DNA from: Clostridium sp. BJN0013
GTDB lineage: Bacteria; Bacillota; Clostridia; Clostridiales; Clostridiaceae
DNA length: 64,000 bases
Assembly (NCBI RefSeq): GCF_040939125.1
Contig: NZ_CP162495.1
Location: 496,001-560,000 of the forward strand
Direction: 5' to 3'
A model generated the notes under the pieces. It saw only the letters and a list, made by a program, of their open reading frames with translations. It did no database searches and was not told the DNA's origin. Shown one piece after another: positions 1 to 64,000 of this stretch (position 1 is the stretch's first letter; each line of letters opens with the position of its first letter). The position numbers and the translations under genes were made by a program.

Positions 1-2
1 CT

Positions 3-161
3 AATAATTTTAGAAGTATAAAAATGTATGGGAAACCATTTATCAGTATTAGTGCAGTGCTTTTGTATTTGGCAAGTAATAATCATTTTGAAGAATATAT
101 AATTGATTTATATTGGGAATATGTTAATGATGTTGAATTTGAAGTTATAAAATTTTCTTAA
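3..161 (+). CDS. Partial CDS, C-terminal end of an unrecognised protein
   Basis: An open frame enters from the left edge of the window and runs 52 codons to a TAA. It ends ...EVIKFS and is rich in aromatic and acidic residues (DLYWEYVND). The start lies outside the window, so length and family cannot be judged. The short genes after it look decayed, so this may also be a remnant. I do not recognise the family. Confidence 0.4.
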   Translation, partial: NNFRSIKMYGKPFISISAVLLYLASNNHFEEYIIDLYWEYVNDVEFEVIKFS

Positions 162-274
162 AAAGTTATAATAATGTATATAAATTTTTGATATTAAGAT
201 ATAATGTGTACTATGTATAATTATAGTAATTGTTTCTTTTTAAGACAAAATCAAAAGAGTAGGATGTGTAAATA

Positions 275-537
275 ATGGAGCAGAAAATTAAAGAACTCAC
301 GTTATTGTTGTTATACTTAACTTCCTGGGAAGAAGATTGTAAACCATACAAATTTAAAAGAAGTTGGAAAGGATATAATTTTGAAATACTTGATAAATTA
401 AAAGATCAAGGATTTATTAATATGGTAGCCACAAATCTAAATCAGTGTATTTTACGGATGAAGGTATAAAGAAAGCTGAAGAATTAATGTGTAGCTATCT
501 TAAAAATTCTAAGTCAAATGAAAAAGAAAAAATATAG
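275..537 (+). pseudogene. DUF6429-like small protein, frameshifted
   Basis: The ATG at 275 opens a 64-codon frame beginning MEQKIKELTLLLLYLTSWEE, which I recognise from memory as the start of the DUF6429 family (small, unknown function). The expected C-terminus (SVYFTDEGIKKAEEL) is present but in another frame, from about base 430 to a TAG at 537. One frame change near 425-435 therefore separates the halves. It is either a pseudogene or a sequencing error. A Cys-rich ORF overlaps its last 20 bases. Confidence 0.65.
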
Positions 538-694
538 GTGCCCTTACTGCGGAGCATTGTCGCTAGATGAAGAAAATAGCTGGGATATTTGTGCACTGTG
601 TGACTGGGATTTAGAATTATTTATGTTTACTTTGGTATCGGATGGTATTTCATCAGGCCTCAAAGTAATTTTTATTCTCAATTTTTATATCTGA
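518..694 (+). pseudogene. CPCC-type cysteine-rich small protein, 3' end degraded
   Basis: The ATG at 518 opens a 58-residue frame beginning MKKKKYRCPYCGALSLDEEN and continuing with CALCDW. The paired CxxC knuckles with an intervening W match the cysteine-rich CPCC family, likely a small zinc-binding protein. The family's usual tail after the second knuckle is not seen; the frame drifts into hydrophobic sequence, and other frames carry family-like fragments. It is probably decayed. It overlaps the end of the DUF6429-like gene. Confidence 0.5.
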
Positions 695-735
695 ACTTTT
701 ATCAGATAATGCTATGCTAACTATAACGGTTATTG

Positions 736-767
736 AAAACACCAGAATCAAATTTTTGGTGTTTTTA
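736..767 (+). terminator. Rho-independent terminator
   Basis: A perfect 9-bp stem (AAAACACCA / TGGTGTTTT) with a 12-base loop ends in a T run. It closes the group of small broken genes upstream. Confidence 0.7.
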
Positions 768-844
768 TATATTGCTGTAATATTCAAGAGGAATATAATT
801 GTTTGTATCGAATATTATAATTGTAACATGTTTGGATTAGGTGG

Positions 845-994
845 TTGTTTACATTAACTGATGACAATATTGAAGAGCTATGTGAATATTTAGATAAAGT
901 ATGTAACCTCATTCTTGATTTAGTATGCTGTGTAAAGAGGTTGAAAGAAAGTAAAATAACATTACTGGATAGATGGGAATGGAATTGGAGTTAA
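845..994 (+). CDS. Possible 49-residue protein upstream of the large HhH/sigma4 gene
   Basis: A TTG-started frame begins MFTLTDDNIEELCEYLDKV and ends in a tryptophan-rich tail (DRWEWNWS). It stops 15 bases before the next gene. The purine-rich AGGTGG abuts the TTG, which is too close for a good ribosome site, so translation is doubtful. The composition (amphipathic, acidic, 3 Trp at the end) looks protein-like. I do not recognise it. Confidence 0.25.
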   Translation: MFTLTDDNIEELCEYLDKVCNLILDLVCCVKRLKESKITLLDRWEWNWS

Positions 995-1009
995 CAGAAA
1001 GGAATGCTG

Positions 1010-3586
1010 ATGTCAGTGTGTAAAGAGTGTAATAGAGAATATGATGAAACAATGTTTTTACAATATCCGTCTTGTTTAATTGAGCAGGAAAGTTCTGATG
1101 AAAAAGTTGACTGCCAGAATACAAATGGTAAAGTTAAAATAGCTGAAGTATTTTCGGAAAATGCCTATAATCTTTTCGTCAAGTACTGTACAGCACACAA
1201 CCTAAAATATATCAATGACTTGAGATCTTTTGATTTTAACGAACTCAGAAAAGTGCCGGGTATTGGGAAAAAGAAAATTGATAGTATAATTGCCCGCTTT
1301 AGAAAATTTCCTGAATTGGCAGAAAAAAATTTAACAAAAGAAGTTGAGAACGTTATTGATACTATGTTTAATGAAATAGATGAAAGTATCTTAGATCTAA
1401 ATATAGGATGTCTAAATACTTTAGATATCAAGTTGCGTACGTTGCATACTCTTGAAAGTAATGGATATACATATTTGAGAGATTTAGAGAATATTTCTAG
1501 AGAGCAATTGACAGATATAGTTGGTAAAAGGAATATAGAAAAGTTTGAAAATATTCAACAAGATTTTAAAAAAAATCTGACAGAATTTCTTGAAATAGTG
1601 TTGGAAAATCTATCAGATAAAGAAGAATATAAAATGTTTTTGAAACGAGCCAATGGATTTACTTTACAGGAAATTGCTAATGAAAGGGAAATAACCAGAG
1701 AAAGAGTGCGCCAAATTCTAAAAAATTTTAATTTGAAAATATCAATTTTTATAGATTTAATTATAAAACGAGCAATAGATCAAAAAGGGTATGCAACGGT
1801 TCAGGAACTGCTGGGTATATATAATAATGATGATTATGATAAGATTCTAATTTCATCATGCATTCAAAATGAACAGTTGGAATACCTTGATTTTGCAGAT
1901 GTATTTGTTGCTAAAAGAAAAGATGAAAAATCTACGGAAGATATTATATTTCAAATTGCTTCAGAATTTGTTGGTGATGGAAAAGATTTATATGAGAATT
2001 CAGAAGAACTTGAGATGATAATGAGTGATAAAGGATTTCCATATATACAATGCGGTGAGTTTATTAATTTAATACAAAAATATGGATATAGATTATATGG
2101 CCACTATGCCGTCAAAGGAAAACAATCATATGGGTATTTGTGTTCAATGCTGGTTGCAAAGGAATTCCCTAATGGAATAAAACTATATGAAAGCAAAGAT
2201 TTAGATAAACTCAGAAAACTTGCATTGAGGGAGTACGGTGATTTGGGACTGCCTGACAGCAATAGAGCATTGAGTGCAAGAATATCAAATTTCTTGATTT
2301 TATGTGGCCGGGGGATGGCTATAGCTGAAAAAAACGTTCATGTGGAGATGTCTACTATAGATGAGATTAAAGAATGTATCGACAGATCGGAAGAATCAAT
2401 TATATTTTATACAGAATTGTTCTCGAAATTTGAAAGAATTTTAAAAATAACAAGCAATATATATAATTACAATTTTCTACATGGAATTTTAATGTTGTAT
2501 TATCCAGATGAATATGATTATTCTAAAGATTATTTGCAGAAGAAGTCAACCGGCAATGTTTCTGGAAGTTTAACGAAACGTATTAAAGATTTTATCATTA
2601 GTAAGAATAGGCCTGTTAGTAAAAACGAGCTGAAAGCTGAGTTTGCAGGATTTTCAGATGCAATGATTGTCAGGGCAGTAAGTGAAGATAAAGATCTGTT
2701 CCAATGGGAATATAATTATTACAGCTGTATACAAATTATTAGCATTGATAACAGTATTATAAATTATTTAAAGTCAATTATAAAGTATATTATGGATGCA
2801 AATAACGGGTATTGTAGTGAAGGTATGTTGTATGAAACTGCGAAAGAACTATTGGGAAATTTTATGGATGTAAATAATGTCGTATTTCCAATAAACTTAT
2901 TCTATATATGCGCTTGTTTGTTTGATGGTCTGTATGATTTTAGACACCCCCACATTGGACAAAAAGGTGTATTTCACGATGTATCGACAAAAAATGTTGT
3001 ACTGCATTTACTTGGTGATACAGGTAAAATATCATTTAAAAAATATAGCGTGACAGCTGAAAGGTTTAAGTGGTCTGCAGCGACTACAGGTTCTGTTTTT
3101 GCCAATATTGAAAGTGACTATGTAAGGGTGTCATATGATACATATATACGAAAGGATTTATTTAGTATTAGTGATACCGCAATTCATGAAATTGAGAGTA
3201 AATTAGTAAAATTTATGAAGTTCAGTATACTTCCATTAATTAATTTTAATGAATGGGATGAGTTGCCCGATATAAGAGGATATGGATGGAATATTTTCTT
3301 ACTAAATTCTATAATATGCAATTTTGGATGTAAGTTGAGGATAATTGATCCAAGAATAAAGGATAGAAGGTACCAGAAGGGTATTATTGTTTATAAGGAT
3401 TCTAAATTAACAGAATATCCAGAAGTTATTACTTATGTATTGAAACAGAATGGAATGACTGAATTATCGGAAGGCAAGTTGCTTTCTTTTATGGTCACTA
3501 ACGGTCTAACCTATAAAGTGATTCCGAGAGAGTTGTATAATGCAGGATGTATTAATTACATTAATGGGAAATTTTTATGCCAATAA
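1010..3586 (+). CDS. Large DNA-binding protein with HhH, alpha-CTD-like and sigma-4-like regions
   Basis: This is an 858-residue protein. I chose the ATG at 1010 because AAAGG lies about 8 bases upstream; the ATG at 1004 is too close to it. Counting from 1004, a short CxxC knuckle opens the protein (CKEC), followed by a helix-hairpin-helix VPGIGKKK (residues 84-91). Next comes a segment like the RNA polymerase alpha C-terminal domain (about 134-185) and a sigma-region-4-like helix-turn-helix (about 213-242, with EIANEREITRERVRQIL). The middle and C-terminus are long and helical; one part near residue 525 (NRPVSKNELKAEF) resembles a HARE-type winged helix. Nucleic-acid binding and a role in transcription are inferred; no enzyme motif was seen. 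It stands alone between the decayed genes and a spore protein gene. Confidence 0.6.
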   Translation: MSVCKECNREYDETMFLQYPSCLIEQESSDEKVDCQNTNGKVKIAEVFSENAYNLFVKYCTAHNLKYINDLRSFDFNELRKVPGIGKKKIDSIIARFRKFPELAEKNLTKEVENVIDTMFNEIDESILDLNIGCLNTLDIKLRTLHTLESNGYTYLRDLENISREQLTDIVGKRNIEKFENIQQDFKKNLTEFLEIVLENLSDKEEYKMFLKRANGFTLQEIANEREITRERVRQILKNFNLKISIFIDLIIKRAIDQKGYATVQELLGIYNNDDYDKILISSCIQNEQLEYLDFADVFVAKRKDEKSTEDIIFQIASEFVGDGKDLYENSEELEMIMSDKGFPYIQCGEFINLIQKYGYRLYGHYAVKGKQSYGYLCSMLVAKEFPNGIKLYESKDLDKLRKLALREYGDLGLPDSNRALSARISNFLILCGRGMAIAEKNVHVEMSTIDEIKECIDRSEESIIFYTELFSKFERILKITSNIYNYNFLHGILMLYYPDEYDYSKDYLQKKSTGNVSGSLTKRIKDFIISKNRPVSKNELKAEFAGFSDAMIVRAVSEDKDLFQWEYNYYSCIQIISIDNSIINYLKSIIKYIMDANNGYCSEGMLYETAKELLGNFMDVNNVVFPINLFYICACLFDGLYDFRHPHIGQKGVFHDVSTKNVVLHLLGDTGKISFKKYSVTAERFKWSAATTGSVFANIESDYVRVSYDTYIRKDLFSISDTAIHEIESKLVKFMKFSILPLINFNEWDELPDIRGYGWNIFLLNSIICNFGCKLRIIDPRIKDRRYQKGIIVYKDSKLTEYPEVITYVLKQNGMTELSEGKLLSFMVTNGLTYKVIPRELYNAGCINYINGKFLCQ

Positions 3587-3741
3587 AGATGGAACAGTAT
3601 TCAAATTATAAAAAAAGGTATATAATTTATTTATACAGATATTTTTCCACATATTCATCCAATTCCCTAGAGTATTTTTTGTAGAAATGTACAAACTTTA
3701 AATGTAAGCAGTAAATATTACTATAAAAAGGAGTGTTTGTT

Positions 3742-3939
3742 GTGGCATATAACAGTAATAAATTAGTAGTACCACAAGCTAGAGAAGCTTTAAATCAGTT
3801 TAAAATGGAATCAGCTAAGGAAGTAGGAGTAAATCTGAAAAATGGTTATAATGGAGATCTTACTTCAAGAGAAGCTGGTTCTGTAGGTGGAAACATGGTT
3901 AAGAAAATGATTGAAGCTTATGAACAGAATTTAAAGTAA
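3742..3939 (+). CDS. Small acid-soluble spore protein, alpha/beta type
   Basis: This 65-residue protein binds spore DNA and protects it from UV and heat damage in the dormant spore core. Visible are the family's conserved blocks: LVVPQAREALNQFKMESAKE, then the GPR-protease region, then TSREAGSVGGNMVKKMIE near the C-terminus. I chose the GTG at 3742, which has AAAGGAG 8 bases upstream, rather than the earlier in-frame GTG that overlaps that ribosome site. The gene is monocistronic and ends at a strong terminator. Expression in the forespore is expected from the family; no clear sigma-G promoter could be assigned. Confidence 0.95.
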   Translation: MAYNSNKLVVPQAREALNQFKMESAKEVGVNLKNGYNGDLTSREAGSVGGNMVKKMIEAYEQNLK

Positions 3940-4024
3940 AAGGTAGCATGTAATAAAGTGTATGCAGTTCTAAATACAAGACGCACACTTTATTTGGAAG
4001 TGTATAAAACCATTATTAATAATA

Positions 4025-4065
4025 AAAACTCCAGTTTAGTTTTTAAGCTGGAGTTTTAGTTTTTC
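4025..4065 (+). terminator. Rho-independent terminator after the spore protein gene
   Basis: A perfect 10-bp stem (AAAACTCCAG / CTGGAGTTTT) with a 13-base loop is followed by AGTTTTT. Confidence 0.85.
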
Positions 4066-4145
4066 GATTTTTTAATTATTTTATTATTCTAAAGGTTATC
4101 ATTGCTATATTCATAGCTTTTTCAAAGTAAAACATAAGCAATAAT

Positions 4146-4161
4146 ACTTCTTCGAAGAAGT
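4146..4161. repeat. 16-bp perfect palindrome followed by T run
   Basis: ACTTCTTCGAAGAAGT is a perfect palindrome followed by TTTTTC. It lies about 150 bases upstream of the superoxide dismutase start. It could be a tight terminator hairpin or a regulator site; nothing else in 4066-4308 was recognised. Confidence 0.5.
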
Positions 4162-4308
4162 TTTTCTAAAATTTATTTCATAATGGTTTATTGATAATTA
4201 TTAATATAGACAGAATGGTCAATCATGTATATAGCGTTGACAATAATCTTTAGTTGGTATAAAATGTTATTATAAAATAATACTTTAACATAGAAAGGGG
4301 AAATTAAA

Positions 4309-4902
4309 ATGAGTCACGTTTTACCAAAATTACCTTATGATTATAATGCATTGGAACCATATTACGATGAACAGACTGTAAAATTACATCATGATATACA
4401 TCATAAAGGATATGTAGATGGTCTAAATGCAGCAGAGGCTAAACTTAAAGAAGCAAGAGAAAGTGGAGATTATTCACTTGTAAAACATTGGGAAAAAGAA
4501 TTGGCTTTCCACGGCAGCGGTCACATACTACATAAGATTTTTTGGGAAAATATGAAGCCAAATGGCGGAGGCACTCCTTCCGGTGAAGTATCTGAAAAAA
4601 TTAATGAATTTTTTGGAAGTTTTGAAGCATTTAAGGATCAGTTTACAAAGGCAGCTATTGCAGTGGAGGGATCAGGATGGTGTGCTCTTGTATGGAATAA
4701 TATATTTAACAAGTTAGAGATATTGCAAATTGAAAAACATCAAAATTTGACTCAATGGGGCAGTACACCTATACTTGTAGTTGATGTATGGGAACATGCG
4801 TACTATTTGAAATATCAAAATAAGAGAGCAGATTTTGTTAATAACTGGTGGAATCTAATTAATTGGGAAGATGTAAACAAAAAATTATCAGAAGTTAAAT
4901 AA
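4309..4902 (+). CDS. sodA: Superoxide dismutase, Fe/Mn type
   Basis: The 197-residue enzyme converts superoxide to oxygen and hydrogen peroxide in the cytoplasm. It shows the N-terminal LPKLPYDYNALEPYYDE block, the first metal His (KLHHDIHHKGYV) and the second His in AFHGSGHILHKIFW. The C-terminal signature DVWEHAYYLKY supplies the Asp and His ligands. Length is normal for the Fe/Mn family, but the choice of metal cannot be read from sequence alone. AAAGGGGAAATTAAA precedes the ATG. The gene is single. In an anaerobe it would serve defence during oxygen exposure. Confidence 0.95.
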   Translation: MSHVLPKLPYDYNALEPYYDEQTVKLHHDIHHKGYVDGLNAAEAKLKEARESGDYSLVKHWEKELAFHGSGHILHKIFWENMKPNGGGTPSGEVSEKINEFFGSFEAFKDQFTKAAIAVEGSGWCALVWNNIFNKLEILQIEKHQNLTQWGSTPILVVDVWEHAYYLKYQNKRADFVNNWWNLINWEDVNKKLSEVK

Positions 4903-4984
4903 AATGAGAATTTAAATGAATATGTTGAAAATTAAATTTTAAAGGTGGAAAATTAGAATGCAAAAGTATTTTAAATGTAGTTAC

Positions 4985-5050
4985 GTTGGTGTAAATTAAT
5001 TATTTATAATTATATTTATATAGAGTATATAAATATTAAAATACACCAAC
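4985..5050. repeat. Inverted repeat with 48-base AT-rich centre
   Basis: GTTGGTGTA at 4985-4993 is repeated inverted as TACACCAAC at 5042-5050. The stretch between sodA and the PepSY gene also holds a 13-codon frame after AAAGGTGG (4959-5000, MQKYFKCSYVGVN), possibly a gene remnant. Confidence 0.45.
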
Positions 5051-5106
5051 ATCTATTATCTGAATATAATAATTGAGTAAGTAATAAAGTAGAAGATGAT
5101 TAATTA

Positions 5107-5346
5107 ATGATAGGTTATTTTTATAACTTATGGGATGGCTACTGGAGAAATTATCGCATTGACACTGAGACAGCTGTGCAAATTGCATTACAAAGAGTTC
5201 CAGGCCAATTAATAAAAATTGAAGTGGACATGGAAGATGGTTTTTTAACTTATGAAATTAGTATTAGATCTAATGATGGCTTAATGTATGAAGTTAAGAT
5301 GGATGCTAATACTGGTGAAATACTTGAAGTTGACAGAAATGATTAA
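5107..5346 (+). CDS. PepSY-domain small protein
   Basis: This 79-residue protein consists almost entirely of one PepSY unit. It has the alpha helix TETAVQIALQRVPG, then the strands EVDMEDGFLTYEISIRS, and then YEVKMDANTGEILEVDR, the family's hallmark end. PepSY domains are known as peptidase inhibitor or modulator modules, usually extracytoplasmic. No signal peptide is visible here, so this copy may be cytoplasmic or N-terminally shortened. No partner peptidase is adjacent. Confidence 0.75.
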   Translation: MIGYFYNLWDGYWRNYRIDTETAVQIALQRVPGQLIKIEVDMEDGFLTYEISIRSNDGLMYEVKMDANTGEILEVDRND

Positions 5347-5518
5347 CTTATGGGAGCTCAAGGCAGAGCTTCCTTTTTATGTGCGCCCGCCACTTCTTAA
5401 AAGAATAAAGGAACAGATTGAAAAACTCACTGAAATGGTGTCCAAAGAGGATTATAGAAATATAATAAATGAAAGAATATTTTGGTATAGTAATTTCCCT
5501 GCCCTTATGCTATATTAA
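5339..5518 (+). CDS. Possible 59-residue protein overlapping the PepSY gene end
   Basis: The ATG at 5339 overlaps the last codons of the PepSY gene in another frame. The frame reads MINLWELKAELPFYVRPPLL and then a charged amphipathic stretch. It ends 8 bases before the fluoride riboswitch. No ribosome site is clear except by coupling. I do not recognise it, and it may be a remnant. Confidence 0.3.
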   Translation: MINLWELKAELPFYVRPPLLKRIKEQIEKLTEMVSKEDYRNIINERIFWYSNFPALMLY

Positions 5519-5525
5519 AATCAAT

Positions 5526-5609
5526 AAGGTGATGGAGTTCACCATAACCGCAGAAATGCTGATGACTCCTACAAATAACATTCTGTTATTTGTAGGAGTC
5601 ATTTTGTTT
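5526..5609 (+). promoter_or_regulatory. Fluoride riboswitch (crcB motif)
   Basis: GGTGATGGAGTTCACC (5528-5543), then ATAACCGC and GCTGATGACTCCTAC match the conserved fluoride aptamer, including the pseudoknot partners. The 3' arm (5564-5579) doubles as the 5' side of a 16-bp terminator. Binding of fluoride would therefore favour read-through into the two fluoride channel genes downstream, the known logic of this class. Confidence 0.95.
5564..5609 (+). terminator. Riboswitch-controlled terminator
   Basis: A 16-bp perfect stem pairs 5564-5579 with 5585-5600 across a 5-base loop, followed by ATTTTGTTT. The left arm overlaps the conserved GATGACTCCTAC of the aptamer, so folding is mutually exclusive with the ligand-bound form. 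Confidence 0.9.
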
Positions 5610-5652
5610 AAAGTGGCTCTGAAATAATTACACAGGACAAGGAGACAAAGAA

Positions 5653-6096
5653 ATGAGAAAGTATATATTTATTAGCATTGGAGGTATTTTAGGTGCTATA
5701 TTAAGGTATGTTATCAGAAATATTCCTATTGCTCATTATCATGGGAGCATTCCCTTAAATACTTTGATTATCAATATTACAGGAAGTTTTATTTTGGCTT
5801 TGGTTTTAACGGCGGCTTATGAAGTTTTAGAACTTGATTCTGACATTCGGCTCGGGATTGCCACAGGCTTTATAGGAGCGTATACCACTTTTTCCACATT
5901 ATGCAAGGAAACTGTGATATTGTTTTCTGAAGGGGATTATTTCTCAGCAATCTCCTATGTAACTGTTTCAACCATGTTAGGAATTGTTGCAGTGTATTTG
6001 GGCGTCGTGCTTGCCAGAGAGGTTGTAGTAAAATTAATTAATAAGGAAGATAAAAAGTTAGAAGAAGAATCAATTAATGAAAGCGGGTCGGATTGA
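5653..6096 (+). CDS. crcB: Fluoride exporter CrcB/Fluc, first subunit
   Basis: The 147-residue membrane protein exports fluoride as one half of a dual-topology channel. It shows four membrane segments, the GGILGAILRYVIR start, and the pore/sodium signature GFIGAYTTFSTLCKE. The C-terminus has a charged tail (KEDKKLEEESINESG), longer than usual. It sits under the fluoride riboswitch, and its stop overlaps the start of the second crcB by 4 bases. Two unequal crcB genes in tandem usually form an antiparallel heterodimer. Confidence 0.95.
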   Translation: MRKYIFISIGGILGAILRYVIRNIPIAHYHGSIPLNTLIINITGSFILALVLTAAYEVLELDSDIRLGIATGFIGAYTTFSTLCKETVILFSEGDYFSAISYVTVSTMLGIVAVYLGVVLAREVVVKLINKEDKKLEEESINESGSD

Positions 6097-6464
6097 ATAT
6101 GAATTTTGTTTTTGTGGGGATAGGCGGTGCATTTGGAAGTTTAGCTAGGTATCAATTAGGAAAAGTTATTTCACAGAAATCTGTGACTACGTTCCCTGTC
6201 GGTACTTTTACAATCAATATAACAGGCGCTATTCTTTTAGGCATGGTCAGCAGTTTGGATATTAGTAAGAATATGTACCTGTTATTTGGAGATGGCTTCC
6301 TGGGGGCATATACTACATTTTCAACATTTATGTATGAAGGGTTTAATTTGTTTCAGGAAAACGAGAAACTGAATGCATTTATTTATATTTTGGGTTCTTT
6401 GATTTTGGGTATCATTGGCTACACGTTAGGTTTTTGGTTAGGCAATCTTGTTAAAATAATATAA
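6093..6464 (+). CDS. crcB: Fluoride exporter CrcB/Fluc, second subunit
   Basis: The 123-residue partner of the upstream gene has the same plan: GGAFGSLARYQLGK at the start, FPVGTFTINITGA, and the signature GFLGAYTTFSTFMYEG. Four hydrophobic segments are seen. Translational coupling by a 4-base overlap suggests stoichiometric assembly with the first subunit as a heterodimeric channel (inferred from known paired Fluc systems). Confidence 0.95.
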   Translation: MNMNFVFVGIGGAFGSLARYQLGKVISQKSVTTFPVGTFTINITGAILLGMVSSLDISKNMYLLFGDGFLGAYTTFSTFMYEGFNLFQENEKLNAFIYILGSLILGIIGYTLGFWLGNLVKII

Positions 6465-6488
6465 GAAAAAGGAAAGGTGGATAAACAT

Positions 6489-6830
6489 ATGGATATCAAG
6501 GGAAAATGTAAGATTTTAAAAATCTATATTGGTGAGGATTCCATGTATAAAAAACATAATCTTTATCATGCAATTGTCTTTAAGCTCAAAGAATTAGGAA
6601 TAGCTGGAGTGACTGTTACAAGAGGAATAGAAGGTTATGGTAAGGGAAAAAGATTAAGAACAATGAGAATTCTGGACCTTAGCTCAAGCCTGCCAATTAT
6701 CGTGGAAGCCATCGATGTACAAGAGCGCATCGAAAAGGCTATACCGGCTATGGAAGAAATGGTGAATGAGGGGCTAATTTTGATTACAGATGTAGATGTT
6801 ATAAAATACGGCAGAGAACAGACAAATTAG
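6489..6830 (+). CDS. DUF190 family protein
   Basis: This protein of 113 residues has the DUF190 pattern: LKIYIGEDSMYKKHNLYHAI, then GIAGVTVTRGIEGYG, and a ferredoxin-like C-terminus ending DVDVIKYG. I chose the ATG at 6489 because AAAGGTGG precedes it by about 9 bases; the GTG at 6477 lies inside that site. DUF190 proteins are PII-like in fold and are commonly found next to crcB. A regulatory role in fluoride export is inferred from the operon only. Confidence 0.85.
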   Translation: MDIKGKCKILKIYIGEDSMYKKHNLYHAIVFKLKELGIAGVTVTRGIEGYGKGKRLRTMRILDLSSSLPIIVEAIDVQERIEKAIPAMEEMVNEGLILITDVDVIKYGREQTN

Positions 6831-6838
6831 CAACTGTA

Positions 6839-6979
6839 ATGGAAAATATTGACATAGGTCAATTGGCAAATATGTTACTGATGGATCAGACTACAGTAAC
6901 CCGTAATATTGAGATTCTAAGAAAAAAGGGATATGTTAATTTTAATTTTTCATCCATTTACTCAATAAAAGTAGCATAA
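6839..6979 (+). pseudogene. MarR-family fragment
   Basis: A 46-codon frame reads IDIGQLANMLLMDQTTVTRN and then IEILRKKGYV, the recognition-helix region of a MarR regulator. The N-terminal dimer helix and the wing are missing, and the frame ends in unrelated sequence. It lies directly upstream of an intact but different MarR gene, so it is likely the residue of an older regulator. Confidence 0.6.
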
Positions 6980-6986
6980 TAATCGA

Positions 6987-7058
6987 TTAGGGACCTAAAT
7001 ATTTGTGTTGACATTTAATAAAAGAGTTGGTATACTAAAATTAAATTAGGTACCTAAA
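6987..7058 (+). promoter_or_regulatory. Promoter with two MarR-type operators
   Basis: TTGACA (7008-7013) and TATACT (7031-7036) are 17 bases apart. TTAGGTACCTAA (7046-7057) is a perfect palindrome just after the -10 box, and TTAGGGACCTAA (6987-6998) lies just before the -35 box. The pair flanks the promoter of the MarR gene at 7089, which suggests autorepression. Confidence 0.8.
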
Positions 7059-7088
7059 TTAATTTCAACATATTTAGGAGGAAAAATT

Positions 7089-7658
7089 ATGTCAAAAATA
7101 AATTTAAATGATTTGTATTGTACTTTACATCGTTTGAACAGGCAGATGCATCGTGTATACCATAAAGAAGGTTATAGAAAGGGTAGACTTTATCACGGGC
7201 AGGCGAACTTGTTATTGTTAATTTCCCAAAATGATGGTGCCAGTCAGAGAGAATTGGGAGAACAGATGGATATACGTCCATCTTCCATGACTGAAATGTT
7301 GACGAAGTTAGAACAGAATGGTCTGATTGTGAAGAAACGGGACGACAAGGACCAGCGGGTAATGCATATTTATTTAACTGAAGAAGGTAAAAAAGCATCT
7401 GAGAAAATTACTGAAAGTAAAGATACACTTGCAGAATCTTTGTTTACAGGTTTAACAGAGGATGAACAAGAACAATTACTTATTCTTACTCAAAAATTGT
7501 GTGCAAGTTTAGAAATGATTGAGAATTCTCATGGAGAGGAGATATACCATAGACATGGGCTTGGTCATCATGGTGGGCATTGTCATGATTTCTGGAAAGA
7601 AAATGGTATACATCATAGGCATGGATATCATCATGGATATTATTCTGAGTATGAGTAA
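7089..7658 (+). CDS. MarR-family regulator with histidine-rich tail
   Basis: The 189-residue protein has a winged helix typical of MarR: SQRELGEQMDIRPSSMTEML and then KLEQNGLIVKKRDDKDQRVM. After residue 150 the tail is packed with His and Gly (HRHGLGHHGGHCHDFW, then HHRHGYHHGYY). This tail could bind a metal such as Ni, Zn or Cu, but that is inference. AGGAGG precedes the ATG. Two TTAGGNNCCTAA sites flank its promoter, so it probably controls itself. A Fur-family gene follows 38 bases downstream, probably in one operon, which supports a metal or peroxide link. Confidence 0.85.
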   Translation: MSKINLNDLYCTLHRLNRQMHRVYHKEGYRKGRLYHGQANLLLLISQNDGASQRELGEQMDIRPSSMTEMLTKLEQNGLIVKKRDDKDQRVMHIYLTEEGKKASEKITESKDTLAESLFTGLTEDEQEQLLILTQKLCASLEMIENSHGEEIYHRHGLGHHGGHCHDFWKENGIHHRHGYHHGYYSEYE

Positions 7659-7696
7659 ACCAATAGTTTAAAATTATAAATATAGGATTGAATATT

Positions 7697-8137
7697 ATGG
7701 AAGATTTTGAGATGTTGCTTAAAGGAAAAGGATATAGATTGACTGGGCAGCGTCAAATTATATTGAATGTGATGCTGGAAAGTATGGGGGAACACCTAAG
7801 CATAAAGGAAATATGGGAGATAGCTAGGGAAAAAGACAATACATTAGGAATCTCTACTGTTTATCGAACTTTAAAAATTATGGCTGAGATAGGGATTGTT
7901 ACAGGCTTTGATAAAAAGGATGAGCTTAACAAATATGAACTTAATACAGATGAAAAAAACTTTATACATCCTCATCTCATTTGTATGCGTTGCGGAAAGA
8001 TTATTGGAATTCAGGAAAACTTGCTTATAGACAATCCAAAAGTAAAAGTTTATAATAAGTATAATTTTAAAATAGAAGATATTCGAATTAAATGTTATGG
8101 ATTTTGTGAGAAATGTGCTAAAGAATCGGTAAAATAG
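7697..8137 (+). CDS. Fur-family metalloregulator
   Basis: The protein is 146 residues if started at the ATG at 7697; an in-frame TTG lies 9 bases earlier. The DNA-binding half contains KGYRLTGQRQIILNVM and TLGISTVYRTLKIMAEIG, the Fur/PerR recognition helix. The dimer half has HPHLICMRCGKI and a second CxxC (GFCEKCA) that would bind structural zinc. Which subtype (Fur, PerR or Zur) cannot be fixed: the HxH is present but the regulatory site is not typical. It is cotranscribed with the His-rich MarR gene and ended by a terminator. Confidence 0.85.
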   Translation: MEDFEMLLKGKGYRLTGQRQIILNVMLESMGEHLSIKEIWEIAREKDNTLGISTVYRTLKIMAEIGIVTGFDKKDELNKYELNTDEKNFIHPHLICMRCGKIIGIQENLLIDNPKVKVYNKYNFKIEDIRIKCYGFCEKCAKESVK

Positions 8138-8193
8138 ATTGTTATGCCTTGGCTTTAGATAATTTATGTATTGTAACTATAAATTACATTTAT

Positions 8194-8217
8194 AAAGCAA
8201 CTATAGGTTGCTTTTAG
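8194..8217 (+). terminator. Terminator after the Fur-family gene
   Basis: AAAGCAAC / GTTGCTTT form an 8-bp stem with a 5-base loop followed by TT. It ends the marR-fur operon. Confidence 0.7.
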
Positions 8218-8333
8218 AAACGGCGAGTTGGTTTTCTTTTAATGTGAAATGATACAATAAAGTCATAAAGATGAATTTAAGATGTATATATTTCATATTT
8301 GAATTTAGCTATATATAGAATATAAAATTGAAT

Positions 8334-8382
8334 AAAAGCAGAGATACCCTTTGAAGGATTTAGAGTGATCTCTGCTTTTATT
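8334..8382. terminator. Bidirectional terminator between convergent genes
   Basis: AAAAGCAGAGAT (8334-8345) pairs with ATCTCTGCTTTT (8368-8379), with A and T runs on the two sides. It can serve both the Fur-side transcript and the nitroreductase on the minus strand. Confidence 0.8.
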
Positions 8383-8390
8383 TTATTAAA

Positions 8391-8843
8391 CTAAAAATTA
8401 TTATAGAATACTATTTCCTCCGATGGTTCTCTTTTGTAATGCAGTGGATTTGGGGAGGCATCTGATGCAGGGTATCCCAGAGGAAGCAAGGCAACCGGTA
8501 CAATATGATCTGGGAGAGAAAATTCTTTTTTGATAATAGCAGGATCAAAATGTCCCACCCAGGTAGTACCCAGTCCAAGTTCTGAGGCCTGAAGCATTAA
8601 ATGTGTAGTTACAATACTGGCATCTATATCTCCGCTATCTTTACCGTCAAAACTGCGTTTCCAGCTTTCTGAATTGTCATAGCAGATGAGCAATACTACC
8701 GGTGCATTAAAATGATAGGGTGTGCATTTTCTTATTTTTGCCAAAGCTTCTTCATTTTTTATCACAAGAATACGCTGAGGTTGATTATTACAAGCAGTAG
8801 GAGCAAGCAGGCCAGCCTTCAGTACAAGGTCAATAAATTTCAT
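8391..8843 (-). CDS. Nitroreductase-family protein, N-terminally shortened
   Basis: The protein is 150 residues from the ATG at 8843, which has AAAGGA 8 bases upstream. It shows the family's LAPTACNNQPQRILVI and LGTTWVGHFDP and the end VALLPLGYPA. Usual members start with a helix followed by RRSxRxF/Y, which binds the FMN phosphate. Here MKFIDL runs straight into VLKAGLLAPTA, so about 25 residues that include this Arg motif are missing. The reading frame is kept, so a protein can be made, but FMN binding is doubtful. The substrate is unknown. Confidence 0.75.
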   Translation of the reverse strand: MKFIDLVLKAGLLAPTACNNQPQRILVIKNEEALAKIRKCTPYHFNAPVVLLICYDNSESWKRSFDGKDSGDIDASIVTTHLMLQASELGLGTTWVGHFDPAIIKKEFSLPDHIVPVALLPLGYPASDASPNPLHYKREPSEEIVFYNNF

Positions 8844-9082
8844 ACATCTCATCCTTTCATAACATATTTTTAATAATGTGGAGTATAAGGGTCAATATTA
8901 AAGTTTGCTTAAATACTTGTCAGTCTAACGCCTATATCAAAGGCTTTTTTAAGGTCAATAGGAAATTGCTCTGCCTTTATGTAAAATTTTACTTTTATTA
9001 ATAAAAGTATTATACTAAGTAAGAAACAAATAATCAAGTATGCAAATTTTTGTGTCTTGAATTTGAGGAGTATTTAAATTTG

Positions 9083-9144
9083 TAAACAAACTCTACCTGA
9101 ACCAAGGAATCACTTCATAGAAAAAAGCTGACCCAAGGTCAGCT
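9083..9144 (-). repeat. Partial copy of the dispersed structured element, with hairpin
   Basis: On the minus strand GAAGTGATTCCTTGGTTCAG and then GTAGAGTTTG match the 5' end of the element seen in full near 36.8 kb. Just before it on that strand is a hairpin AGCTGACC-TTG-GGTCAGCT followed by six T, a terminator-shaped signal (9121-9144). The 8853-9331 gap holds no gene that I can support. Confidence 0.5.
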
Positions 9145-9331
9145 CAAAATAATTCGAAAGGGTAATGATATTTATAGTATGTCCAAAATTTTCAAAATAT
9201 ATACATAATTATTTAGGTATAATATAAATGATATAAGAGATATTATAGATAAAATTATTGAGTACAGAAATGGTTGGTAGATAACTATTTGAGTCTGATT
9301 AAGTATCGTATGGAGAAGGGAGATTTTATTT

Positions 9332-9814
9332 ATGAAAAAAATTGTACTTGCAGGAGGATGTTTTTGGGGAGTTCAAGCTTATTTTGACAACAAAAAAGGC
9401 ATTTTAAGTACAAAGGTAGGATATGCAAATGGAAATGAGGAAAATCCTAGCTATGAAGAAGTATGTAGTGGGGATACAGGTTTTGCAGAAGCTTGTTTTT
9501 TAGAATATAATGCTGGAGTTATAGATCTTGAAGAATTATTGGAGCTTTACTGGAGGATAATAGATCCAACCATTGTGGATAGACAGGGAAATGATAGGGG
9601 AAATCAATACAGAACGGGAATTTATTACATAGATGAAGAAGACGTAGAGATAATAGAAAGATCCAGAGAAAAGCAGCAGAAGAACTATAATAAAAAGATT
9701 GTGACGGAAATTTTACCACTTAAAAATTTTTATTATGCAGAGGAATATCACCAAAAATATCTGGAGAAGAACCCCGGTGGCTATTGCCACATACCAGGAG
9801 AGTTAATGGAATAG
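9332..9814 (+). CDS. msrA: Peptide methionine sulfoxide reductase A
   Basis: The 160-residue enzyme reduces methionine-S-sulfoxide in proteins using thioredoxin. The catalytic motif [11 protein letters not shown] is at residues 8-18. Other conserved blocks are [22 protein letters not shown] and [13 protein letters not shown], the last Cys likely being the resolving residue. Length is normal for the short MsrA form. No msrB is nearby. GAGAAGGGAG precedes the ATG. Confidence 0.95.
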
Positions 9815-9839
9815 TTAAGTAAATATAGATTCTGGAATT

Positions 9840-9885
9840 ACAATGAACTCCATTTGAATTTAAAAATCACTTCATTGACAAGTAG
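9840..9885 (-). repeat. Partial, diverged copy of the dispersed element
   Basis: On the minus strand AATGAAGTGATTTTTAAATT and then CAAATGGAGTTC resemble the 5' part of the element at 36.8 kb (AAGTGATT...TCAG.TGGAGTT). It is weakly conserved and lies between msrA and the oxidoreductase gene. Confidence 0.35.
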
Positions 9886-9936
9886 AAATATAGTGGTTAT
9901 ATTTAATGCATATCTGTGATTAAAGGAGGAAATATT

Positions 9937-10923
9937 ATGAATTATTTAAATAAGCCATTAGATACAGGTAAATTATTACTAAAAAATAGATTGATCATGC
10001 CCCCTATGGCAACAGCAAAATCTGGGATAGACGGAAGGATAAGCAAAGACATTTTGGATTATTATGATGAAAAATCAAGAGGGGGATATATTTCTCTTAT
10101 TATCATTGAGCACAGTTTTGTATCACAGCAGGGGAAAGCTAGTAACAATCAGATGTCTATTGCACAGGGAAGCATGGTGGAGGATCTGAAAAAACTAGCA
10201 GAAATTATTCATAAAAATGGATGTAAAACAGTAATGCAGATAAATCATGCTGGAAGTGCGGCAAATGTGGAAGTCACAGGTATGGAAATTGTGGGGCCTT
10301 CAGCTGTTCCTAATTCCTTTGGAACCGGAATGACTCCAAAAGAACTTCAAAAAAATGAAATTAAAACAATTGTAAATGATTTTAAGGAAGCAGCACTAAG
10401 GGTAAAAAATGCGGGTTTTGATGGTGTAGAAATTCATTCTGCCCATGGCTATCTTTTAAATCAGTTTTTATCTCCTATCACCAATAAAAGGACAGATGAA
10501 TATGGAGGAAACATAACAGGAAGAGTTAAGATTCACAAGGACATTATAAAGAGTGTACGTGAAGCTGTAGGAGAATCTTTTCCAATATTTATGAGGTTAG
10601 GTGCATGTGATTATATGGATGGAGGTTTAACTATAGAAGACAGCAAGATAGCCGTACAGCAGCTTGAAAAAGCTGGAGTGGATATTTTGGATATTTCAGG
10701 AGGACTTTGCAGATATACTATTCCCGGGGTAAATGAAGAAGGTTATTTCACGCCTCTTTCAAAGGCAATTAAAGAAGTTGTATCAATACCTGTAATTGTA
10801 ACAGGAGGAATTATCCATGCAAAAACAGCAGATGAGATTTTAAGTAGGGGAGAAGCTGATTTAGTAGGAGTGGGAAGAGCTATATACAAAGATTCAGATT
10901 GGGCCAGAAATGCTATGAAATAA
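9937..10923 (+). CDS. NADH:flavin oxidoreductase, old yellow enzyme family
   Basis: This is a 328-residue TIM-barrel flavoprotein. I chose the ATG at 9937, with AAAGGAGG 7 bases upstream. Visible are the FMN and substrate blocks RLIMPPMATAKSG, QINHAGSAAN, the catalytic segment GFDGVEIHSAHGYLLNQFLS and the phosphate-binding end VTGGI...VGVGRAIYKD. It is a single-domain form lacking the Fe-S and FAD domains of 2-enoate reductases. It likely reduces activated C=C bonds; the true substrate is unknown. It is monocistronic with a terminator behind it. Confidence 0.9.
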   Translation: MNYLNKPLDTGKLLLKNRLIMPPMATAKSGIDGRISKDILDYYDEKSRGGYISLIIIEHSFVSQQGKASNNQMSIAQGSMVEDLKKLAEIIHKNGCKTVMQINHAGSAANVEVTGMEIVGPSAVPNSFGTGMTPKELQKNEIKTIVNDFKEAALRVKNAGFDGVEIHSAHGYLLNQFLSPITNKRTDEYGGNITGRVKIHKDIIKSVREAVGESFPIFMRLGACDYMDGGLTIEDSKIAVQQLEKAGVDILDISGGLCRYTIPGVNEEGYFTPLSKAIKEVVSIPVIVTGGIIHAKTADEILSRGEADLVGVGRAIYKDSDWARNAMK

Positions 10924-10952
10924 CCTGGAATACAATACTTAAGGAATTATAA

Positions 10953-10992
10953 AATAGACAGTTTTGAAAAATTCAAACTGTCTATTGATTTT
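10953..10992 (+). terminator. Terminator after the old-yellow-enzyme gene
   Basis: A 12-bp perfect stem, AATAGACAGTTT / AAACTGTCTATT, is followed by GATTTTG. Confidence 0.85.
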
Positions 10993-11033
10993 GTTATTAA
11001 ACTGTAGGCTATAATGAAAGTCATCAATTTAGG

Positions 11034-12848
11034 TTATTTGATTTTCTCTGCACTTATTTCTTGACCTGACTCATATAGGGAGATTCCTGTAACCTGATCT
11101 TTGTTATTTATATTGAAATTTATTTGAACATCAGATACTCTCAGAAAAAATTTATTTTGTGATTGGGCAAAGAGTTCATATTTTTGTCCACTATTGTTTT
11201 GTTTACAATATAGGTGTCCGTTCTCATGTGTTATGGATATACTTCCAAGATTGCCCTCAATTTTATAATTTCCTGTATATTTATCAAGGAGGGCATCATC
11301 AATTTTTACTATGGATTTTTTCTTGGGCATTTCATAGTTTTTGCCAAGGGATATATCTGCCAGAGTATCATTAAGAGAATTTATGTTGTAATATCCCACA
11401 TTAGTGAGAATAATTATAGTTAAATTTTTATCTGGATATCTTGCTATATTGCTTGTAAAGCCAAGTGTATTCCCGCCGTGATATATTTTTTTGCCGTAAT
11501 TTTCTTTTGATAACATCCAACCATAGCCATAGTATATTCCAGATGATGTTATCTGTATGTGATTTGAAAAAATATCTTTTAAAGTGGATTGTTTTACTAG
11601 CGTATCCGTATAAAGGGCTCTATCCCATTTATACAAATCTCTTGTGGTGGAGCATAGGTTACCTGCACCATAGGTACCGTTAATTGTCATCATATCGCTT
11701 ACAGGAAAAACATCCAGATAACCACTATATCCTGTGGAGGTATACATTTTTTTCATTCCATTATAACCTAGTCCAGTATTTTTCATGTTAAGAGGGTGAA
11801 ATATATTTTTTTGAAGATAATCTATATAATTTATTCCGCTTACTTTTTCCACTATATACCCAAGTAATATATACCCTGAATTGCTGTAGCTAAATTTACT
11901 TCCAGGTTGAAATTCCAGAGGCTTATTTTTAAATAAATTTATTACATTATTTATATCATTAAAGGAATCAATACTCATAGACCAGAACTCAGGCAAATTT
12001 GTACAGTTTACAATTCCTGAACTGTGGGTTAGAAGTTCTTGTATCGTTATAATATTACCATTTGGAAAATCTGGTATGTATTTGGATATAACATCATCTA
12101 TATTTATAAGGCCTTTTTCAACCAGCTGCATTATTGCTATGGCTGTAAATTGTTTGGTCATGGAGCCTATGGGAAATATAGTGTCTTCAGTGTTTTTAAT
12201 ATTTTGTTCAAAGTCAGATTTCCCATATCCCTTATTAAGAATTATACTGCCATTTCGTGCCACAAGTACACTGCCGTGAAAGTTATCTGTAGTTTCTAGT
12301 GCATTTAAATAGTTATCCAATTTTTGTGAAATGGTCAAATAATTTTTCAGATTTAACACATTTTTAAAAGAGTCTTCTATATTTTTTGAAGAAGTATATA
12401 TTTCAATGGATTTTGTACTGTTGTCCCAATTTATTGTCTTACCAAGTACTTCACTGAAAAATTCAAGAGGTACAAAAACAATATTTGTTCTAATAACAGG
12501 TGCTGTGGCTAAAGTAATATTTTTCCTATTTACAGATATTTTTTTGTTATTGTTTTCAATTTTTATCTTATAATTGGAGGTATTCAGTAGAGCACTGTCA
12601 TTTTTTACTTCAAGCTTTGCATCTCTATCTAGTTTCTGACATAATACATTAAGGGAAAGCATGACTACTGAATTTAAATCTTGATAGGGTTGTACATATT
12701 TTGATGGAATATTGGTGCCATCTACGTTTATGGTAAATTCATTTGAAATGGATGCTGTCTCAGCATGTACTGTTATCTCTATTATATTACTACTTGAAAA
12801 TGCTAAAAAAATTGAGAGAAAAATACACATCAATGGTTTCTTAAACAT
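11034..12848 (-). CDS. Secreted serine beta-lactamase-like hydrolase with stalk domain
   Basis: This 604-residue exported protein starts with a signal peptide (KPLMCIFLSIFLAFSSS...VHAET). Residues about 35-150 form a copper-amine-oxidase-N-like domain (VPLEFFSEVLGKTINWDN), common on clostridial envelope proteins. The rest is a class C beta-lactamase/DD-peptidase fold. It has GSMTKQFTAIA with the SxxK nucleophile near residue 230, YSNSGYILLGY as the YxN box and HGGNTLGF as the third motif. It likely acts on cell-wall peptides or esters; true beta-lactamase activity is not implied. It is a single gene on the minus strand. Confidence 0.9.
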   Translation of the reverse strand: MFKKPLMCIFLSIFLAFSSSNIIEITVHAETASISNEFTINVDGTNIPSKYVQPYQDLNSVVMLSLNVLCQKLDRDAKLEVKNDSALLNTSNYKIKIENNNKKISVNRKNITLATAPVIRTNIVFVPLEFFSEVLGKTINWDNSTKSIEIYTSSKNIEDSFKNVLNLKNYLTISQKLDNYLNALETTDNFHGSVLVARNGSIILNKGYGKSDFEQNIKNTEDTIFPIGSMTKQFTAIAIMQLVEKGLINIDDVISKYIPDFPNGNIITIQELLTHSSGIVNCTNLPEFWSMSIDSFNDINNVINLFKNKPLEFQPGSKFSYSNSGYILLGYIVEKVSGINYIDYLQKNIFHPLNMKNTGLGYNGMKKMYTSTGYSGYLDVFPVSDMMTINGTYGAGNLCSTTRDLYKWDRALYTDTLVKQSTLKDIFSNHIQITSSGIYYGYGWMLSKENYGKKIYHGGNTLGFTSNIARYPDKNLTIIILTNVGYYNINSLNDTLADISLGKNYEMPKKKSIVKIDDALLDKYTGNYKIEGNLGSISITHENGHLYCKQNNSGQKYELFAQSQNKFFLRVSDVQINFNINNKDQVTGISLYESGQEISAEKIK

Positions 12849-12982
12849 TAGATTATCATCTCCTCTGTTAAAAATTAATGGAATAATATAATTATATCAT
12901 AAGAAGTAGATAATTTTTATAATTAAGATAAATTATTGTTTTATTTCCAATATATTAATTTCATCTCATATTATATGATAGT

Positions 12983-13033
12983 CAGATTCAGGTGGAGCTT
13001 AAATAAGGAATGTTTTTCTCCTCCCTGAATCTT
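12983..13033 (+). repeat. Partial copy of the dispersed structured element
   Basis: AGATTCAGGTGGAGCTTAAA and later CTCCCTGAATCTTAGAATTA form a strong hairpin and match the first hairpin of the full copy at 36.84-36.91 kb. It abuts the 3' end of the cupin fragment. Confidence 0.6.
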
Positions 13034-13037
13034 AGAA

Positions 13038-13226
13038 TTATCTGATAATTGTTAAAAGCATTTTGAATCTTTCTCCAGATCCAAGTGCATGAGGAATATT
13101 AGAGGGCATTATTATGGTTTCGCCTGATTTAACAGTAAAAGTATTATTATTTATTGTAACATCTGCTGCCCTATCTAATATTTGAACCATAGCATCTCCA
13201 GAAATTATATGGATACAATATACCAT
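13038..13226 (-). pseudogene. Cupin domain protein, N-terminally truncated
   Basis: The 62-residue frame holds the second half of a small cupin: GDAMVQILDRAADVTINN, FTVKSGETIIMPSNIPHALG and FKMLLTIIR. Full members are around 100-115 residues, with the first metal-binding motif (two His and a Glu) in the missing half. No homologous sequence is seen upstream, so this is probably a truncated remnant even though it still has an ATG. Confidence 0.6.
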
Positions 13227-13371
13227 ACTCTCTTCAGTACTTGTCTAATATTATACCAAATGATTTGAAAAAAATTTTTAAATTCAATTTACAAATGGCA
13301 AAAATATGATAAAATGTGGTTATTATTTGTTATTAGCTTGTTAATTTACAAATACAAGGTGGTAAGGAAAA

Positions 13372-14175
13372 ATGACAATTCAAGTTTATTTGGTTTTTAT
13401 TTTAACTTTTGTTATTTACATAATAGGAACACTGGCGTATTCTGCAAGAATTGTAGGAGTAAGAACAAGAAGAATTGCAGTATCTTCTGCAGTATTTAAT
13501 GTGTTTGTATTGATACAAAGAACCGCGAATACTGTGCAGGCACCTTTACTTGCAAAAACTATTGAAAATGGTATAAATTCAGGACAGTCTGCAGGTTTAA
13601 TACATATCTTTAGATGGGTAATTTTTTCTATTACCTTAGCTACAATATCAGGTGCAATTTTAATGCCCACTTTTATAAAAATATTCAACAAATTAGTTAT
13701 ATCATTTAGTGTTTATAGATCTTTGCCCAGATTAATGATGCATGCATTTTCAAAGTCGGGAATTGAACAATTTAAAAATAGTATTTCAATCCCTAAAAGA
13801 GAAAACCTATCTGAATTAAAAAATTTTAGGGAGACTCCTAAAAAGGTGATTTTATTAAATATGATTTCATTTTCAGTATCAAGTATAAGTGTCTTATCAG
13901 CTTTGTATGCTAGTTGTTTAGAACCAGATTTGAGAATGACAAGCAGTACTTTATCTTCAGTTATTAATAGCATTTCAACAATATTTATGGTTATATTTAT
14001 CGATCCCTATTTATCCATGATGACAGATGATGTAATAAGGGGAGAATCCACGGAACTGGAATTTAATCGCTGTATAATTTTTATTGTAGGAGGTTTGATT
14101 GTAGGAAGTATACTTTCACAATTTTTATTAGTACCTGCTTCAAAGTTAATAGTAATTATTGCAAGGCTTATTTAG
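13372..14175 (+). CDS. amj: Lipid II flippase, Amj family
   Basis: The 267-residue polytopic membrane protein belongs to the Amj (YdaH, DUF2837) family, which flips lipid II across the membrane as an alternative to MurJ in Bacillus. It shows about six hydrophobic segments, with LAYSARIVGVRTRRIAVSSA and NVFVLIQRTANTVQAPLLAK near the N-terminus and DPYLSMMTDDVIRGE in the last loop, both typical of the family. It is a single gene. In Bacillus amj is induced under envelope stress; nothing here shows the regulation. Confidence 0.9.
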   Translation: MTIQVYLVFILTFVIYIIGTLAYSARIVGVRTRRIAVSSAVFNVFVLIQRTANTVQAPLLAKTIENGINSGQSAGLIHIFRWVIFSITLATISGAILMPTFIKIFNKLVISFSVYRSLPRLMMHAFSKSGIEQFKNSISIPKRENLSELKNFRETPKKVILLNMISFSVSSISVLSALYASCLEPDLRMTSSTLSSVINSISTIFMVIFIDPYLSMMTDDVIRGESTELEFNRCIIFIVGGLIVGSILSQFLLVPASKLIVIIARLI

Positions 14176-14273
14176 CATAAGTTTTTCTAAGGTTTATATA
14201 GATAAAGGAACTTCTTATAGGCAAATGGACAAACCTTAGCTGTATTTAAAAATAACTTTATTGTAAAGTTAGC

Positions 14274-14322
14274 TTGACAGTAAAATATTAATGGCATATA
14301 ATATGTGTAAAGTTAACTTTAC
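14274..14322 (+). promoter_or_regulatory. Promoter and palindromic operator of the XRE regulator
   Basis: TTGACA (14274-14279) and TATAAT (14297-14302) are exactly 17 bases apart. GTAAAGTTAACTTTAC (14307-14322) is a perfect 16-bp palindrome over the transcription start. A half-matching GTAAAGTTAGCTT at 14262 overlaps the -35 box. Autoregulation by the XRE protein is likely. Confidence 0.8.
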
Positions 14323-14340
14323 GTATGAAGGAGTCATAAG

Positions 14341-14538
14341 TTGAAGAATTCAATCAGGGAATTAAGAGAAAAGCGAGGATTAACCCAAAAAGAATTGGCA
14401 GATGCGATGAGAGTATCAAGACAGACCATAAATTCACTGGAAACGGGAAAATATAATCCATCAGTAATGCTTGCTTATAAGATTGCTAAATTTTTTGGAT
14501 TAATAATTGAACAAGTTTTTATATTTGAGGAAGAATAA
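14341..14538 (+). CDS. Small XRE-family transcription regulator
   Basis: The 65-residue protein is a bare helix-turn-helix of the YozG/Cro type: LREKRGLTQKELADAMRVSR and QTINSLETGKYNPSVMLAYK, ending IEQVFIFEEE. The start is TTG with AAGGAG 9 bases upstream. Downstream (63 bases) is a four-helix membrane protein. This regulator-membrane pair is common in Firmicutes, though its role is unknown. A perfect palindrome lies in its promoter. Confidence 0.9.
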   Translation: MKNSIRELREKRGLTQKELADAMRVSRQTINSLETGKYNPSVMLAYKIAKFFGLIIEQVFIFEEE

Positions 14539-14601
14539 GAAGTCAAGTACGGTAATAGATATTTTTAGTAAAGGTTATGTCATTTAAAGGGGAGATTTAT
14601 T

Positions 14602-15033
14602 GTGGATGTGAACAGGTACGTTAAAAAAGAGATTTTATATGCAAAGGTATTTATTGCAATAGGAATTATAGGTATAGCTATTTTATTAATTGACCTCATT
14701 TTTGATTTAAGAATAAAATCTTTGTTGGGAGTGGGGAGTGCCTTAGCATTTGGATTTACACCAACTGGAGTCGGAATGTTCTTAATATATAAAAATGCAA
14801 CAAGAAATCCTAAAATAATAAAGAATATAGAATTAGAAAATGAAGAAAGAAATATTTTTATTAATACAAAATCAGCCCACTCAGCATTTTGGATTATGTA
14901 CTGGTATATATTTATTTTAGTAATGCTAAACAATATAATAAATATTTCTTTTTATAAATTTGGTATTTTTACACTGATTTTTATGCCAGTAGTTTATTTT
15001 TCTATGGTTGTAATAAATCATAAAAGATATTAA
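14602..15033 (+). CDS. Membrane protein, partner of the XRE regulator
   Basis: This 143-residue protein has four membrane helices in two hairpins: near residues 16-32 and 39-62, then about 93-113 and 118-137. A charged middle reads NPKIIKNIELENEERNIFIN, a motif I recognise in DUF-type membrane proteins that follow YozG-like regulators. It starts with GTG after AAAGGGGAG. Its function is unknown; an envelope or stress-sensing role would be inference. Confidence 0.75.
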   Translation: MDVNRYVKKEILYAKVFIAIGIIGIAILLIDLIFDLRIKSLLGVGSALAFGFTPTGVGMFLIYKNATRNPKIIKNIELENEERNIFINTKSAHSAFWIMYWYIFILVMLNNIINISFYKFGIFTLIFMPVVYFSMVVINHKRY

Positions 15034-15413
15034 TTCATTAATATTTTAACAATTTGCTTCCTACTTTTATTTTAGAGAAATTTGTAATTGTTTTAAGTAT
15101 TTATACTATGTTTAATTATTTTATGTTTGAAATAATATTATGATATGTAATTATTGAAAGTTTTTATAGAAGTAATGAATAGTATATTTTAAAAATAAAA
15201 TGCATTTAATTGATGTGTTTTATTTTTTTGTCCTTATGTCACATTATAATCAAATACATGTGAGAGCAATGTGAATGTATTATTGCTGTTTTTACTTTTT
15301 CATTGATTTAAATATTTCTATATAGCTTTTAAAGTTTTTTTATATAATTTTGTGAAATATCAATTATATTATCCGTATTAATTAGTGATAGGATAAACTG
15401 AAAGGAGCTAAAA
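15034..15413. other. Intergenic region of 380 bases, no gene
   Basis: This is very AT-rich sequence between convergently unrelated operons. I see no open frame above background and no clear terminator. The last 60 bases contain GAAAGGAGC, the ribosome site of the sigma factor gene. A promoter could not be assigned. Confidence 0.5.
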
Positions 15414-15977
15414 ATGAAAATTAATGACGAAAATTTTTTATTAGAACTTAAGAAAAAAAATCCTATGGCTTTAGAATACATAATTAATACTTACTGCAAT
15501 TTAGTCTTCAAAATCGTAATGAATGTACTTGGAAAGGATAATTATGAAAATGCAAAAGAATGTATTAATGATGTATACCTTTTAATATGGAATAAAAGCC
15601 ATTTATATAATCCTGAAAAATCTTCATTCAAAAATTGGATTTTAGCTGTAAGTAAATATAAAGCTATAGATTATAAAAGAAGTTTAGTTAAACAGGACAA
15701 CCTCCAAATAGAAGAACAAATGTTAATTTCTAAAACTGATGTTGAAAATGAGTATATATTCAAAGAAAAGAAAGAAATATTAATAAAGCTTCTGCAATGT
15801 GAGAATGAGCTGGATAGAGAATTATTCATACGAAAATACATTTTAGATGAAGATATGGGCAGTTTATGTAAAAATTTTAATTTATCAAGAGGAGCTGTTT
15901 ACAACAGATTATGGCGCACTAAAAATTCACTTATAAGAAAGTTAAATGTTTCAAATGAAGTGGAGGAATTAAAATGA
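15414..15977 (+). CDS. ECF-type RNA polymerase sigma factor
   Basis: The 187-residue protein has sigma region 2 (NAKECINDVYLLIWNKSHLY, then FKNWILAVSKYKAIDYKR) and region 4 (LDEDMGSLCKNFNLSRGAVY, then NRLWRTKNSLIRKL). Such factors are held by an anti-sigma protein until a surface signal arrives. The next gene overlaps its stop by 4 bases and encodes a DUF4179 membrane protein with a matching architecture, which is the expected anti-sigma partner. Confidence 0.9.
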   Translation: MKINDENFLLELKKKNPMALEYIINTYCNLVFKIVMNVLGKDNYENAKECINDVYLLIWNKSHLYNPEKSSFKNWILAVSKYKAIDYKRSLVKQDNLQIEEQMLISKTDVENEYIFKEKKEILIKLLQCENELDRELFIRKYILDEDMGSLCKNFNLSRGAVYNRLWRTKNSLIRKLNVSNEVEELK

Positions 15978-17377
15978 AATTAAATTTAAATGAAGATGAT
16001 ATTTTAATGCTTTTGAATGATATTAATATAAAGGAAAATGAATTTAGCAGTGATGAGCTCAATGAAATTGAAAAGAAAGCAATCTGTAAAAATATTATTA
16101 GCAAAGTAAAATCTAAAAGCTCCAAAGTTAAAAGAAATTCTATTGCAGCAGCGGTTATTTTGTTGATAAGTATTCCAATATTCATATCACAAAAGGATGT
16201 TTTAGCCAATATGATAGAAAAACTCACTGTCATATCTGGCATTGGAGAAGTAAAGATTTCTTCAGATACCCCAAAAATTCTTAAAAACAGTCTTAAACAA
16301 GGTAATATAACTTTAGCGAATATGTATGTAGATAACAGTAAGATTGTAGTTACTTTAACCATTGAACCGGAAGAACTTAAACGCTCTTATTATATTATTA
16401 GAGACGAACATGGTAATTCCTATGAACTTAATAGGAGTGATAATCTTGCCATGATGCCGGATAATCACATAGGTTCATATAGAGCAGAATACAATGGCAA
16501 AGTAAAAAAAGCTAATAGTTATACTTTAAGTATTATGGATAATGATAAAAAATTTACTAAAGCAACTTTTAAACTGAAAAATTCTGATTTTAAAGAAGTT
16601 CCTGAATCAAATATATTATATACTGCAGCTAATGGAATAACTACGTTAAATGTGACTTCATTAAAAAGAGAGGGAAATATTTTAAAAGTAGATTATTATT
16701 TTACAGATACCTTACCAGATTTTAAATTAGAAAGAATAGATAAAGTTAATTGTGGAACCTTTGAAGAAAGTAAAAAATGGGAGTTAAAAGAACCAACTAG
16801 TATAAAATCAATAAATAATGATTCTATACAGGATTCTCGCATTATAATTTCCGATGAATATAATAATGCAGTATATGGACATGACAATACCAACTATTTA
16901 GATCAGGGAAATGAATCTCTATTCGATTTAAGCAAACTCACCGGCAAAAAGTTAAAATTGACTGTTCCAAAAGTAGTTTATCACGTTCAAAATGATTATT
17001 TGGGTAAAAGTAATGATTTTAAGATAGACTTAGATGTTCCTAAATCAGGAAAAAGTATTTTAAACAAAACTGGTGAGTATAAGGGAATTAAATATAAAAT
17101 TATTAGTATTCAGCGACTATCAGATAAAAGTGTAGAACTGATTTACAGTTATCTAAATGACGGCAGTGCAAAATTGCAAATTTGGGATATTTCTTTTGCA
17201 AGCGTCACTATGGGCGGAAATGGAAGTAACCATCATAGTAGATATAATGATAGTATTAAACATATTCTTGAAGATGAAAAAGTAATAGGTGATAAATTAC
17301 AATTAAACGAAATTGATGTGTCTTTTTCTTCAATAGGTCCTTTTGAAATAGAATTAGATCCATCAATGATTAAGTAG
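15974..17377 (+). CDS. DUF4179 membrane anti-sigma factor
   Basis: The 467-residue protein is translationally coupled to the sigma factor gene. Residues 1-50 form an acidic cytoplasmic anti-sigma segment (MKLNLNEDDILMLLND). One membrane helix follows near residues 54-70 (SIAAAVILLISIPIFI), then a long extracellular part beginning with the DUF4179-type DVLANMIEKLTVISGIGEVK. The remainder is beta-rich and would sense an envelope signal. Control of the partner sigma by proteolysis or conformational change is known for such pairs but not shown here. Confidence 0.85.
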   Translation: MKLNLNEDDILMLLNDINIKENEFSSDELNEIEKKAICKNIISKVKSKSSKVKRNSIAAAVILLISIPIFISQKDVLANMIEKLTVISGIGEVKISSDTPKILKNSLKQGNITLANMYVDNSKIVVTLTIEPEELKRSYYIIRDEHGNSYELNRSDNLAMMPDNHIGSYRAEYNGKVKKANSYTLSIMDNDKKFTKATFKLKNSDFKEVPESNILYTAANGITTLNVTSLKREGNILKVDYYFTDTLPDFKLERIDKVNCGTFEESKKWELKEPTSIKSINNDSIQDSRIIISDEYNNAVYGHDNTNYLDQGNESLFDLSKLTGKKLKLTVPKVVYHVQNDYLGKSNDFKIDLDVPKSGKSILNKTGEYKGIKYKIISIQRLSDKSVELIYSYLNDGSAKLQIWDISFASVTMGGNGSNHHSRYNDSIKHILEDEKVIGDKLQLNEIDVSFSSIGPFEIELDPSMIK

Positions 17378-17430
17378 TTTCTATACTCATAGTTAATCCA
17401 TATTTTCTATAATAGATTTTAAAAAGTCTG

Positions 17431-17495
17431 TAAAGAGAGAATCTCTTTCATGGTTCATGTGTTATACACAAATTATGAAAGGGGTTCTTTCTTTT
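17431..17495 (+). terminator. Probable terminator of the sigma/anti-sigma operon
   Basis: AGAGAATCTCTTTCAT and ATGAAAGGGGTTCTTT form an imperfect stem with G-U pairs, followed by CTTTTT. Confidence 0.6.
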
Positions 17496-17537
17496 TATGT
17501 AATACCCAAAAATTAACTCAAACAGGTAAACAATTGA

Positions 17538-18893
17538 TTATTTCTTTACCTGTTTGAATAACCAGTCTCGTACACCTTCAATTGTATAAGCATATTGCCA
17601 AGTATATCTATGGCTACCGCCCTTGAATACCGTATAATTGATGCTGCAGTTTGAACTCAGCATTTTACTTACGTCAGTTGCCAATTCATCTTTACTAGCT
17701 TCTGCATTCCAAGTTGCCTTGCTTACAGTAGCTCCTTTCTTTTTCAATACTTCAGTAATAGCATCCTCTCCTGGATTAGCCTTATTATCACCTTCTGATA
17801 CAATAATCCATAAGTTCTTATTTGCCATTGGACTTACTTTTGTAGGATCCCATTGACAAGCAACCAGTAATGATGCTGCAAACATGTCAGGATACTTGAT
17901 ATCCATAGAGATGGAAGTCATTCCTCCCATTGATTGACCAGTGTTGTATATACGATTGAAATCAATGCTATATTGTTTTTCCAACTGTTTTACAAGATCA
18001 ATTGTTATATCCATTTGATCGGTAGTTTGAGAAGTGTCATCAGCAATAATACTAGTATATTGTGGTGCAAGTACAAAGCATTCATTCTTTGCCTGTTCAG
18101 ATGGTTCTGCCCATACAACTGCTCCTAACCCCTGTGTTAACGTATTTGTAGGATTATTACTTACAACACCGGCATCATGCATAAACAACACTAATGGGTA
18201 CTTTTTAGATGAATCATAATTTTTTGGTACATATAGATTATACATAAGTTTTTCATTGTTGTAATTTGGATCTGTATAAGTAAGTTGCTTGAAGTCTTCT
18301 ACTACTAAATTAACATCCTTGGTACTTGTCATCGCTTTTGAATCGGCCTTATATATTTGACCTCCCACAGTTTCTATGTCACCACTTTGTGTTATATTCA
18401 CTGTCAACGGCTTACTTTTAGCTGAATCAGTGGCTTTTTCTCCTAATTTAGGACCAGCGCTGCCGGGCGTTTGATTACCGCTGCTTTGAGAAGCACCTTG
18501 CTAAGCATTTCCATTTTGACTGTCACTGCCACCATTTCCTGAATCAGATTTAATGGTTGTATCAAGCTCAACAATGACATATTTACCATTTACACCGTTA
18601 TCTGATTTTTTTGCTTCAGTATTAGCATATACCTTTGTAACGGTCTTTCCCTCAACTTTAAAATCTGATGTATTCAACTTAGAGGTATCTATAGCACTAT
18701 CGTATTGCAGCGCTGCGGCACTTACCTTTTGCCCATCTCCATATACTTCATTAATTGCTGTGACACTTTTAATATGCCCACTGCCTGGTGCTGATTTTGC
18801 AGTTAAACCACTAGATGAACATGCAGATAAATTTGTTATCGTAAAAAGCATGAAACCTGCTACTAGGGTAGACATTATTTTTTTCTTTTTCAT
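17538..18893 (-). pseudogene. Lipoprotein esterase/depolymerase with in-frame amber codon
   Basis: Read on the minus strand, a lipoprotein start at 18893 (signal peptide, lipobox-like LSACSSS) runs 130 codons and ends in TAG (18501-18503). The same frame continues without another stop through a Gly/Ser/Pro linker into an alpha/beta hydrolase. That part has YPLVLFMHDAG, the nucleophile elbow NTGQSMGGMTS and a His near the end (KGGSHRYTWQ). This looks like one 451-codon secreted esterase (PHB-depolymerase-like) split by a single nonsense codon. If restart occurs, the 289-residue catalytic part would lack an export signal. A GT39 gene lies upstream. Confidence 0.8.
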
Positions 18894-18991
18894 TATTGGC
18901 CTCCTTATTTTCCTTAATTATTAAATGTACAAAAAATTATAGTCTGCTGTTTGTATGGAGTTAAATTTTTACTTCTGTAAATAATCAGTCT

Positions 18992-21031
18992 CTAATTTTT
19001 AACACTACCGGCCAAATCATATATTTGTTCGGAGTTATTCTGATTTGAACTTTCTGAGGAATTTGTTGAAGCATAGGAAACAAGCTTGCCATTCTTTTGG
19101 ATCCAGGACATAATTTCATTGTTTGAATTACCTCTATTATCCTTGCTGTTACCACTGCCAGCTAAAACATATCGTATTTCTCCACTTTTTACACGAGCCT
19201 CAAATTGTTCCAAGGTCATAACAGTTTCATTTCCTTCAAATCCACTTAAAGATCCAACATACAAATTAGTATTAATGGTAAGGTTCTCTGCAGTGTTTAA
19301 TGAGGTCACAACAACTTGACTTTTTCCATTCACTTGATGACTATTTAAAAATTTAACTAAATCAGCTGTGTTAATATTTTGATTGTCGAATTCACGGTTG
19401 CTATTTCCATACATGCTTTTAGCTCCAGTTTGGCTTTGGTTTTTTGACGACTGTGAGGACAGCAACTCCATACCAGCGGAAGGGTTTGTCGAATCCACAG
19501 CATAAAACATTACAGCACTAGACCCGACCATAGGTGATATTAGAATTCCTGCAACACCCATGCAGACCAATACCCTATTAATTTTAGACAATCTGTTTTT
19601 GAAAAGGTTAATCCCTGACAATATTAATACAGGTACAAAGCATAACCCAATAAGTAAAACCATCAATATTTTAACTATCCGAGAGGAACTGTAGAAATAA
19701 GAAAGTATCAGCATCTGTACTGCACCATTTGCCAATAGTGCTAATGGTAGGAACCAAGCTTTCCATCCTCCCTCTTTGTACATTTGCCACATGGCTACGA
19801 TTCCGATCCCAGTCAAAGCTGCAGCAGGAGGTGCCATCATTGTTAAATAATGCGGATGGAATAACCCTGTATTGAAACTAAAATATATAAACTCCGGAAA
19901 TAGCCACATAAACCACAGGAGTAGTGCCTGCTTTTTATCAGTATCTAGTTTACTCCTCAGTTTTTCTTTTATTGATGCTGCTATAAATCCAAGGAATGCT
20001 AATGGAATAAACCAAATAATCTGATCTGAAAGAATATTTTTCGAAAACAAACGTGTAATACCTGCAGGTGTCTGGTTTCCCATGGAGCCTGCTAACCTGC
20101 TTCCGCCGCCAAATCCTCCACCTGAAAAGTTTTCATTCGTATCAGGGTTGTCTTGCTCTAAGCCTCTTTGGCCTGGATTATTTTGACTTGGCTCTCCTTG
20201 TCCAGGGCCTCCTGAACCATGACTCTGTTGATTACTGCTGCTGCTAAGGTTAAGTCTTTCTGTACCATTATGTCCTATAATAAGACCTATTTCGGTATTA
20301 TTGCCACTACTTCCTACATAGGGACGATTGCTTGCGGGTATAGAATCCACTATCAATGCCCAGGAAAACGATACTGCAAGCAAAATTGCCGTACCTGCAA
20401 ACAGATGGATAACCCGTCTTTTGATGGAAATTGTATTGGAAAGTAAATACATGATGTATATTGCTGGCAGGATCATATATGCCTGCAGTGCTTTAATATT
20501 AAATCCAATACCTATAAGTATCATGCCTAATATAAGATATTTAAATTTTCCCTCTCTGGCTGCAGCTGAAAGTGCCCAACATGCCAGCAATAAAACAAAT
20601 ACCAGCTGATTGTCGATTGTATTATTTCTGCTTACTGCTACAAACACAGGGGTAACAGAAAGGCACAGGGCTGAAATTAAACCAGCAGCACTGCCGAAAG
20701 ATTTTTTAACAATTACATATATCAACACAGTGGAAAGTACTCCCGCCAGAGCTTGTGGAAAAAGTAGACTCCATCCGTTAAAACCAAATATTTTAGCTGA
20801 GATTGCTTGAATCCAAAAACCCAAGGGAGGCTTATCAATAGTGACAAAACCTGCAGGATCCATGGCTACAAAAAAGAAGTTCTTAAGGCTCAGTGTCATG
20901 CTCTTTACTCCAGCTGCGTAATATTGATTAGAATATCCCTCTATTCCTAAATTTGAAAAATTTAGTACTGCAGACATAATTACAATAGCTGCAAGATAAA
21001 TATATTCTTTTGCTTCCTTGACTTTTTTCAA
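18992..21031 (-). CDS. GT39-family membrane glycosyltransferase
   Basis: This 679-residue protein resembles ArnT/PMT-type and YkcB-like mannosyltransferases, which move sugars from polyprenyl-phosphate donors onto surface molecules. It has about 12 hydrophobic helices. Family marks include YYAAGVKSMTLSLKNFFFVA, the loop DPAGFVTIDKPPLGFWIQ with its acidic pair, VSRNNTIDNQLVFVLLLAC and HPHYLTMMAPP. A Gly/Gln/Asn-rich loop (about residues 265-310) and a soluble C-terminal domain follow. AAAGGAGG precedes the ATG. It may modify envelope polymers; the acceptor is unknown. Confidence 0.9.
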   Translation of the reverse strand: MKKVKEAKEYIYLAAIVIMSAVLNFSNLGIEGYSNQYYAAGVKSMTLSLKNFFFVAMDPAGFVTIDKPPLGFWIQAISAKIFGFNGWSLLFPQALAGVLSTVLIYVIVKKSFGSAAGLISALCLSVTPVFVAVSRNNTIDNQLVFVLLLACWALSAAAREGKFKYLILGMILIGIGFNIKALQAYMILPAIYIMYLLSNTISIKRRVIHLFAGTAILLAVSFSWALIVDSIPASNRPYVGSSGNNTEIGLIIGHNGTERLNLSSSSNQQSHGSGGPGQGEPSQNNPGQRGLEQDNPDTNENFSGGGFGGGSRLAGSMGNQTPAGITRLFSKNILSDQIIWFIPLAFLGFIAASIKEKLRSKLDTDKKQALLLWFMWLFPEFIYFSFNTGLFHPHYLTMMAPPAAALTGIGIVAMWQMYKEGGWKAWFLPLALLANGAVQMLILSYFYSSSRIVKILMVLLIGLCFVPVLILSGINLFKNRLSKINRVLVCMGVAGILISPMVGSSAVMFYAVDSTNPSAGMELLSSQSSKNQSQTGAKSMYGNSNREFDNQNINTADLVKFLNSHQVNGKSQVVVTSLNTAENLTINTNLYVGSLSGFEGNETVMTLEQFEARVKSGEIRYVLAGSGNSKDNRGNSNNEIMSWIQKNGKLVSYASTNSSESSNQNNSEQIYDLAGSVKN

Positions 21032-21245
21032 TTTATGTATCCTCCTTTATGATATTCTATTTTTTTCAAGTTATCATCTTAAATGTTAACATACAAAAAC
21101 GGAATGATTATGTGAATACTATGTGATTTATAATGGACAGTTGTGAAAACTAAAAGCCACTCTCCATCAGGGAAAACGCTTTATTGTAAGGAGAGAGAAA
21201 AAAGATTTTTTAATCTGATAGAGATGTTGTATCAGCAGAATATGG

Positions 21246-21350
21246 GATAATGAGAGTATCTGTGACACCGAGGGCGAAGTATATTCCATAACTCAGGTGT
21301 TTCCATTAGATGTCTTATTGCATATTAGACGGAAAATTTATAATGCCTAG
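21246..21350 (+). pseudogene. C-terminal remnant of an unrecognised protein (copy 1)
   Basis: The frame DTEGEVYSITQVFPLDVLLH and then IRRKIYNA ends at a TAG. A diverged copy of the same stretch occurs at 28629-28692 (KVYSII, stop, GVALDILLYLHKIV). The two are remnants of one gene family that I do not recognise. The rest of 21032-21510 holds only the glycosyltransferase promoter side and unassigned sequence. Confidence 0.35.
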
Positions 21351-21510
21351 TTAGTCTGCTCACTATTGTGTGGAACTGATAAAATAGGCATAAAACCTTG
21401 ATACACAAGGCCTTATGGCTGTTTTTTATATTTTAAAGTATAAAATTGTATTTTCTAATTACACATATTATAATATATATAAATAATAAGTAAAATTATT
21501 TGGAGGTAAA

Positions 21511-22091
21511 AATGGAGAGGGTAGAACCAATAAGATCGGTCAAAAAAATAAATGATTTAAAGAAGTATTTTAATTGGATCAGGAAACATGAGAAATTATG
21601 CTTTAATAGTTTTGGGACTGAATTCAGCATTAAGAATATCAGATATGCTTTCACTTACCTGGGAAGATGTATTTGATTTTGAGGAAGACCAATTTAAGAC
21701 CCCATGTTTACATTAAAGAAAAGAAAACTGGTAAGGTTAAAAAATTTCTACTAAATAAAAACGCTGTAGGAGCACTTTCAAGGCTTAAAAAGAAACTTAA
21801 GCATAAAATGATCAGGAATATATTTTTAAGAGTAGAGAGGGACAAAATAGGCCAATTAACCGTTATATGGCTATAAAAATAATAAAGGGGGACTGTGAAG
21901 CAGTTGGGATAAAAGAACATATTGGCTGCCATAGTTTGCGTAAAACTTTTGGCTACCATTCATGGAAAAAGGGAGTGCCTATACCAATGCTCATGGAGCT
22001 ATATAACCACAGTAACCAAGCTATAACCAAACTTTATTTAGGTATCAATCAGAATGATATTGATGATGTATACCGTCTAATCGAATTATAA
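21511..22091 (+). pseudogene. Tyrosine recombinase/integrase remnant with frameshifts
   Basis: The start [20 protein letters not shown] is followed, in a shifted frame, by [20 protein letters not shown] and [11 protein letters not shown]. After another shift come [20 protein letters not shown] and, last, the catalytic end HSLRKTFGYHSWKKG and LYLGINQNDIDD. The RxxHxxR-type and Tyr residues can be traced, but at least two frame changes break the gene. It marks a once-mobile region that now also holds the HigBA and IS remnants. Confidence 0.75.
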
Positions 22092-22146
22092 GAGAGCCAT
22101 TTGTGAAAAATTTATAAATGGCTTTTTAACTTTAATATAAATCCTA

Positions 22147-22431
22147 TTAGGATTTAGTCTCACGAAATTCTATATGAAGATCTTTACCTAGAGCTTTTGC
22201 GATTTTTTGTAAGAAATCTATACTTGGATTGTAATTACCACTTTCTAGCCTAGAAATATTGCTTTGTCTTATACCAACTTTATCTGCAAATTGTTTTTGT
22301 GTTAAATGTTGGGCGTTTCTTTCTTCTATAATTTGTTTTATTATTTCATGTTTAGGAGTTAGTTTATTGTATTCTTTTCGAAATTCTTCATCTTTCATTT
22401 GTTTTTCGATAAACATATTTAAATTACTCAT
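22147..22431 (-). CDS. higA: XRE-family antitoxin, HigA-like
   Basis: The 94-residue protein has an N-terminal helical part and a Cro-type helix-turn-helix: LTQKQFADKVGIRQSNISRL and ESGNYNPSIDFLQKIAKALG. It overlaps the end of the toxin gene by 4 bases, with the order toxin then antitoxin on the minus strand, as in higBA. The frame is intact. It would repress its own promoter and neutralise HigB, but the adjacent toxin gene is broken. Confidence 0.85.
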   Translation of the reverse strand: MSNLNMFIEKQMKDEEFRKEYNKLTPKHEIIKQIIEERNAQHLTQKQFADKVGIRQSNISRLESGNYNPSIDFLQKIAKALGKDLHIEFRETKS

Positions 22432-22773
22432 TTTCCATATCTCCCTTCATAATCAGCTTTATATCTTAAGGCTCTGTCAATTTCACTTTTTGGCGTGTTT
22501 TGGGTTTTCTTAATAAAACCATTTGTAAGAATTATTCTATTTCCAACACAAAAGAAGTAAAAAATTCTGGATATATCACTGCCTAATTTGATTCTTAGTT
22601 CAAATATTCCATCCTTAATTGGTTTTGAATGAGGTTCTCTTAAGTCCATACCAAATTGTTGAAGTATATTTATTCATAAAGAGCTTTTGCACGCATTTTA
22701 ATATTTAACTGTTTAAAAACTACTCTACTGGAGCAATATTATCTTTTGTTCTGTAAAAATCTACATTCCACAT
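22428..22773 (-). pseudogene. higB: HigB/Gp49-type toxin, frameshifted at the 5' end
   Basis: The open part (22428-22649) encodes GIFELRIKLGSDISRIFYFF and TNGFIKKTQNTPKSEIDRAL, the core and end of a ribosome-dependent mRNA endonuclease of the Gp49/HigB type. The missing N-terminus is found upstream in other frames: MWNVDFYRTKDNIAPVE from the ATG at 22773 and then MRAKALYE. Two frame changes and a stop lie between them. The toxin is therefore probably inactive while its antitoxin gene remains whole. Confidence 0.75.
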
Positions 22774-23047
22774 TAGTAGTCCTTTCTTATATTTCATTGT
22801 GTTCAATTCTTAATATAAATATACCATGTATGATATAAAGAATATACCTTATTATGATATATTCTTTTAAAATAAAAAAAATTGCCCCAGTCATTACAGC
22901 AATTAATTCTTATATACAAAAATAATTATTTTTCTTTGAAAATTTTAGATAGATCTATTTCAGAGTTTTTATTCAATTAGGTACATATGGTTTTCAGTAT
23001 ATGATAATATTGCTAGCATTGGGCTATTTATGAAAAACAAAAAAACT

Positions 23048-23080
23048 CTTGACATTTATATTCTACTTTTGTAGAATATA
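23048..23080 (+). promoter_or_regulatory. Promoter with BlaI-type palindrome
   Basis: TTGACA (23048-23053) and TAGAAT (23071-23076) are 17 bases apart. An 11-bp perfect inverted repeat TTATATTCTAC / GTAGAATATAA with a TTTT centre fills the spacer and covers the -10 box. It is placed to let the BlaI-type repressor block its own operon. Confidence 0.85.
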
Positions 23081-23100
23081 AACTAAGGAGGTGATTTATA

Positions 23101-23469
23101 TTGTCAATTATGAAAATTCCTGAATCAGAATTAGAAGTTATGAAAATTATCTGGTCTAGTGAAATTCCTGTATCTTCAAAAGAAGTAGTTAAAATTATGG
23201 AAGGAAAAAAAGGATGGAAAATTACAACTACATTAACACTACTTTCACGTTTAGCAAAGAAAAAATTTATAACAGCAACAAAAGGTAAAAAAATCACTCA
23301 TTACACAGCTATTGTAACAGAAAATGAATATTTAAGATTAGAGACAAGAACTTTCTTTAAAAAAATTCATGGAAGCTCATTAAAAAGTTTTATTACTACG
23401 TTACATGAAAATAATGATATTACAGATGATGATTTAAATGAATTAGATAAATGGATAAAAAATAGGTGA
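23101..23469 (+). CDS. blaI: BlaI/MecI-family transcriptional repressor
   Basis: The 122-residue winged-helix protein starts at a TTG with AAGGAGG 10 bases upstream; the ATG three codons later is too far. It shows the family's IPESELEVMKIIWSSEIPVS and EGKKGWKITTTLTLLSRLAK, with a C-terminal dimer region. In known systems BlaI represses beta-lactamase or PBP genes and is cleaved when the BlaR1 sensor is activated. The sensor gene follows 4 bases later. No beta-lactamase gene is next to it. Confidence 0.95.
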   Translation: MSIMKIPESELEVMKIIWSSEIPVSSKEVVKIMEGKKGWKITTTLTLLSRLAKKKFITATKGKKITHYTAIVTENEYLRLETRTFFKKIHGSSLKSFITTLHENNDITDDDLNELDKWIKNR

Positions 23470-23473
23470 TAGT

Positions 23474-24820
23474 ATGATTGAAATATTTGTAAAAAATCTA
23501 TTGAAAGCATCTTTAGTAGGAAGTATAGGGATTATATCTATTATGATTTTGCAAAAAACTTTATTAAAAAAATATACTCGTGCATTTACCTATTATATAT
23601 GGTTAGCTGTAATAATAAAAATGCTTATACCTTTTAAAATCCCAATTTATATGTCAGAAAAAATATGTAATATTGTTGGATACTCGCCTAGCAATATTAA
23701 AACAATTATTAATAATGGAATTTCTATAAATCAAGGTATAAAAATAGAAAATAGCATCAATATAGTATCCGATAATAACAATTTAAATTATTTTATAATA
23801 GTGTTTCATTTGTGGTTAATTGTTTCGATAATATTTTTATCTTATCACATTATTTCTTATTTTGTTTTCAATAATAAAATTAAACATTTAGTTTACGATG
23901 TACCTGACAATAATATTAAAAATATATATTTGAAATTATTAAAAGAAATGAATATTAAGAAAAAAATTTCACTAAAGTCTTGCAAAGCAATTTCAACACC
24001 ATTAGGTATAGGAATATTTAATGCCCGCATAGTGATTCCTACTGTTTCATATGATATTCAGGAATTAAAATATATTTTAAAACATGAACTTATGCATTAT
24101 AAAAGACATGACATAATGTATAAAATTGTATTATTAATAACTTTATCAATACATTGGTTTAATCCTCTAGTTTACATAATGTGTAAAGTGATAAACAATG
24201 ATTGTGAACTATCTTGTGATGAAGCTGTACTTAAAAGATCAGATATAAAAGAAAGAAAATTATATGCGTCAGCTCTTGTCAATTCTTTAAGGCTTAATAA
24301 AAATAATATAGTAAAACAAAATCTAATTACAGGCTTTAATAATAAGAAGAATATATTAAAAAGGAGACTAGAAAATATGTTGAATTTAGAAACAAGAAAA
24401 AAAGGTATACTTATAGGTGCTTTGGCTACTATCATAACTGTAAGTTTATCGGTAAGTTTAAATACCTTAGCAAAAAGTAATACTGATGAACTCCATACTG
24501 ATGAACTCCATACTGAAAAATTTTATGCTGGAGAAACTATACAAGGCATTACCATAGTATCAGTTGATAAAGAGGGACGACCAACTAAGATTAAGTATAA
24601 AACTGATTCTGTTTTAAACGAAGAGAAAATTATGGAAATTATAGGCAAATCCGATAAAGATAGTATAAGAGTTAAACCTTATAGCACTAAACCAGTACAA
24701 TTTAATGTTTATACGTATGAAAATGCTCCATCAGATGTAAAAGCACAATATGAAGCTGATGTTAAGGCTGTGAATGGCAAAGTTTCTCCTTCAGATGAAA
24801 TACTTGTACCAACCGAATAA
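23474..24820 (+). CDS. BlaR1/M56-family membrane metalloprotease with acquired C-terminal segment
   Basis: The 448-residue protein has membrane helices near residues 14-28, 38-55, 105-130 and about 310-330. The zinc protease core is KHELMHYKRHD (HELMH at 204-208) with the later motif CELSCDEAV. This is the BlaR1/MecR1 sensor-protease plan, but the usual penicillin-binding sensor domain is absent. After the last helix comes a short KSNTDELHTDELHTEKF repeat. The final 53 residues come from a 159-bp segment identical to part of the gene at 28.2 kb. The 3' end is therefore chimeric. The original C-terminus is unknown. Confidence 0.85.
   Translation: MIEIFVKNLLKASLVGSIGIISIMILQKTLLKKYTRAFTYYIWLAVIIKMLIPFKIPIYMSEKICNIVGYSPSNIKTIINNGISINQGIKIENSINIVSDNNNLNYFIIVFHLWLIVSIIFLSYHIISYFVFNNKIKHLVYDVPDNNIKNIYLKLLKEMNIKKKISLKSCKAISTPLGIGIFNARIVIPTVSYDIQELKYILKHELMHYKRHDIMYKIVLLITLSIHWFNPLVYIMCKVINNDCELSCDEAVLKRSDIKERKLYASALVNSLRLNKNNIVKQNLITGFNNKKNILKRRLENMLNLETRKKGILIGALATIITVSLSVSLNTLAKSNTDELHTDELHTEKFYAGETIQGITIVSVDKEGRPTKIKYKTDSVLNEEKIMEIIGKSDKDSIRVKPYSTKPVQFNVYTYENAPSDVKAQYEADVKAVNGKVSPSDEILVPTE
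24652..24810 (+). repeat. 159-bp perfect inverted duplication, copy 1
   Basis: This segment (from CGATAAAGATAG to ATACTTGTACC) is identical, base for base, to the reverse complement of 28162-28320. Here it encodes the last residues of the BlaR1-like protein; there it encodes the middle of a secreted protein. The two copies face each other across an IS982 insertion. Confidence 0.95.
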
Positions 24821-24970
24821 TATTTTTTAATTCATACCATTATATGTATAATTATATGAAAATAACGCATTGCGCTAGTTAATATATTATAAGAAAAACC
24901 CTAACAAAAACTAATCACCTGGATTATAATTAAATTAGGAAAAGAAATTATAATAAGGAGATGATTAATT

Positions 24971-25117
24971 ATGTTAGAGTTCACTTATTATAATACTGAA
25001 AAAATTAATAATTTAAAAGACTTTTTTACAGCTGCTTTTGTTTTGATAGATGATATGTGCTTTCAAAAAAGAAACTTATTTTTGATTAAAGCTTCATGCA
25101 TTAATTTCAATGAATAG
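24971..25117 (+). pseudogene. IS982 transposase, N-terminal fragment
   Basis: After AAGGAG, the ATG opens MLEFTYYNTEKINNLKDFFT and then AAFVLIDD, the known N-terminus of clostridial IS982 transposases. The similarity stops after about 30 codons and the frame ends at 25117. The other end of the gene is at 27.1-27.5 kb. Confidence 0.75.
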
Positions 25118-25211
25118 CTTTATAACCGACATTCCACATGTAAAAATTAACAAATAATTAATTACATTTAGCACTCCACTAAGATATTAGAATATATTAT
25201 TATATTGTTCA

Positions 25212-26907
25212 ATATAGTACGTGAAGGGAAAAATGAATATAAAAAGTATAAAACCTGTTATAGATGGAGCTATACTATTAATTTTAAAATATTGCAGAAA
25301 GCTTAAGATTGCAGAATATATTAATGATAAGATAAATTTTGATAAGGAAAGACTACTAGTACACCTGGAACTGCTATTGAAGCCATTATCGCTAATGTTC
25401 TAGTAGACAGACATCCTTTATCAAGATTAGATGAGTTTTATGAGAATACTGATGTTGAAAAGTTTTTTGGCAGTGGTATAAATTATAGACACCTAAATGA
25501 TGATGCGCTTGGTAGAGCACTAGATGATTTCTATGAGGTAAATCCTAAAGAATCTTTCTCAAACATAGCTCTCGAAGGAATTAAAACTTTTAATGTGGAA
25601 GTTAAAAGTATTCATGCTGATACCACAAGCAAAAATGTCTATGGACAATACACTTCTCCATCATCAGATGATAATTGCATTAAAATAACCTATGGTCATA
25701 GTAAAGACAAAAGACCTGATCTGAAACAAATTATGTTTGGAATTGCCTGCACTAATGACAAAACTATTGTTACCGGAGAAGTTTTGGATGGCAGCACCAG
25801 TGATAAAACATGGAATACAGACTTCATAAAAAAAATAAGAACTACTGCCGATAAACTTGATGTTAATAATATGATATATGTTGCTGACAGTGCTGCACTT
25901 ACAAAAGACAATCTTTATGCAGCTTTTGAGCATAATATAAGTCTTATTTGCTTACTGCCATCTACTTTTAATATTGAAAAAGAACTTAAGAGTAAGGCTT
26001 ATGAAAATACAGAAAAGTGGACTGATGTAGGTAAAATCAGCAATAGAAAAGATTCTGCAAAGTGCAAAATACAAAGCTTTATTGATGAAATTAATGACCG
26101 GAAGTATAGGTTTATTGTATGTCATTCAAGTGCGTTAGATAACCGTAAAATTAATTCTTTAAAGAAAAAAAGAGATAAAGAAGAAATGAATATTAAAAAG
26201 ATTATAAAGGACTTTGAGAAGAATGAGTATTATTGTGAACAGGATGCAGTAAGCGAACTTAAACGATTTATCGGTGAGAATGAACTCGATTTTTATACTA
26301 TAGATGGTACAGTCTACTCCAAGGATAAGAAAAAGAAAACAGAGGAAAATTAAAGGCGGGAGAGAAAGTTCAAATGGAGACTAAATTTAAATTGTCTCTG
26401 CAATATGATATAAACTATGGTGCATTTGAAAGAGCCAAAAATGAAGCAGGAATGTTTGTACTTCTAACCAACATATTAGATACCCAGGCTATGTCTGATG
26501 AAGATATATTGAAGGAATACAAGGAACAAGTTTGCGTAGAAACAAACTTTAAGTCTCTTAAAAACTCTGACTTTATAGATGAAATTTATCTTAAAACACC
26601 TAAAAGGATAGAGGCTTTGGGATATGTTTTTCTGTTGGCACTAATGGTTTATACTACAATTGAAAGAGAAGTAAGAAATGCTTTAAAAAAAGAGAAGGAG
26701 CCTGTTATAATACCTGGTAAAGTTAAAAGTTACACCCCCACGGCTAAAAACATTATGGAACTCTTGAAGAATATCATTGTATCTATTATCACCTTTAAGG
26801 ACGGCAGTACTGTGCGTGTAATAAACAACATCAATGATAACACAAAGAGAATTTTAATTTTAGCTGGTTCTAGTGAAAAAATATATACAGAGGATTTTAT
26901 CTATTAA
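25212..26907 (+). pseudogene. IS1634-family transposase, broken into three frames
   Basis: Piece 1 (from about 25230) has a DUF4277-like start. Piece 2 continues in another frame with HPLSRLDEFYENTDVEKFFG and then the DDE core around SIHADTTSKNVYGQY and GHSKDKRPDLKQIMFG (open to 26353). Piece 3 (26374-26907) has the C-terminal part YKEQVCVETNFKSLKNSDFI, with the catalytic Glu region. A short TAGCACT.CA sequence near 25169 and its inverted form near 27031 may be the ends of this element; that is tentative. Confidence 0.8.
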
Positions 26908-27094
26908 TCTAGAAATATTAAAAAATTCCTATTTATACCATCAACTATTAATGAGTCTTTAACTTTTTGATTTTTGTGTGGTAAATATAACACATAATGC
27001 TTAATTAAAGTCGTAATGCTATGTAGTGCTAGTCTATATTTCCTTTGTAGAATGTAAGAATCTCCAATAGATATACCGGAAAATTCTACGTGCG

Positions 27095-27507
27095 GAATAT
27101 AAGATATAACAACTTTATTGTAACTACTGCAGCTGTATTTGAATTAGTTGAAGCAAATAACACATTAAAAATACTAGGAGATAAGGGATATATCTGCAAG
27201 GAACTTAAAACTTCATTAACTAAAGAAAAACAAGTATTATTAATCTCTCTGAAAAGAAAGAACAGTAAACATCCATTAGAAGAGCAGTTTCGTAATATTT
27301 TATCAAAAGCAAGGCGGAGAAAGAATTGAAACTAGCTTTTCTCAATTAGCAGAGCAATTCAATATTAATAGAGTATTAGCTAAGTCTAAATGGGGATTAA
27401 TGCTTAGAATTGCTTTAAAAGTTCTAGCTCATAATCTATCATTTATATTGAACATAATTACAGGTAATGTAATAAACATGGCACAAATTAAGCAACTTAT
27501 ATTTTAG
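27095..27507 (+). pseudogene. IS982 transposase, C-terminal fragment
   Basis: The frame NNFIVTTAAVFELVEANNTL and ILGDKGYICKEL is the third-acid region of IS982 transposases. After KARRR the frame shifts by one and continues as IETSFSQLAEQFNINRVLAK up to IKQLIF and TAG at 27507. It belongs to the same element as the N-terminal piece at 24971. Confidence 0.8.
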
Positions 27508-27787
27508 ATTTTTTTAAAAATATTAAATTTAGCATAGGGACATTTTGTGCTTTTTCAAAATGCAATATTTTGGAATATAGGATCTAGCACAATGCGTGAA
27601 AATAATAAACCCATTAAGATCATCCCAATAGCTTTTTAGATAAATATGCAATATATTTAATTATTTTTATAAAGTCAAGCCCATGAAACTTTATTATAAA
27701 AAGGAATATAGTAACTATACTCCTTTTTATATATTCCGTGAATTGTACGAAAAATAATTATATTTTTTATGATTATATGAAATTTTA

Positions 27788-28448
27788 TTAATTAACAATT
27801 ACTTGCCAAGTTGAAGGACCTACAATTCCATCGCAGGAAAGATTGTAGCTACTTTGAATATCAAGTACTGCAGATTGAGTTTGAGAGCCAAAGTATCCAT
27901 CAACAGCTAAACTATATCCGAATTTATAATCTATAGCCGCTTGAAGACACTTTACTTTATCTCCTTCAGTTATATGCCCATATCCTATGTAATCGCTATA
28001 TATGTTAGCATGATGGATATACATACCATGTATATCCATCATGATAGTAACGTAATACAGCAGTTACATTACCAGAAGAATCACGATATACATCTACAAC
28101 AGTTGCAGTTACTGTTGATTGAGGACTAGCTTTAGCAGAGTTAGTATTCACATCTGTAATAGGTACAAGTATTTCATCTGAAGGAGAAACTTTGCCATTC
28201 ACAGCCTTAACATCAGCTTCATATTGTGCTTTTACATCTGATGGAGCATTTTCATACGTATAAACATTAAATTGTACTGGTTTAGTGCTATAAGGTTTAA
28301 CTCTTATACTATCTTTATCGGTAGCTTGGACATTATTAGCCGAATTAGATGTAGCTAGAACAGGCATTGAAGTAAATGTTACAGTAAGTAGAACAGATAA
28401 AATTAAAAACAAAACTTTAACTTTATTGTTTTTTAAAACTTCAGTCAT
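27788..28448 (-). pseudogene. Secreted peptidoglycan-binding protein, frameshifted
   Basis: On the minus strand, the ATG at 28448 opens a signal peptide (LFLILSVLLTVTFTSMPVLA). A middle domain containing the 159-bp duplicated segment follows, then TATVVDVYRDSSGNVTAVLR; the frame stops at 28005. The next frame (27788-28042) carries on with YSDYIGYGHITEGDKVKCLQ and a peptidoglycan-binding repeat (AVDGYFGSQTQSAVLDIQ, CDGIVGPSTWQ). One frame change near 28015-28030 would join them into one protein of about 218 residues. It was probably a wall-associated protein. Confidence 0.75.
28162..28320 (-). repeat. 159-bp perfect inverted duplication, copy 2
   Basis: It is identical in reverse complement to 24652-24810. 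Here it lies in the middle of the secreted-protein gene, immediately after its signal peptide region. In this gene the segment continues smoothly into downstream domain sequence, so this may be the donor copy. Confidence 0.95.
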
Positions 28449-28720
28449 TTTAATTACCCCCTCAATTTTAAATTTATAACATTATTCTACACCAGTAGAG
28501 TTATGTTAGTCAATACTTATAATGGAAATAATATAATATTTTTAATTTATTGTTTACTAATGTGTTTAACACCAATATATAACGGGTAATATTAATATGG
28601 CCTAATACCAACAAACATGTAACAAGGGGGAAAGTATATTCCATAATTTAGGGAGTTGCATTAGATATTTTATTATATTTACATAAAATAGTTGTTTTTA
28701 CCAATTTTATGTAGGTATAA

Positions 28721-29122
28721 ACCTTATTTAAGCGGGGTTATAAAGATACTAATGAAGAATTAAATAAACTTTTAGCCGATTCTCAAACTAGAAATATTGA
28801 ATTAGATAATAGCATTAAAGAAAAGGATATTGTTATTGAAAAGTTGAATAGTGAATTAGCAGTGGTAAAAAAAGCTAATGAAAAGGCAGTACAGGAATTA
28901 AATACTAAACATAATGAATTTATTCAATCTGTTAAAGATAAGGCAGAGCTTCAAAGGGAAAAGGCAATATTAGAATTAACACAGCAGCAGCAGGAAAAAG
29001 AAGAATTGCAGGGTAGGTATAATAAGCAAATTGAAGAATATCAGAATAAGTACAGAGAGTTGTTAAAGGAGATGAAGCAGAAGAAGGCTCCACGTACAAC
29101 TACCACCAGAAAAAAACAGTAA
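28721..29122 (+). pseudogene. Coiled-coil protein, 5'-truncated
   Basis: An open frame without a good start begins after a stop at 28718 and reads FKRGYKDTNEELNKLLADSQ. It continues as a long Glu/Lys/Gln-rich coiled coil (ELAVVKKANEKAVQELNTKH...) and ends in a basic tail (APRTTTTRKKQ). It looks like the C-terminal half of a DNA-binding or partition-type protein whose HTH-bearing N-terminus is gone. An in-frame TTG at 28844 could allow a 92-residue product, but without a clear ribosome site. Confidence 0.5.
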
Positions 29123-29160
29123 AGAGCTGTTTAAAATTTAGATAAGCTCTTTACTGTATT
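29117..29160 (+). terminator. Terminator after the coiled-coil gene
   Basis: A perfect 12-bp stem, CAGTAAAGAGCT / AGCTCTTTACTG, with a 16-base loop overlaps the gene's stop codon. Confidence 0.75.
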
Positions 29161-29250
29161 GAAGGAATAAACATTTTGGTCAAAGACGTAGATTAAAATA
29201 TGAGTTTATTTGAAAAAGTCACTTAAGTACCTTTCCTGATTTATTTTTAT

Positions 29251-29814
29251 TTATAATTTTTCAAACTTTATGAGCCTACAACCTATCATAAATCCTATTA
29301 TGTTAAATATTATATCATCTATATCAAAAATACCTACTTTTAAAATATATTGAATTATTTCTATACAAAGAGAAATAACAAATGCGCTTACCAAAGAAAA
29401 TGTAAAAGTTTTTTTTCTAAATAAATACCCTAATGGGATAAATATAAATATATTCATAATCACTGTGAATATAAATAAAGGATCTGCAGATATATTTTTG
29501 ATAATATCAAGAGGATTAAGATTTATTCCTGTCATTCCAACCATTCTTATAAAAAAAATAAACATTAGAATACAAAAATAACATCCCCAAAGTATATATG
29601 CATATGGTTTACTAATCTTTTTATGTATAAGAAGATTAATAAGAGCAAATATAAATATTCCTTGACATATTATAGCCATTATATGTATCCAAGTATGTGA
29701 GTAAATTCTAGGGAAAAAATTCATTATTAAATCTGCTGTCAACATCCTATGTAAAGAAAAACCTATTATTGAAGAAAATATAAAAAGCACAATGTTTTTT
29801 GTAAAATTTTTCAT
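29251..29814 (-). CDS. VanZ-family membrane protein
   Basis: The 187-residue protein has five or six membrane helices. It ends with the family's hallmark: FIPLGYLFRKK, ISLCIEIIQYILKVGIFDID and DIIFNIIGFMIG. VanZ proteins are linked to low-level glycopeptide tolerance in some species, but most family members have no known function. It is a single gene; AAGGGGG precedes its ATG. Confidence 0.85.
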   Translation of the reverse strand: MKNFTKNIVLFIFSSIIGFSLHRMLTADLIMNFFPRIYSHTWIHIMAIICQGIFIFALINLLIHKKISKPYAYILWGCYFCILMFIFFIRMVGMTGINLNPLDIIKNISADPLFIFTVIMNIFIFIPLGYLFRKKTFTFSLVSAFVISLCIEIIQYILKVGIFDIDDIIFNIIGFMIGCRLIKFEKL

Positions 29815-29994
29815 TATATTCCCCCTTTATTCATTAAAATCTCTTAATTATACCTAATATTCATTATATAACATAAAATGTAAAATTTGAATATAATCTG
29901 TAGATTTTGTCAAAAAGTTTACTAGATTATCGGCAAGTGATTTTAAAATTTATACCTTTCCAAATAATATAATGAAAAAGGCGGATGTTTATCA

Positions 29995-30063
29995 ATGAAA
30001 AAAACTAATATTTTTATATCAACAGTATGCTTAATTTTGATATATTTAAAACTTAGAAAGTAG
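29995..30063 (+). CDS. Possible 22-residue hydrophobic peptide
   Basis: The ATG at 29995 opens MKKTNIFISTVCLILIYLKL and ends RK. It looks like the signal-peptide start of a lost secreted protein. AAAGGCGG lies about 12 bases upstream. There is nothing else in 29815-30155. Confidence 0.25.
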   Translation: MKKTNIFISTVCLILIYLKLRK

Positions 30064-30155
30064 AGTGTCTAAAACGGGCATTCTTTTTTGCAATATTTTT
30101 TTATTGCTTTATTTCATTAATGTTTATAAAGCTAAATTATTAGGATTTTCAGATA

Positions 30156-30506
30156 TTAGCTACCTTCTTCAAATATTAAATATCTTTTACCAAAAATATG
30201 CTTACTTATTAACAACAATCTTTTTCCATTAGCGTTTCTAAATGAATACCCAGCCCCTAACTGTTCTTGAAATTTCCAACCATTATTTTCTAAAAATGAT
30301 TTAATATATTTTGGATTTGATTTTGTTAAATATGAATATTCATCCAATTTTACCACATCTCTTCCATCGAATTCTATCTTTACAATAGATTTAAACACAT
30401 CAATAGGGTTTTTTTCTGCCGTAATAATTTGAATTGCACGAAATCCAATTATTAAGAGCACAAAAACTATAATTACAATTAAACCTCGTTTGATTACCAT
30501 TGACAT
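30156..30506 (-). CDS. Small membrane-anchored protein of unknown function
   Basis: The 116-residue protein has one N-terminal membrane helix (LIVIIVFVLLIIGFRAIQII) and an outside domain ending LLLISKHIFGKRYLIFEEGS. GGTGGTGG precedes the ATG. I do not recognise a family. It is followed on the same strand, upstream, by a broken secreted-protein gene, so both may belong to a decayed surface-protein locus. Confidence 0.55.
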   Translation of the reverse strand: MSMVIKRGLIVIIVFVLLIIGFRAIQIITAEKNPIDVFKSIVKIEFDGRDVVKLDEYSYLTKSNPKYIKSFLENNGWKFQEQLGAGYSFRNANGKRLLLISKHIFGKRYLIFEEGS

Positions 30507-30655
30507 TTATTTATTCCACCACCTTATATTTAAAACCTACTTCTTGAAATGGAAATAGCATCGGTATCATATATTTTACACTTGATGATATCGATACTAT
30601 CTCTACTTCACCTTAATTGTATCATCGCATACTAAATACTATAATTTTTATTTTT

Positions 30656-30991
30656 TTAGTAGCCATTTTTTACAAGATAAAAGTTAAATGTTGTATTTTT
30701 TTGAGAATACTTTTCTTCTAATGCGTTTTTATAGTTTTTCAAATAATCGGGATCTTTATTACTTGAGTTTGCCAGAACTGCCTCTATTTCTGAATCAGAT
30801 TTTGTTGTTTGATTTTTGATTAATTTCATGTGGTCTTGTTTATAATTATTAATTTATTTTAATTCGTCCGCTGTCTTAGTTTTCGTAAGTGTTTCTGCAA
30901 AAGCAGTTTGACCTGCTAACGTTAAAATAGTGACTGTACAAATTGACAATATGAGTAATTTTTTTAACTTTAGTCCAATTTTATGAGCCAT
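30656..30991 (-). pseudogene. Secreted small protein with in-frame stop
   Basis: On the minus strand the ATG at 30991 opens a signal peptide (LLILSICTVTILTLAGQTAF, then AET). After 45 codons a TAA interrupts, but the same frame continues 65 codons (SDSEIEAVLANSSNKDPDYL...FYLVKNGY) to a final TAA. The intact frame after the stop suggests a recent nonsense mutation in a protein of about 111 residues. The family is unknown. Confidence 0.6.
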
Positions 30992-31378
30992 AGTTTAGGT
31001 TCCATTCCTAATATTTACTTCTTGTTTCAATTTTTAATATTGAGCTTGTACAAGTTTTTTCACAATAACCCTCCTTACAATTATGTGATAAAATACATTT
31101 TATCATATAATTTATAAAAATAATGTCATAATTTACACTAGTTAATAAAAAATCACACGTGTTGATTAACCAGTTTCCACCATAAACAAATTTGATAATT
31201 ATTGATATTTCTAAATAATAAGTCAATACATACGTATCGCATACTTTAAACCTCCTGAAAGTTTTGACCATTGATAATTGGCTGCTACCATGTTATCATA
31301 TACTCAAATAAACTTAGAGTACACAGTTTTATGATATATACTACTATTATTAATACTATTGTGATTTTAGGAGGTTTT

Positions 31379-31714
31379 ATGAGTACATCAGTAAATCAAA
31401 ATAAGAATGTGTGTCCTCTGGAATTGGTTCAGCAGGTTATCGGAGGCAAGTGGAAAATTATGATACTTTGGGCATTAAGTGAAGAAACAAAAAGATTTAA
31501 TGAGTTGCAGAAGTTATTTCCCAACATAACGCAGACTATGCTTACAAAACAATTGCGGGAGCTTGAAAACGATAATTTTATCCATCGTGAAGTTTATAAG
31601 GAGGTTCCGCCAAAAGTAGAATATTCATTAACGCCTACGGGAAAAGACTTTTTTCCAATCATACGGCAAATGAACGATTGGGGAAGACTTAATTATGATA
31701 TTTTGAATAAATGA
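31379..31714 (+). CDS. HxlR-family transcription regulator
   Basis: The 111-residue winged-helix regulator is started at the ATG at 31379, which has AGGAGG 6 bases upstream. It has the family's CPLELVQQVIGGKWKIMILW, FNELQKLFPNITQTMLTKQL and VPPKVEYSLTPTGKDFFPII. One Cys near the N-terminus (NVCPLELV) matches the redox-sensing Cys of YodB/HypR-type members. It lies just before a quinone-reductase-like gene, and a TAAGTAC/GTACTTA site lies between them, so it probably controls that gene. Confidence 0.9.
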   Translation: MSTSVNQNKNVCPLELVQQVIGGKWKIMILWALSEETKRFNELQKLFPNITQTMLTKQLRELENDNFIHREVYKEVPPKVEYSLTPTGKDFFPIIRQMNDWGRLNYDILNK

Positions 31715-31806
31715 TTTAGGTATCCAAAAAAGGTTAGAGCATGGAAATTGGTTGTACCATGCTATTCTGTCGAAAATATCTCCTTTCATAGTACCAACAA
31801 TACTAC

Positions 31807-31831
31807 TAAGTACCATCAAATTGCGTACTTA
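31807..31831 (+). promoter_or_regulatory. Candidate HxlR operator
   Basis: TAAGTAC (31807-31813) and GTACTTA (31825-31831) form a perfect 7-bp inverted repeat with an 11-base centre. This is the spacing and sequence type bound by YodB/HxlR regulators. It lies 60 bases before the oxidoreductase start. Confidence 0.6.
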
Positions 31832-31891
31832 AATATTTAAATGATATATGTTATTGTGAAATAAATAACTTGTTGAAAGGAGATTATTAAA

Positions 31892-32485
31892 ATGAATGTA
31901 GTTGTTGTTTACGCGCACCCCTATGATGGAAGCTTTTGCAAAGGAATATTGGACACTATCACATCCCACTTGCAAAGCAGAGGTGCAACTGTTAAGGTAA
32001 AAGACCTTGTAAAAATAAAATTTGATGCCGTTATGCAACCAGACGATCTAAAAGCCGCAAGCACTGAGGTCTATACAGATGAGGTGAAGCGAGAACAGGA
32101 GGATGTTCTCTGGTCAGATGCAATTATTACAATTGCTCCTATTTGGTTCGGAGCAATGCCCGGCTTTCTAAAAGGTTATTTTGACAAGGTGTTTATGACT
32201 AAATTCGCCTATGATGTAGAATATGGCGGTAAAATAAAAGGGAAAAGGGTATTTTCACTCTTTACAGCCGGCTCTAACGATCCGTATCTGGATATGGCAG
32301 GTCAATATGAGTGCATTAATCTTTCACTGGACAATCTCTTTGGCAGTGTAGGCTTCATCGATGTTGCCACTAAATTCTTTCAATCTGTGCCTATTGTTAC
32401 TGATGAAGCAAGGAAACAGTATTTAACCGAAGCAACTCAATTTGTGGATCAGATTTTTGATTGCCAGCCCGGAGAGGTTGGATAG
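31892..32485 (+). CDS. NAD(P)H-quinone reductase-like flavodoxin-fold protein
   Basis: The 197-residue protein has the NQO1/MdaB fold: VVVVYAHPYDGSFCKGILDT near the start, WSDAIITIAPIWFGAMPGFL and KGYFDKVFMTKFAYDV in the FMN/substrate region. It probably reduces quinones or similar electrophiles by two electrons with NAD(P)H and FMN. It pairs with the HxlR regulator upstream, as is common for quinone-stress responses. GAAAGGAG precedes the ATG. Base composition is less AT-rich than around it, a hint of transfer. Confidence 0.85.
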   Translation: MNVVVVYAHPYDGSFCKGILDTITSHLQSRGATVKVKDLVKIKFDAVMQPDDLKAASTEVYTDEVKREQEDVLWSDAIITIAPIWFGAMPGFLKGYFDKVFMTKFAYDVEYGGKIKGKRVFSLFTAGSNDPYLDMAGQYECINLSLDNLFGSVGFIDVATKFFQSVPIVTDEARKQYLTEATQFVDQIFDCQPGEVG

Positions 32486-32717
32486 GTCGGAAATGGTGGC
32501 CTTCTTACCAAGCTTCATATGCAAGGGTATCTAAACGGAAAAATATAAGTTTTGAGTGATTAAGACTGTTATTGTATTTAGGCACTGCTTATCGGGCAGC
32601 GTCCATTCTGTTAGCCAATGTAAGGTTCTTGCGCACATCAAGGGCCGCAAATAAATCGCTGGCTAATTCTAAATAATATATAAAGATAGTAAATTTACAA
32701 AAAATGGAGGTCAATGT
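32486..32717. other. Intergenic stretch of higher GC, no gene
   Basis: This region is richer in G and C than its neighbours and includes inverted TTAGCCA (near 32610) and TGGCTAA (near 32663). No frame can be supported. It may be foreign sequence brought in with the flavoprotein genes on either side. Confidence 0.35.
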
Positions 32718-33608
32718 ATGAAAGTGCTAGCATTTAACGGAAGTCCGCGAAAAAAATGGAATACTGCCACCCTTTTAAACAAAGCATTGGAGGGGGCCAC
32801 ATCACAGGGTGCTACAACCGAGATGATTCATCTTTATGATCTGAACTACAAGGGGTGTATCAGCTGTTTCGCCTGTAAAACCAAAGGCGGAAAAAGCTTT
32901 GGCAAATGCCCGGTACAAGACGATCTGGCAGAAATCTTCCAAAAAGTAGAGCAAGCTGATGCACTTATTTTCGGATCACCTATCTATTGGGGTCGGGTAA
33001 GCGGTGAAATGGTTGCTTTTCTGGATCGGTTACTGTTTCAGTACCTTGGATATGGTAAATCCCGGCGCTCGTATTATCCGAAAAAAATAAATACCGGGTT
33101 TATTTATACAGGGAATGCGACAGAAGACTCGCTAAAAAAAATGGGTATGGATAAACCCATTGAGATTAATGAGTGGTCAATGAAAATGATATTTGGGTCT
33201 TCTGAGTCGCTTATTAGTTATGAGACGTGTCAGTTTGAAGATTACTCCAAGGTTGAAGCTGATCTTGTTGACGTTGAAGCGAGGGCTAAAAGAAGGGCCG
33301 AAGTATTCCCCATTGATTGCCAAAAAGCATTTGACATGGGGGTAAGATTGGCAACTAAAGAGTTAATTAAGTCTATAATACAAAATCCTTTAAAGTATAC
33401 TGAAAGAGCATTAAGGGATATAAAAAGAACCCATCATAATGATGAGAGGCTCAGGCAGATACTTTTAAATCCAAAAAAAGTAGATATTTGTGGTGAAAAT
33501 ACTTTTATAGTTCGCGGGAGGAAGACAGCAAAAATGAAAGTTGAGATTATTGAAGGCAAGTATTTGTTAGTGCATTGGTTTGAGTATAATAAAACATTTA
33601 TTATCTAA
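32718..33608 (+). CDS. Iron-sulfur flavoprotein-like NAD(P)H reductase with unusual C-terminal extension
   Basis: Residues 1 to about 205 are a typical flavodoxin-like Fe-S flavoprotein. They show VLAFNGSPRKKWNTATLLNK, the cysteine motif CISCFACKTKGG...CPVQDD and FGSPIYWGRVSGEMVAFLDR, and end IDCQKAFDMGVRLA. Related proteins stop around there. The last roughly 90 residues (TKELIKSIIQNPLKYTERAL...KVDICGENTFIV...) are different: Lys-rich and more AT-rich in DNA. I read this as a fusion with part of another gene. The electron-transfer role is from the family; the tail has no known role. Confidence 0.8.
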   Translation: MKVLAFNGSPRKKWNTATLLNKALEGATSQGATTEMIHLYDLNYKGCISCFACKTKGGKSFGKCPVQDDLAEIFQKVEQADALIFGSPIYWGRVSGEMVAFLDRLLFQYLGYGKSRRSYYPKKINTGFIYTGNATEDSLKKMGMDKPIEINEWSMKMIFGSSESLISYETCQFEDYSKVEADLVDVEARAKRRAEVFPIDCQKAFDMGVRLATKELIKSIIQNPLKYTERALRDIKRTHHNDERLRQILLNPKKVDICGENTFIVRGRKTAKMKVEIIEGKYLLVHWFEYNKTFII

Positions 33609-33768
33609 AGCGGATTGACAGTATATTTTGTTTAAAAAGCCGAGAGAAGTCACCGTATTTTTAGAAGTTAAGAGAATTAAAGCATAAGTAACTAATTTAT
33701 CCACAATATATTGAAAATATTTGAATTTAAAAAAATAAACCTGTGTAGGAAAATGAGGTTTTATATTT

Positions 33769-34635
33769 ATGAAAATAAACAGATTGCTGGCAATTATAGT
33801 TATGCTTTTAAATAGAGATAAAATATCTGCTGTAGAGTTATCCCAAAAATTTGAGGTTTCCATAAGAACCATTTACAGGGATATTGATGCAATCAATATG
33901 GCAGGGATTCCCATAGCTTCAAAACAAGGAAATAATGGGGGATTCTATATCTTAGAAAACTATAAAATAAATCATCAATTCCTCACACTGGGGGATATGA
34001 TTTCCATAGTGGAAGCTTTAAAAAATATAAATGGGGTATTAAATAATAAAAATGTAGAAATTGCCATGGAAAAGATGAAGAATATAATACCATCCAATAA
34101 GAAAAGTGAAGTTGACCTGCACTTCAAGCAAGTTTTTATAGATACACTGCCCTGGGGGTTTAAAAAATCTGAAAATGAAAATATTAAATACAAAGTTATA
34201 TATAAAGCACTAAAGGAAAATAAGTGTATAAGTTTTAATTACAGAAATTCAAAAGGAGAATATATTTTAAGAGAGGCGGAACCTGTTACTCTTGTATTTA
34301 AAGGATTTTCCTGGTATATTTTTTCCTTTTGTCTTTTAAAAGGGGATTACAGAATATTTAAACTCACTAGAATGGATGGATTGGAGATTTTAAATAGGGA
34401 AGTTTCAAGGGAAAGAATTTCCTATGGAGAATATATAAACAGTAAAAGTCCGGAAAAAAGTCCTGTAAAACTTTTACTTAAGTTTTCAGAAGAAGTGAGG
34501 TATAGGATACAGGATTATTTCCATGAAGAGGAGATGACATTTCTTGAAGATGGTAGTGTTATAGTAAATACGGAAGTTATAGAAGATGGCTGGGTATATT
34601 CTATGGTGTTGAGTTATGGTGCAACTAAACGGTAG
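33769..34635 (+). CDS. WYL-domain HTH regulator, 5' exon interrupted by an IStron
   Basis: The uninterrupted frame gives 288 residues. It has an HTH_11 domain (ISAVELSQKFEVSIRTIYRD, IDAINMAGIPI) and a WYL domain (VTLVFKGFSWYIFSFCLLKG, YRIFKLTRMDGLEIL) and reaches MVLSYG before reading ATKR and a stop. The last five codons come from the inserted element. The true end of the protein (TEYVEVLAPKHIREIIRKKC...) is in frame at 36698-36787. Joining base 34620 to 36698 gives a complete 313-residue regulator, the normal length. Expression of the full protein would depend on intron splicing. Its ligand and targets are unknown. Confidence 0.9.
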   Translation: MKINRLLAIIVMLLNRDKISAVELSQKFEVSIRTIYRDIDAINMAGIPIASKQGNNGGFYILENYKINHQFLTLGDMISIVEALKNINGVLNNKNVEIAMEKMKNIIPSNKKSEVDLHFKQVFIDTLPWGFKKSENENIKYKVIYKALKENKCISFNYRNSKGEYILREAEPVTLVFKGFSWYIFSFCLLKGDYRIFKLTRMDGLEILNREVSRERISYGEYINSKSPEKSPVKLLLKFSEEVRYRIQDYFHEEEMTFLEDGSVIVNTEVIEDGWVYSMVLSYGATKR

Positions 34636-34659
34636 TTGTAAATGTATAAATAACTGCAA

Positions 34660-35085
34660 TAATATAAAACATTATTTATAGATTTATCAATAAGACGATA
34701 AGCACCCCATGTTCGTAAAGAGCATGGAGTCATAGAGATAGAATCTATGCAAAATTTCTTGAATTGCTGGAATCCCCTAAAGCTAACTAAACTACAACGT
34801 AGGTATGAAATAAAACCAAGCGTGAATGTTACGAAAGTAGAAAAAATTAGTTAGATGGCATAAGGTTAAATCCTAAGTGCTGTAAAAATGGGCAATCAGC
34901 AGCTAAGACCCGAATATAGGGTAAAGTTCAACGACTATCCTGTGATGGGAGTAGGATTAAGCAATCCGAAGTGGGAAATGCCCTTTTGCAAGGGTAATGA
35001 TATAGTCTGAGCTTATGTGAGAGCATAAGAAGTTCATAAGAGAACTGCTTAGTGGCAGCGTACTAAGTGAACAACGTCAAAATTC
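34660..35085 (+). ncRNA. Group I intron catalytic core (IStron, CdISt1-like)
   Basis: Conserved core elements are visible in order: ATTGCTGGAATCCCCTAAAG (P-Q region, about 34764), CAATCAGCAGCTAAGACC (about 34893), GTTCAACGACTATCC (R, about 34926) and GATATAGTCTGA (S, about 34999). Many paired segments (for example GCCCTTTTGCAAGGG) lie between. The core is on the same strand as the host gene, as needed for splicing. The internal guide sequence could not be assigned by eye. Confidence 0.85.
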
Positions 35086-35127
35086 TATTATAAATTTGTT
35101 GAAAAAATAACACCCTGTTTAAGAGCG

Positions 35128-35292
35128 TTAATGTAATCTTTTAATGTTATTTAAAAATGATTCGATAGCTTTATCTAATAATTTTGACATTGGTGTTCCT
35201 GTTTCTTTAGAATAAGCTTTTAGTTTATTCAGTAACTCAGTATTAACTGCATTTGAAAAAGGAGTTCTATTTTTCAAATCTTTGTCAGCCAT
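35128..35292 (-). CDS. Ribbon-helix-helix small protein, divergent from tnpB
   Basis: A 54-residue frame on the minus strand reads MADKDLKNRTPFSNAVNTEL and then LNKLKAYSKETGTPMSKLLD. This is a CopG/Arc-type ribbon-helix-helix: one strand, two helices, and the G-T-P-M-S-K-L-L turn. AGTGATGG precedes its ATG. It starts 93 bases from the tnpB start in the opposite direction, so it could repress a shared promoter region. Similar small RHH genes occur beside tnpB in clostridia. Regulation of TnpB or the intron is inferred. Confidence 0.75.
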   Translation of the reverse strand: MADKDLKNRTPFSNAVNTELLNKLKAYSKETGTPMSKLLDKAIESFLNNIKRLH

Positions 35293-35385
35293 GCCATCAC
35301 TTCAAAAATATTATATAACATTTAAATAGCCTTTGTAAGTAATTGGACATTGGGTATAATAATATTAGAAAGTGAGGTGAAAGAT

Positions 35386-36519
35386 ATGATAAGAGCAATT
35401 AAGATAAGATTAAAACCAACAAAAGAACAAGAAATATTAATGTGGAAATCAATAGGTATAGCCAGATTTGCTTACAATTGGGGTTTAGCAAGACAAGAAG
35501 AAAATTATAAGAAAGCTAGTGAATTCATATCTTGCAGAAAATTGAGGGATGAATTTAATAAGTTGAAGAGTACAGAAGAATTCGCATGGCTAAATGAAAT
35601 AAGCAGTAAAACTATCAATCAAGCGTTTGAAGATTTACAAACAGCTTATAATAATTTCTTTGATGGAATAGCTAAGCATCCTAAATTTAAATCTAAGAAA
35701 AAGTCGAGAAAATCATTTTATGTTAGACACGATGCCGTTAAATTTAAAGATGGCAAGGTTAAAATGGAGAAAATAGGTAAAATTCAATACAAAACTAATT
35801 ATGATATTCCCGATTTACCTAAGTACACTAACCCAAGATGTCATTTTGATGGCCGATACTGGTATTTATCTTTAGGATTTGAACAGGGCGAAAACCAGGC
35901 TGGGTTGAATAAAGATTTAAGTGTAGGAATAGATTTAGGCGTTCATGATTTAGCTATAGTAAATTGTCTGGACAATCCTATAAAAAACATTAATAAATCA
36001 GGTAAAGTTAAGAAATTAAAGAAAAAACTTAAAAGATTACAGAAACAAGTATCAAGGAAGTATGAAGCAAATAAACAAGGACTCCAATTTATCAAGACTA
36101 ATAATATTGTTAAATTGGAAAAGAAGATAGGACTTATACATAGAGAGCTTGGCAATATTAGATTAAACCATATTCATCAAGCTACCAATAAAATAATTAA
36201 GTTAAGACCATATAGGGTAGTTATGGAAGACTTAAATATAACAGGTATGATGAAGAATAAACATCTATCGGAAGCCATACAAGAACAATGCCTATATGAA
36301 TTTATGAGGCAGATTAAATATAAATGCGGGTTTAATGGAATTCAATTTGTTCAAGTTGATAAATTCTACCCATCAAGTAAAACATGTTCTTGTTGTGGAA
36401 GCATAAAGTCAGATTTAAAACTGAAAGATAGAGTTTATGTCTGTCCTGAATGTGGATTAGTTATTGATAGAGACAAAAACGCTTCAATAAATCTTGGTAA
36501 TTATAAATTAGTAGAATAA
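35386..36519 (+). CDS. tnpB: TnpB, RNA-guided endonuclease of the IStron
   Basis: The protein is 377 residues from the ATG at 35386, with GTGAGGTGA just upstream. It has the N-terminal HTH/wedge part (MIRAIKIRLKPTKEQEILMW) and a split RuvC nuclease: Asp in SVGIDLGVHDLAIVN, Glu in RVVMEDLNITGM and Asp in VIDRDKNASINLG. A zinc finger with two CxxC pairs (CSCCGS, CPECG) lies before the last Asp. All catalytic residues are present. TnpB uses an omega RNA from the element's right end to cut empty sites and so preserve the element. A promoter-like TTGTAA-16-TATAAT lies just before it. Confidence 0.95.
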   Translation: MIRAIKIRLKPTKEQEILMWKSIGIARFAYNWGLARQEENYKKASEFISCRKLRDEFNKLKSTEEFAWLNEISSKTINQAFEDLQTAYNNFFDGIAKHPKFKSKKKSRKSFYVRHDAVKFKDGKVKMEKIGKIQYKTNYDIPDLPKYTNPRCHFDGRYWYLSLGFEQGENQAGLNKDLSVGIDLGVHDLAIVNCLDNPIKNINKSGKVKKLKKKLKRLQKQVSRKYEANKQGLQFIKTNNIVKLEKKIGLIHRELGNIRLNHIHQATNKIIKLRPYRVVMEDLNITGMMKNKHLSEAIQEQCLYEFMRQIKYKCGFNGIQFVQVDKFYPSSKTCSCCGSIKSDLKLKDRVYVCPECGLVIDRDKNASINLGNYKLVE

Positions 36520-36697
36520 TCACATGAAAGATACTACTAATGTGTAGGATGAGTTGTATCCGAATTTAAGCTCTGGGAGTGTTATATCAAACGAAAGTAG
36601 TATATCCTTTTAGGATTACAAAATCGGACACTATGAATAGAGAATTAAACAAATTTATATATATTTATACATTTGTATAGATTTTTATAGAATTTTG
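36440..36697 (+). ncRNA. Probable omega RNA / right end of the IStron
   Basis: By analogy with known TnpB systems, the guide RNA scaffold spans the 3' end of tnpB and the right end, with the guide taken from the flank (starting GCAACTGAGTATG). The stretch after the stop codon contains paired segments such as ACTACTAATGTG...GTAGTATATCC and GGATGAGTTGTATCC. This region also contains the 3' splice site, so splicing and guide production would compete. The 5' limit is approximate. Confidence 0.55.
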
Positions 36698-36787
36698 GCA
36701 ACTGAGTATGTGGAAGTGCTTGCCCCAAAACATATAAGAGAAATTATAAGAAAAAAGTGCAAAAAAATAATTGATATGTATAAATAA
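36698..36787 (+). other. 3' exon of the WYL regulator gene
   Basis: The bases read, in the frame set by the 5' exon, ATEYVEVLAPKHIREIIRKK and then CKKIIDMYK, stop. The VEVLAPKHIREII segment is the expected C-terminal end of WYL regulators. It has no start codon or ribosome site of its own. It would be translated only from spliced RNA or after precise loss of the element. Confidence 0.9.
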
Positions 36788-36834
36788 ATTCAAACATGAC
36801 ATAATGATGGCAAAGTTCTTCTATATAATGTAGA

Positions 36835-36984
36835 TATCAAGTGATTCTTAGGATCAGGTGGAGTTTGCTTATAAGGAATACTTTTCCCATCTGAACCTTA
36901 GAAGAACTTATCCAGGGGCGTAGCAGTGCTTATCCCCCACTTTGAAGAAGATGGGGGTGTTAGCAATGGTAGCCTTCGGATAAA
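36835..36984 (+). repeat. Dispersed structured element, full copy A
   Basis: About 150 bases with two strong hairpins. Hairpin 1 pairs ATTCTTAGGATCAGGTGG with CCCATCTGAACCTTAGAA. Hairpin 2 is TCCCCCACTTT / AAGATGGGGGT and sits inside an outer pair TTATCC / GGATAA. The 3' border reads GTAGCCTTCGGATAAA. It ends 21 bases before the zinc-ribbon gene and points the same way. A second full copy precedes the peptide deformylase gene on the other strand. Confidence 0.75.
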
Positions 36985-37005
36985 ATATTAAAGGGGAAAT
37001 ATATT

Positions 37006-37263
37006 ATGGAAGAGAAATATTGTCAGAGTTGTGGAATGCTTTTAAGTGAGGAATTTTATGCCAGTGAATCAGATAATAAGAAAAACTATGAATACTGCAT
37101 GTACTGCTATGAAAATGGAAGTTTTAAACAGCCGAATTTAACTATGGAAGAAATGATTGAGGCTTGTATTCCTTTTATGAAAGAAAAAGGAATGGGAGAA
37201 AAGGAAGCAAGATCTCTTATGAAAAATGTCCTTCCAAATTTAAAAAGATGGAAAAAACACTAA
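37006..37263 (+). CDS. Zinc-ribbon domain protein
   Basis: The 85-residue protein starts EEKYCQSCGMLL and has a second knuckle YCMYCYENG, so four Cys likely hold one zinc. The rest is helical (LTMEEMIEACIPFMKEKGMG). It is a known clostridial family often fused or adjacent to GyrI-like domains. Its stop overlaps the start of the next gene by one base (TAATG). AAAGGGG precedes the ATG. A regulatory or sensing role is inferred only. Confidence 0.85.
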   Translation: MEEKYCQSCGMLLSEEFYASESDNKKNYEYCMYCYENGSFKQPNLTMEEMIEACIPFMKEKGMGEKEARSLMKNVLPNLKRWKKH

Positions 37264-37727
37264 TGGATTTTAAAATAGTGGAAAAAAGCCGGATACTTTT
37301 GGTGGGTAAAGAGATAAGAACCAGCAATAAAGATGAAGATTGCAGCATTAAAATTCAAACACTGTGGAAGGAATTTTCAGAAAAAAAACTTGGAGATGCT
37401 GTACACAATAAGTTGAATAGTGATGAAATTCTTGGAGTGTACACAGATTATGAAAACAAAGAATTTGGTTATTATTCCTTTGTAGTTGGATTTGAAGTTT
37501 CAAATGGAGATGACATACCTGAAGGAATGGTATTAAAAATAATACCACCTTCAAAGTATTGCGTTATAACTGCGAAAGGTAAAATGCCTGAGAGCATTGG
37601 TAAGGCTTGGCAGTATATATGGAATGCGGACATTAAAAGAAGTTATACGGGAGATTTTGAACTTTATGATAAAAGGTACAATGACAATGAAAACCCTGAA
37701 GTGGATATATATGTGGCAGTAAAATAA
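37263..37727 (+). CDS. GyrI-like effector-binding domain protein
   Basis: This 154-residue protein starts at the ATG overlapping the upstream stop. It has the fold pattern of AraC effector-binding/GyrI proteins: FKIVEKSRILLVGKEIRTSN, IQTLWKEFSEKKLGDAVHNK, YSFVVGFEVSNGDDIPEGMV and the end GDFELYDKRYNDNENPEVDI. Such domains bind small hydrophobic molecules. No DNA-binding part is present here. The coupling to a zinc-ribbon gene and to a MerR-TipAS gene downstream suggests a drug- or stress-response locus. Confidence 0.85.
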   Translation: MDFKIVEKSRILLVGKEIRTSNKDEDCSIKIQTLWKEFSEKKLGDAVHNKLNSDEILGVYTDYENKEFGYYSFVVGFEVSNGDDIPEGMVLKIIPPSKYCVITAKGKMPESIGKAWQYIWNADIKRSYTGDFELYDKRYNDNENPEVDIYVAVK

Positions 37728-37800
37728 TTTAAAGAAGGATATTTTGATGCAGAATAGTATTTACATAAAATATATATGTAAAAAATATTTCATATATCTA

Positions 37801-37831
37801 TTGACATTAACGCTGCGTATAAGTTTATAGT
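37801..37831 (+). promoter_or_regulatory. MerR-type promoter with 19-base spacer
   Basis: TTGACA (37801-37806) and TATAGT (37826-37831) are 19 bases apart, the stretched spacing typical of promoters activated by MerR proteins. The spacer holds a small inverted repeat ACGCTGCGT. It lies directly before the MerR-TipAS gene, suggesting autoactivation. Confidence 0.7.
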
Positions 37832-37853
37832 TGAATTGTCAGGAGGTGCAGTT

Positions 37854-38618
37854 ATGGAATATACAGTGCAGAAGTTGGCTCTCATGTCAGGTGTCAGTGC
37901 ACGGACACTCAGGTATTACGATGAAATTGGAATTTTAAAACCTGCCAGGATCAATTCATCAGGTTACCGCATATATGGGGAAAAAGAAGTGGATAGGCTT
38001 CAGCAAATACTTTTTTACAGAGAATTTGGAATAAAATTGGATAATATTAAAAGTATTATGGATTCTCCCTATTTTGACAGGGCAAAGGCACTTAAAAAAC
38101 ATCATAATAAACTTCTTGAAAAGAGAATACAGTTGGATTTATTGATTTCAAATGTGGAGAAAACAATTGAATCCATGGAGGGGAGAATTAAAATGAATGA
38201 CAGTGAGAAATTTCAAGGATTTAAAGAAAAGCTCATTTATGATAATGAAAAAAAGTACGGAGGAGAAATCAGAAACAAATATGGAAATGATGTGGTGGAT
38301 AGATCAAATAACAGGTTAAAAAATATGACCCAGGAAGAATATGAAGAAGTTACTAATCTTGAAAAGGAAATCCTTGAGACTCTGGATAAAGCTTATAAAA
38401 CAGGTGATGCTTCAGGAGAGTTGGCTCAAAAGACTGCAAAACTTCATGCTAAGTGGATAAGTTTTTACTGGGGAAATTATAATAAAAAGGCTCATGCATC
38501 CCTTGCACAAATGTATGTGGAAGATAGTAGGTTTAAGGCATATTATGATAGAAAACAGCCTGGAACAGCAGAGTTTTTAAGAGATGCAATTTTGATTTAT
38601 ACAGGAATAAAAAAATAG
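37854..38618 (+). CDS. MerR-family regulator with TipAS antibiotic-recognition domain
   Basis: This 254-residue protein starts at the ATG at 37854 with AGGAGG upstream. The N-terminal MerR domain has YTVQKLALMSGVSARTLRYY and DEIGILKPARINSSGYRIYG, followed by a coiled coil. The C-terminal TipAS domain includes YGNDVVDRSNNRLKNMTQEE and HAKWISFYWGNYNKKAHASL. TipAS domains trap thiopeptide-like and other amphipathic drugs and turn the activator on. The 19-base promoter spacer before it fits self-activation. Confidence 0.95.
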   Translation: MEYTVQKLALMSGVSARTLRYYDEIGILKPARINSSGYRIYGEKEVDRLQQILFYREFGIKLDNIKSIMDSPYFDRAKALKKHHNKLLEKRIQLDLLISNVEKTIESMEGRIKMNDSEKFQGFKEKLIYDNEKKYGGEIRNKYGNDVVDRSNNRLKNMTQEEYEEVTNLEKEILETLDKAYKTGDASGELAQKTAKLHAKWISFYWGNYNKKAHASLAQMYVEDSRFKAYYDRKQPGTAEFLRDAILIYTGIKK

Positions 38619-38630
38619 CAGTAATTTAAT

Positions 38631-38669
38631 AAGAGCATTCAATACCTATTTGAGTTGAGTGCTCTTATG
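38631..38669 (+). terminator. Terminator after the MerR-TipAS gene
   Basis: AAGAGCATTCAA pairs with TTGAGTGCTCTT (one G-U) over a 14-base loop. Confidence 0.7.
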
Positions 38670-38742
38670 GTGTTGATATATATGGCTAAATTATATAGTC
38701 CAACTTATAATTTGGCAAGATCAACGCTTAATGAAAATATGA

Positions 38743-39051
38743 TCATCTGCCATCCCATAAATATTTTTTCATATCTATATGCCCATCTTTTTTTAAAGTG
38801 ATCCCCTCTGATTTTAAAAGAGCTTTTTGAATGTCAGAGCTTCCAAATACATAATCTGGAGACAGTTCACCGGATTTTTTCACAACTCTGTGACAAGGGA
38901 GATGGGAAGGAGCTTTTCTCATTGCCCACCCAACTATTCGGGCACTTCCGGGTTCTCCCAGCATGAAGGCTATCTGACCGTAGGTAGCTACTTTGCCCCT
39001 GGGTATTCTGGCAACTAGGTCATAAACTTTTGAGAAAAAATTTTTGGCCAA
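38743..39051 (-). CDS. Methylated-DNA-cysteine methyltransferase, single-domain
   Basis: This 102-residue protein is only the DNA-binding/active domain of the Ogt/MGMT family: IPRGKVATYGQIAFMLG, ARIVGWAMRKAP and the alkyl-acceptor motif LPCHRVVKKSG. The Cys is present, so it is not an alkyltransferase-like protein with a replaced Cys. It has the C-terminal block LLKSEGITLKKDGHIDMKKY. The short form lacks the N-terminal domain of classical Ogt. It follows the peptide deformylase gene on the minus strand with a short gap, probably as one operon. Confidence 0.85.
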   Translation of the reverse strand: MAKNFFSKVYDLVARIPRGKVATYGQIAFMLGEPGSARIVGWAMRKAPSHLPCHRVVKKSGELSPDYVFGSSDIQKALLKSEGITLKKDGHIDMKKYLWDGR

Positions 39052-39083
39052 CTTAAAACACCTCCTGAAAATATCAATGAATA

Positions 39084-39569
39084 TTATATACTATTTTTAA
39101 GATAAAAAGATTTATTGTCTATGGCCCGCATTGTAGCAAGTATACCGTCTAAGTGGTCATATTCGTGTTGTATCAGTTCTGAAAGATCACCTTCAAATTT
39201 TATGGAATTTTCTTCGAAATTCATATCCTTATAGGTTACCGTACAATTTTTAAAACGCTTTACTTTTACTAAAAGGTTGGGAAAAGACATACAGTCATCC
39301 ATTACTTCCATCATTTCTTTATTGGGAAAGGTAAGTATGGGATTAATGAAAATCAAAGGTTCGTCAATGTACATATATATAAGCCTTTTGAATACACCAA
39401 TTTGAGGTGCGGCAATTGCCCTGCCTGCATTATATTTTTTACGAAAATCAATTAAAGTATCATGTAAATTAGAAACGGCTTGTTTTATTAAATCTGTGTC
39501 TTTTTCTTCCACTGGTGAACTTTTTCTATATAGATCATAATTTCCAAGAAGCAGTATTTCTTTTATCAT
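39084..39569 (-). CDS. Peptide deformylase-like protein
   Basis: The protein is 161 residues from the ATG at 39569; an upstream in-frame ATG would add 25 residues lying over the repeat element and is not favoured. Motif 1 is GRAIAAPQIGVFKRL. Motif 2, usually EGCLS, reads DDCMSFPN, keeping the metal Cys but changing the Gly. Motif 3 is LIQHEYDHLDG, with the HExxH. These features fit the divergent clostridial deformylase group. It may remove formyl from nascent proteins or act on another substrate. A full copy of the dispersed element precedes it. Confidence 0.8.
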   Translation of the reverse strand: MIKEILLLGNYDLYRKSSPVEEKDTDLIKQAVSNLHDTLIDFRKKYNAGRAIAAPQIGVFKRLIYMYIDEPLIFINPILTFPNKEMMEVMDDCMSFPNLLVKVKRFKNCTVTYKDMNFEENSIKFEGDLSELIQHEYDHLDGILATMRAIDNKSFYLKNSI

Positions 39570-39601
39570 AAGTATAAAACCCCCTACTGTATAGTATTTT
39601 T

Positions 39602-39707
39602 TTATCCGAAGGCTAGAATTAGCTAATACTCCCATCTTTTTCAAAGTTGGAGATAATATTTCTTTATAGCAAACTCCATCTGAACCTCTGAATCACTTGA
39701 TATAATT
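39602..39707 (-). repeat. Dispersed structured element, full copy B (shorter)
   Basis: On the minus strand it opens ATCAAGTGATTCAGAGGTTC, then AGATGGAGTTTGCTATAA. It has the second hairpin ATCTCCAACTTTGAAAAAGA and TGGGAGTATTAGCT and ends CTAGCCTTCGGATAAA. It matches copy A at 36.8 kb but lacks about 45 bases around the 3' arm of hairpin 1. It ends about 30 bases before the peptide deformylase start and points the same way. Confidence 0.75.
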
Positions 39708-39828
39708 TTACTACATAAGCATAGTTAAAAAAAGGTTGCTATGATTATTTGGGCCTTTGTAGTTTATGATAAAATTAAAACATATGATGTATATGATTTT
39801 ATCATTTTAGGGGGTAGTATATTTATAT

Positions 39829-40503
39829 ATGTATAAAATAATGATAATTGAAGACGACAGGGCACTTTCAGATAATATTATGGAAATGTTGATTAAATGG
39901 GGTTTTAATGTGTATGGAGTAAGAGATTATTCCAATATTCTCTCTGAATTTATTGAAAATAAACCCCATTTAGTTGTTATGGATATTAACTTACCTTATT
40001 TTGATGGGTTTTATTGGTGTAATAAAATCAGAGAAATGTCTCAATGTCCCATTATATTTCTTTCTTCAAGAGATAGCAATATGGATATTATTATGGCTGT
40101 AAATATGGGGGCAGATGATTATATAACAAAACCTTTTTCTATGGATGTTTTAATTGCAAAAATAAGTGCACTTATAAGAAGGACTTATTCATATAGGGAA
40201 GGAGCTTCTGAACTATTAGAGTGTAATGGAGCTATATTGAATTTGACGTATAAAACGCTTTCGTATAATGAAAGAGAAATTGAACTTACAAAAAATGAAT
40301 TTAAAATTATACTACTTTTAATGAAAAATAATGGAAAAACTATATCAAGGGAGAGAATAATGAGAACACTTTGGGATGATGAGAATTTTATAAGTGATAA
40401 TACCCTTACAGTAAATATTAATAGACTTCGTATGAGATTAAGAGATATAGGACTCCATGATTTTATAAAAACAAAAAAAGGACGTGGGTATGAAATATCA
40501 TGA
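39829..40503 (+). CDS. OmpR-family response regulator (BceR-type)
   Basis: The 224-residue regulator has a receiver domain (IIEDDRALSDNIMEMLIKWG, phospho-acceptor Asp in LVVMDINLPYFDG, Lys in DDYITKPFSMDV) and a winged-helix C-terminus (ELTKNEFKIILLLMKNNGKT, TLTVNINRLRMRLRDIG). Its stop overlaps the kinase start by 4 bases. With the kinase and the ABC transporter downstream it forms a Bce-type module, which senses and resists cell-wall peptide antibiotics such as bacitracin in relatives. Confidence 0.95.
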   Translation: MYKIMIIEDDRALSDNIMEMLIKWGFNVYGVRDYSNILSEFIENKPHLVVMDINLPYFDGFYWCNKIREMSQCPIIFLSSRDSNMDIIMAVNMGADDYITKPFSMDVLIAKISALIRRTYSYREGASELLECNGAILNLTYKTLSYNEREIELTKNEFKIILLLMKNNGKTISRERIMRTLWDDENFISDNTLTVNINRLRMRLRDIGLHDFIKTKKGRGYEIS

Positions 40504-41519
40504 ATAAATTAACTTATATGAAAAATTCAGTTTTTAAAATAATATATTTCATCTGCATTTTTACTGTGATAAATTTAATATTATACAGTAGTAAGCCCGT
40601 TGGTGCATCATTTTATGATATAGTTTACATGGATTTTTTAATTATAGCTATATCAGTATTTTTTATGTTTGTTGATTACAAAAGATGGAAATGCAATTAT
40701 AAAGAAATATATGAATCTGTAACTGGTGGAAAGGAAATAAACTTAAGTATATTGGGAGGGAATCATGTTTTTGAAGTTTGGCTTATAAAGGAAATCCTAA
40801 AAATTAAGGATAGAGAAAAAAATGAAAAGGTTCAGGAAGTAAAAGATAATTTAGATGAAATCAATGATTATATGACAAAATGGATTCATGAAGTAAAGAT
40901 CCCCTTATCTGTGTGTGAACTTATTTTAGATAAAATGGAGGAGACAAATATATCTGAACAACTGAGACTTGAAATGGACAGAATAAAATTTCTTATAAAC
41001 CAGGTGCTTTATATAAGTAGAGCTTCAAGCTTTTCAGAGGATCTCCAGGTAGGTGAAATTAATGTTGCCCGGATTATTAAAGCAGTAGTGAAAAAAAATG
41101 CATCATTTTTTATAGCAAAAAAAATAAATTTAAATTTTGAAAATATTGATTTTAATGTAATAACGGATGAAAAATGGATTTCCTATATTATAGATCAAAT
41201 TATAAATAATAGCTGTAAATATATGTATGAGGGTGGAAGAATAGATATATGGGGAGAAGAAAATGATAAGGAGATAACACTTCACATTAAAGATAATGGA
41301 ATAGGCATAGAAAAAAAAGATATAAGGAGAATATTTGACAAAGGTTTTACGGGAGAAAATGGAAGACAATTTGGCAAATCTACAGGAATGGGTTTGTATC
41401 TTTCAAAAAAAATAATAGATAAGTTAAATCATCAATTAAAAGTCGAATCTCAAGTAGGCATCGGAACAGAATTTATTATATATTTTTACAAACTGTCAGA
41501 TTATTTTAATGTTACATAA
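40500..41519 (+). CDS. Intramembrane-sensing histidine kinase (BceS-type)
   Basis: This 339-residue kinase has two short membrane helices near the N-terminus (residues about 10-27 and 42-58) with almost no outside loop. It therefore cannot sense alone and depends on the transporter. The H box is MTKWIHEVKIPLSVCELILD, the N box IIDQIINNSCKYM and the G boxes GIGIEKKDIRRIFDKGFTG and STGMGLYLSKKI. Translational coupling to the response regulator is seen. Confidence 0.95.
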   Translation: MNKLTYMKNSVFKIIYFICIFTVINLILYSSKPVGASFYDIVYMDFLIIAISVFFMFVDYKRWKCNYKEIYESVTGGKEINLSILGGNHVFEVWLIKEILKIKDREKNEKVQEVKDNLDEINDYMTKWIHEVKIPLSVCELILDKMEETNISEQLRLEMDRIKFLINQVLYISRASSFSEDLQVGEINVARIIKAVVKKNASFFIAKKINLNFENIDFNVITDEKWISYIIDQIINNSCKYMYEGGRIDIWGEENDKEITLHIKDNGIGIEKKDIRRIFDKGFTGENGRQFGKSTGMGLYLSKKIIDKLNHQLKVESQVGIGTEFIIYFYKLSDYFNVT

Positions 41520-41550
41520 ATGTAAGGTTAAAAGGGAAAATGTAAGCTAA
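41505..41550 (+). promoter_or_regulatory. Candidate response-regulator operator before the ABC genes
   Basis: TGTAAGGTTA (41521-41530) is repeated as TGTAAGCTAA (41541-41550), exactly 20 bases apart, placing both on one face of DNA. TTACAT just upstream makes an inverted partner (TTACAT-AA-ATGTAA). This suits binding of an OmpR-type dimer upstream of the transporter operon. Confidence 0.5.
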
Positions 41551-41617
41551 ATTGGATGGAAACCTGCAAAGTCAAGAGATAAAATAACACTGAGCTTTAA
41601 AAAAGGAGGATTTTTAA

Positions 41618-42406
41618 ATGGGTATAGTTATAGAAACAAAAAATTTAAAAAAAGTTTACGGTTCAAAATCTATGTCTTTTACTGCTTTAGGTGGAATTGA
41701 TTTGCAGGTTGAAGAAGGGGAATTTCTTGGCATAATGGGGCCTTCAGGAGCAGGGAAGACTACTTTGCTGAATATTATTTCTACAATTGACAATCCAACT
41801 AGTGGAAGTTATTTTTTTCAGGGAGAGGATATGTCGAAGGTTAAAGGTAAAGCTCTGGCAAGTTTTAGAAAGAATAAAATAGGTTTTATATTTCAGGATT
41901 TTAACCTTTTGGATAATATGTCAGTTCAGGATAATATAGCTCTTCCACTTGCACTTGGGAAGGTCAAATACAGTGAAATAACAAGGAAAGTCAATGAGAT
42001 ATCGGATTTTTTGGGACTTAAGGAACATCTAAATAAATATCCCTATCAGCTTTCTGGAGGACAAAAGCAGAGAGTTGCAGCGGCAAGGGCGCTTATGACA
42101 ACGCCTTCTGTAATATTTGCAGATGAACCTACAGGTTCTCTGGATTCAAAGTCTGCGGCAGAACTTCTAGGATGTCTTACAGATATGAATATAAAATATA
42201 AAACAACTATAATAATGGTAACACATGATGCCTTTGCTGCCAGCTACTGCAGAAGAATAATGTTTATAAAAGACGGAAAAATTCATGCAAGACTGGATAA
42301 AAACAAGGATAGAAAGGAATTTTTCCATAGGATTATGGATATGGTTTCCTCCATGAGCAGCGGTATAGATTATTATGTACAGGATGATAAGAGGAGGGAT
42401 CATTAA
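41618..42406 (+). CDS. ABC transporter ATP-binding protein (BceA-type)
   Basis: The 262-residue ATPase shows Walker A GPSGAGKTTLLNIIS, Q-loop FIFQDFNLLDNMSV, signature LSGGQKQRVAAARAL and Walker B VIFADEPTGSLDSK. It belongs to the LolD/MacB/BceA group. AAAAGGAGG precedes the ATG. Its last base is the first base of the permease start codon. Together they detach or move peptide antibiotics from lipid carriers and signal to the kinase (known for the family). Confidence 0.95.
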   Translation: MGIVIETKNLKKVYGSKSMSFTALGGIDLQVEEGEFLGIMGPSGAGKTTLLNIISTIDNPTSGSYFFQGEDMSKVKGKALASFRKNKIGFIFQDFNLLDNMSVQDNIALPLALGKVKYSEITRKVNEISDFLGLKEHLNKYPYQLSGGQKQRVAAARALMTTPSVIFADEPTGSLDSKSAAELLGCLTDMNIKYKTTIIMVTHDAFAASYCRRIMFIKDGKIHARLDKNKDRKEFFHRIMDMVSSMSSGIDYYVQDDKRRDH

Positions 42407-44334
42407 TGAATTCTCTCAGTATGGCTTTTGATAATTTCAGGAGAAATATAAAAGTTTATGGGCTTTATGTAATGTCAATGATTTTTTCTGTACTTATATA
42501 CTATAATTTTATTGCTTTAAAATATAATCCGGATTTTGAAAAGGCAAAAGAAGTTACACAGTACATTAAGGGAACCTCCACAGCAGTATCATATATGCTT
42601 CTTTTATTTATTATATTCTTTGTGTGGTTTTCAAGTTCATTTTTTTTAAATCAAAGGAAAAGGGAAATAGGAATTTATGCTTTTATGGGTGTTACAAACT
42701 CTGAAATTGCCCTTATATATTCTATAGAATTTATTTTTATAGGAATTACAGCAATTGCATCAGGGTTATTTCTTGGAATTATATTTTGCAAGCTGTTTCT
42801 TATGATGCTGGCCAAAGTTGCCATAATGAACATGAAAATAAGTTTTTTTATATCCTATAAGGCAATAGCTGAAACAGCTGTTACATTTTTTATAATCTTT
42901 TTTGTAAATTCAATTTTAGGTTATATAAATATAATAAGGACTAAGCTTATTGATCTTTTGAATGCATCTAAAAAGGAGGAGACCTATCCAAAAGTAAGCT
43001 ATATAAAGGGCATATTGTCTTTGGTATGTATAGGTATGGGATACTATTTTGCCAGAAAAACAACGGGGGGTGTAGGCAATTTTATGGAAAATTTGCCCCT
43101 GGCTATCATATTTGTAGTGATAGGGACTTATTGGCTGTTTGGAGCGGCGTATTCTGTACTAATGAAGTTTATAATAAATCAAAAGAAAATACTTTACCGG
43201 GGGATAAATATAGTAAGCATGTCCAATATTGCTTTCAGAATAAAAAACAATTATAGGACTCTAGCAGCAGTAGCCATTTTAGTAACTGTAACGCTGACTT
43301 CCTATGGTACTGTGGCATCTCTTAAGTATTTTATTAAAATAAGAGATTCTATACAGGCTCCCTATGAAATTTCATATATTTTAGAGGAGAATGGCAAAGT
43401 AAAATCTGAAGTAAAGGACAAGTTAAGAGAAGGTGGCAAAGATATAATTCTCGATGAAAATATAAAATTTCTTATTTTAAAACCACATATAGAAAATCAA
43501 ACTGAGTTCAAAATGAAAGATTCTGATACGGCGGTAGTAAGATATTCTGATTTTATAAAGATAAGTAGAGATTTAAAGGTAAAAAAGTTAAGGAGAATAG
43601 AAAAAGAAAAACTTTTAAAAGGAGAAGCTTTCTATGTGCAAACACCCACGGTAGTAATGAGTCTTATGAATTTTGAGAAGATAAAAGCATATATAGATGG
43701 AAAAAGTTATTTTATAAAGAAAACCTATAAAACCCCTTTGTTTGGCAATGGCATGCCTACAGGATGTCTTATATTAAATGACGAGGATTATAACCTGCTA
43801 AGAAGTAAAAATAAGGAATATGATTTTACCGGATTGAAAATAAATAATGTAAGTGATATAAAATCAACAGCTAAAAAATTAAAATCTATTGATGCAATTA
43901 AAGATACACTATATGTCACTGTAAGCAAAGATGTTACAAGCTACAGCACCTTTGGAATAATCTACTTTCTTGGTGCCTTTTTAGCTCTTGTATTTATAGT
44001 AGCTACGGGAAGCATAATATATTTCAAGCTTGTAAGTGAAGCTTATATAGACAAAGAAAAATACAGCATTTTGAAGAGAATTGGAATGACTTATAAAGAA
44101 ATATACAGTGCTTCTGCAAGGCAGATAGGTATTTCATATTTGTTTCCTCTTATAGTTGGAATAATTCACAGCTGTGTGGCAATGTCTGTACTAAGTAATC
44201 TTATGAGCTACAATATAATAGTGCCTGCAATTTTAAGTATAATAATCTTTATTTTTGTATATGGCATTTATTTTGTTGCAACCACTAAAAAGTATTTAGA
44301 TATAGTATTATCAGATGGAATTTTGTATACCTAA
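42406..44334 (+). CDS. FtsX-type ABC permease (BceB-type)
   Basis: The 642-residue permease has the BceB plan: about ten membrane helices with a large extracellular domain (about residues 310-520) between helices 8 and 9. It starts MNSLSMAFDNFRRNIKVYGL, typical of the family, and has FFLNQRKREIGIYAFMGVTN in the FtsX part. The large loop probably binds the antibiotic or its target complex. It is the last gene of the module. Confidence 0.95.
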   Translation: MNSLSMAFDNFRRNIKVYGLYVMSMIFSVLIYYNFIALKYNPDFEKAKEVTQYIKGTSTAVSYMLLLFIIFFVWFSSSFFLNQRKREIGIYAFMGVTNSEIALIYSIEFIFIGITAIASGLFLGIIFCKLFLMMLAKVAIMNMKISFFISYKAIAETAVTFFIIFFVNSILGYINIIRTKLIDLLNASKKEETYPKVSYIKGILSLVCIGMGYYFARKTTGGVGNFMENLPLAIIFVVIGTYWLFGAAYSVLMKFIINQKKILYRGINIVSMSNIAFRIKNNYRTLAAVAILVTVTLTSYGTVASLKYFIKIRDSIQAPYEISYILEENGKVKSEVKDKLREGGKDIILDENIKFLILKPHIENQTEFKMKDSDTAVVRYSDFIKISRDLKVKKLRRIEKEKLLKGEAFYVQTPTVVMSLMNFEKIKAYIDGKSYFIKKTYKTPLFGNGMPTGCLILNDEDYNLLRSKNKEYDFTGLKINNVSDIKSTAKKLKSIDAIKDTLYVTVSKDVTSYSTFGIIYFLGAFLALVFIVATGSIIYFKLVSEAYIDKEKYSILKRIGMTYKEIYSASARQIGISYLFPLIVGIIHSCVAMSVLSNLMSYNIIVPAILSIIIFIFVYGIYFVATTKKYLDIVLSDGILYT

Positions 44335-44367
44335 TGGCAAATATAGAATTGAAAGGGGTAATTAATT

Positions 44368-45676
44368 ATGTGGATAAACGAAGCGATATTTTATCAGATA
44401 TATCCTCTTGGTTTCTGCGGAGCACCAGAAGAAAATGACGGTGAGATTAATTCTCGTATTCTAAAAGTCAATCAGTGGATTAATCATATTCAAAACTTAG
44501 GAGCAAATGCGGTTTACTTTTCCCCAATATTTCAATCTGACAGACATGGATATGATACTCGGGATTTCCGAAGGATTGACTGCAGGCTTGGCACCAATCA
44601 GGATTTTGCTGATGTTTGTGCAAATCTACACCAGAAAGGTATCTGGGTGGTGATAGATGGTGTATTTAATCATGTAGGGCGTGGTTTCTGGGCCTTTCAG
44701 GATGTGCTAGAAAATGGGGAGCAGTCCTGTTGCAAAGATTGGTTCTTTATTAACTTTCATGGTAACAGTCCTTATAATGATGGTTTTGGTTATGATGCCT
44801 GGGAAGGACATTATGAACTTGTAAAGCTTAATTTAAGCAATCCACAGGTGAGAGAGCACATTTTTGAAAGTATTGGCCTGTGGGTGAAGGCGTTTGGAAT
44901 TGATGGGTTGAGGTTGGTGTAGCTTATTGTCTGGACGTGGATTTTTTAAGGGCATTAAGGACATTTGTGATAGTCTCAAAACTGATTTTTGTCTTATAGG
45001 AGAAGTTCTTTTTGGTGATTACAATAGAATTGTGAATGATGAGATGTGCCACAGCTGTACTAATTACGAATGTTACAAAAATCTCTATTCAAGCTTCAAT
45101 GACCTGAACTTGTTTGAGATCAACTATTCACTTAACCGTCAATTTGGAAATGAAGCCTGGACACTTTATAAGGGTAAGAGTTTGCTCAGCTTTGCAGATA
45201 ATCACGATGTAACCCGTATTGCCAGTATTCTTAAAGATAGAGGACATTTACCACTGGTTTATGGACTGCTTTTTGGTATGCCGGGTATACCTTGTATCTA
45301 TTATGGAAGTGAATGGGGTGTAGATGGAGTAAAAGAAAAGGGTTCAGATAAAGGATTACGTCCTTATTTTGATTTACCTCAAAGTAATGCTCTGACTCAT
45401 TTTGTTGCTAAACTTGCACATATCCGTAAAAAAAGTAAAGCCCTATGCCATGGAGGGTATAGGACAGTTTTGATTACTAATGGACAGTTGATTTTTGAAA
45501 GATGTTTTAAAGATGAACGGGTTGTTATTGCATTAAATGCTCAGGATAGGGAGCATTGTGCTCATGTTGATTTAGTGGCATCTAATGCTGTTGATTTGTT
45601 AACAGGTCACAGCATAGAGTTATGTGGAGATTGCAGTCTTCCACCTTACAGTGTATACTTTTGGTCTGTAAACTAA
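44368..45676 (+). pseudogene. Alpha-amylase-family glycosidase with one frameshift
   Basis: The first frame (to 44922) has the GH13 start WINEAIFYQIYPLGFCGAPE, AVYFSPIFQSDRHGYDTRDF and DGVFNHVGRGFWAFQ, and reaches FGIDGLRLV before stopping at the point where the catalytic Asp (GLRLDVA) is expected. The next frame resumes at once with DFCLIGEVLFGDYNR (the acid/base Glu) and SFADNHDVTRIAS. Adding one base at 44916-44919 would join them into one protein of about 436 residues. It is a cytoplasmic enzyme of the neopullulanase/cyclomaltodextrinase type. Either a mutation or a sequencing error is possible. Confidence 0.8.
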
Positions 45677-45902
45677 TAATATGAAAGTGTTATAGATAGG
45701 GGCTTTTGCTCTGTTTCCTGTGATAATATTTCTACAGGTGATTAGGGCATGAAAGCCCTTTCAATATTGGAAGCATTAATATAGTTATTAGAGGAATAGT
45801 TAAGGAATAAATTAACAGAAATTATATTGAAATTAACAGAAATTAATTATATTATAATAATAAGTATTAGTTTAGACTAATAATTTTTATAAGGAGGATG
45901 CT

Positions 45903-46067
45903 ATGGGGAAACAATTAGATGATAAGAAAGCTTTATGTAAAGAGATTGAAACAGTAAGGGAATTACTTCATAAGAAAATAGAAGAAAACACTGATGGAGA
46001 AGAAATCCAGCAGGTCAGTGAGACTTTGGACAAACTTATAGTTGCCTACTTTACAAAAGTAAAATAA
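45903..46067 (+). CDS. Spo0E-like aspartyl phosphatase, small
   Basis: The 54-residue protein starts with MGKQLDDKKALCKEIETVRE and carries the Spo0E signature in modified form, VSETLDKLIVAYF (family SQxLDxLI). Members dephosphorylate Spo0A-P and delay sporulation. AAGGAGG lies 8 bases before the ATG. It is monocistronic, between the amylase and the nitrogenase locus. Confidence 0.85.
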   Translation: MGKQLDDKKALCKEIETVRELLHKKIEENTDGEEIQQVSETLDKLIVAYFTKVK

Positions 46068-46735
46068 CATATTTTCACCTGTGTCCCAGAAAAATAGAGA
46101 AACAATCAAATTTTTACTAAACTTGTCTTGTTAAAATAGCATCTTAAAATTAATTATTTCATGTTTTTAATTAACACAATAGGTTGATTGGACTAATTAT
46201 TAAAAATGTAATTTTAATAGTGTATTTTGATAGATTTATAATTTAAAATGTATATTTTTGATAAATCATTAAAATATACTATTGCCTTTTTAGAAAAGTT
46301 ATGATATAGTTTAATGCAAGTTATTATTCTAAATAATGTTAATTTTCATTTGATAAGAATTAACTGTTATCAAAATCCTTTCATAGAATAATTCACATAA
46401 TTTCAAAAGATGAAAAATCATTGTAATAGACTGGAAGACAATGATAGACCTAATTACATTATTTGTTACCAGAGGTAGTTTTACTAATAAAGAAGAACAA
46501 TATGGAATATGTGCTAAAGAAGTTACTGAGAAGATAAAATGAATATGTAGCAATAAGAGAGCATACCCCTTAGTTTTATAAAAACGTCAAGAGATACACT
46601 CACAGATAAGTTAGAATCCGTTAAATTCTAACCACATGTAGTATAGCATAAAAGGTAAGCAGTGTCAATATCGTTTACACTTTTAAGAAGTATATGAAAT
46701 GAGGATTATAAGGAGATGATTAATTAGAAAAAATA
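46068..46735 (+). other. Long leader/intergenic region before the nitrogenase genes
   Basis: About 670 AT-rich bases. At 46441-46542 a 33-codon frame (MIDLITLFVTRGSFTNKEEQ, YGICAKEVTEKIK) is open upstream back to 46411 and looks like the C-terminal remnant of an unrecognised gene. At 46610-46632 GTTAGAAT / ATTCTAAC form a hairpin with a 7-base loop. No anfH and no clear sigma-54 site were found. Confidence 0.4.
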
Positions 46736-48381
<1,646 letters not shown>

Positions 48382-48396
48382 TGGAGGTAATGACTT

Positions 48397-48747
48397 ATGG
48401 AAGATATAATGAAAGATAGGATTGAACAGCTTGTTGACTATATTATGAAGAACTGTCTATGGCAATTTAACTCACGTGCCTGGGACAGAGAAAAACAAAA
48501 TGAGGGAATACTTACGAAAACCATGCAAATATTGTGTGAGGAACCCGCAGAACATGAAACTCCAGCCGACAGGTGCTATTGGGTGGATGCTGTGTGTCTG
48601 GCTGATGCGTTCAAAAGCCGCTACTCCTGGCTGGCTGCCATGGACAAAGCAGAAATTAAAATATTAATGCAGGGACTCAAAGATCGTATGGATTTTTTAA
48701 CTATTACAGGCTCTCTTAATAAAGAGCTTACAGTTCCACTCTATTAG
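48397..48747 (+). CDS. anfG: Iron-only nitrogenase delta subunit
   Basis: The 116-residue protein lies between anfD and anfK, as in all alternative nitrogenase operons. It has [40 protein letters not shown] and [20 protein letters not shown]. The delta subunit is found only in V- and Fe-only enzymes and is needed for a working complex. ORF spacing is 15 bases after anfD and 6 bases before anfK. Confidence 0.95.
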
Positions 48748-48753
48748 AAAGGA

Positions 48754-50127
48754 ATGATGTTTATGTCTTGTGAAGTGAAAGAAAAAGAACGTGTGGGTAT
48801 TATCAATCCTATATTTACATGTCAACCTTGTGGTGCACAATATGCCAGCATAGGTATAAAGGATTGTATTGGCATAGTACATGGAGGACAAGGATGTGTT
48901 ATGTTTGTCCGCTTACTATTCTCACAACATTTCAAGGAAAGTTTCGAGCTTGCATCTTCCTCCCTGCACGAAGATGCTGCGGTATTCGGTGCCCTGAGAC
49001 GTATAGAAGAGGCGGTAGATGTACTTTTGATGAGATATCCCCATGTAAAAGTTGTACCAATTATCACAACCTGCTCCACAGAAATAATCGGTGATGATAT
49101 TGATGGTGTTGTTAATAAACTCAACAAGGGACTTTTGAAGAAAAAATTTCCTGGCAGGGAAGTCTATCTTATTCCAGTTCACACACCAAGTTTCACTGGA
49201 AGTATGGTAAGTGGATACGATATTACGGTAAAAGATTTCGTAAAATATTTTGCTAAAAAAGGTGAACCTAACGGAAAACTCAATTTGATTACCGGCTGGG
49301 TCAATCCTGGAGATGTGACAGCATTGAAGCATCTTTTATCGGAAATGCAAGTGGATGCTACTGTTCTTTTCGAAATTGAAAGTTTTGATTCTCCACTGAT
49401 GCCAGATGGGAATGCAGTTTCCCATGGCAATACAACAGTTGAGGATCTCACTGGAACAGCCAATGCACTTGGAACTATCGCACTTAATAGGTATGAAGGT
49501 GGTCAAGCTGCTCAATACCTAGAAAAGGAATTTGGGGTTCCAGCCATTATTGGTCCTATACCTATTGGTATACGTAACACGGATACTTTTTTGAAAAATT
49601 TGAGCAAAATTACCGGAAAGCCAATTCCTAAATCTCTGGTTCATGAGTGTGGAGTTGCCATTGATGCAATTACAGATGTTACACATATGTTTTTAGCGGA
49701 TAAAAAAGTAGCTATTTATGGCAGTGCCGATCTTGTAATAGGCCTTGCTCAGTTCTGTCTGGATATGGAAATGAAACCCAAACTGCTTCTTCTGGGAGAC
49801 GACAACAAGTCTTATGCAAAAGAGCCACGTATCGAGGAATTGCAGCAAAATGTAGATTATAATATGGAAATCATAACCAATGCCGATTTATGGGAACTGG
49901 AAGACCGTATAAAAAATAAGAGACTTGAGCTTGATCTCATTCTTGGTCATTCCAAAGGACGGTTTATTTCCATTGATAACAATATTCCCATGGTACGGGT
50001 GGGTTTCCCAACTTATGATCGTGCAGGACTCTATCGCTATCCGGTAGTGGGGTATGCGGGTGCCATATGGCTTGCTGAAGCCATGGCAAATACCCTATTT
50101 ACCGACATGGAGTACAAAAAAAAATAA
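48754..50127 (+). CDS. anfK: Iron-only nitrogenase beta subunit
   Basis: The 457-residue protein has the P-cluster Cys motifs FTCQPCGAQYASIG, HGGQGCVMFVRLLF and ITTCSTEIIGDDIDGVV. Further family blocks are HTPSFTGSMVSGYD and VGFPTYDRAGLYRYPVVGYA. Length matches AnfK (about 460). It is the third gene of the anfDGK operon. A hairpin follows. No nifEN, nifB or anfOR genes are seen here; cofactor assembly would rely on genes elsewhere. Confidence 0.95.
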   Translation: MMFMSCEVKEKERVGIINPIFTCQPCGAQYASIGIKDCIGIVHGGQGCVMFVRLLFSQHFKESFELASSSLHEDAAVFGALRRIEEAVDVLLMRYPHVKVVPIITTCSTEIIGDDIDGVVNKLNKGLLKKKFPGREVYLIPVHTPSFTGSMVSGYDITVKDFVKYFAKKGEPNGKLNLITGWVNPGDVTALKHLLSEMQVDATVLFEIESFDSPLMPDGNAVSHGNTTVEDLTGTANALGTIALNRYEGGQAAQYLEKEFGVPAIIGPIPIGIRNTDTFLKNLSKITGKPIPKSLVHECGVAIDAITDVTHMFLADKKVAIYGSADLVIGLAQFCLDMEMKPKLLLLGDDNKSYAKEPRIEELQQNVDYNMEIITNADLWELEDRIKNKRLELDLILGHSKGRFISIDNNIPMVRVGFPTYDRAGLYRYPVVGYAGAIWLAEAMANTLFTDMEYKKK

Positions 50128-50219
50128 AGAATGGGTGTTGAATGTATGGTAAAATATATTTAAAAAGTTACATCTTTGAGCAATTAAATATTGTAAGATT
50201 TATTTTTAATTTTATTGGG

Positions 50220-50263
50220 TTCTGCCAGATATTGCTTGTTATTAGACTCTGGCAGAATTATTA
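50220..50263 (+). terminator. Hairpin after anfK
   Basis: TTCTGCCAGA (50220-50229) and TCTGGCAGAA (50248-50257) form a perfect 10-bp stem with an 18-base loop, followed by TTATTAAG. It probably ends the anf transcript, though the T run is weak. Confidence 0.6.
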
Positions 50264-50710
50264 AGAAGAGGTGTAAATGATGTTTTAGGAGGGGAAGTTA
50301 CCAAAAATCCGGAGCGTGAAATAGGATGGTTTCCAGTTACTTTTAATTCAGCGACTTTAAAGTCCAGCCTTTTCAAAAGTTTTCCAAAAGAGCCTTATGT
50401 GTTCCAGTGGCACGGTGATACATTTAGTACATTGCCTGAAGGTGGCGCTTGTATTGCCAGCAGTGAAGCTTGTAGTAACCAGGCATTTATTTATAAAAAA
50501 CATGTGATAGGTTTTCAATTTCATATGGAAGGTACTAAAGACAGTATTTCATTACTTATAGACAACTGTTTGGAGGAAATAAAAGAGGGTGGCAGCTATG
50601 TACAATCAGAAGATGAAATTAAATCTAAAATGAATTTTTTAATTGATGCCAATTCACTGATGGAGAATTTCCTCAATGGACTTGAGGCTTATCATTTAGA
50701 AAGGAAGTAG
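50246..50710 (+). pseudogene. Class I glutamine amidotransferase, 5'-truncated
   Basis: The frame holds VNDVLGGEVTKNPEREIGWF, EPYVFQWHGDTFSTLPEGGA and VIGFQFHMEGTKDSI. These are the core and the catalytic His-x-Glu end (FHME) of GATase-type proteins. The N-terminal half with the nucleophile Cys elbow is missing; a stop at 50243 lies where it should be. A GTG at 50399 could give a 103-residue piece without activity. It sits between anfK and the heme cluster and ends 6 bases before the next ATG. Confidence 0.75.
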
Positions 50711-50715
50711 TAATT

Positions 50716-51246
50716 ATGGAGCAAATAAGTTATACAGCCAGAATATGCAGTGACCAGAAAAAAATTAATAGTTTTTTAACTGAAAAAAGAGTAGGAATAT
50801 TGGGTATGTGTGATAAGGAGGGTAAACCTTATTCCATACCTGTAAATTATATATATGAAGATGGTAAAATGTACATTCATGGTATGGGAAGCGGCAAGAA
50901 AAATAATATACTTAAAGAAAAATCTTTCGTTTGTTTTACAGTATTTGAAGAGTTCGGAACGGTTAAAGATTCCATACCATGCAAATGTGATACCTCTTAT
51001 TTTAGTGTAGTTATTTTTGGAAAAGCAGTTTTAGTAGAAGATTTGGAAGAAAAGGCCCGGGTACTTACGCTAATTTCAGAAAAGTTTGTTCCTGGAATTT
51101 TTAAAAATCCCCTTTCCAAAGAATTTGTAAGTAAGTACCACTCTTCTTGTGATAATAATACCACAGCTGTCTATTGTATTTCTCCAGAAGATATTACTGC
51201 TAAAGAAAATCCGGTTGATATGGAAAATATGGTACAATATAATTGA
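50716..51246 (+). CDS. Pyridoxamine-5'-phosphate-oxidase-like flavoprotein (NimA type)
   Basis: The 176-residue protein has the split-barrel fold: FLTEKRVGILGMCDKEGKPY, SIPVNYIYEDGKMYIHGMGS, CFTVFEEFG and YFSVVIFGKAVLVED. This group includes nitroimidazole-resistance (Nim) proteins, F420/FMN-binding proteins and heme-binding proteins. The heme genes begin 53 bases downstream, so a heme or FMN role is plausible, but only from context. The Asp/Asn-rich end has no recognised motif. Confidence 0.8.
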   Translation: MEQISYTARICSDQKKINSFLTEKRVGILGMCDKEGKPYSIPVNYIYEDGKMYIHGMGSGKKNNILKEKSFVCFTVFEEFGTVKDSIPCKCDTSYFSVVIFGKAVLVEDLEEKARVLTLISEKFVPGIFKNPLSKEFVSKYHSSCDNNTTAVYCISPEDITAKENPVDMENMVQYN

Positions 51247-51298
51247 TTGAATAGATAAAAATTTATTTTACATATTTTTAGTTTAGAAAGGATAAAAA

Positions 51299-52477
51299 AT
51301 GCTTGGTATTACTAAATTATTATGTGGATCTGAAAACTTTGGAGATAGGTTGCGCTATGTTCCCGGTGCAGGACATGAGAAAAGTGGTGCAGCTAAAGGA
51401 AAGGGTCCTGTAGTTGTATGGAATTGTACTAATAGTTGTAATCTAAAGTGTAAGCACTGCTATGCTGATTCCCAAAATAAAAAATTTGAGGGAGAACTGG
51501 ATTCAAAGGAAGCAAAATATCTAATAGATGATATGGCAAAGCTAAGAGTTCCGGTACTTCTCATTTCTGGTGGAGAGCCTCTAATTAGAAATGACTTATT
51601 TCAATTGATACAATATGCTGGCAAATATAATATCAGAATTACTATTTCCACTAATGGAACATTAATAGATAAAAAAGTGGCAAAAGATTTGAAGCAAAGT
51701 AGTGTAGGTTATGTAGGAATAAGCCTGGATGGAATAGGCTCAAAACATGATGAATTAAGAGGGGTAAGTGGAAGTTTTAATAAGTCCTTGAGAGGAATTA
51801 GAAGTTGCCTTGAAATAGGACAAAAAGCAGGACTTAGATTTACAATAAGTAAAAATAATTATAATCAGTTAAAGGATATTTTCTATTTGATAAAGGAAGA
51901 AAAAATACCAAGAGTGTGTTTTTATCATTTAGCTTATTCCGGAAGGGGAAATGCTATGATAGAAGAGGATATTGGTTTCCAGGAAAAAAGAGATGCTTTA
52001 GATCTTATAATGGATATGACAGTGAAGTTTGGAAGAGATACAGAAATCTTGACAGTGGCTAACCATGCGGATGCAGTTTATTTATATCTTCAGGTTAAAA
52101 AGAAATATCCCCATTTGACAGACAAGGTCTGGAATTTAATACACATAAATGGTGGTAATAGATCGGGAATGGCTCTTGCAAATATTGATTTTAAAGGGAA
52201 TGTGCATGCAGATCAATTTACCCAACATCATAGTTTTGGCAATGTAAGAGAAAAGAGTTTTAATGATATATGGAAAAATCCTTCAAGTTCTCTGGCTTTA
52301 GGTTTGAGAAATAGAAAGCCTCTGTTAAAAGGAAGATGCAGTAAATGTAAATGGCTTAATATTTGTAATGGAAATCTCAGGGCAAGAGCCGAAGCAGTAA
52401 CAGGAGATTTTTGGGAATCGGATCCTTCCTGTTATCTAACTGATGAAGAAATAGGAATTTTTCATAGAGTTAAATGA
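51299..52477 (+). CDS. nirJ1: Radical SAM protein, NirJ1/AhbC-type
   Basis: The 392-residue protein has the SAM cluster motif CNLKCKHCYADS and a SPASM-like Cys-rich end (GRCSKCKWLNICNG...CYLTDEEIG) for extra Fe-S clusters. The start MLGITKLLCGSENFGDRLRY is typical of NirJ/AhbC proteins. AhbC removes the acetate side chains of didecarboxysiroheme to give Fe-coproporphyrin III. With the second radical SAM gene and two decarboxylase genes downstream, it forms the siroheme-dependent heme route. Assignment between NirJ1 and AhbC rests on the family start. Confidence 0.85.
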   Translation: MLGITKLLCGSENFGDRLRYVPGAGHEKSGAAKGKGPVVVWNCTNSCNLKCKHCYADSQNKKFEGELDSKEAKYLIDDMAKLRVPVLLISGGEPLIRNDLFQLIQYAGKYNIRITISTNGTLIDKKVAKDLKQSSVGYVGISLDGIGSKHDELRGVSGSFNKSLRGIRSCLEIGQKAGLRFTISKNNYNQLKDIFYLIKEEKIPRVCFYHLAYSGRGNAMIEEDIGFQEKRDALDLIMDMTVKFGRDTEILTVANHADAVYLYLQVKKKYPHLTDKVWNLIHINGGNRSGMALANIDFKGNVHADQFTQHHSFGNVREKSFNDIWKNPSSSLALGLRNRKPLLKGRCSKCKWLNICNGNLRARAEAVTGDFWESDPSCYLTDEEIGIFHRVK

Positions 52478-52495
52478 AGAGGAGGATATGCAGCT

Positions 52496-53485
52496 TTGAT
52501 ATTATCATGGAATGCTACAAATAGGTGTAATATGAAATGTAAACATTGTTATAGAGATGCAGGTCTAGAGCTTAAAGGGGAATTAAATACAGTAGAAGCT
52601 AAAAAATTGATTGAAGATATTGCAGAAGCCGGATTTAAAATTATGATATTTTCTGGTGGAGAACCTTTAATGCGTCCGGATATTTTTGAATTGATAGAAT
52701 ATGCGGCAAAGTGCAGACTTAGACCTGTTCTTGGAAGTAATGGTACTTTAATCACGAGGGAAACAGCGGTTAAACTTAAAAATGCAGGTATCATGGGAGT
52801 GGGCATTAGTTTAGATAGCCTTGATAGCAGTAAACACAATAAGTTCAGAGGGCTGGATACAGGATGGGAGTACACTTTAAATGGAATGGAAAATTGTAGA
52901 GAAGTGGGACTTAACTTTCAAATACATACAACAGTTATGGATTGGAATTTCAGGGAAATAATGGATATAACAGATTTTGCTATTAAAATAGGAGCTGTTG
53001 CCCATCATATTTTCTTCATAGTGCCTACAGGCCGTGCTCAAAATATTCAACATGAATTTTTAAATGCCTCTCAGTATGAAGAACTTCTCACAAACATAGT
53101 TAATAAGCAAAAAGAAGTATCTATAGAAGTAAAGCCTACCTGTGCACCACAATTTATGAGAATAGCGAAACAAAAAGGAGTTCCATATAGATTTTCAAAA
53201 GGATGCATAGCAGGGATAAGCTATTGTATCATTAATAGTAAAGGTGATGTACAGCCCTGTGCGTATTTAGATATGTGTTTGGATAATGTTAGAGTTAAAT
53301 CTTTTCATGAAATATGGAAAAACAATAAGGTTTTAAAAGAACTCCGTACAATGGATTATAAGGGGAAATGCGGTATTTGTAGTTATAAGAATTTATGCGG
53401 AGGATGTCGTGCTAGAGCTGCATTTTATAACAGTGGTGATTATATGGCAGAAGAGAGTTTATGTGTTTATGAGGAAAGAGGTTAA
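52496..53485 (+). CDS. nirJ2: Radical SAM protein, NirJ2/AhbD-type
   Basis: This 329-residue protein starts at a TTG with AGGAGG 9 bases upstream; no ATG fits. The radical SAM motif is CNMKCKHCYRDAG, followed by FSGGEPLMRPDIFELIEYAA. The C-terminus has GKCGICSYKNLCGGCRARAA for an auxiliary cluster. It is shorter than NirJ1. AhbD-type enzymes turn Fe-coproporphyrin III into heme by two decarboxylations; NirJ2 in clostridia is assumed to act in that step. It follows NirJ1 by 18 bases. Confidence 0.85.
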   Translation: MILSWNATNRCNMKCKHCYRDAGLELKGELNTVEAKKLIEDIAEAGFKIMIFSGGEPLMRPDIFELIEYAAKCRLRPVLGSNGTLITRETAVKLKNAGIMGVGISLDSLDSSKHNKFRGLDTGWEYTLNGMENCREVGLNFQIHTTVMDWNFREIMDITDFAIKIGAVAHHIFFIVPTGRAQNIQHEFLNASQYEELLTNIVNKQKEVSIEVKPTCAPQFMRIAKQKGVPYRFSKGCIAGISYCIINSKGDVQPCAYLDMCLDNVRVKSFHEIWKNNKVLKELRTMDYKGKCGICSYKNLCGGCRARAAFYNSGDYMAEESLCVYEERG

Positions 53486-53488
53486 TAA

Positions 53489-53944
53489 ATGGAAAGAAAG
53501 AGTGTAGATTTACTAAATATTATACAAAACAATTTTCCAATGGAATCAAGGCCTTTTTTAACTCTGGCAAATAAATTGGATATGACTGAAGAAGAAGTTA
53601 TAGAACTTGTGAAGAAATTTAAAGAATCAGGCTATATTCGCAGATTAGGAGGGGTCTTTGATTCAGAAAAATTAGGATATACAAGTACCTTGTGTGCAAT
53701 AGAAGTTCCAGAAGAAAGAGTTGAGGAAGTGGCATCTATAATAAATAGTTATAGTGGTGTCACTCATAATTATCTAAGAATACATAAATATAATATGTGG
53801 TTTACATTAACGGTACCCGCCAGTGAGAGTATTGAAGACACCCTCGAAGAAATAAAAAATAGCATAAAAATTAATAATATATTAGTTTTAAATTCCGTAA
53901 ATACTTTTAAAATAAAAGTGAATTTTAATGTAGAAGGAGTATGA
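53489..53944 (+). CDS. ahbB: Siroheme decarboxylase subunit, AhbB/NirD-like
   Basis: This 151-residue protein is Lrp/AsnC-like in shape: an HTH-like part (LDMTEEEVIELVKKFKESGY) and RRLGGVFDSEKLGYTSTLCA, then a ferredoxin-like part with THNYLRIHKYNMWFTLTVPA. The last block is the AhbA/B active-site signature. AhbA and AhbB form a heterodimer that decarboxylates siroheme. The next gene overlaps its stop by 4 bases. Which is A and which is B is by order and length only. Confidence 0.8.
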   Translation: MERKSVDLLNIIQNNFPMESRPFLTLANKLDMTEEEVIELVKKFKESGYIRRLGGVFDSEKLGYTSTLCAIEVPEERVEEVASIINSYSGVTHNYLRIHKYNMWFTLTVPASESIEDTLEEIKNSIKINNILVLNSVNTFKIKVNFNVEGV

Positions 53945-54435
53945 AATTTATGGATATACTAGATAAAGCTATTATTTTTAAGCTTCAGGAGGATCTGCCT
54001 TTAGTTTCCCGGCCATATAGGCATATAGCATGTGAATTAGGGATTTATGAAGAAGAATTATTGGATAGATTGAAAAAATTAAAGGAAGAAGGAATACTGC
54101 GTAGAATAGGTGCTATATTATATCATAGAACTGTGGGATTTAAAGCTAATGCCATGGTTGTATGGAATGTTTCAGAGTGTAGAATTAAAGAGGTAACGGA
54201 TATAATGATTACTTTTCCAGAGGTAAGTCACTGTTACCAGCGCAAGGCTTTGCCAAATTGGAATTATAATATTTATACAATGATACATTCTAAAAGTTTT
54301 GAGCAATGTGATAGTATTATCTTACATATAGCAGAGCGTATAAATGTAAATGAATATGAAATTTTATATAGTACTAAAGAATTAAAAAAAAGCAGTATGA
54401 AATATTTCCTATCCTATAATAATTGTAAGGAGTAA
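53941..54435 (+). CDS. ahbA: Siroheme decarboxylase subunit, AhbA/NirD-like
   Basis: The 164-residue partner shows LQEDLPLVSRPYRHIACELG, LRRIGAILYHRTVGFKANAM and SHCYQRKALPNWNYNIYTMI. The His/Arg/Trp-rich last block matches siroheme decarboxylases. It is coupled to the upstream gene by a 4-base overlap and closes the heme operon. Heme made here could serve cytochromes or catalase-like proteins; none is encoded in this window. Confidence 0.8.
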   Translation: MKFMDILDKAIIFKLQEDLPLVSRPYRHIACELGIYEEELLDRLKKLKEEGILRRIGAILYHRTVGFKANAMVVWNVSECRIKEVTDIMITFPEVSHCYQRKALPNWNYNIYTMIHSKSFEQCDSIILHIAERINVNEYEILYSTKELKKSSMKYFLSYNNCKE

Positions 54436-54587
54436 TTTGGTATGGTAAGGGAGATAAATATGAAAGAAAATTTAAAATTAAGCTGATTAACTAGTATTTT
54501 AAAAAGGATTAAAATTGTTTAATTGCAATAATATAATTATTGGTATAAAATCATAATTAACAAATTTATATAGGAGGTTTTGCTGTG

Positions 54588-54875
54588 ATGGAGGTAAGAA
54601 AAGGTAAGAATAAATTTTATATAGGATATGAAGAAAAAGAACCTTTGGCTGAAATAGTGCTGGATGATTTTAATAAAAATCCAATAACAATTGAGCATAC
54701 TTATGTGTCAGAAAAATTAAAAGGTCAGGGTGCAGGTAAAAGATTAGTTAAGAGTGTTGTTGATTTTGCAAAGGAAGAAAATAAAAAGGTTATACCAGTA
54801 TGTGAATTTGCAAAAAAAGAATTTTCAAAAAATAAAGAATATGACAATGTATTGGATAATTCCACAACTATTTAA
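54588..54875 (+). CDS. GNAT acetyltransferase-like small protein (YjdJ type)
   Basis: The 95-residue protein begins at the ATG at 54588 (a GTG is one codon earlier) with AGGAGG upstream. It contains ITIEHTYVSEKLKGQGAGKR, LVKSVVDFAKEENKKVIPVC and EFAKKEF, the short COG2388 acetyltransferase form with the acetyl-CoA loop GQGAGKRL. The acceptor is unknown. It ends at a bidirectional terminator. Confidence 0.9.
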   Translation: MEVRKGKNKFYIGYEEKEPLAEIVLDDFNKNPITIEHTYVSEKLKGQGAGKRLVKSVVDFAKEENKKVIPVCEFAKKEFSKNKEYDNVLDNSTTI

Positions 54876-54877
54876 GC

Positions 54878-54915
54878 ATAAGCACTACTAAGGTTAAATT
54901 AGTAGTGCTTATATA
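54878..54915. terminator. Bidirectional terminator between convergent genes
   Basis: ATAAGCACTACTA (54878-54890) and TAGTAGTGCTTAT (54900-54912) form a perfect 13-bp stem shared by the acetyltransferase and the YhaM-like gene. Confidence 0.8.
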
Positions 54916-55840
54916 TTTGAATATTCTTCAAGAAAAATTTGTTTTCACTAAATTCTCCCTTTTCTAAATTGGAAAGAGTATCCTGAAACTGATATATAAT
55001 AGCATCTATTTCATCTAGTTTGTTTAATAATTGAGCCTCCAGAATCATGGGTCTTCTAGGAGAACCATTTTCTTCAGAGCCATGATGAGAGATTAAAATA
55101 TGTTTTAAAACCAGTTCATCCTCCGCAGGAATATTTAATTCCCTGGCTGCATCGTGGAGCATAATCACTCCCTGTACTATATGACCAAGTAATTTACCTT
55201 CTGTAGAATAATCTTCTACTATGCCATTTTCATTGGAACTTAGTTCATTCAATTTTCCTATGTCATGCAGTATAATCCCTGATATGAAAAGTTCTGTATT
55301 TATACCATATTTATATATATCTGCAAGAGCCAGACCGCTTTTATACATTCTATATATGTGATATAGAAGACCTCCTTGTATAGCATGATGGACTACTTTG
55401 GCAGCAGGGTAGTAGAGAAGTTTGTCTTTATTATCCTCTAAAAGTTTTGTAACCACTTTTTTAAAGCTTTCATTTTCAAAATGGGATACTCTTGTTAAAA
55501 GTTCATTATATATTTCCAAAGGATCTACAGGAGAAGTTTTTATAAAATCTTCTATATGTACATTATCATCTTTGGTAATTAATCTGCACTGTAATACGGT
55601 AAGCTGAAGAGTACCTTTGTAAGTTTTAGGAATTGTCCTTATTTTAATAACGCTGCCAGAGGAAATATTGGGAATGTCTGTAATGCTTTTGTCCCACATA
55701 ACTCCTTTGATGGAATCTTTGCCATCAGTAAAAGTGAATTTAATATAAGGTGAATTATTGGAGGTGAGGCCTTCAGATACCTCATTTACCATAACAAAAA
55801 TATCGCTAAGCTTATTGTGAATTAGTTCCTTAATTTTCAT
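54899..55840 (-). CDS. yhaM: 3'-5' exoribonuclease, YhaM-like
   Basis: The 313-residue protein joins an OB-fold (SPYIKFTFTDGKDSIKGVMW, near residues 30-90) to an HD phosphohydrolase domain. The HD domain has AKVVHHAIQGGLLYHIYRMY, the HD pair in SGIILHDIGKLNELS, LLGHIVQGVIMLHD and LKHILISHHGSEENGSPRRP. This order and length match YhaM, a metal-dependent nuclease acting on DNA or RNA ends. It is a single gene on the minus strand. Confidence 0.9.
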   Translation of the reverse strand: MKIKELIHNKLSDIFVMVNEVSEGLTSNNSPYIKFTFTDGKDSIKGVMWDKSITDIPNISSGSVIKIRTIPKTYKGTLQLTVLQCRLITKDDNVHIEDFIKTSPVDPLEIYNELLTRVSHFENESFKKVVTKLLEDNKDKLLYYPAAKVVHHAIQGGLLYHIYRMYKSGLALADIYKYGINTELFISGIILHDIGKLNELSSNENGIVEDYSTEGKLLGHIVQGVIMLHDAARELNIPAEDELVLKHILISHHGSEENGSPRRPMILEAQLLNKLDEIDAIIYQFQDTLSNLEKGEFSENKFFLKNIQIYKHY

Positions 55841-55983
55841 TTAATATACCTTCTTCCATTTGATTTTATATCATTAAGGATTATAATGATATAAAGTGAT
55901 TTTCAGATATACTTAATATTATACCCTAAGTCCGAATTTATTGTACATGAATAATATAAATATTAGGAAGGTATGTATATAAT

Positions 55984-56796
55984 ATGATATTTGTAATTCA
56001 ATTGTTAATTAAAACTTGTATAGAAACTGCATATCTTATAGGAATGATAACTTTAATTGGGTTACTTCTTGAAATATTAAGAAATAATTCTATAAGAAAT
56101 TTTCAGAGAAGTTTTGGAAATAAGGCATTAATGGTAACAGGGTTTATCGGAGTTCCAATACATGAATTGAGTCATGCTATTTTTGCTTTATTATTTAGGC
56201 ATAAAATTAATAAAATAAAACTACTACAAAAACCAGATGTATATGGTGTTATGGGATATGTACAGCATAGTTATAATAAGGGAAGCATTTACCAACAGAT
56301 AGGGAACTTTTTTATAGGTGTGGCACCTATATTTAGAGGAGTTTTTTCTATTATCTTGTTAATGAGAATTACAATACCTGAAGCCTATGAAAAATTTATT
56401 AGTATATTGATAAAAAGTTTAAATATTACAGTAATCAACAAAAGCACAATGGAAATAATAATAAATTCTTATGGAGAATTGATAAGAATTATTTTTTCAG
56501 TAAAAAATTTTCAGGATATTTACTTTTATATATTTTTGTTTATAGCTATATGTATATCATCTCATATGTCATTAAGTATTGCGGATATAAAAGGAGCTTC
56601 CAGAGGGCTTATGGCTATATTTTCCATATTATTAGTGTTTAATCTCTTGAATTTATCAAAATATTTAGCTTCTTTTAACTTTATAAAGTATAATATTATA
56701 GTAACAGGATTTTTAGTTATAGCTATAATACTTTCTGTAATAACATACCTGGTAAGTTTGATTTCAGTTGCTATAAGGAGAATTTCTCTAATATAA
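55984..56796 (+). CDS. Multi-pass membrane protein with HExxH motif
   Basis: The 270-residue protein has about six membrane helices. The second hydrophobic region ends GFIGVPIHELSHAIFALLFR, which places an HELSH zinc motif at the membrane edge, like site-2/M50-type proteases. The usual second metal motif (NxxPxxxxDG) is not clear. It is followed 17 bases later by a clear M50 protease, so the two may be partners. It could also be a non-catalytic relative. Confidence 0.65.
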   Translation: MIFVIQLLIKTCIETAYLIGMITLIGLLLEILRNNSIRNFQRSFGNKALMVTGFIGVPIHELSHAIFALLFRHKINKIKLLQKPDVYGVMGYVQHSYNKGSIYQQIGNFFIGVAPIFRGVFSIILLMRITIPEAYEKFISILIKSLNITVINKSTMEIIINSYGELIRIIFSVKNFQDIYFYIFLFIAICISSHMSLSIADIKGASRGLMAIFSILLVFNLLNLSKYLASFNFIKYNIIVTGFLVIAIILSVITYLVSLISVAIRRISLI

Positions 56797-56813
56797 GGTG
56801 TAAGGGAGTAAAT

Positions 56814-57767
56814 ATGGATAAGCATAATAGAAAAATTGAGAATTTCAATTTGTATGTAAATAGAGATAATAATATAGAAAAGTATATTATAAATGATGGT
56901 ATAGAGAAATATATAGTTCAAGATAATGTGGAAACTAAAAAAGAGAATTTACCTACTATAGCAAAGAGTAAGAAGAACAAAAAGGATAAGAAGGGTATTT
57001 GGGGTATAATTGGAATTATTATTGCAGTACTTATAAAACTTAAATCTATAATAATACTTATTTTTACCAAGCTAAAGTTTTTGTTAATATTTTTTAAATT
57101 AGGTAAATTTGCTTCAACTTTAATATCCATGTTATTAATGATTTTGGTGTATGCTAAAATCTACGGATGGGCCTTTGGTCTGGGTTTTGTAGTATTGTTG
57201 TTTGTCCACGAAATGGGACATTATTTAAGTGCCAAAACTGTTAAACTTGATGTAACACTTCCTCTGTTTATTCCATTTGTGGGAGCTTTAATAAATATGA
57301 AAGAAGAGCCTAAGGATGCAGCAGTGGAAGCTAAAGTGGCAATAGGGGGTCCTTTGATTGGAAGTCTGGGAGCATTAATTTGTTTTATATTGTATTTTTC
57401 ATTTAAAGAAAACTTTTTAATGGCTCTGGCTTATACAGGTTTTATGCTGAATTTGTTTAACCTTATACCTCTGCACCCTCTTGATGGTGGTAGAATTGTA
57501 TCTGCAATATCTCCCAAGTTATGGCTCATAGGAATACCTATTGCTGTAATTGCCCTATTTAAGTTTTTCAATCCTATTATTTTACTACTGCTTATACTTG
57601 GAATTTTTCAAGTTATTAATCAATATAAAAATCCTGATAAAACTTATTATGAAGTAAAGTCTACCACAAGATGGATATTTGCTTTTATGTATTTTGGATT
57701 AATTTTATTTCTTGGAATAGGAATAGCATATATCCATGGCATCCATGAATATATGCTGGTTAAATAG
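56814..57767 (+). CDS. Site-2 protease family (M50) membrane metalloprotease
   Basis: The 317-residue protein has a charged N-terminal arm (about 60 residues), helices, then the metal site VLLFVHEMGHYLSAKTVKLD (HEMGH) and the second site NLFNLIPLHPLDGGRIVSAI, with the Asp that completes zinc binding. Such enzymes cut regulatory proteins within the membrane. The M50 domain is complete. A terminator follows at 57769. Its substrate is unknown; no obvious sigma or anti-sigma pair is adjacent. Confidence 0.9.
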   Translation: MDKHNRKIENFNLYVNRDNNIEKYIINDGIEKYIVQDNVETKKENLPTIAKSKKNKKDKKGIWGIIGIIIAVLIKLKSIIILIFTKLKFLLIFFKLGKFASTLISMLLMILVYAKIYGWAFGLGFVVLLFVHEMGHYLSAKTVKLDVTLPLFIPFVGALINMKEEPKDAAVEAKVAIGGPLIGSLGALICFILYFSFKENFLMALAYTGFMLNLFNLIPLHPLDGGRIVSAISPKLWLIGIPIAVIALFKFFNPIILLLLILGIFQVINQYKNPDKTYYEVKSTTRWIFAFMYFGLILFLGIGIAYIHGIHEYMLVK

Positions 57768-57768
57768 A

Positions 57769-57792
57769 AGAACTGTAGTTACAGTTCTTTCC
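57769..57792 (+). terminator. Terminator of the protease pair
   Basis: AGAACTGTA / TACAGTTCT form a 9-bp perfect stem with a 2-base loop followed by TTCC. Confidence 0.65.
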
Positions 57793-57841
57793 TTCTGTAT
57801 AGAGTTAAAGATATTAAAATGGAAATTATAAAAATTGCAAA

Positions 57842-58042
57842 ATGAGAAAACTTGCTATAAATGGCAAGAAAAGTTCTGAGGAAATATCATTTGAATTGGT
57901 TGAAATGAAAAAACAAATTGAATCAATCCAGAAGAATGTAATACAAGTTCTTTCTATAGTAGAAAGTCAAGTTGCAGCAATTGAAGAGATCACTTCAGCG
58001 TTAGAAGAAATTATATCTTTGCCATTGGTTATTATTGAATAA
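57842..58042 (+). pseudogene. Methyl-accepting chemotaxis-type remnant
   Basis: The 66-residue frame includes SIVESQVAAIEEITSALEEI, which resembles the adaptation region of chemoreceptors. The rest of a receptor (sensor, membrane part, CheA-binding tip) is absent. No good ribosome site precedes the ATG. It is likely a decayed fragment. Confidence 0.4.
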
Positions 58043-58340
58043 ATTGATTAAAATGTAAATGTAAATAAAAGGAATTAAATTCCATATAATGTAAAAGTAA
58101 TTTTTAAATAATAGTTATTTCTTAAAGAATAATAACATCTTTTAAACCATTTAACCCCAGATCTAAATAAACTATATAATCCAAGAAAATTGCAGCAAAT
58201 ACAGCAATAGCAGCTATTTTAAATTCTTTTCTTTTTACACATTTCCTATAATTTACAGTACCTGTGGCAGTATTAATCTCTAATTGTACATTTTTTAATT
58301 CACATGATAGTATATTCTTAAAAAAATAGTAATACAATAC

Positions 58341-58432
58341 AAAAGCATGAAATACCTTATTCAAAGCATGAAAAATATATTAATAAATATTAATAACTTT
58401 TCATGCTAAAAAAACACTGTTTCATGCTTTTT
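58341..58432. repeat. Cluster of four GCATGAAA sites in two orientations
   Basis: AAAAGCATGAAA at 58341-58352 and AAAGCATGAAA at 58363-58373 are followed by TTTTCATGCT at 58398-58407 and TTTCATGCTTTT at 58420-58431. The outer pair is a perfect 12-bp inverted repeat. It could fold as a cruciform or bind a dimeric regulator. No gene is supported in 58043-58600. Confidence 0.6.
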
Positions 58433-58605
58433 ATATTGAATTTATTTTTTTTAGATATAAAATCAATATTGTAATTACTCTTGAATTCAACCAAATAATG
58501 TTTACAAGTATTGATATATTACATCTTACTAAAATTTTTTTGTAAATGAGTTATACATTACCAATTGCTTGATTGTCTTATTTGGGAATTCAAGTTCGTA
58601 TTCGT

Positions 58606-58623
58606 ATATGTAGCGCTACATAT
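58606..58623. repeat. 18-bp perfect palindrome
   Basis: ATATGTAGCGCTACATAT is a perfect palindrome upstream of the secreted-protein operon. It is a candidate operator. Confidence 0.55.
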
Positions 58624-58661
58624 GATAGAGCATGTTACTTTGTTCTTTTTAAATATTAAAT

Positions 58662-58859
58662 TTGTGGTGGAGACTATTTATAAAAATAGCAGTTTGATTA
58701 GGTGTTTTATTACCATCTAATACATTAGTAAGCACTAACATCAAGGATACTGTAAAAAATCAAAAAACTATAAATGAAATTGAAAAAGTTCAAACTCAGC
58801 TTCAAAAACTTAGGATTGAAGAAATGCAATTATTAGCAGACTCTATAGTATTAAATTAA
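58662..58859 (+). pseudogene. Small exported protein remnant with in-frame TGA
   Basis: A TTG-started frame reads MWWRLFIKIAV, TGA stop (58695-58697), then LGVLLPSNTLVSTNIKDTVK and a coiled-coil part to a TAA at 58859. Together the parts look like a signal peptide followed by a short helical mature region. It ends 16 bases before the next ATG. It may be a dead first gene of the operon. Confidence 0.4.
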
Positions 58860-58875
58860 AAGAGGAGTGATTAAA

Positions 58876-59259
58876 ATGAAAAAATTTTCAATAGTGTCAA
58901 TGTTATTTTTAGCAATTACGCTTTTTGCTGGCGCAGGTAGTGCATGTGCTGATAGTTGGGGAATAACATTAAGTCCAGCTTGTATATCTACTGGAGAGGA
59001 CAATTGGAGTTATAAACATAATTATGTTTCAAGTTATATATCATTAACTGATATTGTAGGAGGGTCGTCATATTATATTAGAGGAATGGCTGTAAATTCA
59101 AATAAAGAAAGTAGAAGTAATTATGCGTTAATTCAACAAGGTGTTGGACCAGTATATTTAGACGATTGGATGACGGTGGGCAATCAATATTGGGTTATGG
59201 CAAAAAACACTGTTTTTGAAACATCATATAGATGGGCATATGGAGAATTTGAATGGTAA
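58876..59259 (+). CDS. Small secreted protein, possibly DUF2712-like
   Basis: This 127-residue protein starts at the ATG at 58876, with AGAGGAG 8 bases upstream. The signal peptide (FSIVSMLFLAITLFAGAGSA, then CA) is probably cut before DSWGITLSPACIS, leaving about 102 residues rich in Tyr, Ser and Trp. It ends YRWAYGEFEW. Its pattern recalls DUF2712 proteins, which also precede ABC genes, but the match is from memory and weak. The downstream operon (three permeases, an ATPase and a signal peptidase) suggests it is the exported product or the cargo of that system. Confidence 0.65.
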   Translation: MKKFSIVSMLFLAITLFAGAGSACADSWGITLSPACISTGEDNWSYKHNYVSSYISLTDIVGGSSYYIRGMAVNSNKESRSNYALIQQGVGPVYLDDWMTVGNQYWVMAKNTVFETSYRWAYGEFEW

Positions 59260-59321
59260 TATTTCAATATACCCATTAAATATATTTAGTAACCATTACT
59301 ATAAAATGTGTTAGTAGATTT

Positions 59322-59412
59322 TTTAATCTATATATAGATTAAAATAGGTAATTATACTAGAAAATATATTTTGAACTATTGATATAAGATAAAAAGCGAA
59401 TATCAATAGTTC
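59322..59412 (+). repeat. Two strong inverted repeats between the secreted-protein gene and the ABC genes
   Basis: A perfect 22-bp palindrome centred on TCTATATATAGA lies at 59322-59343. GAACTATTGATAT (59373-59385) and ATATCAATAGTTC (59400-59412) form a 13-bp stem. The second lies 50 bases before the permease start and may act as a processing site or partial terminator, letting the small protein be made in excess. Confidence 0.6.
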
Positions 59413-59461
59413 AAAGTTAAAAAAATATTATTTTTTAAAAGGAAAAAGAGGAGAATAGTTG

Positions 59462-60286
59462 ATGTTGATAAATGAATTAAAAAGGAGTTTAAAGAGTAAG
59501 AAATTTTTAATAATAATCATTATTGGACTTTTAATTCATTTTTTAAGTCTATATATGGAAGTAAAAGACTTTATTTTTTTTAATTATAATGCTTCTGATC
59601 TTCAGGCACCAGAAATACAAGCTAAAGCAAGGCATATGATAGAAAAGGCATTTAATATTTATGCTGTTTGGTTCAGTATATTTCAACTGTATGCAGTGGC
59701 AATGCCAATTATTTCAGCACTTCCATTTTCATTATCATATTTAGAGGATAAGGAATATGGAATTATTAAATATATAGATGTTAGAATTAATCATAGGAGG
59801 TATTTAATTACAAAAACATTAGCAAATAGTATAGCCGGAGGTTTAGCTGTTGCACTCCCGACAATTATTATGACAATCTTTATTCATATTTTTTTCAAAG
59901 GAAGTATAAATGATTTTTATGGAAAAGGTGTATATGGAGGAATCTTTACTTCTTTGCTAACATATAGCTTCTGGTTGTATAGTTTGTTACATATTTTTAT
60001 AGAATTTATGTTTGGTTTTGCTTATGCTAACATTGCATTAGCAGTATCTGCATTTATAAAAAATAAAATTGCTATAATGCTTTCACCATTTTTATTCTGG
60101 ATTAGTATTAGTGTTGTATTCAATTTTTTAAATATACAACATTATTCAACAGAACGTATTAATCAGTTTTATATGATTCCAACAGTAACTGTACGGGAAA
60201 TTTTTATAGAGCTAACATTTATAACTATTACATCAGCCTTATTATTTATTTTTAAATCAGGAAAGAGGAATATTTATGAATGTTAA
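59462..60286 (+). CDS. ABC-2-type membrane permease, first of three
   Basis: This 274-residue protein starts at ATG 59462 (a TTG is one codon earlier) after AAGAGGAG. It has about six membrane helices and an outside loop after the first (YNASDLQAPEIQAKARHMIE). It contains SYLEDKEYGIIKYIDVRINH and RRYLITKTLANSIAG, the cytoplasmic coupling region of ABC-2 permeases. Its stop lies 11 bases inside the next gene. It is not closely like LanFEG proteins by eye. Confidence 0.75.
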   Translation: MLINELKRSLKSKKFLIIIIIGLLIHFLSLYMEVKDFIFFNYNASDLQAPEIQAKARHMIEKAFNIYAVWFSIFQLYAVAMPIISALPFSLSYLEDKEYGIIKYIDVRINHRRYLITKTLANSIAGGLAVALPTIIMTIFIHIFFKGSINDFYGKGVYGGIFTSLLTYSFWLYSLLHIFIEFMFGFAYANIALAVSAFIKNKIAIMLSPFLFWISISVVFNFLNIQHYSTERINQFYMIPTVTVREIFIELTFITITSALLFIFKSGKRNIYEC

Positions 60287-61148
60287 TTTTGAAAAACATC
60301 TAATAATAAATCTAGTTAAGTTAAATTTAAAAACATATAATTTATCAAAGAGAGTAGGTCTTAGCTTAATATTATTTTTAATTATTTTATATAAAGTTAT
60401 AAGTAGATTAAATACCTTTGGTATAGAAAATAACTTGAATGTTAACTTTTGGGATGGGGTTTTTAGGGTTTTAAGTTATCCTATGTTATTTTTAGGATTA
60501 TACTTTCCATTTGTAATAATAATAACATTTTTATCTAATCATACTAAAAATAATTACATTACATTTATAATGATAAGAACTAATAAAAAAATCACTTGGA
60601 TAATTAGCAAAATAATTATTAGTTTAATTTTAAGTCTAGTGTTTGTAATTACATTTTTTTTATCAATTTTTACAATTAGTTATATTTTTTTTGGATTTAG
60701 TAGTAATTGGAGTGATGTTATTTTAAATCCAAACAGCTTAAAATTAGTGCCTGAGTTATATGTAAATAGCTTTGTTTTTCAATTAACACCTATAAAAGCA
60801 TATTTTATTTCATTTTTTGAAATTTATTTATGTACCACTATAATTATAAATTTTAGAGATATACTTATAAATTATATACCAAAAGCTTACATAGCAAATC
60901 TAATCCTAAGTGGATATTTATTTTTTAATATGATTTGTAACGGATATAATTTAAATGACGGAATATTTATATTGTCTAACTATATTGGACTAGATACAAT
61001 GTCACTTATATGGCATCATAAATTTTATAATTTTAACTATTATAAAGTTACACTAACTCAATCACTTATAATAAGTTTGTTGCTTTTAATTATATTAATA
61101 GTTATTGATTTAGTGATGAATAGAAAGTTAGTGGTGGATCATGATTAG
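60276..61148 (+). CDS. ABC-2-type membrane permease, second of three
   Basis: This 290-residue protein has six to seven membrane helices. It contains SNHTKNNYITFIMIRTNKKI and TWIISKIIISLILSL, the loop-helix pattern expected for the coupling segment. It overlaps its neighbours by 11 bases and 8 bases, so the three are translated together. Family assignment beyond ABC-2 type is not possible from sequence alone. Confidence 0.7.
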   Translation: MNVNFEKHLIINLVKLNLKTYNLSKRVGLSLILFLIILYKVISRLNTFGIENNLNVNFWDGVFRVLSYPMLFLGLYFPFVIIITFLSNHTKNNYITFIMIRTNKKITWIISKIIISLILSLVFVITFFLSIFTISYIFFGFSSNWSDVILNPNSLKLVPELYVNSFVFQLTPIKAYFISFFEIYLCTTIIINFRDILINYIPKAYIANLILSGYLFFNMICNGYNLNDGIFILSNYIGLDTMSLIWHHKFYNFNYYKVTLTQSLIISLLLLIILIVIDLVMNRKLVVDHD

Positions 61149-61971
61149 AAGACTTATAAAATTGAATTTAAAAGGAACTAATAACAAATTACATATATTA
61201 ATTTTGATAATTTCAGCTACTATGATAACATTTATAAATTTAGGTATACTTACTATGCCACATACAGGATATTTTTGTATGGGTGACATTATAATTGGAG
61301 TTTTTGGTGGTCTCACACCAGATTTTGATTTAACAAAAGATGTTATGTCGTTTATATTATGGGTACTTCCAAATATATTAATTATTTATTTGATTGATAT
61401 TTGTATAATACATAAACTTAGAGAAAGTACTATTTTAATTCTTCCTAAAGTAAAAAGCAAACTGAAATGGTTTATCGCTTTTGATTTAACTATTGCAATA
61501 ATAGTTATCAAATATTATTTAATATTAGTAATTTCTTCATTGTTTATTATTTTTATAAAAATGAACAGTAATGCTTTTAAAAACAGTAATATTATAATGA
61601 ATACTTTTAATTCTTTAAATGTTAATGTAAATCAGTATTTGATTCTATTATATATTGTTATATTAAATATTTTAACTATAATAGCAGTATTATTTTTTAC
61701 AAATAATTTGTATTATATTTTCTTTAATTCAAATGAAGCAAGTATAATTGGATTATTATTATGCATAGTTTCAGTGAATATTACAAAATCAAATATGTTT
61801 AATAAATTTATACTTATGAATCAAGGAATGTTAAAGAGACACAATATGTTTAAGCTTGGATTTAAAGGATTTAACATAGAAAGTTCGATTTTTTATCTAA
61901 TTACTTTTTTAACTATTAATTTTATTATAGGAATATTAATAATTAGAAAAAGAGAGCTCAACAATATTTAA
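61141..61971 (+). CDS. ABC-2-type membrane permease, third of three
   Basis: This 276-residue protein has about six membrane helices. Like the second permease it has a short N-terminal cytoplasmic stretch (RRLIKLNLKGTNNKLH) and a loop KLRESTILILPKVKSKLKWF after the second helix. It is 2 bases from the ATPase gene start region. Three different permeases with one ATPase is unusual; two are normal. Confidence 0.7.
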   Translation: MIRRLIKLNLKGTNNKLHILILIISATMITFINLGILTMPHTGYFCMGDIIIGVFGGLTPDFDLTKDVMSFILWVLPNILIIYLIDICIIHKLRESTILILPKVKSKLKWFIAFDLTIAIIVIKYYLILVISSLFIIFIKMNSNAFKNSNIIMNTFNSLNVNVNQYLILLYIVILNILTIIAVLFFTNNLYYIFFNSNEASIIGLLLCIVSVNITKSNMFNKFILMNQGMLKRHNMFKLGFKGFNIESSIFYLITFLTINFIIGILIIRKRELNNI

Positions 61972-61994
61972 TTATGAGGAGAAAAGGTGTTTTT

Positions 61995-62642
61995 ATGGAG
62001 AATAATAATATAATAGAAATCGTTAATTTTACAAAAAAATTCAAAAACAATGTCATTTTAAAGAATATTAACTTGAGTATAAAAAAAGGAAAATGTTATG
62101 GATTTGTAGGCTTAAATGGATCAGGAAAGACTTTGATTTTCAAAGCTATTTGTGGATTTATTAAACCAACATCAGGACATATAATTGTTAGCGGAAAAAA
62201 AATTGGGTCAGAAGTTGACTTTCCAGAAAATGTAGGAGTTTTGATTGAGCAACCAGGTTTTTTACCTAATTACAGTGCTTTTGAAAATTTGCAATTTTTA
62301 GCTGGAATTACCAATAAAATAGGTAGAACAGAAATTGAAAATGCACTGCAATTTGTTGAATTATATCCATATGAAAGAAAAAAAGTGAAAAATTATTCTA
62401 TGGGAATGAAACAACGTTTAGGAATTGCACAAGCTATTATGGAAGATCCTGAAATATTAATTCTTGATGAACCACTAAATGGATTAGATAAAGATGGAGT
62501 AAAAATAATTAAAAATAAATTACTAGACCTTAAAAAGAAAGGAAAAACAATACTTTTAACGAGTCATATTTCACAAGATATTGAAGAATTAAGCGATTAT
62601 ATTTATGAAATTTGTGATGGTAATTTGAAAGTATTACGTTAA
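61995..62642 (+). CDS. ABC transporter ATP-binding protein
   Basis: This 215-residue ATPase starts at ATG 61995, which has AAGGTG close upstream; an ATG 21 bases earlier is also possible. Walker A is GLNGSGKTLIFKA, the signature YSMGMKQRLGIAQAIM and Walker B LILDEPLNGLDKDG. It has ILLTSHISQDIEELS with the switch His. It is of the CcmA/BcrA type that works with ABC-2 permeases. It should power all three permeases upstream. Confidence 0.9.
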   Translation: MENNNIIEIVNFTKKFKNNVILKNINLSIKKGKCYGFVGLNGSGKTLIFKAICGFIKPTSGHIIVSGKKIGSEVDFPENVGVLIEQPGFLPNYSAFENLQFLAGITNKIGRTEIENALQFVELYPYERKKVKNYSMGMKQRLGIAQAIMEDPEILILDEPLNGLDKDGVKIIKNKLLDLKKKGKTILLTSHISQDIEELSDYIYEICDGNLKVLR

Positions 62643-62677
62643 CTAACAAAAGTGTATTTCATCTTAGGAGTGGTTTT

Positions 62678-63223
62678 ATGGAAAAAGAAAATAAACACAA
62701 AAAAGAAGTGATTAATTGGATAAAGATTATTATAATTACTATTATAATATCATTGGTTGCTAAAAATTATGTATTTGAAAGAATACATATTAATGGATAT
62801 TCAATGATGCCAACACTTAATAATAATGATAGTGTGTTGATTGAAAAACTTTCGTTATTAACTAATAATTTTAAAAGAGGTCAAATAATAATATTCGATT
62901 CTGAAAATAAAAACCATGATGTATTAATAAAAAGAATTATAGGTGTTGAAGGTGATGAAATAGAACTTATTAAAGGAAAAGTATATTTAAATGGTAAAAT
63001 TCTAAAAGAACCTTACCTTGAAAAAAATATAATTACAGATGGTGGCACATTTTTAAATCAAAAAAAGAAAATAAAAATTGAAAAAGGATTTGTTTTTTTA
63101 CTTGGAGATAATAGAGTAAATAGTAAGGATAGTAGATATTTTGGACCTATTAATATAAAATCAATAAAAGGACATATTATATTAAAAATTTTTCCATTAG
63201 GCCAAATCAAGCTTTTGTTTTGA
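62678..63223 (+). CDS. Type I signal peptidase
   Basis: This 181-residue membrane protein has one N-terminal helix (INWIKIIIITIIISLVAKNY) and an outside catalytic domain. The Ser is in YSMMPTLNNNDSVLIEKL (Ser42), the Lys in HDVLIKRIIGVEGDEIEL (Lys85), and the third block is FLLGDNRVNSKDSRYFGPI. All catalytic residues are present. It follows the ATPase by 35 bases, so it is probably the last gene of the operon and dedicated to cutting the small secreted protein or another operon product. Confidence 0.9.
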   Translation: MEKENKHKKEVINWIKIIIITIIISLVAKNYVFERIHINGYSMMPTLNNNDSVLIEKLSLLTNNFKRGQIIIFDSENKNHDVLIKRIIGVEGDEIELIKGKVYLNGKILKEPYLEKNIITDGGTFLNQKKKIKIEKGFVFLLGDNRVNSKDSRYFGPINIKSIKGHIILKIFPLGQIKLLF

Positions 63224-63300
63224 TTTATGTCAAAGATTAGACAGTGCCTTAATTTAAATTTCAAATAAATATACACTAACGAGAGATAAAGCATATTCCT

Positions 63301-63560
63301 TTTTAGTTTCTTGAGACTTTCATAAGATGATACTGTTGCAGATCTCCTACGTATAATATATTTTTGTAACCATGAGTTTCAAAAAAGCCTTCATTTCAGT
63401 TATTGCTGTTGGATTCCACTCACTATCTGAATGATTGCCAGAAAGAATTTGTGCCATAACTGGAAGACCATTTTTTGAACAGCAGTACCTATTTTAAATT
63501 GTTTTAAATCTGGACGATGGTCCTTGAATTGGTGTTCTTTATTATTTTCAGAATACTTTT
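63301..63560 (-). pseudogene. IS1634-like transposase remnant, minus strand
   Basis: On the minus strand HQFKDHRPDLKQFKIGTAVQ, then in a shifted frame LPVMAQILSGNHSDSEWNPT, and after another shift ATVSSYESLKKL are visible. These are the DDE core blocks of the same family as the one at 25.2 kb but from a different member. At least two frameshifts are present and both ends are missing. Confidence 0.65.
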
Positions 63561-63574
63561 TTTATACAAGTTTT

Positions 63575-63640
63575 AATTCCCATTTATATGGATATTAGGT
63601 GCCCGTAGGTCAGGGGAGCCTTCGAATAAAAATTTTTAAT
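63575..63640 (+). repeat. Partial copy of the dispersed structured element (3' end)
   Basis: GGATATTAGGTGCCCGTAGG and then AGGGGAGCCTTCGAATAAAA resemble the 3' border of copies A and B (GTAGCCTTCGGATAAA). It is diverged. Confidence 0.35.
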
Positions 63641-63670
63641 CAGAAGTTAAGAATAAAAAGGACTTAAATA

Positions 63671-63895
63671 CTAAGGCTTATACCTGTAAGATGGGGCTAT
63701 TTCTTTTAAGGTTTTTTCTTTAGTAGCATTATTTTTAAATATCTTAAATGAGTATATAGCTAAAAGTAATACTATAAATACGGTAGAAAATCTATACATA
63801 ACAGCATAACTTTCATGTTCTGCAACAAAACTTAAAAGAATAGCACCTAATGTGTAAGATAGATCCATGGAGGATAAAAAAGTTCCATATTCCAC
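63671..63895 (-). pseudogene. MFS transporter, C-terminal fragment
   Basis: On the minus strand the 74-residue frame reads MEYGTFLSSMDLSYTLGAIL and LSFVAEHESYAVMYRFSTVF, the last two membrane helices of a major facilitator transporter. The protein lacks about 300 residues upstream; the sequence from 63896 to 64000 does not continue it. It is a truncated remnant. Confidence 0.6.
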
Positions 63896-64000
63896 ATAAT
63901 GTTATTACTAAGAGAAAACATAATAAAGAGGGTAGGGCAGCTTTTTTTCAAAGGATTCTACCGGTGAAAAAATTTTCCTTGAGTTAGATTTTGAAGCAAT

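What the first reader, a model, noticed from the sequence alone, without database searches (positions are those of the whole stretch)
33769..36787. IStron interrupts a WYL regulator and should splice to restore it
The WYL gene stops at ATKR, but its expected C-terminus (TEYVEVLAPKHIREII...) lies 2 kb downstream in the matching frame. A group I intron core, an RHH gene and tnpB lie between. Joining T34620 to G36698 gives one 313-residue frame. It also satisfies the U-before/G-last rule for group I introns. The exon repeat GCAACT explains the apparent early stop.
Basis: partly seen in the sequence, partly recalled or inferred. Interest (0 to 1): 0.85.

Follow-up and report, generated by a model that had tools for sequence, protein, structure and literature searches.

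The report
IStron inside a WYL regulator gene
A mobile element that carries its own self-splicing intron sits inside a bacterial regulator gene; relatives suggest that splicing it out would restore the gene exactly, at a junction a few bases away from the one first proposed, and the element is a variant with an unusual target site.

Summary
A 2,083-bp IStron (group I intron, antisense RHH gene, tnpB, RAGATH-18 guide RNA) interrupts a WYL/WCX regulator of a Clostridium related to C. tyrobutyricum. GCAACT is not an exon repeat: it belongs to the element's ends at unrelated sites, and 10 of 10 same-genus orthologues covering the site lack the residues A-T there. Three independent insertions have uninterrupted alleles in relatives; in the closest relatives GGTG is followed directly by the right flank. 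Predicted splice: after G34621, before A36705 (311 residues, not 313). A guide sequence at 34702-34706 (GCACC) pairs with the exon's GGUG. In 27 of 27 distinct IStron left ends the last four exon bases and first intron base pair with the element's own guide, in three classes (GGTG/GCACC, GGAG/GCTCC, G(A/G)GG/GCCTC) whose 3' ends, where found, also differ (CTG, CAG, CGG). The published rule for group B IStrons (exon ends in G) fits; the U-before rule does not. The kind is known; the TG class was not met in the papers seen, and only in two species of this genus in the genomes searched. Splicing is predicted, not shown.

The parts
33769..34621 (+). 5' exon of the WYL/WCX regulator gene (codons 1-284 plus first base of codon 285); last four bases GGTG are the target motif
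   Evidence: ORF; Pfam HTH_11, WYL, WCX; uninterrupted alleles
34622..36704 (+). whole IStron, 2,083 bp, from CAACTAAACGG to TTTTGGCAACTG; predicted intron with last base G36704. A two-base TG is shared by both junctions, so on sequence alone the DNA boundary may also be 34620-36702 or 34621-36703
   Evidence: ends shared by copies at other sites; flanks abut in relatives
34622..34638 (+). left-end hairpin CAACTA...TAGTTG, next to the 5' splice site
   Evidence: read from sequence
34702..34706 (+). internal guide sequence GCACC, pairs with GGTG (34618-34621) and C34622 to form P1
   Evidence: 27 of 27 distinct ends pair with own guide
34702..35074 (+). group I intron core, ending at the GAACAA motif (35069-35074)
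   Evidence: covariation; motif named in PMC4227781
35078..35088 (+). 5' arm of the AU-rich inverted repeat that encloses the ORFs
   Evidence: perfect 11-base complement of 36687-36697
35128..35292 (-). 54-residue ribbon-helix-helix protein gene, divergent from tnpB; a terminator-like hairpin lies at 35130-35108 on the minus strand (3 such sites in the scanned region, 1.2 expected)
   Evidence: PF12651 3.8e-15; identical in copy B
35386..36519 (+). tnpB, 377 residues, RNA-guided nuclease family
   Evidence: Pfam; NF040570 4.6e-86; PDB 8iaz 1.1e-68
36571..36644 (+). RAGATH-18 motif, core of the TnpB guide RNA scaffold; scaffold inferred to run to the right end (60 bases more)
   Evidence: Rfam RF03064 74.9 bits; PMC11061315 passages
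36687..36697 (+). 3' arm of the inverted repeat
36705..36787 (+). 3' exon of the WYL gene (last two bases of codon 285 and codons 286-311, stop TAA); its first ~20 bases are the predicted guide of this copy's TnpB RNA
   Evidence: frame; same residues in G003 and G004

Best explanation
The element is a group B-like (IS607-type) IStron of a class that targets GGTG. It inserted in the WYL gene at a GGTG site. In the RNA, the intron's guide GCACC pairs with the exon's GGUG and the first intron base; GTP cuts after G34621, the freed exon cuts after G36704, and the exons join without a scar, giving a 311-residue regulator like that of the relatives. Translation of unspliced RNA stops at TAG 34633, before the ribozyme core. 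TnpB with the RAGATH-18 RNA, whose guide is read from the right flank, would cut the empty GGTG site and so favour retention of the element. Shown by sequence: ends, uninterrupted alleles, covarying core, exon/guide pairing, in-phase exon 2, full-length tnpB frame and guide RNA motif. Inferred: that splicing happens, at this exact bond, and that TnpB is active.
For: Three copies in the genome share both ends at unrelated sites. Uninterrupted alleles for three insertions: WYL gene in 10 of 12 other genomes of the genus (G005 had only a 31-base match, G010 none), nitrogenase-like gene in 8 of 8 loci looked at (of 13 from relatives fetched; the other five matches stop before the site), small unknown gene in 1 of 1. 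The site of copy C was not tested for an empty allele. The three intragenic copies (A, B, D) lie in the sense orientation, and the relatives' frames show that the flanks abut in frame. Core covariation; copies A, B, C 100% identical (rounded) over 381 core bases. Exon/guide pairing in 27 of 27 distinct ends; 0 of 4 GGTG exons pair fully with the guide of either other class. Right ends CTG, CAG, CGG by class. BcISt1 splices after a G in vivo. Exon 1 differs from both G003 and G004 at 13 positions, 9 silent and 4 replacement, with no stop (not polarised with an outgroup).
Against: No RNA data. The position that is U-G in the published group B model (first intron base with the guide's G) is C-G in this copy; copy B has U. 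The published experiment thus does not cover this state. The choice between 34620, 34621 and 34622 as the start rests on the published rules (intron ends in G, exon ends in G) and on guide pairing, not on the alleles, which fit all three. Only 5 of the 10 WYL relatives carry GGTG itself at the site; the other five differ in the third base of the glycine codon, as do three of the eight loci for copy B.
Confidence: 0.8

Rival explanations
1. The IStron is there but splices poorly or not at all at this site (C-G instead of U-G at P1), so the cell makes mainly a 288-residue protein lacking the end of the WCX domain.
For: C34622 where copy B has U; C-G at the splice site is expected to be weak in group I introns (recalled, no call).
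Against: 11 of 12 distinct AG-class ends and 3 of 4 TG-class ends also have C, so C is the rule in these classes; copies A and D, both with C, sit in frame inside genes (frames of AG-class copies were not tested).
Confidence: 0.15
2. One reading: splicing after T34620 and before G36698, leaving GCAACT (residues A-T) in the product.
For: Satisfies U-before and G-last on paper and keeps the frame.
Against: No orthologue of the 10 in the genus has A-T there; GCAACT belongs to the element's ends at other sites; T34620 pairs with A34704 in the guide, not with G; BcISt1, a group B IStron, splices after G without scar.
Confidence: 0.04
3. A plain insertion sequence with a decayed intron: the WYL gene is simply broken.
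For: tnpA is absent; copy C has lost parts of tnpB; no Rfam group I match.
Against: Core unchanged between copies and covarying with relatives; guide matches the target.
Confidence: 0.03

Closest known systems
Group B IStrons, e.g. BcISt1 and CsISt1 (PMC4227781)
   Same: Group I core, ORFs after a GAACAA-type motif, AU-rich inverted repeat around the ORFs, 5' exon ends in G, IS607-type guide RNA, no target duplication
   Different: Target GGTG and 3' end CTG instead of GG sites with CGG or an AG site with CAG; C (not U) as first base in this copy; RHH gene; no ORF A
IS607 TnpB with RAGATH-18-derived RNA, e.g. ISFba1 (PMC11061315)
   Same: TnpB followed by RAGATH-18 and about 60 more bases to the right end
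   Different: Reported target motifs AGGAG and GAGGG; here the left flank is GGTG; here the guide RNA overlaps the intron's 3' splice site
Group A IStrons, CdISt1 (PMC4227781)
   Same: Group I intron joined to tnpB
   Different: Target T-rich pentamer, 3' end TCAG, IS200/IS605 type

Membership tests
IStron (group I intron fused to an IS) | Group I intron core with conserved structure | tested here: met
   60 of 98 pairs with changes on both sides, 0 of 500 shuffles reach the score; P3/P7 pseudoknot not modelled; no Rfam group I match at E<=1
IStron (group I intron fused to an IS) | IS ORFs within the intron, after a GAACNA-type motif | tested here: met
   GAACAA 35069-35074, then RHH and tnpB, then the 3' end
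IStron (group I intron fused to an IS) | Flanks abut exactly in uninterrupted relatives | tested here: met
   Three of the four sites with both ends (A, B, D); the site of copy C was not tested
IStron (group I intron fused to an IS) | Splices in vivo | not testable with these tools
   no RNA data
Group B IStron | 5' exon ends in G | tested here: met
   Uninterrupted alleles and guide pairing agree with G34621, though the alleles alone leave a two-base ambiguity
Group B IStron | 3' end CGG after GG site (or CAG after AG site) | tested here: not met
   CTG after TG in 4 of 4 copies with both ends; same logic, different dinucleotide. Filed as a variant
Group B IStron | First intron base U | tested here: not met
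   C in this copy; U in copy B
IS607 TnpB with RAGATH-18 | RAGATH-18 RNA downstream of tnpB | tested here: met
   74.9 bits, gathering 44.9
IS607 TnpB with RAGATH-18 | IS607-type TnpB by sequence model | tested here: inconclusive
   NCBIfam IS200_TnpB 256.6 bits and IS607_TnpB 173.3 bits, both under cut-off; generic guided_TnpB passes
IS607 element | Serine transposase TnpA in the element | tested here: not met
   No other ORF of 60 aa or more on the plus strand between 34636 and 35349; no IS607 TnpA match at this place and none over the cut-off in the whole genome

The most novel reading that the evidence does not exclude
IStrons change target by a concerted switch at three linked places: the recombination dinucleotide at both ends, the TnpB-adjacent motif in the flank, and the intron's guide sequence. 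The GGTG class is a new state of this switch, and in the GGAG and GGTG classes the group I ribozyme works with a C-G pair where a U-G wobble is otherwise nearly universal.
Probability: 0.5. Interest if true: 0.65.

Novelty: new variant of a known kind. Interest (0 to 1): 0.5.

Why it matters
It explains how an IStron can land at many places with a short motif and still splice: the motif that the transposase and TnpB are thought to need is the same sequence that the intron's guide pairs with. The three classes make this testable by swapping flank and guide together. It also corrects a splice prediction that followed the textbook U/G rule, and points to natural introns with C-G at the 5' splice site.

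Tried and rejected
Rfam scan at E<=1 for a group I family at the locus: only RAGATH-18. Plasmid search with the whole element: 98 records, none covering 80%. The phage search with the core gave 229 records, 150 of them Staphylococcus phages, used only as a sign of kinship. A viral-contig pattern scan gave 14 stretches; they were not put through the pairing count, and of the 11 that appear one (L195) shows a GG-class right end and the rest were not resolved. The idea, from reading, that the left-end hairpin is itself the exon-recognition helix was dropped when the guide at 34702 was found to vary with the flank. Pairing count: 41 loci were given; 5 showed no core motif, 3 no left end, 6 were duplicates of flank, end and guide strings and were dropped, leaving 27. 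Covariation: 36 loci had the core start, 21 also a core end, 18 distinct; I chose 12 of the 18 by hand and trimmed some tails. Right ends: in the GG class L167, L172, L183 and L194 showed none (some contigs stop short); in the AG class eight loci were compared, six gave an end (CAG), L162 and L163 did not, and five others were not compared. The 80 WYL loci, nearly all outside the genus, were printed but not counted. Structure prediction and fold search were not used. A 2024 Science paper on IStrons and TnpB guide RNAs (PMC11758368) is not held; it was seen here only in reference lists.

Full report
What is there. The WYL ORF (33769-34635) ends in ATKR and a TAG; Pfam finds HTH_11, WYL and a WCX domain matched only to position 54 of 76. 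The missing C-terminus reads in phase at 36707-36787. The host is a Clostridium by kinship: the best named relative of the WYL gene is C. tyrobutyricum (78% identity); the genome is one contig of 4.10 Mb.

Where the element ends. The genome holds three copies. Copy A is this one; copy B (98%) interrupts a nitrogenase-component-1-like gene; copy C, with internal deletions, lies between listed ORFs. A relative, G004, has a copy of about 506 bases without ORFs (D, locus L088) inside a small gene of unknown function. All four have GGTG on the left, YAACTAAA as the first element bases and GGCAACTG on the right, at unrelated sites. So GCAACT belongs to the element (in copy B the left one reads GTAACT).

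Uninterrupted alleles. Five of the 10 have GGTG at the site, five another third base in the glycine codon. The two closest, G003 and G004 (96-97% DNA identity over exon 1), match the 40 bases left of the site exactly and exon 2 but for one silent base. For copy B, 8 loci from relatives (two of them from a second, more distant gene of G003 and G004) run through the site without extra residues; 5 of the 8 have GGTG. For copy D one locus does. A TG shared by both junctions means that 34620-36702, 34621-36703 and 34622-36704 fit the alleles equally.

Why G34621/A36705. Aligning relatives of the core (39 of 206 family genomes have a match) showed three classes. Left flank, guide and, where found, right end change together: GGTG / GCACC / CTG (this element), GGAG / GCTCC / CAG, G(A/G)GG / GCCTC / CGG. 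In all 27 distinct ends the last four exon bases and the first intron base pair with the element's own guide. Exons of the GGTG class pair fully with neither of the other guides (0 of 4 each), those of the GGAG class likewise (0 of 12 each), those of the GG class with the GGTG-class guide in 0 of 11 and with the GGAG-class guide in 2 of 11. The left-end finder required a G before the element and the letters YAAC, but did not look at the guide. This puts P1 at 34618-34622 with 34702-34706 and the intron's last base at G36704. It agrees with the published group B rule: BcISt1 RNA was shown by RT-PCR to splice after a G (PMC4227781; I read sections 14, 15, 16, 18 and the first part of 20, and passages).

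The core. Twelve cores chosen from 18 distinct ones: 98 pairs, 96.9% of cells paired, 60 pairs with changes on both sides, covariation score 0.513 against 0.196 in shuffles and at most 0.103 when the pairing is slid by 1-3 columns. Copies A and B score alike at 100% over 381 bases, copy C nearly so.

The TnpB side. TnpB is a full-length frame and matches guided_TnpB (4.6e-86) and PDB 8iaz (1.1e-68). RAGATH-18 ends 60 bases before the predicted right end, as in the IS607 guide RNAs (about 60 conserved bases after the motif; passages of PMC11061315). IS607 elements recombine between matching dinucleotides and the base after the right end is fixed (passages of PMC10711439 and PMC6188088); a TG on both sides fits. 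There is no tnpA in the element and no IS607 TnpA over the cut-off in the genome, while G004 has three, so the copies may be immobile now or have moved in trans (inference).

What is open. No RNA data were available. In this copy the pair next to the splice site is C-G; the published model has U-G there. C is the rule in the GGAG (11 of 12) and GGTG (3 of 4) classes, U in the GG class (11 of 11). Either these introns do without the wobble or they splice less well. A 2024 Science paper on IStrons and TnpB guide RNAs is not held and could already report the three-way match. Searches 'IStron' (30 of 43 papers listed), 'TnpB/group I intron/IStrons' (20 of 22) and 'IStrons/internal guide sequence/IS607/group I intron/splice site' (10 of 45) showed, by title and start of abstract, no other paper on IStron target classes than PMC4227781; the other listed papers were not read for it.

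Spread of the GGTG class. The exact guide pattern with GCRCCC was found in 2 of 225 order genomes (three places in G000, two in G004) and, with GCACCC in an even draw of 391 class genomes, only in G000 itself (the draw did not include G004). These are exact-match patterns and miss diverged cores.

Noticed in passing
window 35128-35292 (-); L248 2878-3036; L093: A small RHH gene sits head-to-head with tnpB where tnpA is usually found; a relative of it lies in the same arrangement beside a different TnpB with RAGATH-18 in G003, and another in G012 whose neighbours were not examined. A search for the words TnpB and RHH listed two papers, neither read for it.
   Followed up: partly
L086 2171-3460 and after the element: Copy B of the element interrupts a nitrogenase-component-1-like gene; relatives have the uninterrupted gene.
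   Followed up: yes
L088 (G004), about 506 bases: An IStron without any ORF, core 99% identical to this one, inside a gene of unknown function; G003 has the uninterrupted gene.
   Followed up: yes
L107/L209 (G004) and copy C (L087): Both genomes have the left end at the same site (taagaggtg), so this insertion probably predates their split; in G004 about 108 bases of the left end were matched there.
   Followed up: partly
L273 (G004): A divergent IStron-like element with an intron motif, an IS607 tnpA (215-residue open frame), tnpB and RAGATH-18, right end apparently ..GTCAG.
   Followed up: partly
L091, L097 (G007): TnpB elements with RAGATH-18 and right end TTTTGGCAACGG, nearly that of this element but with GG; G007 has no intron core match, and L091 has remains of an IS607 tnpA.
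   Followed up: partly
AG-class loci, e.g. L161, L162, L184: Group I introns with C, not U, as first intron base facing the guide's G.
   Followed up: partly
window 5519-5578 (+): Fluoride riboswitch (RF01734, 61.9 bits).
   Followed up: no
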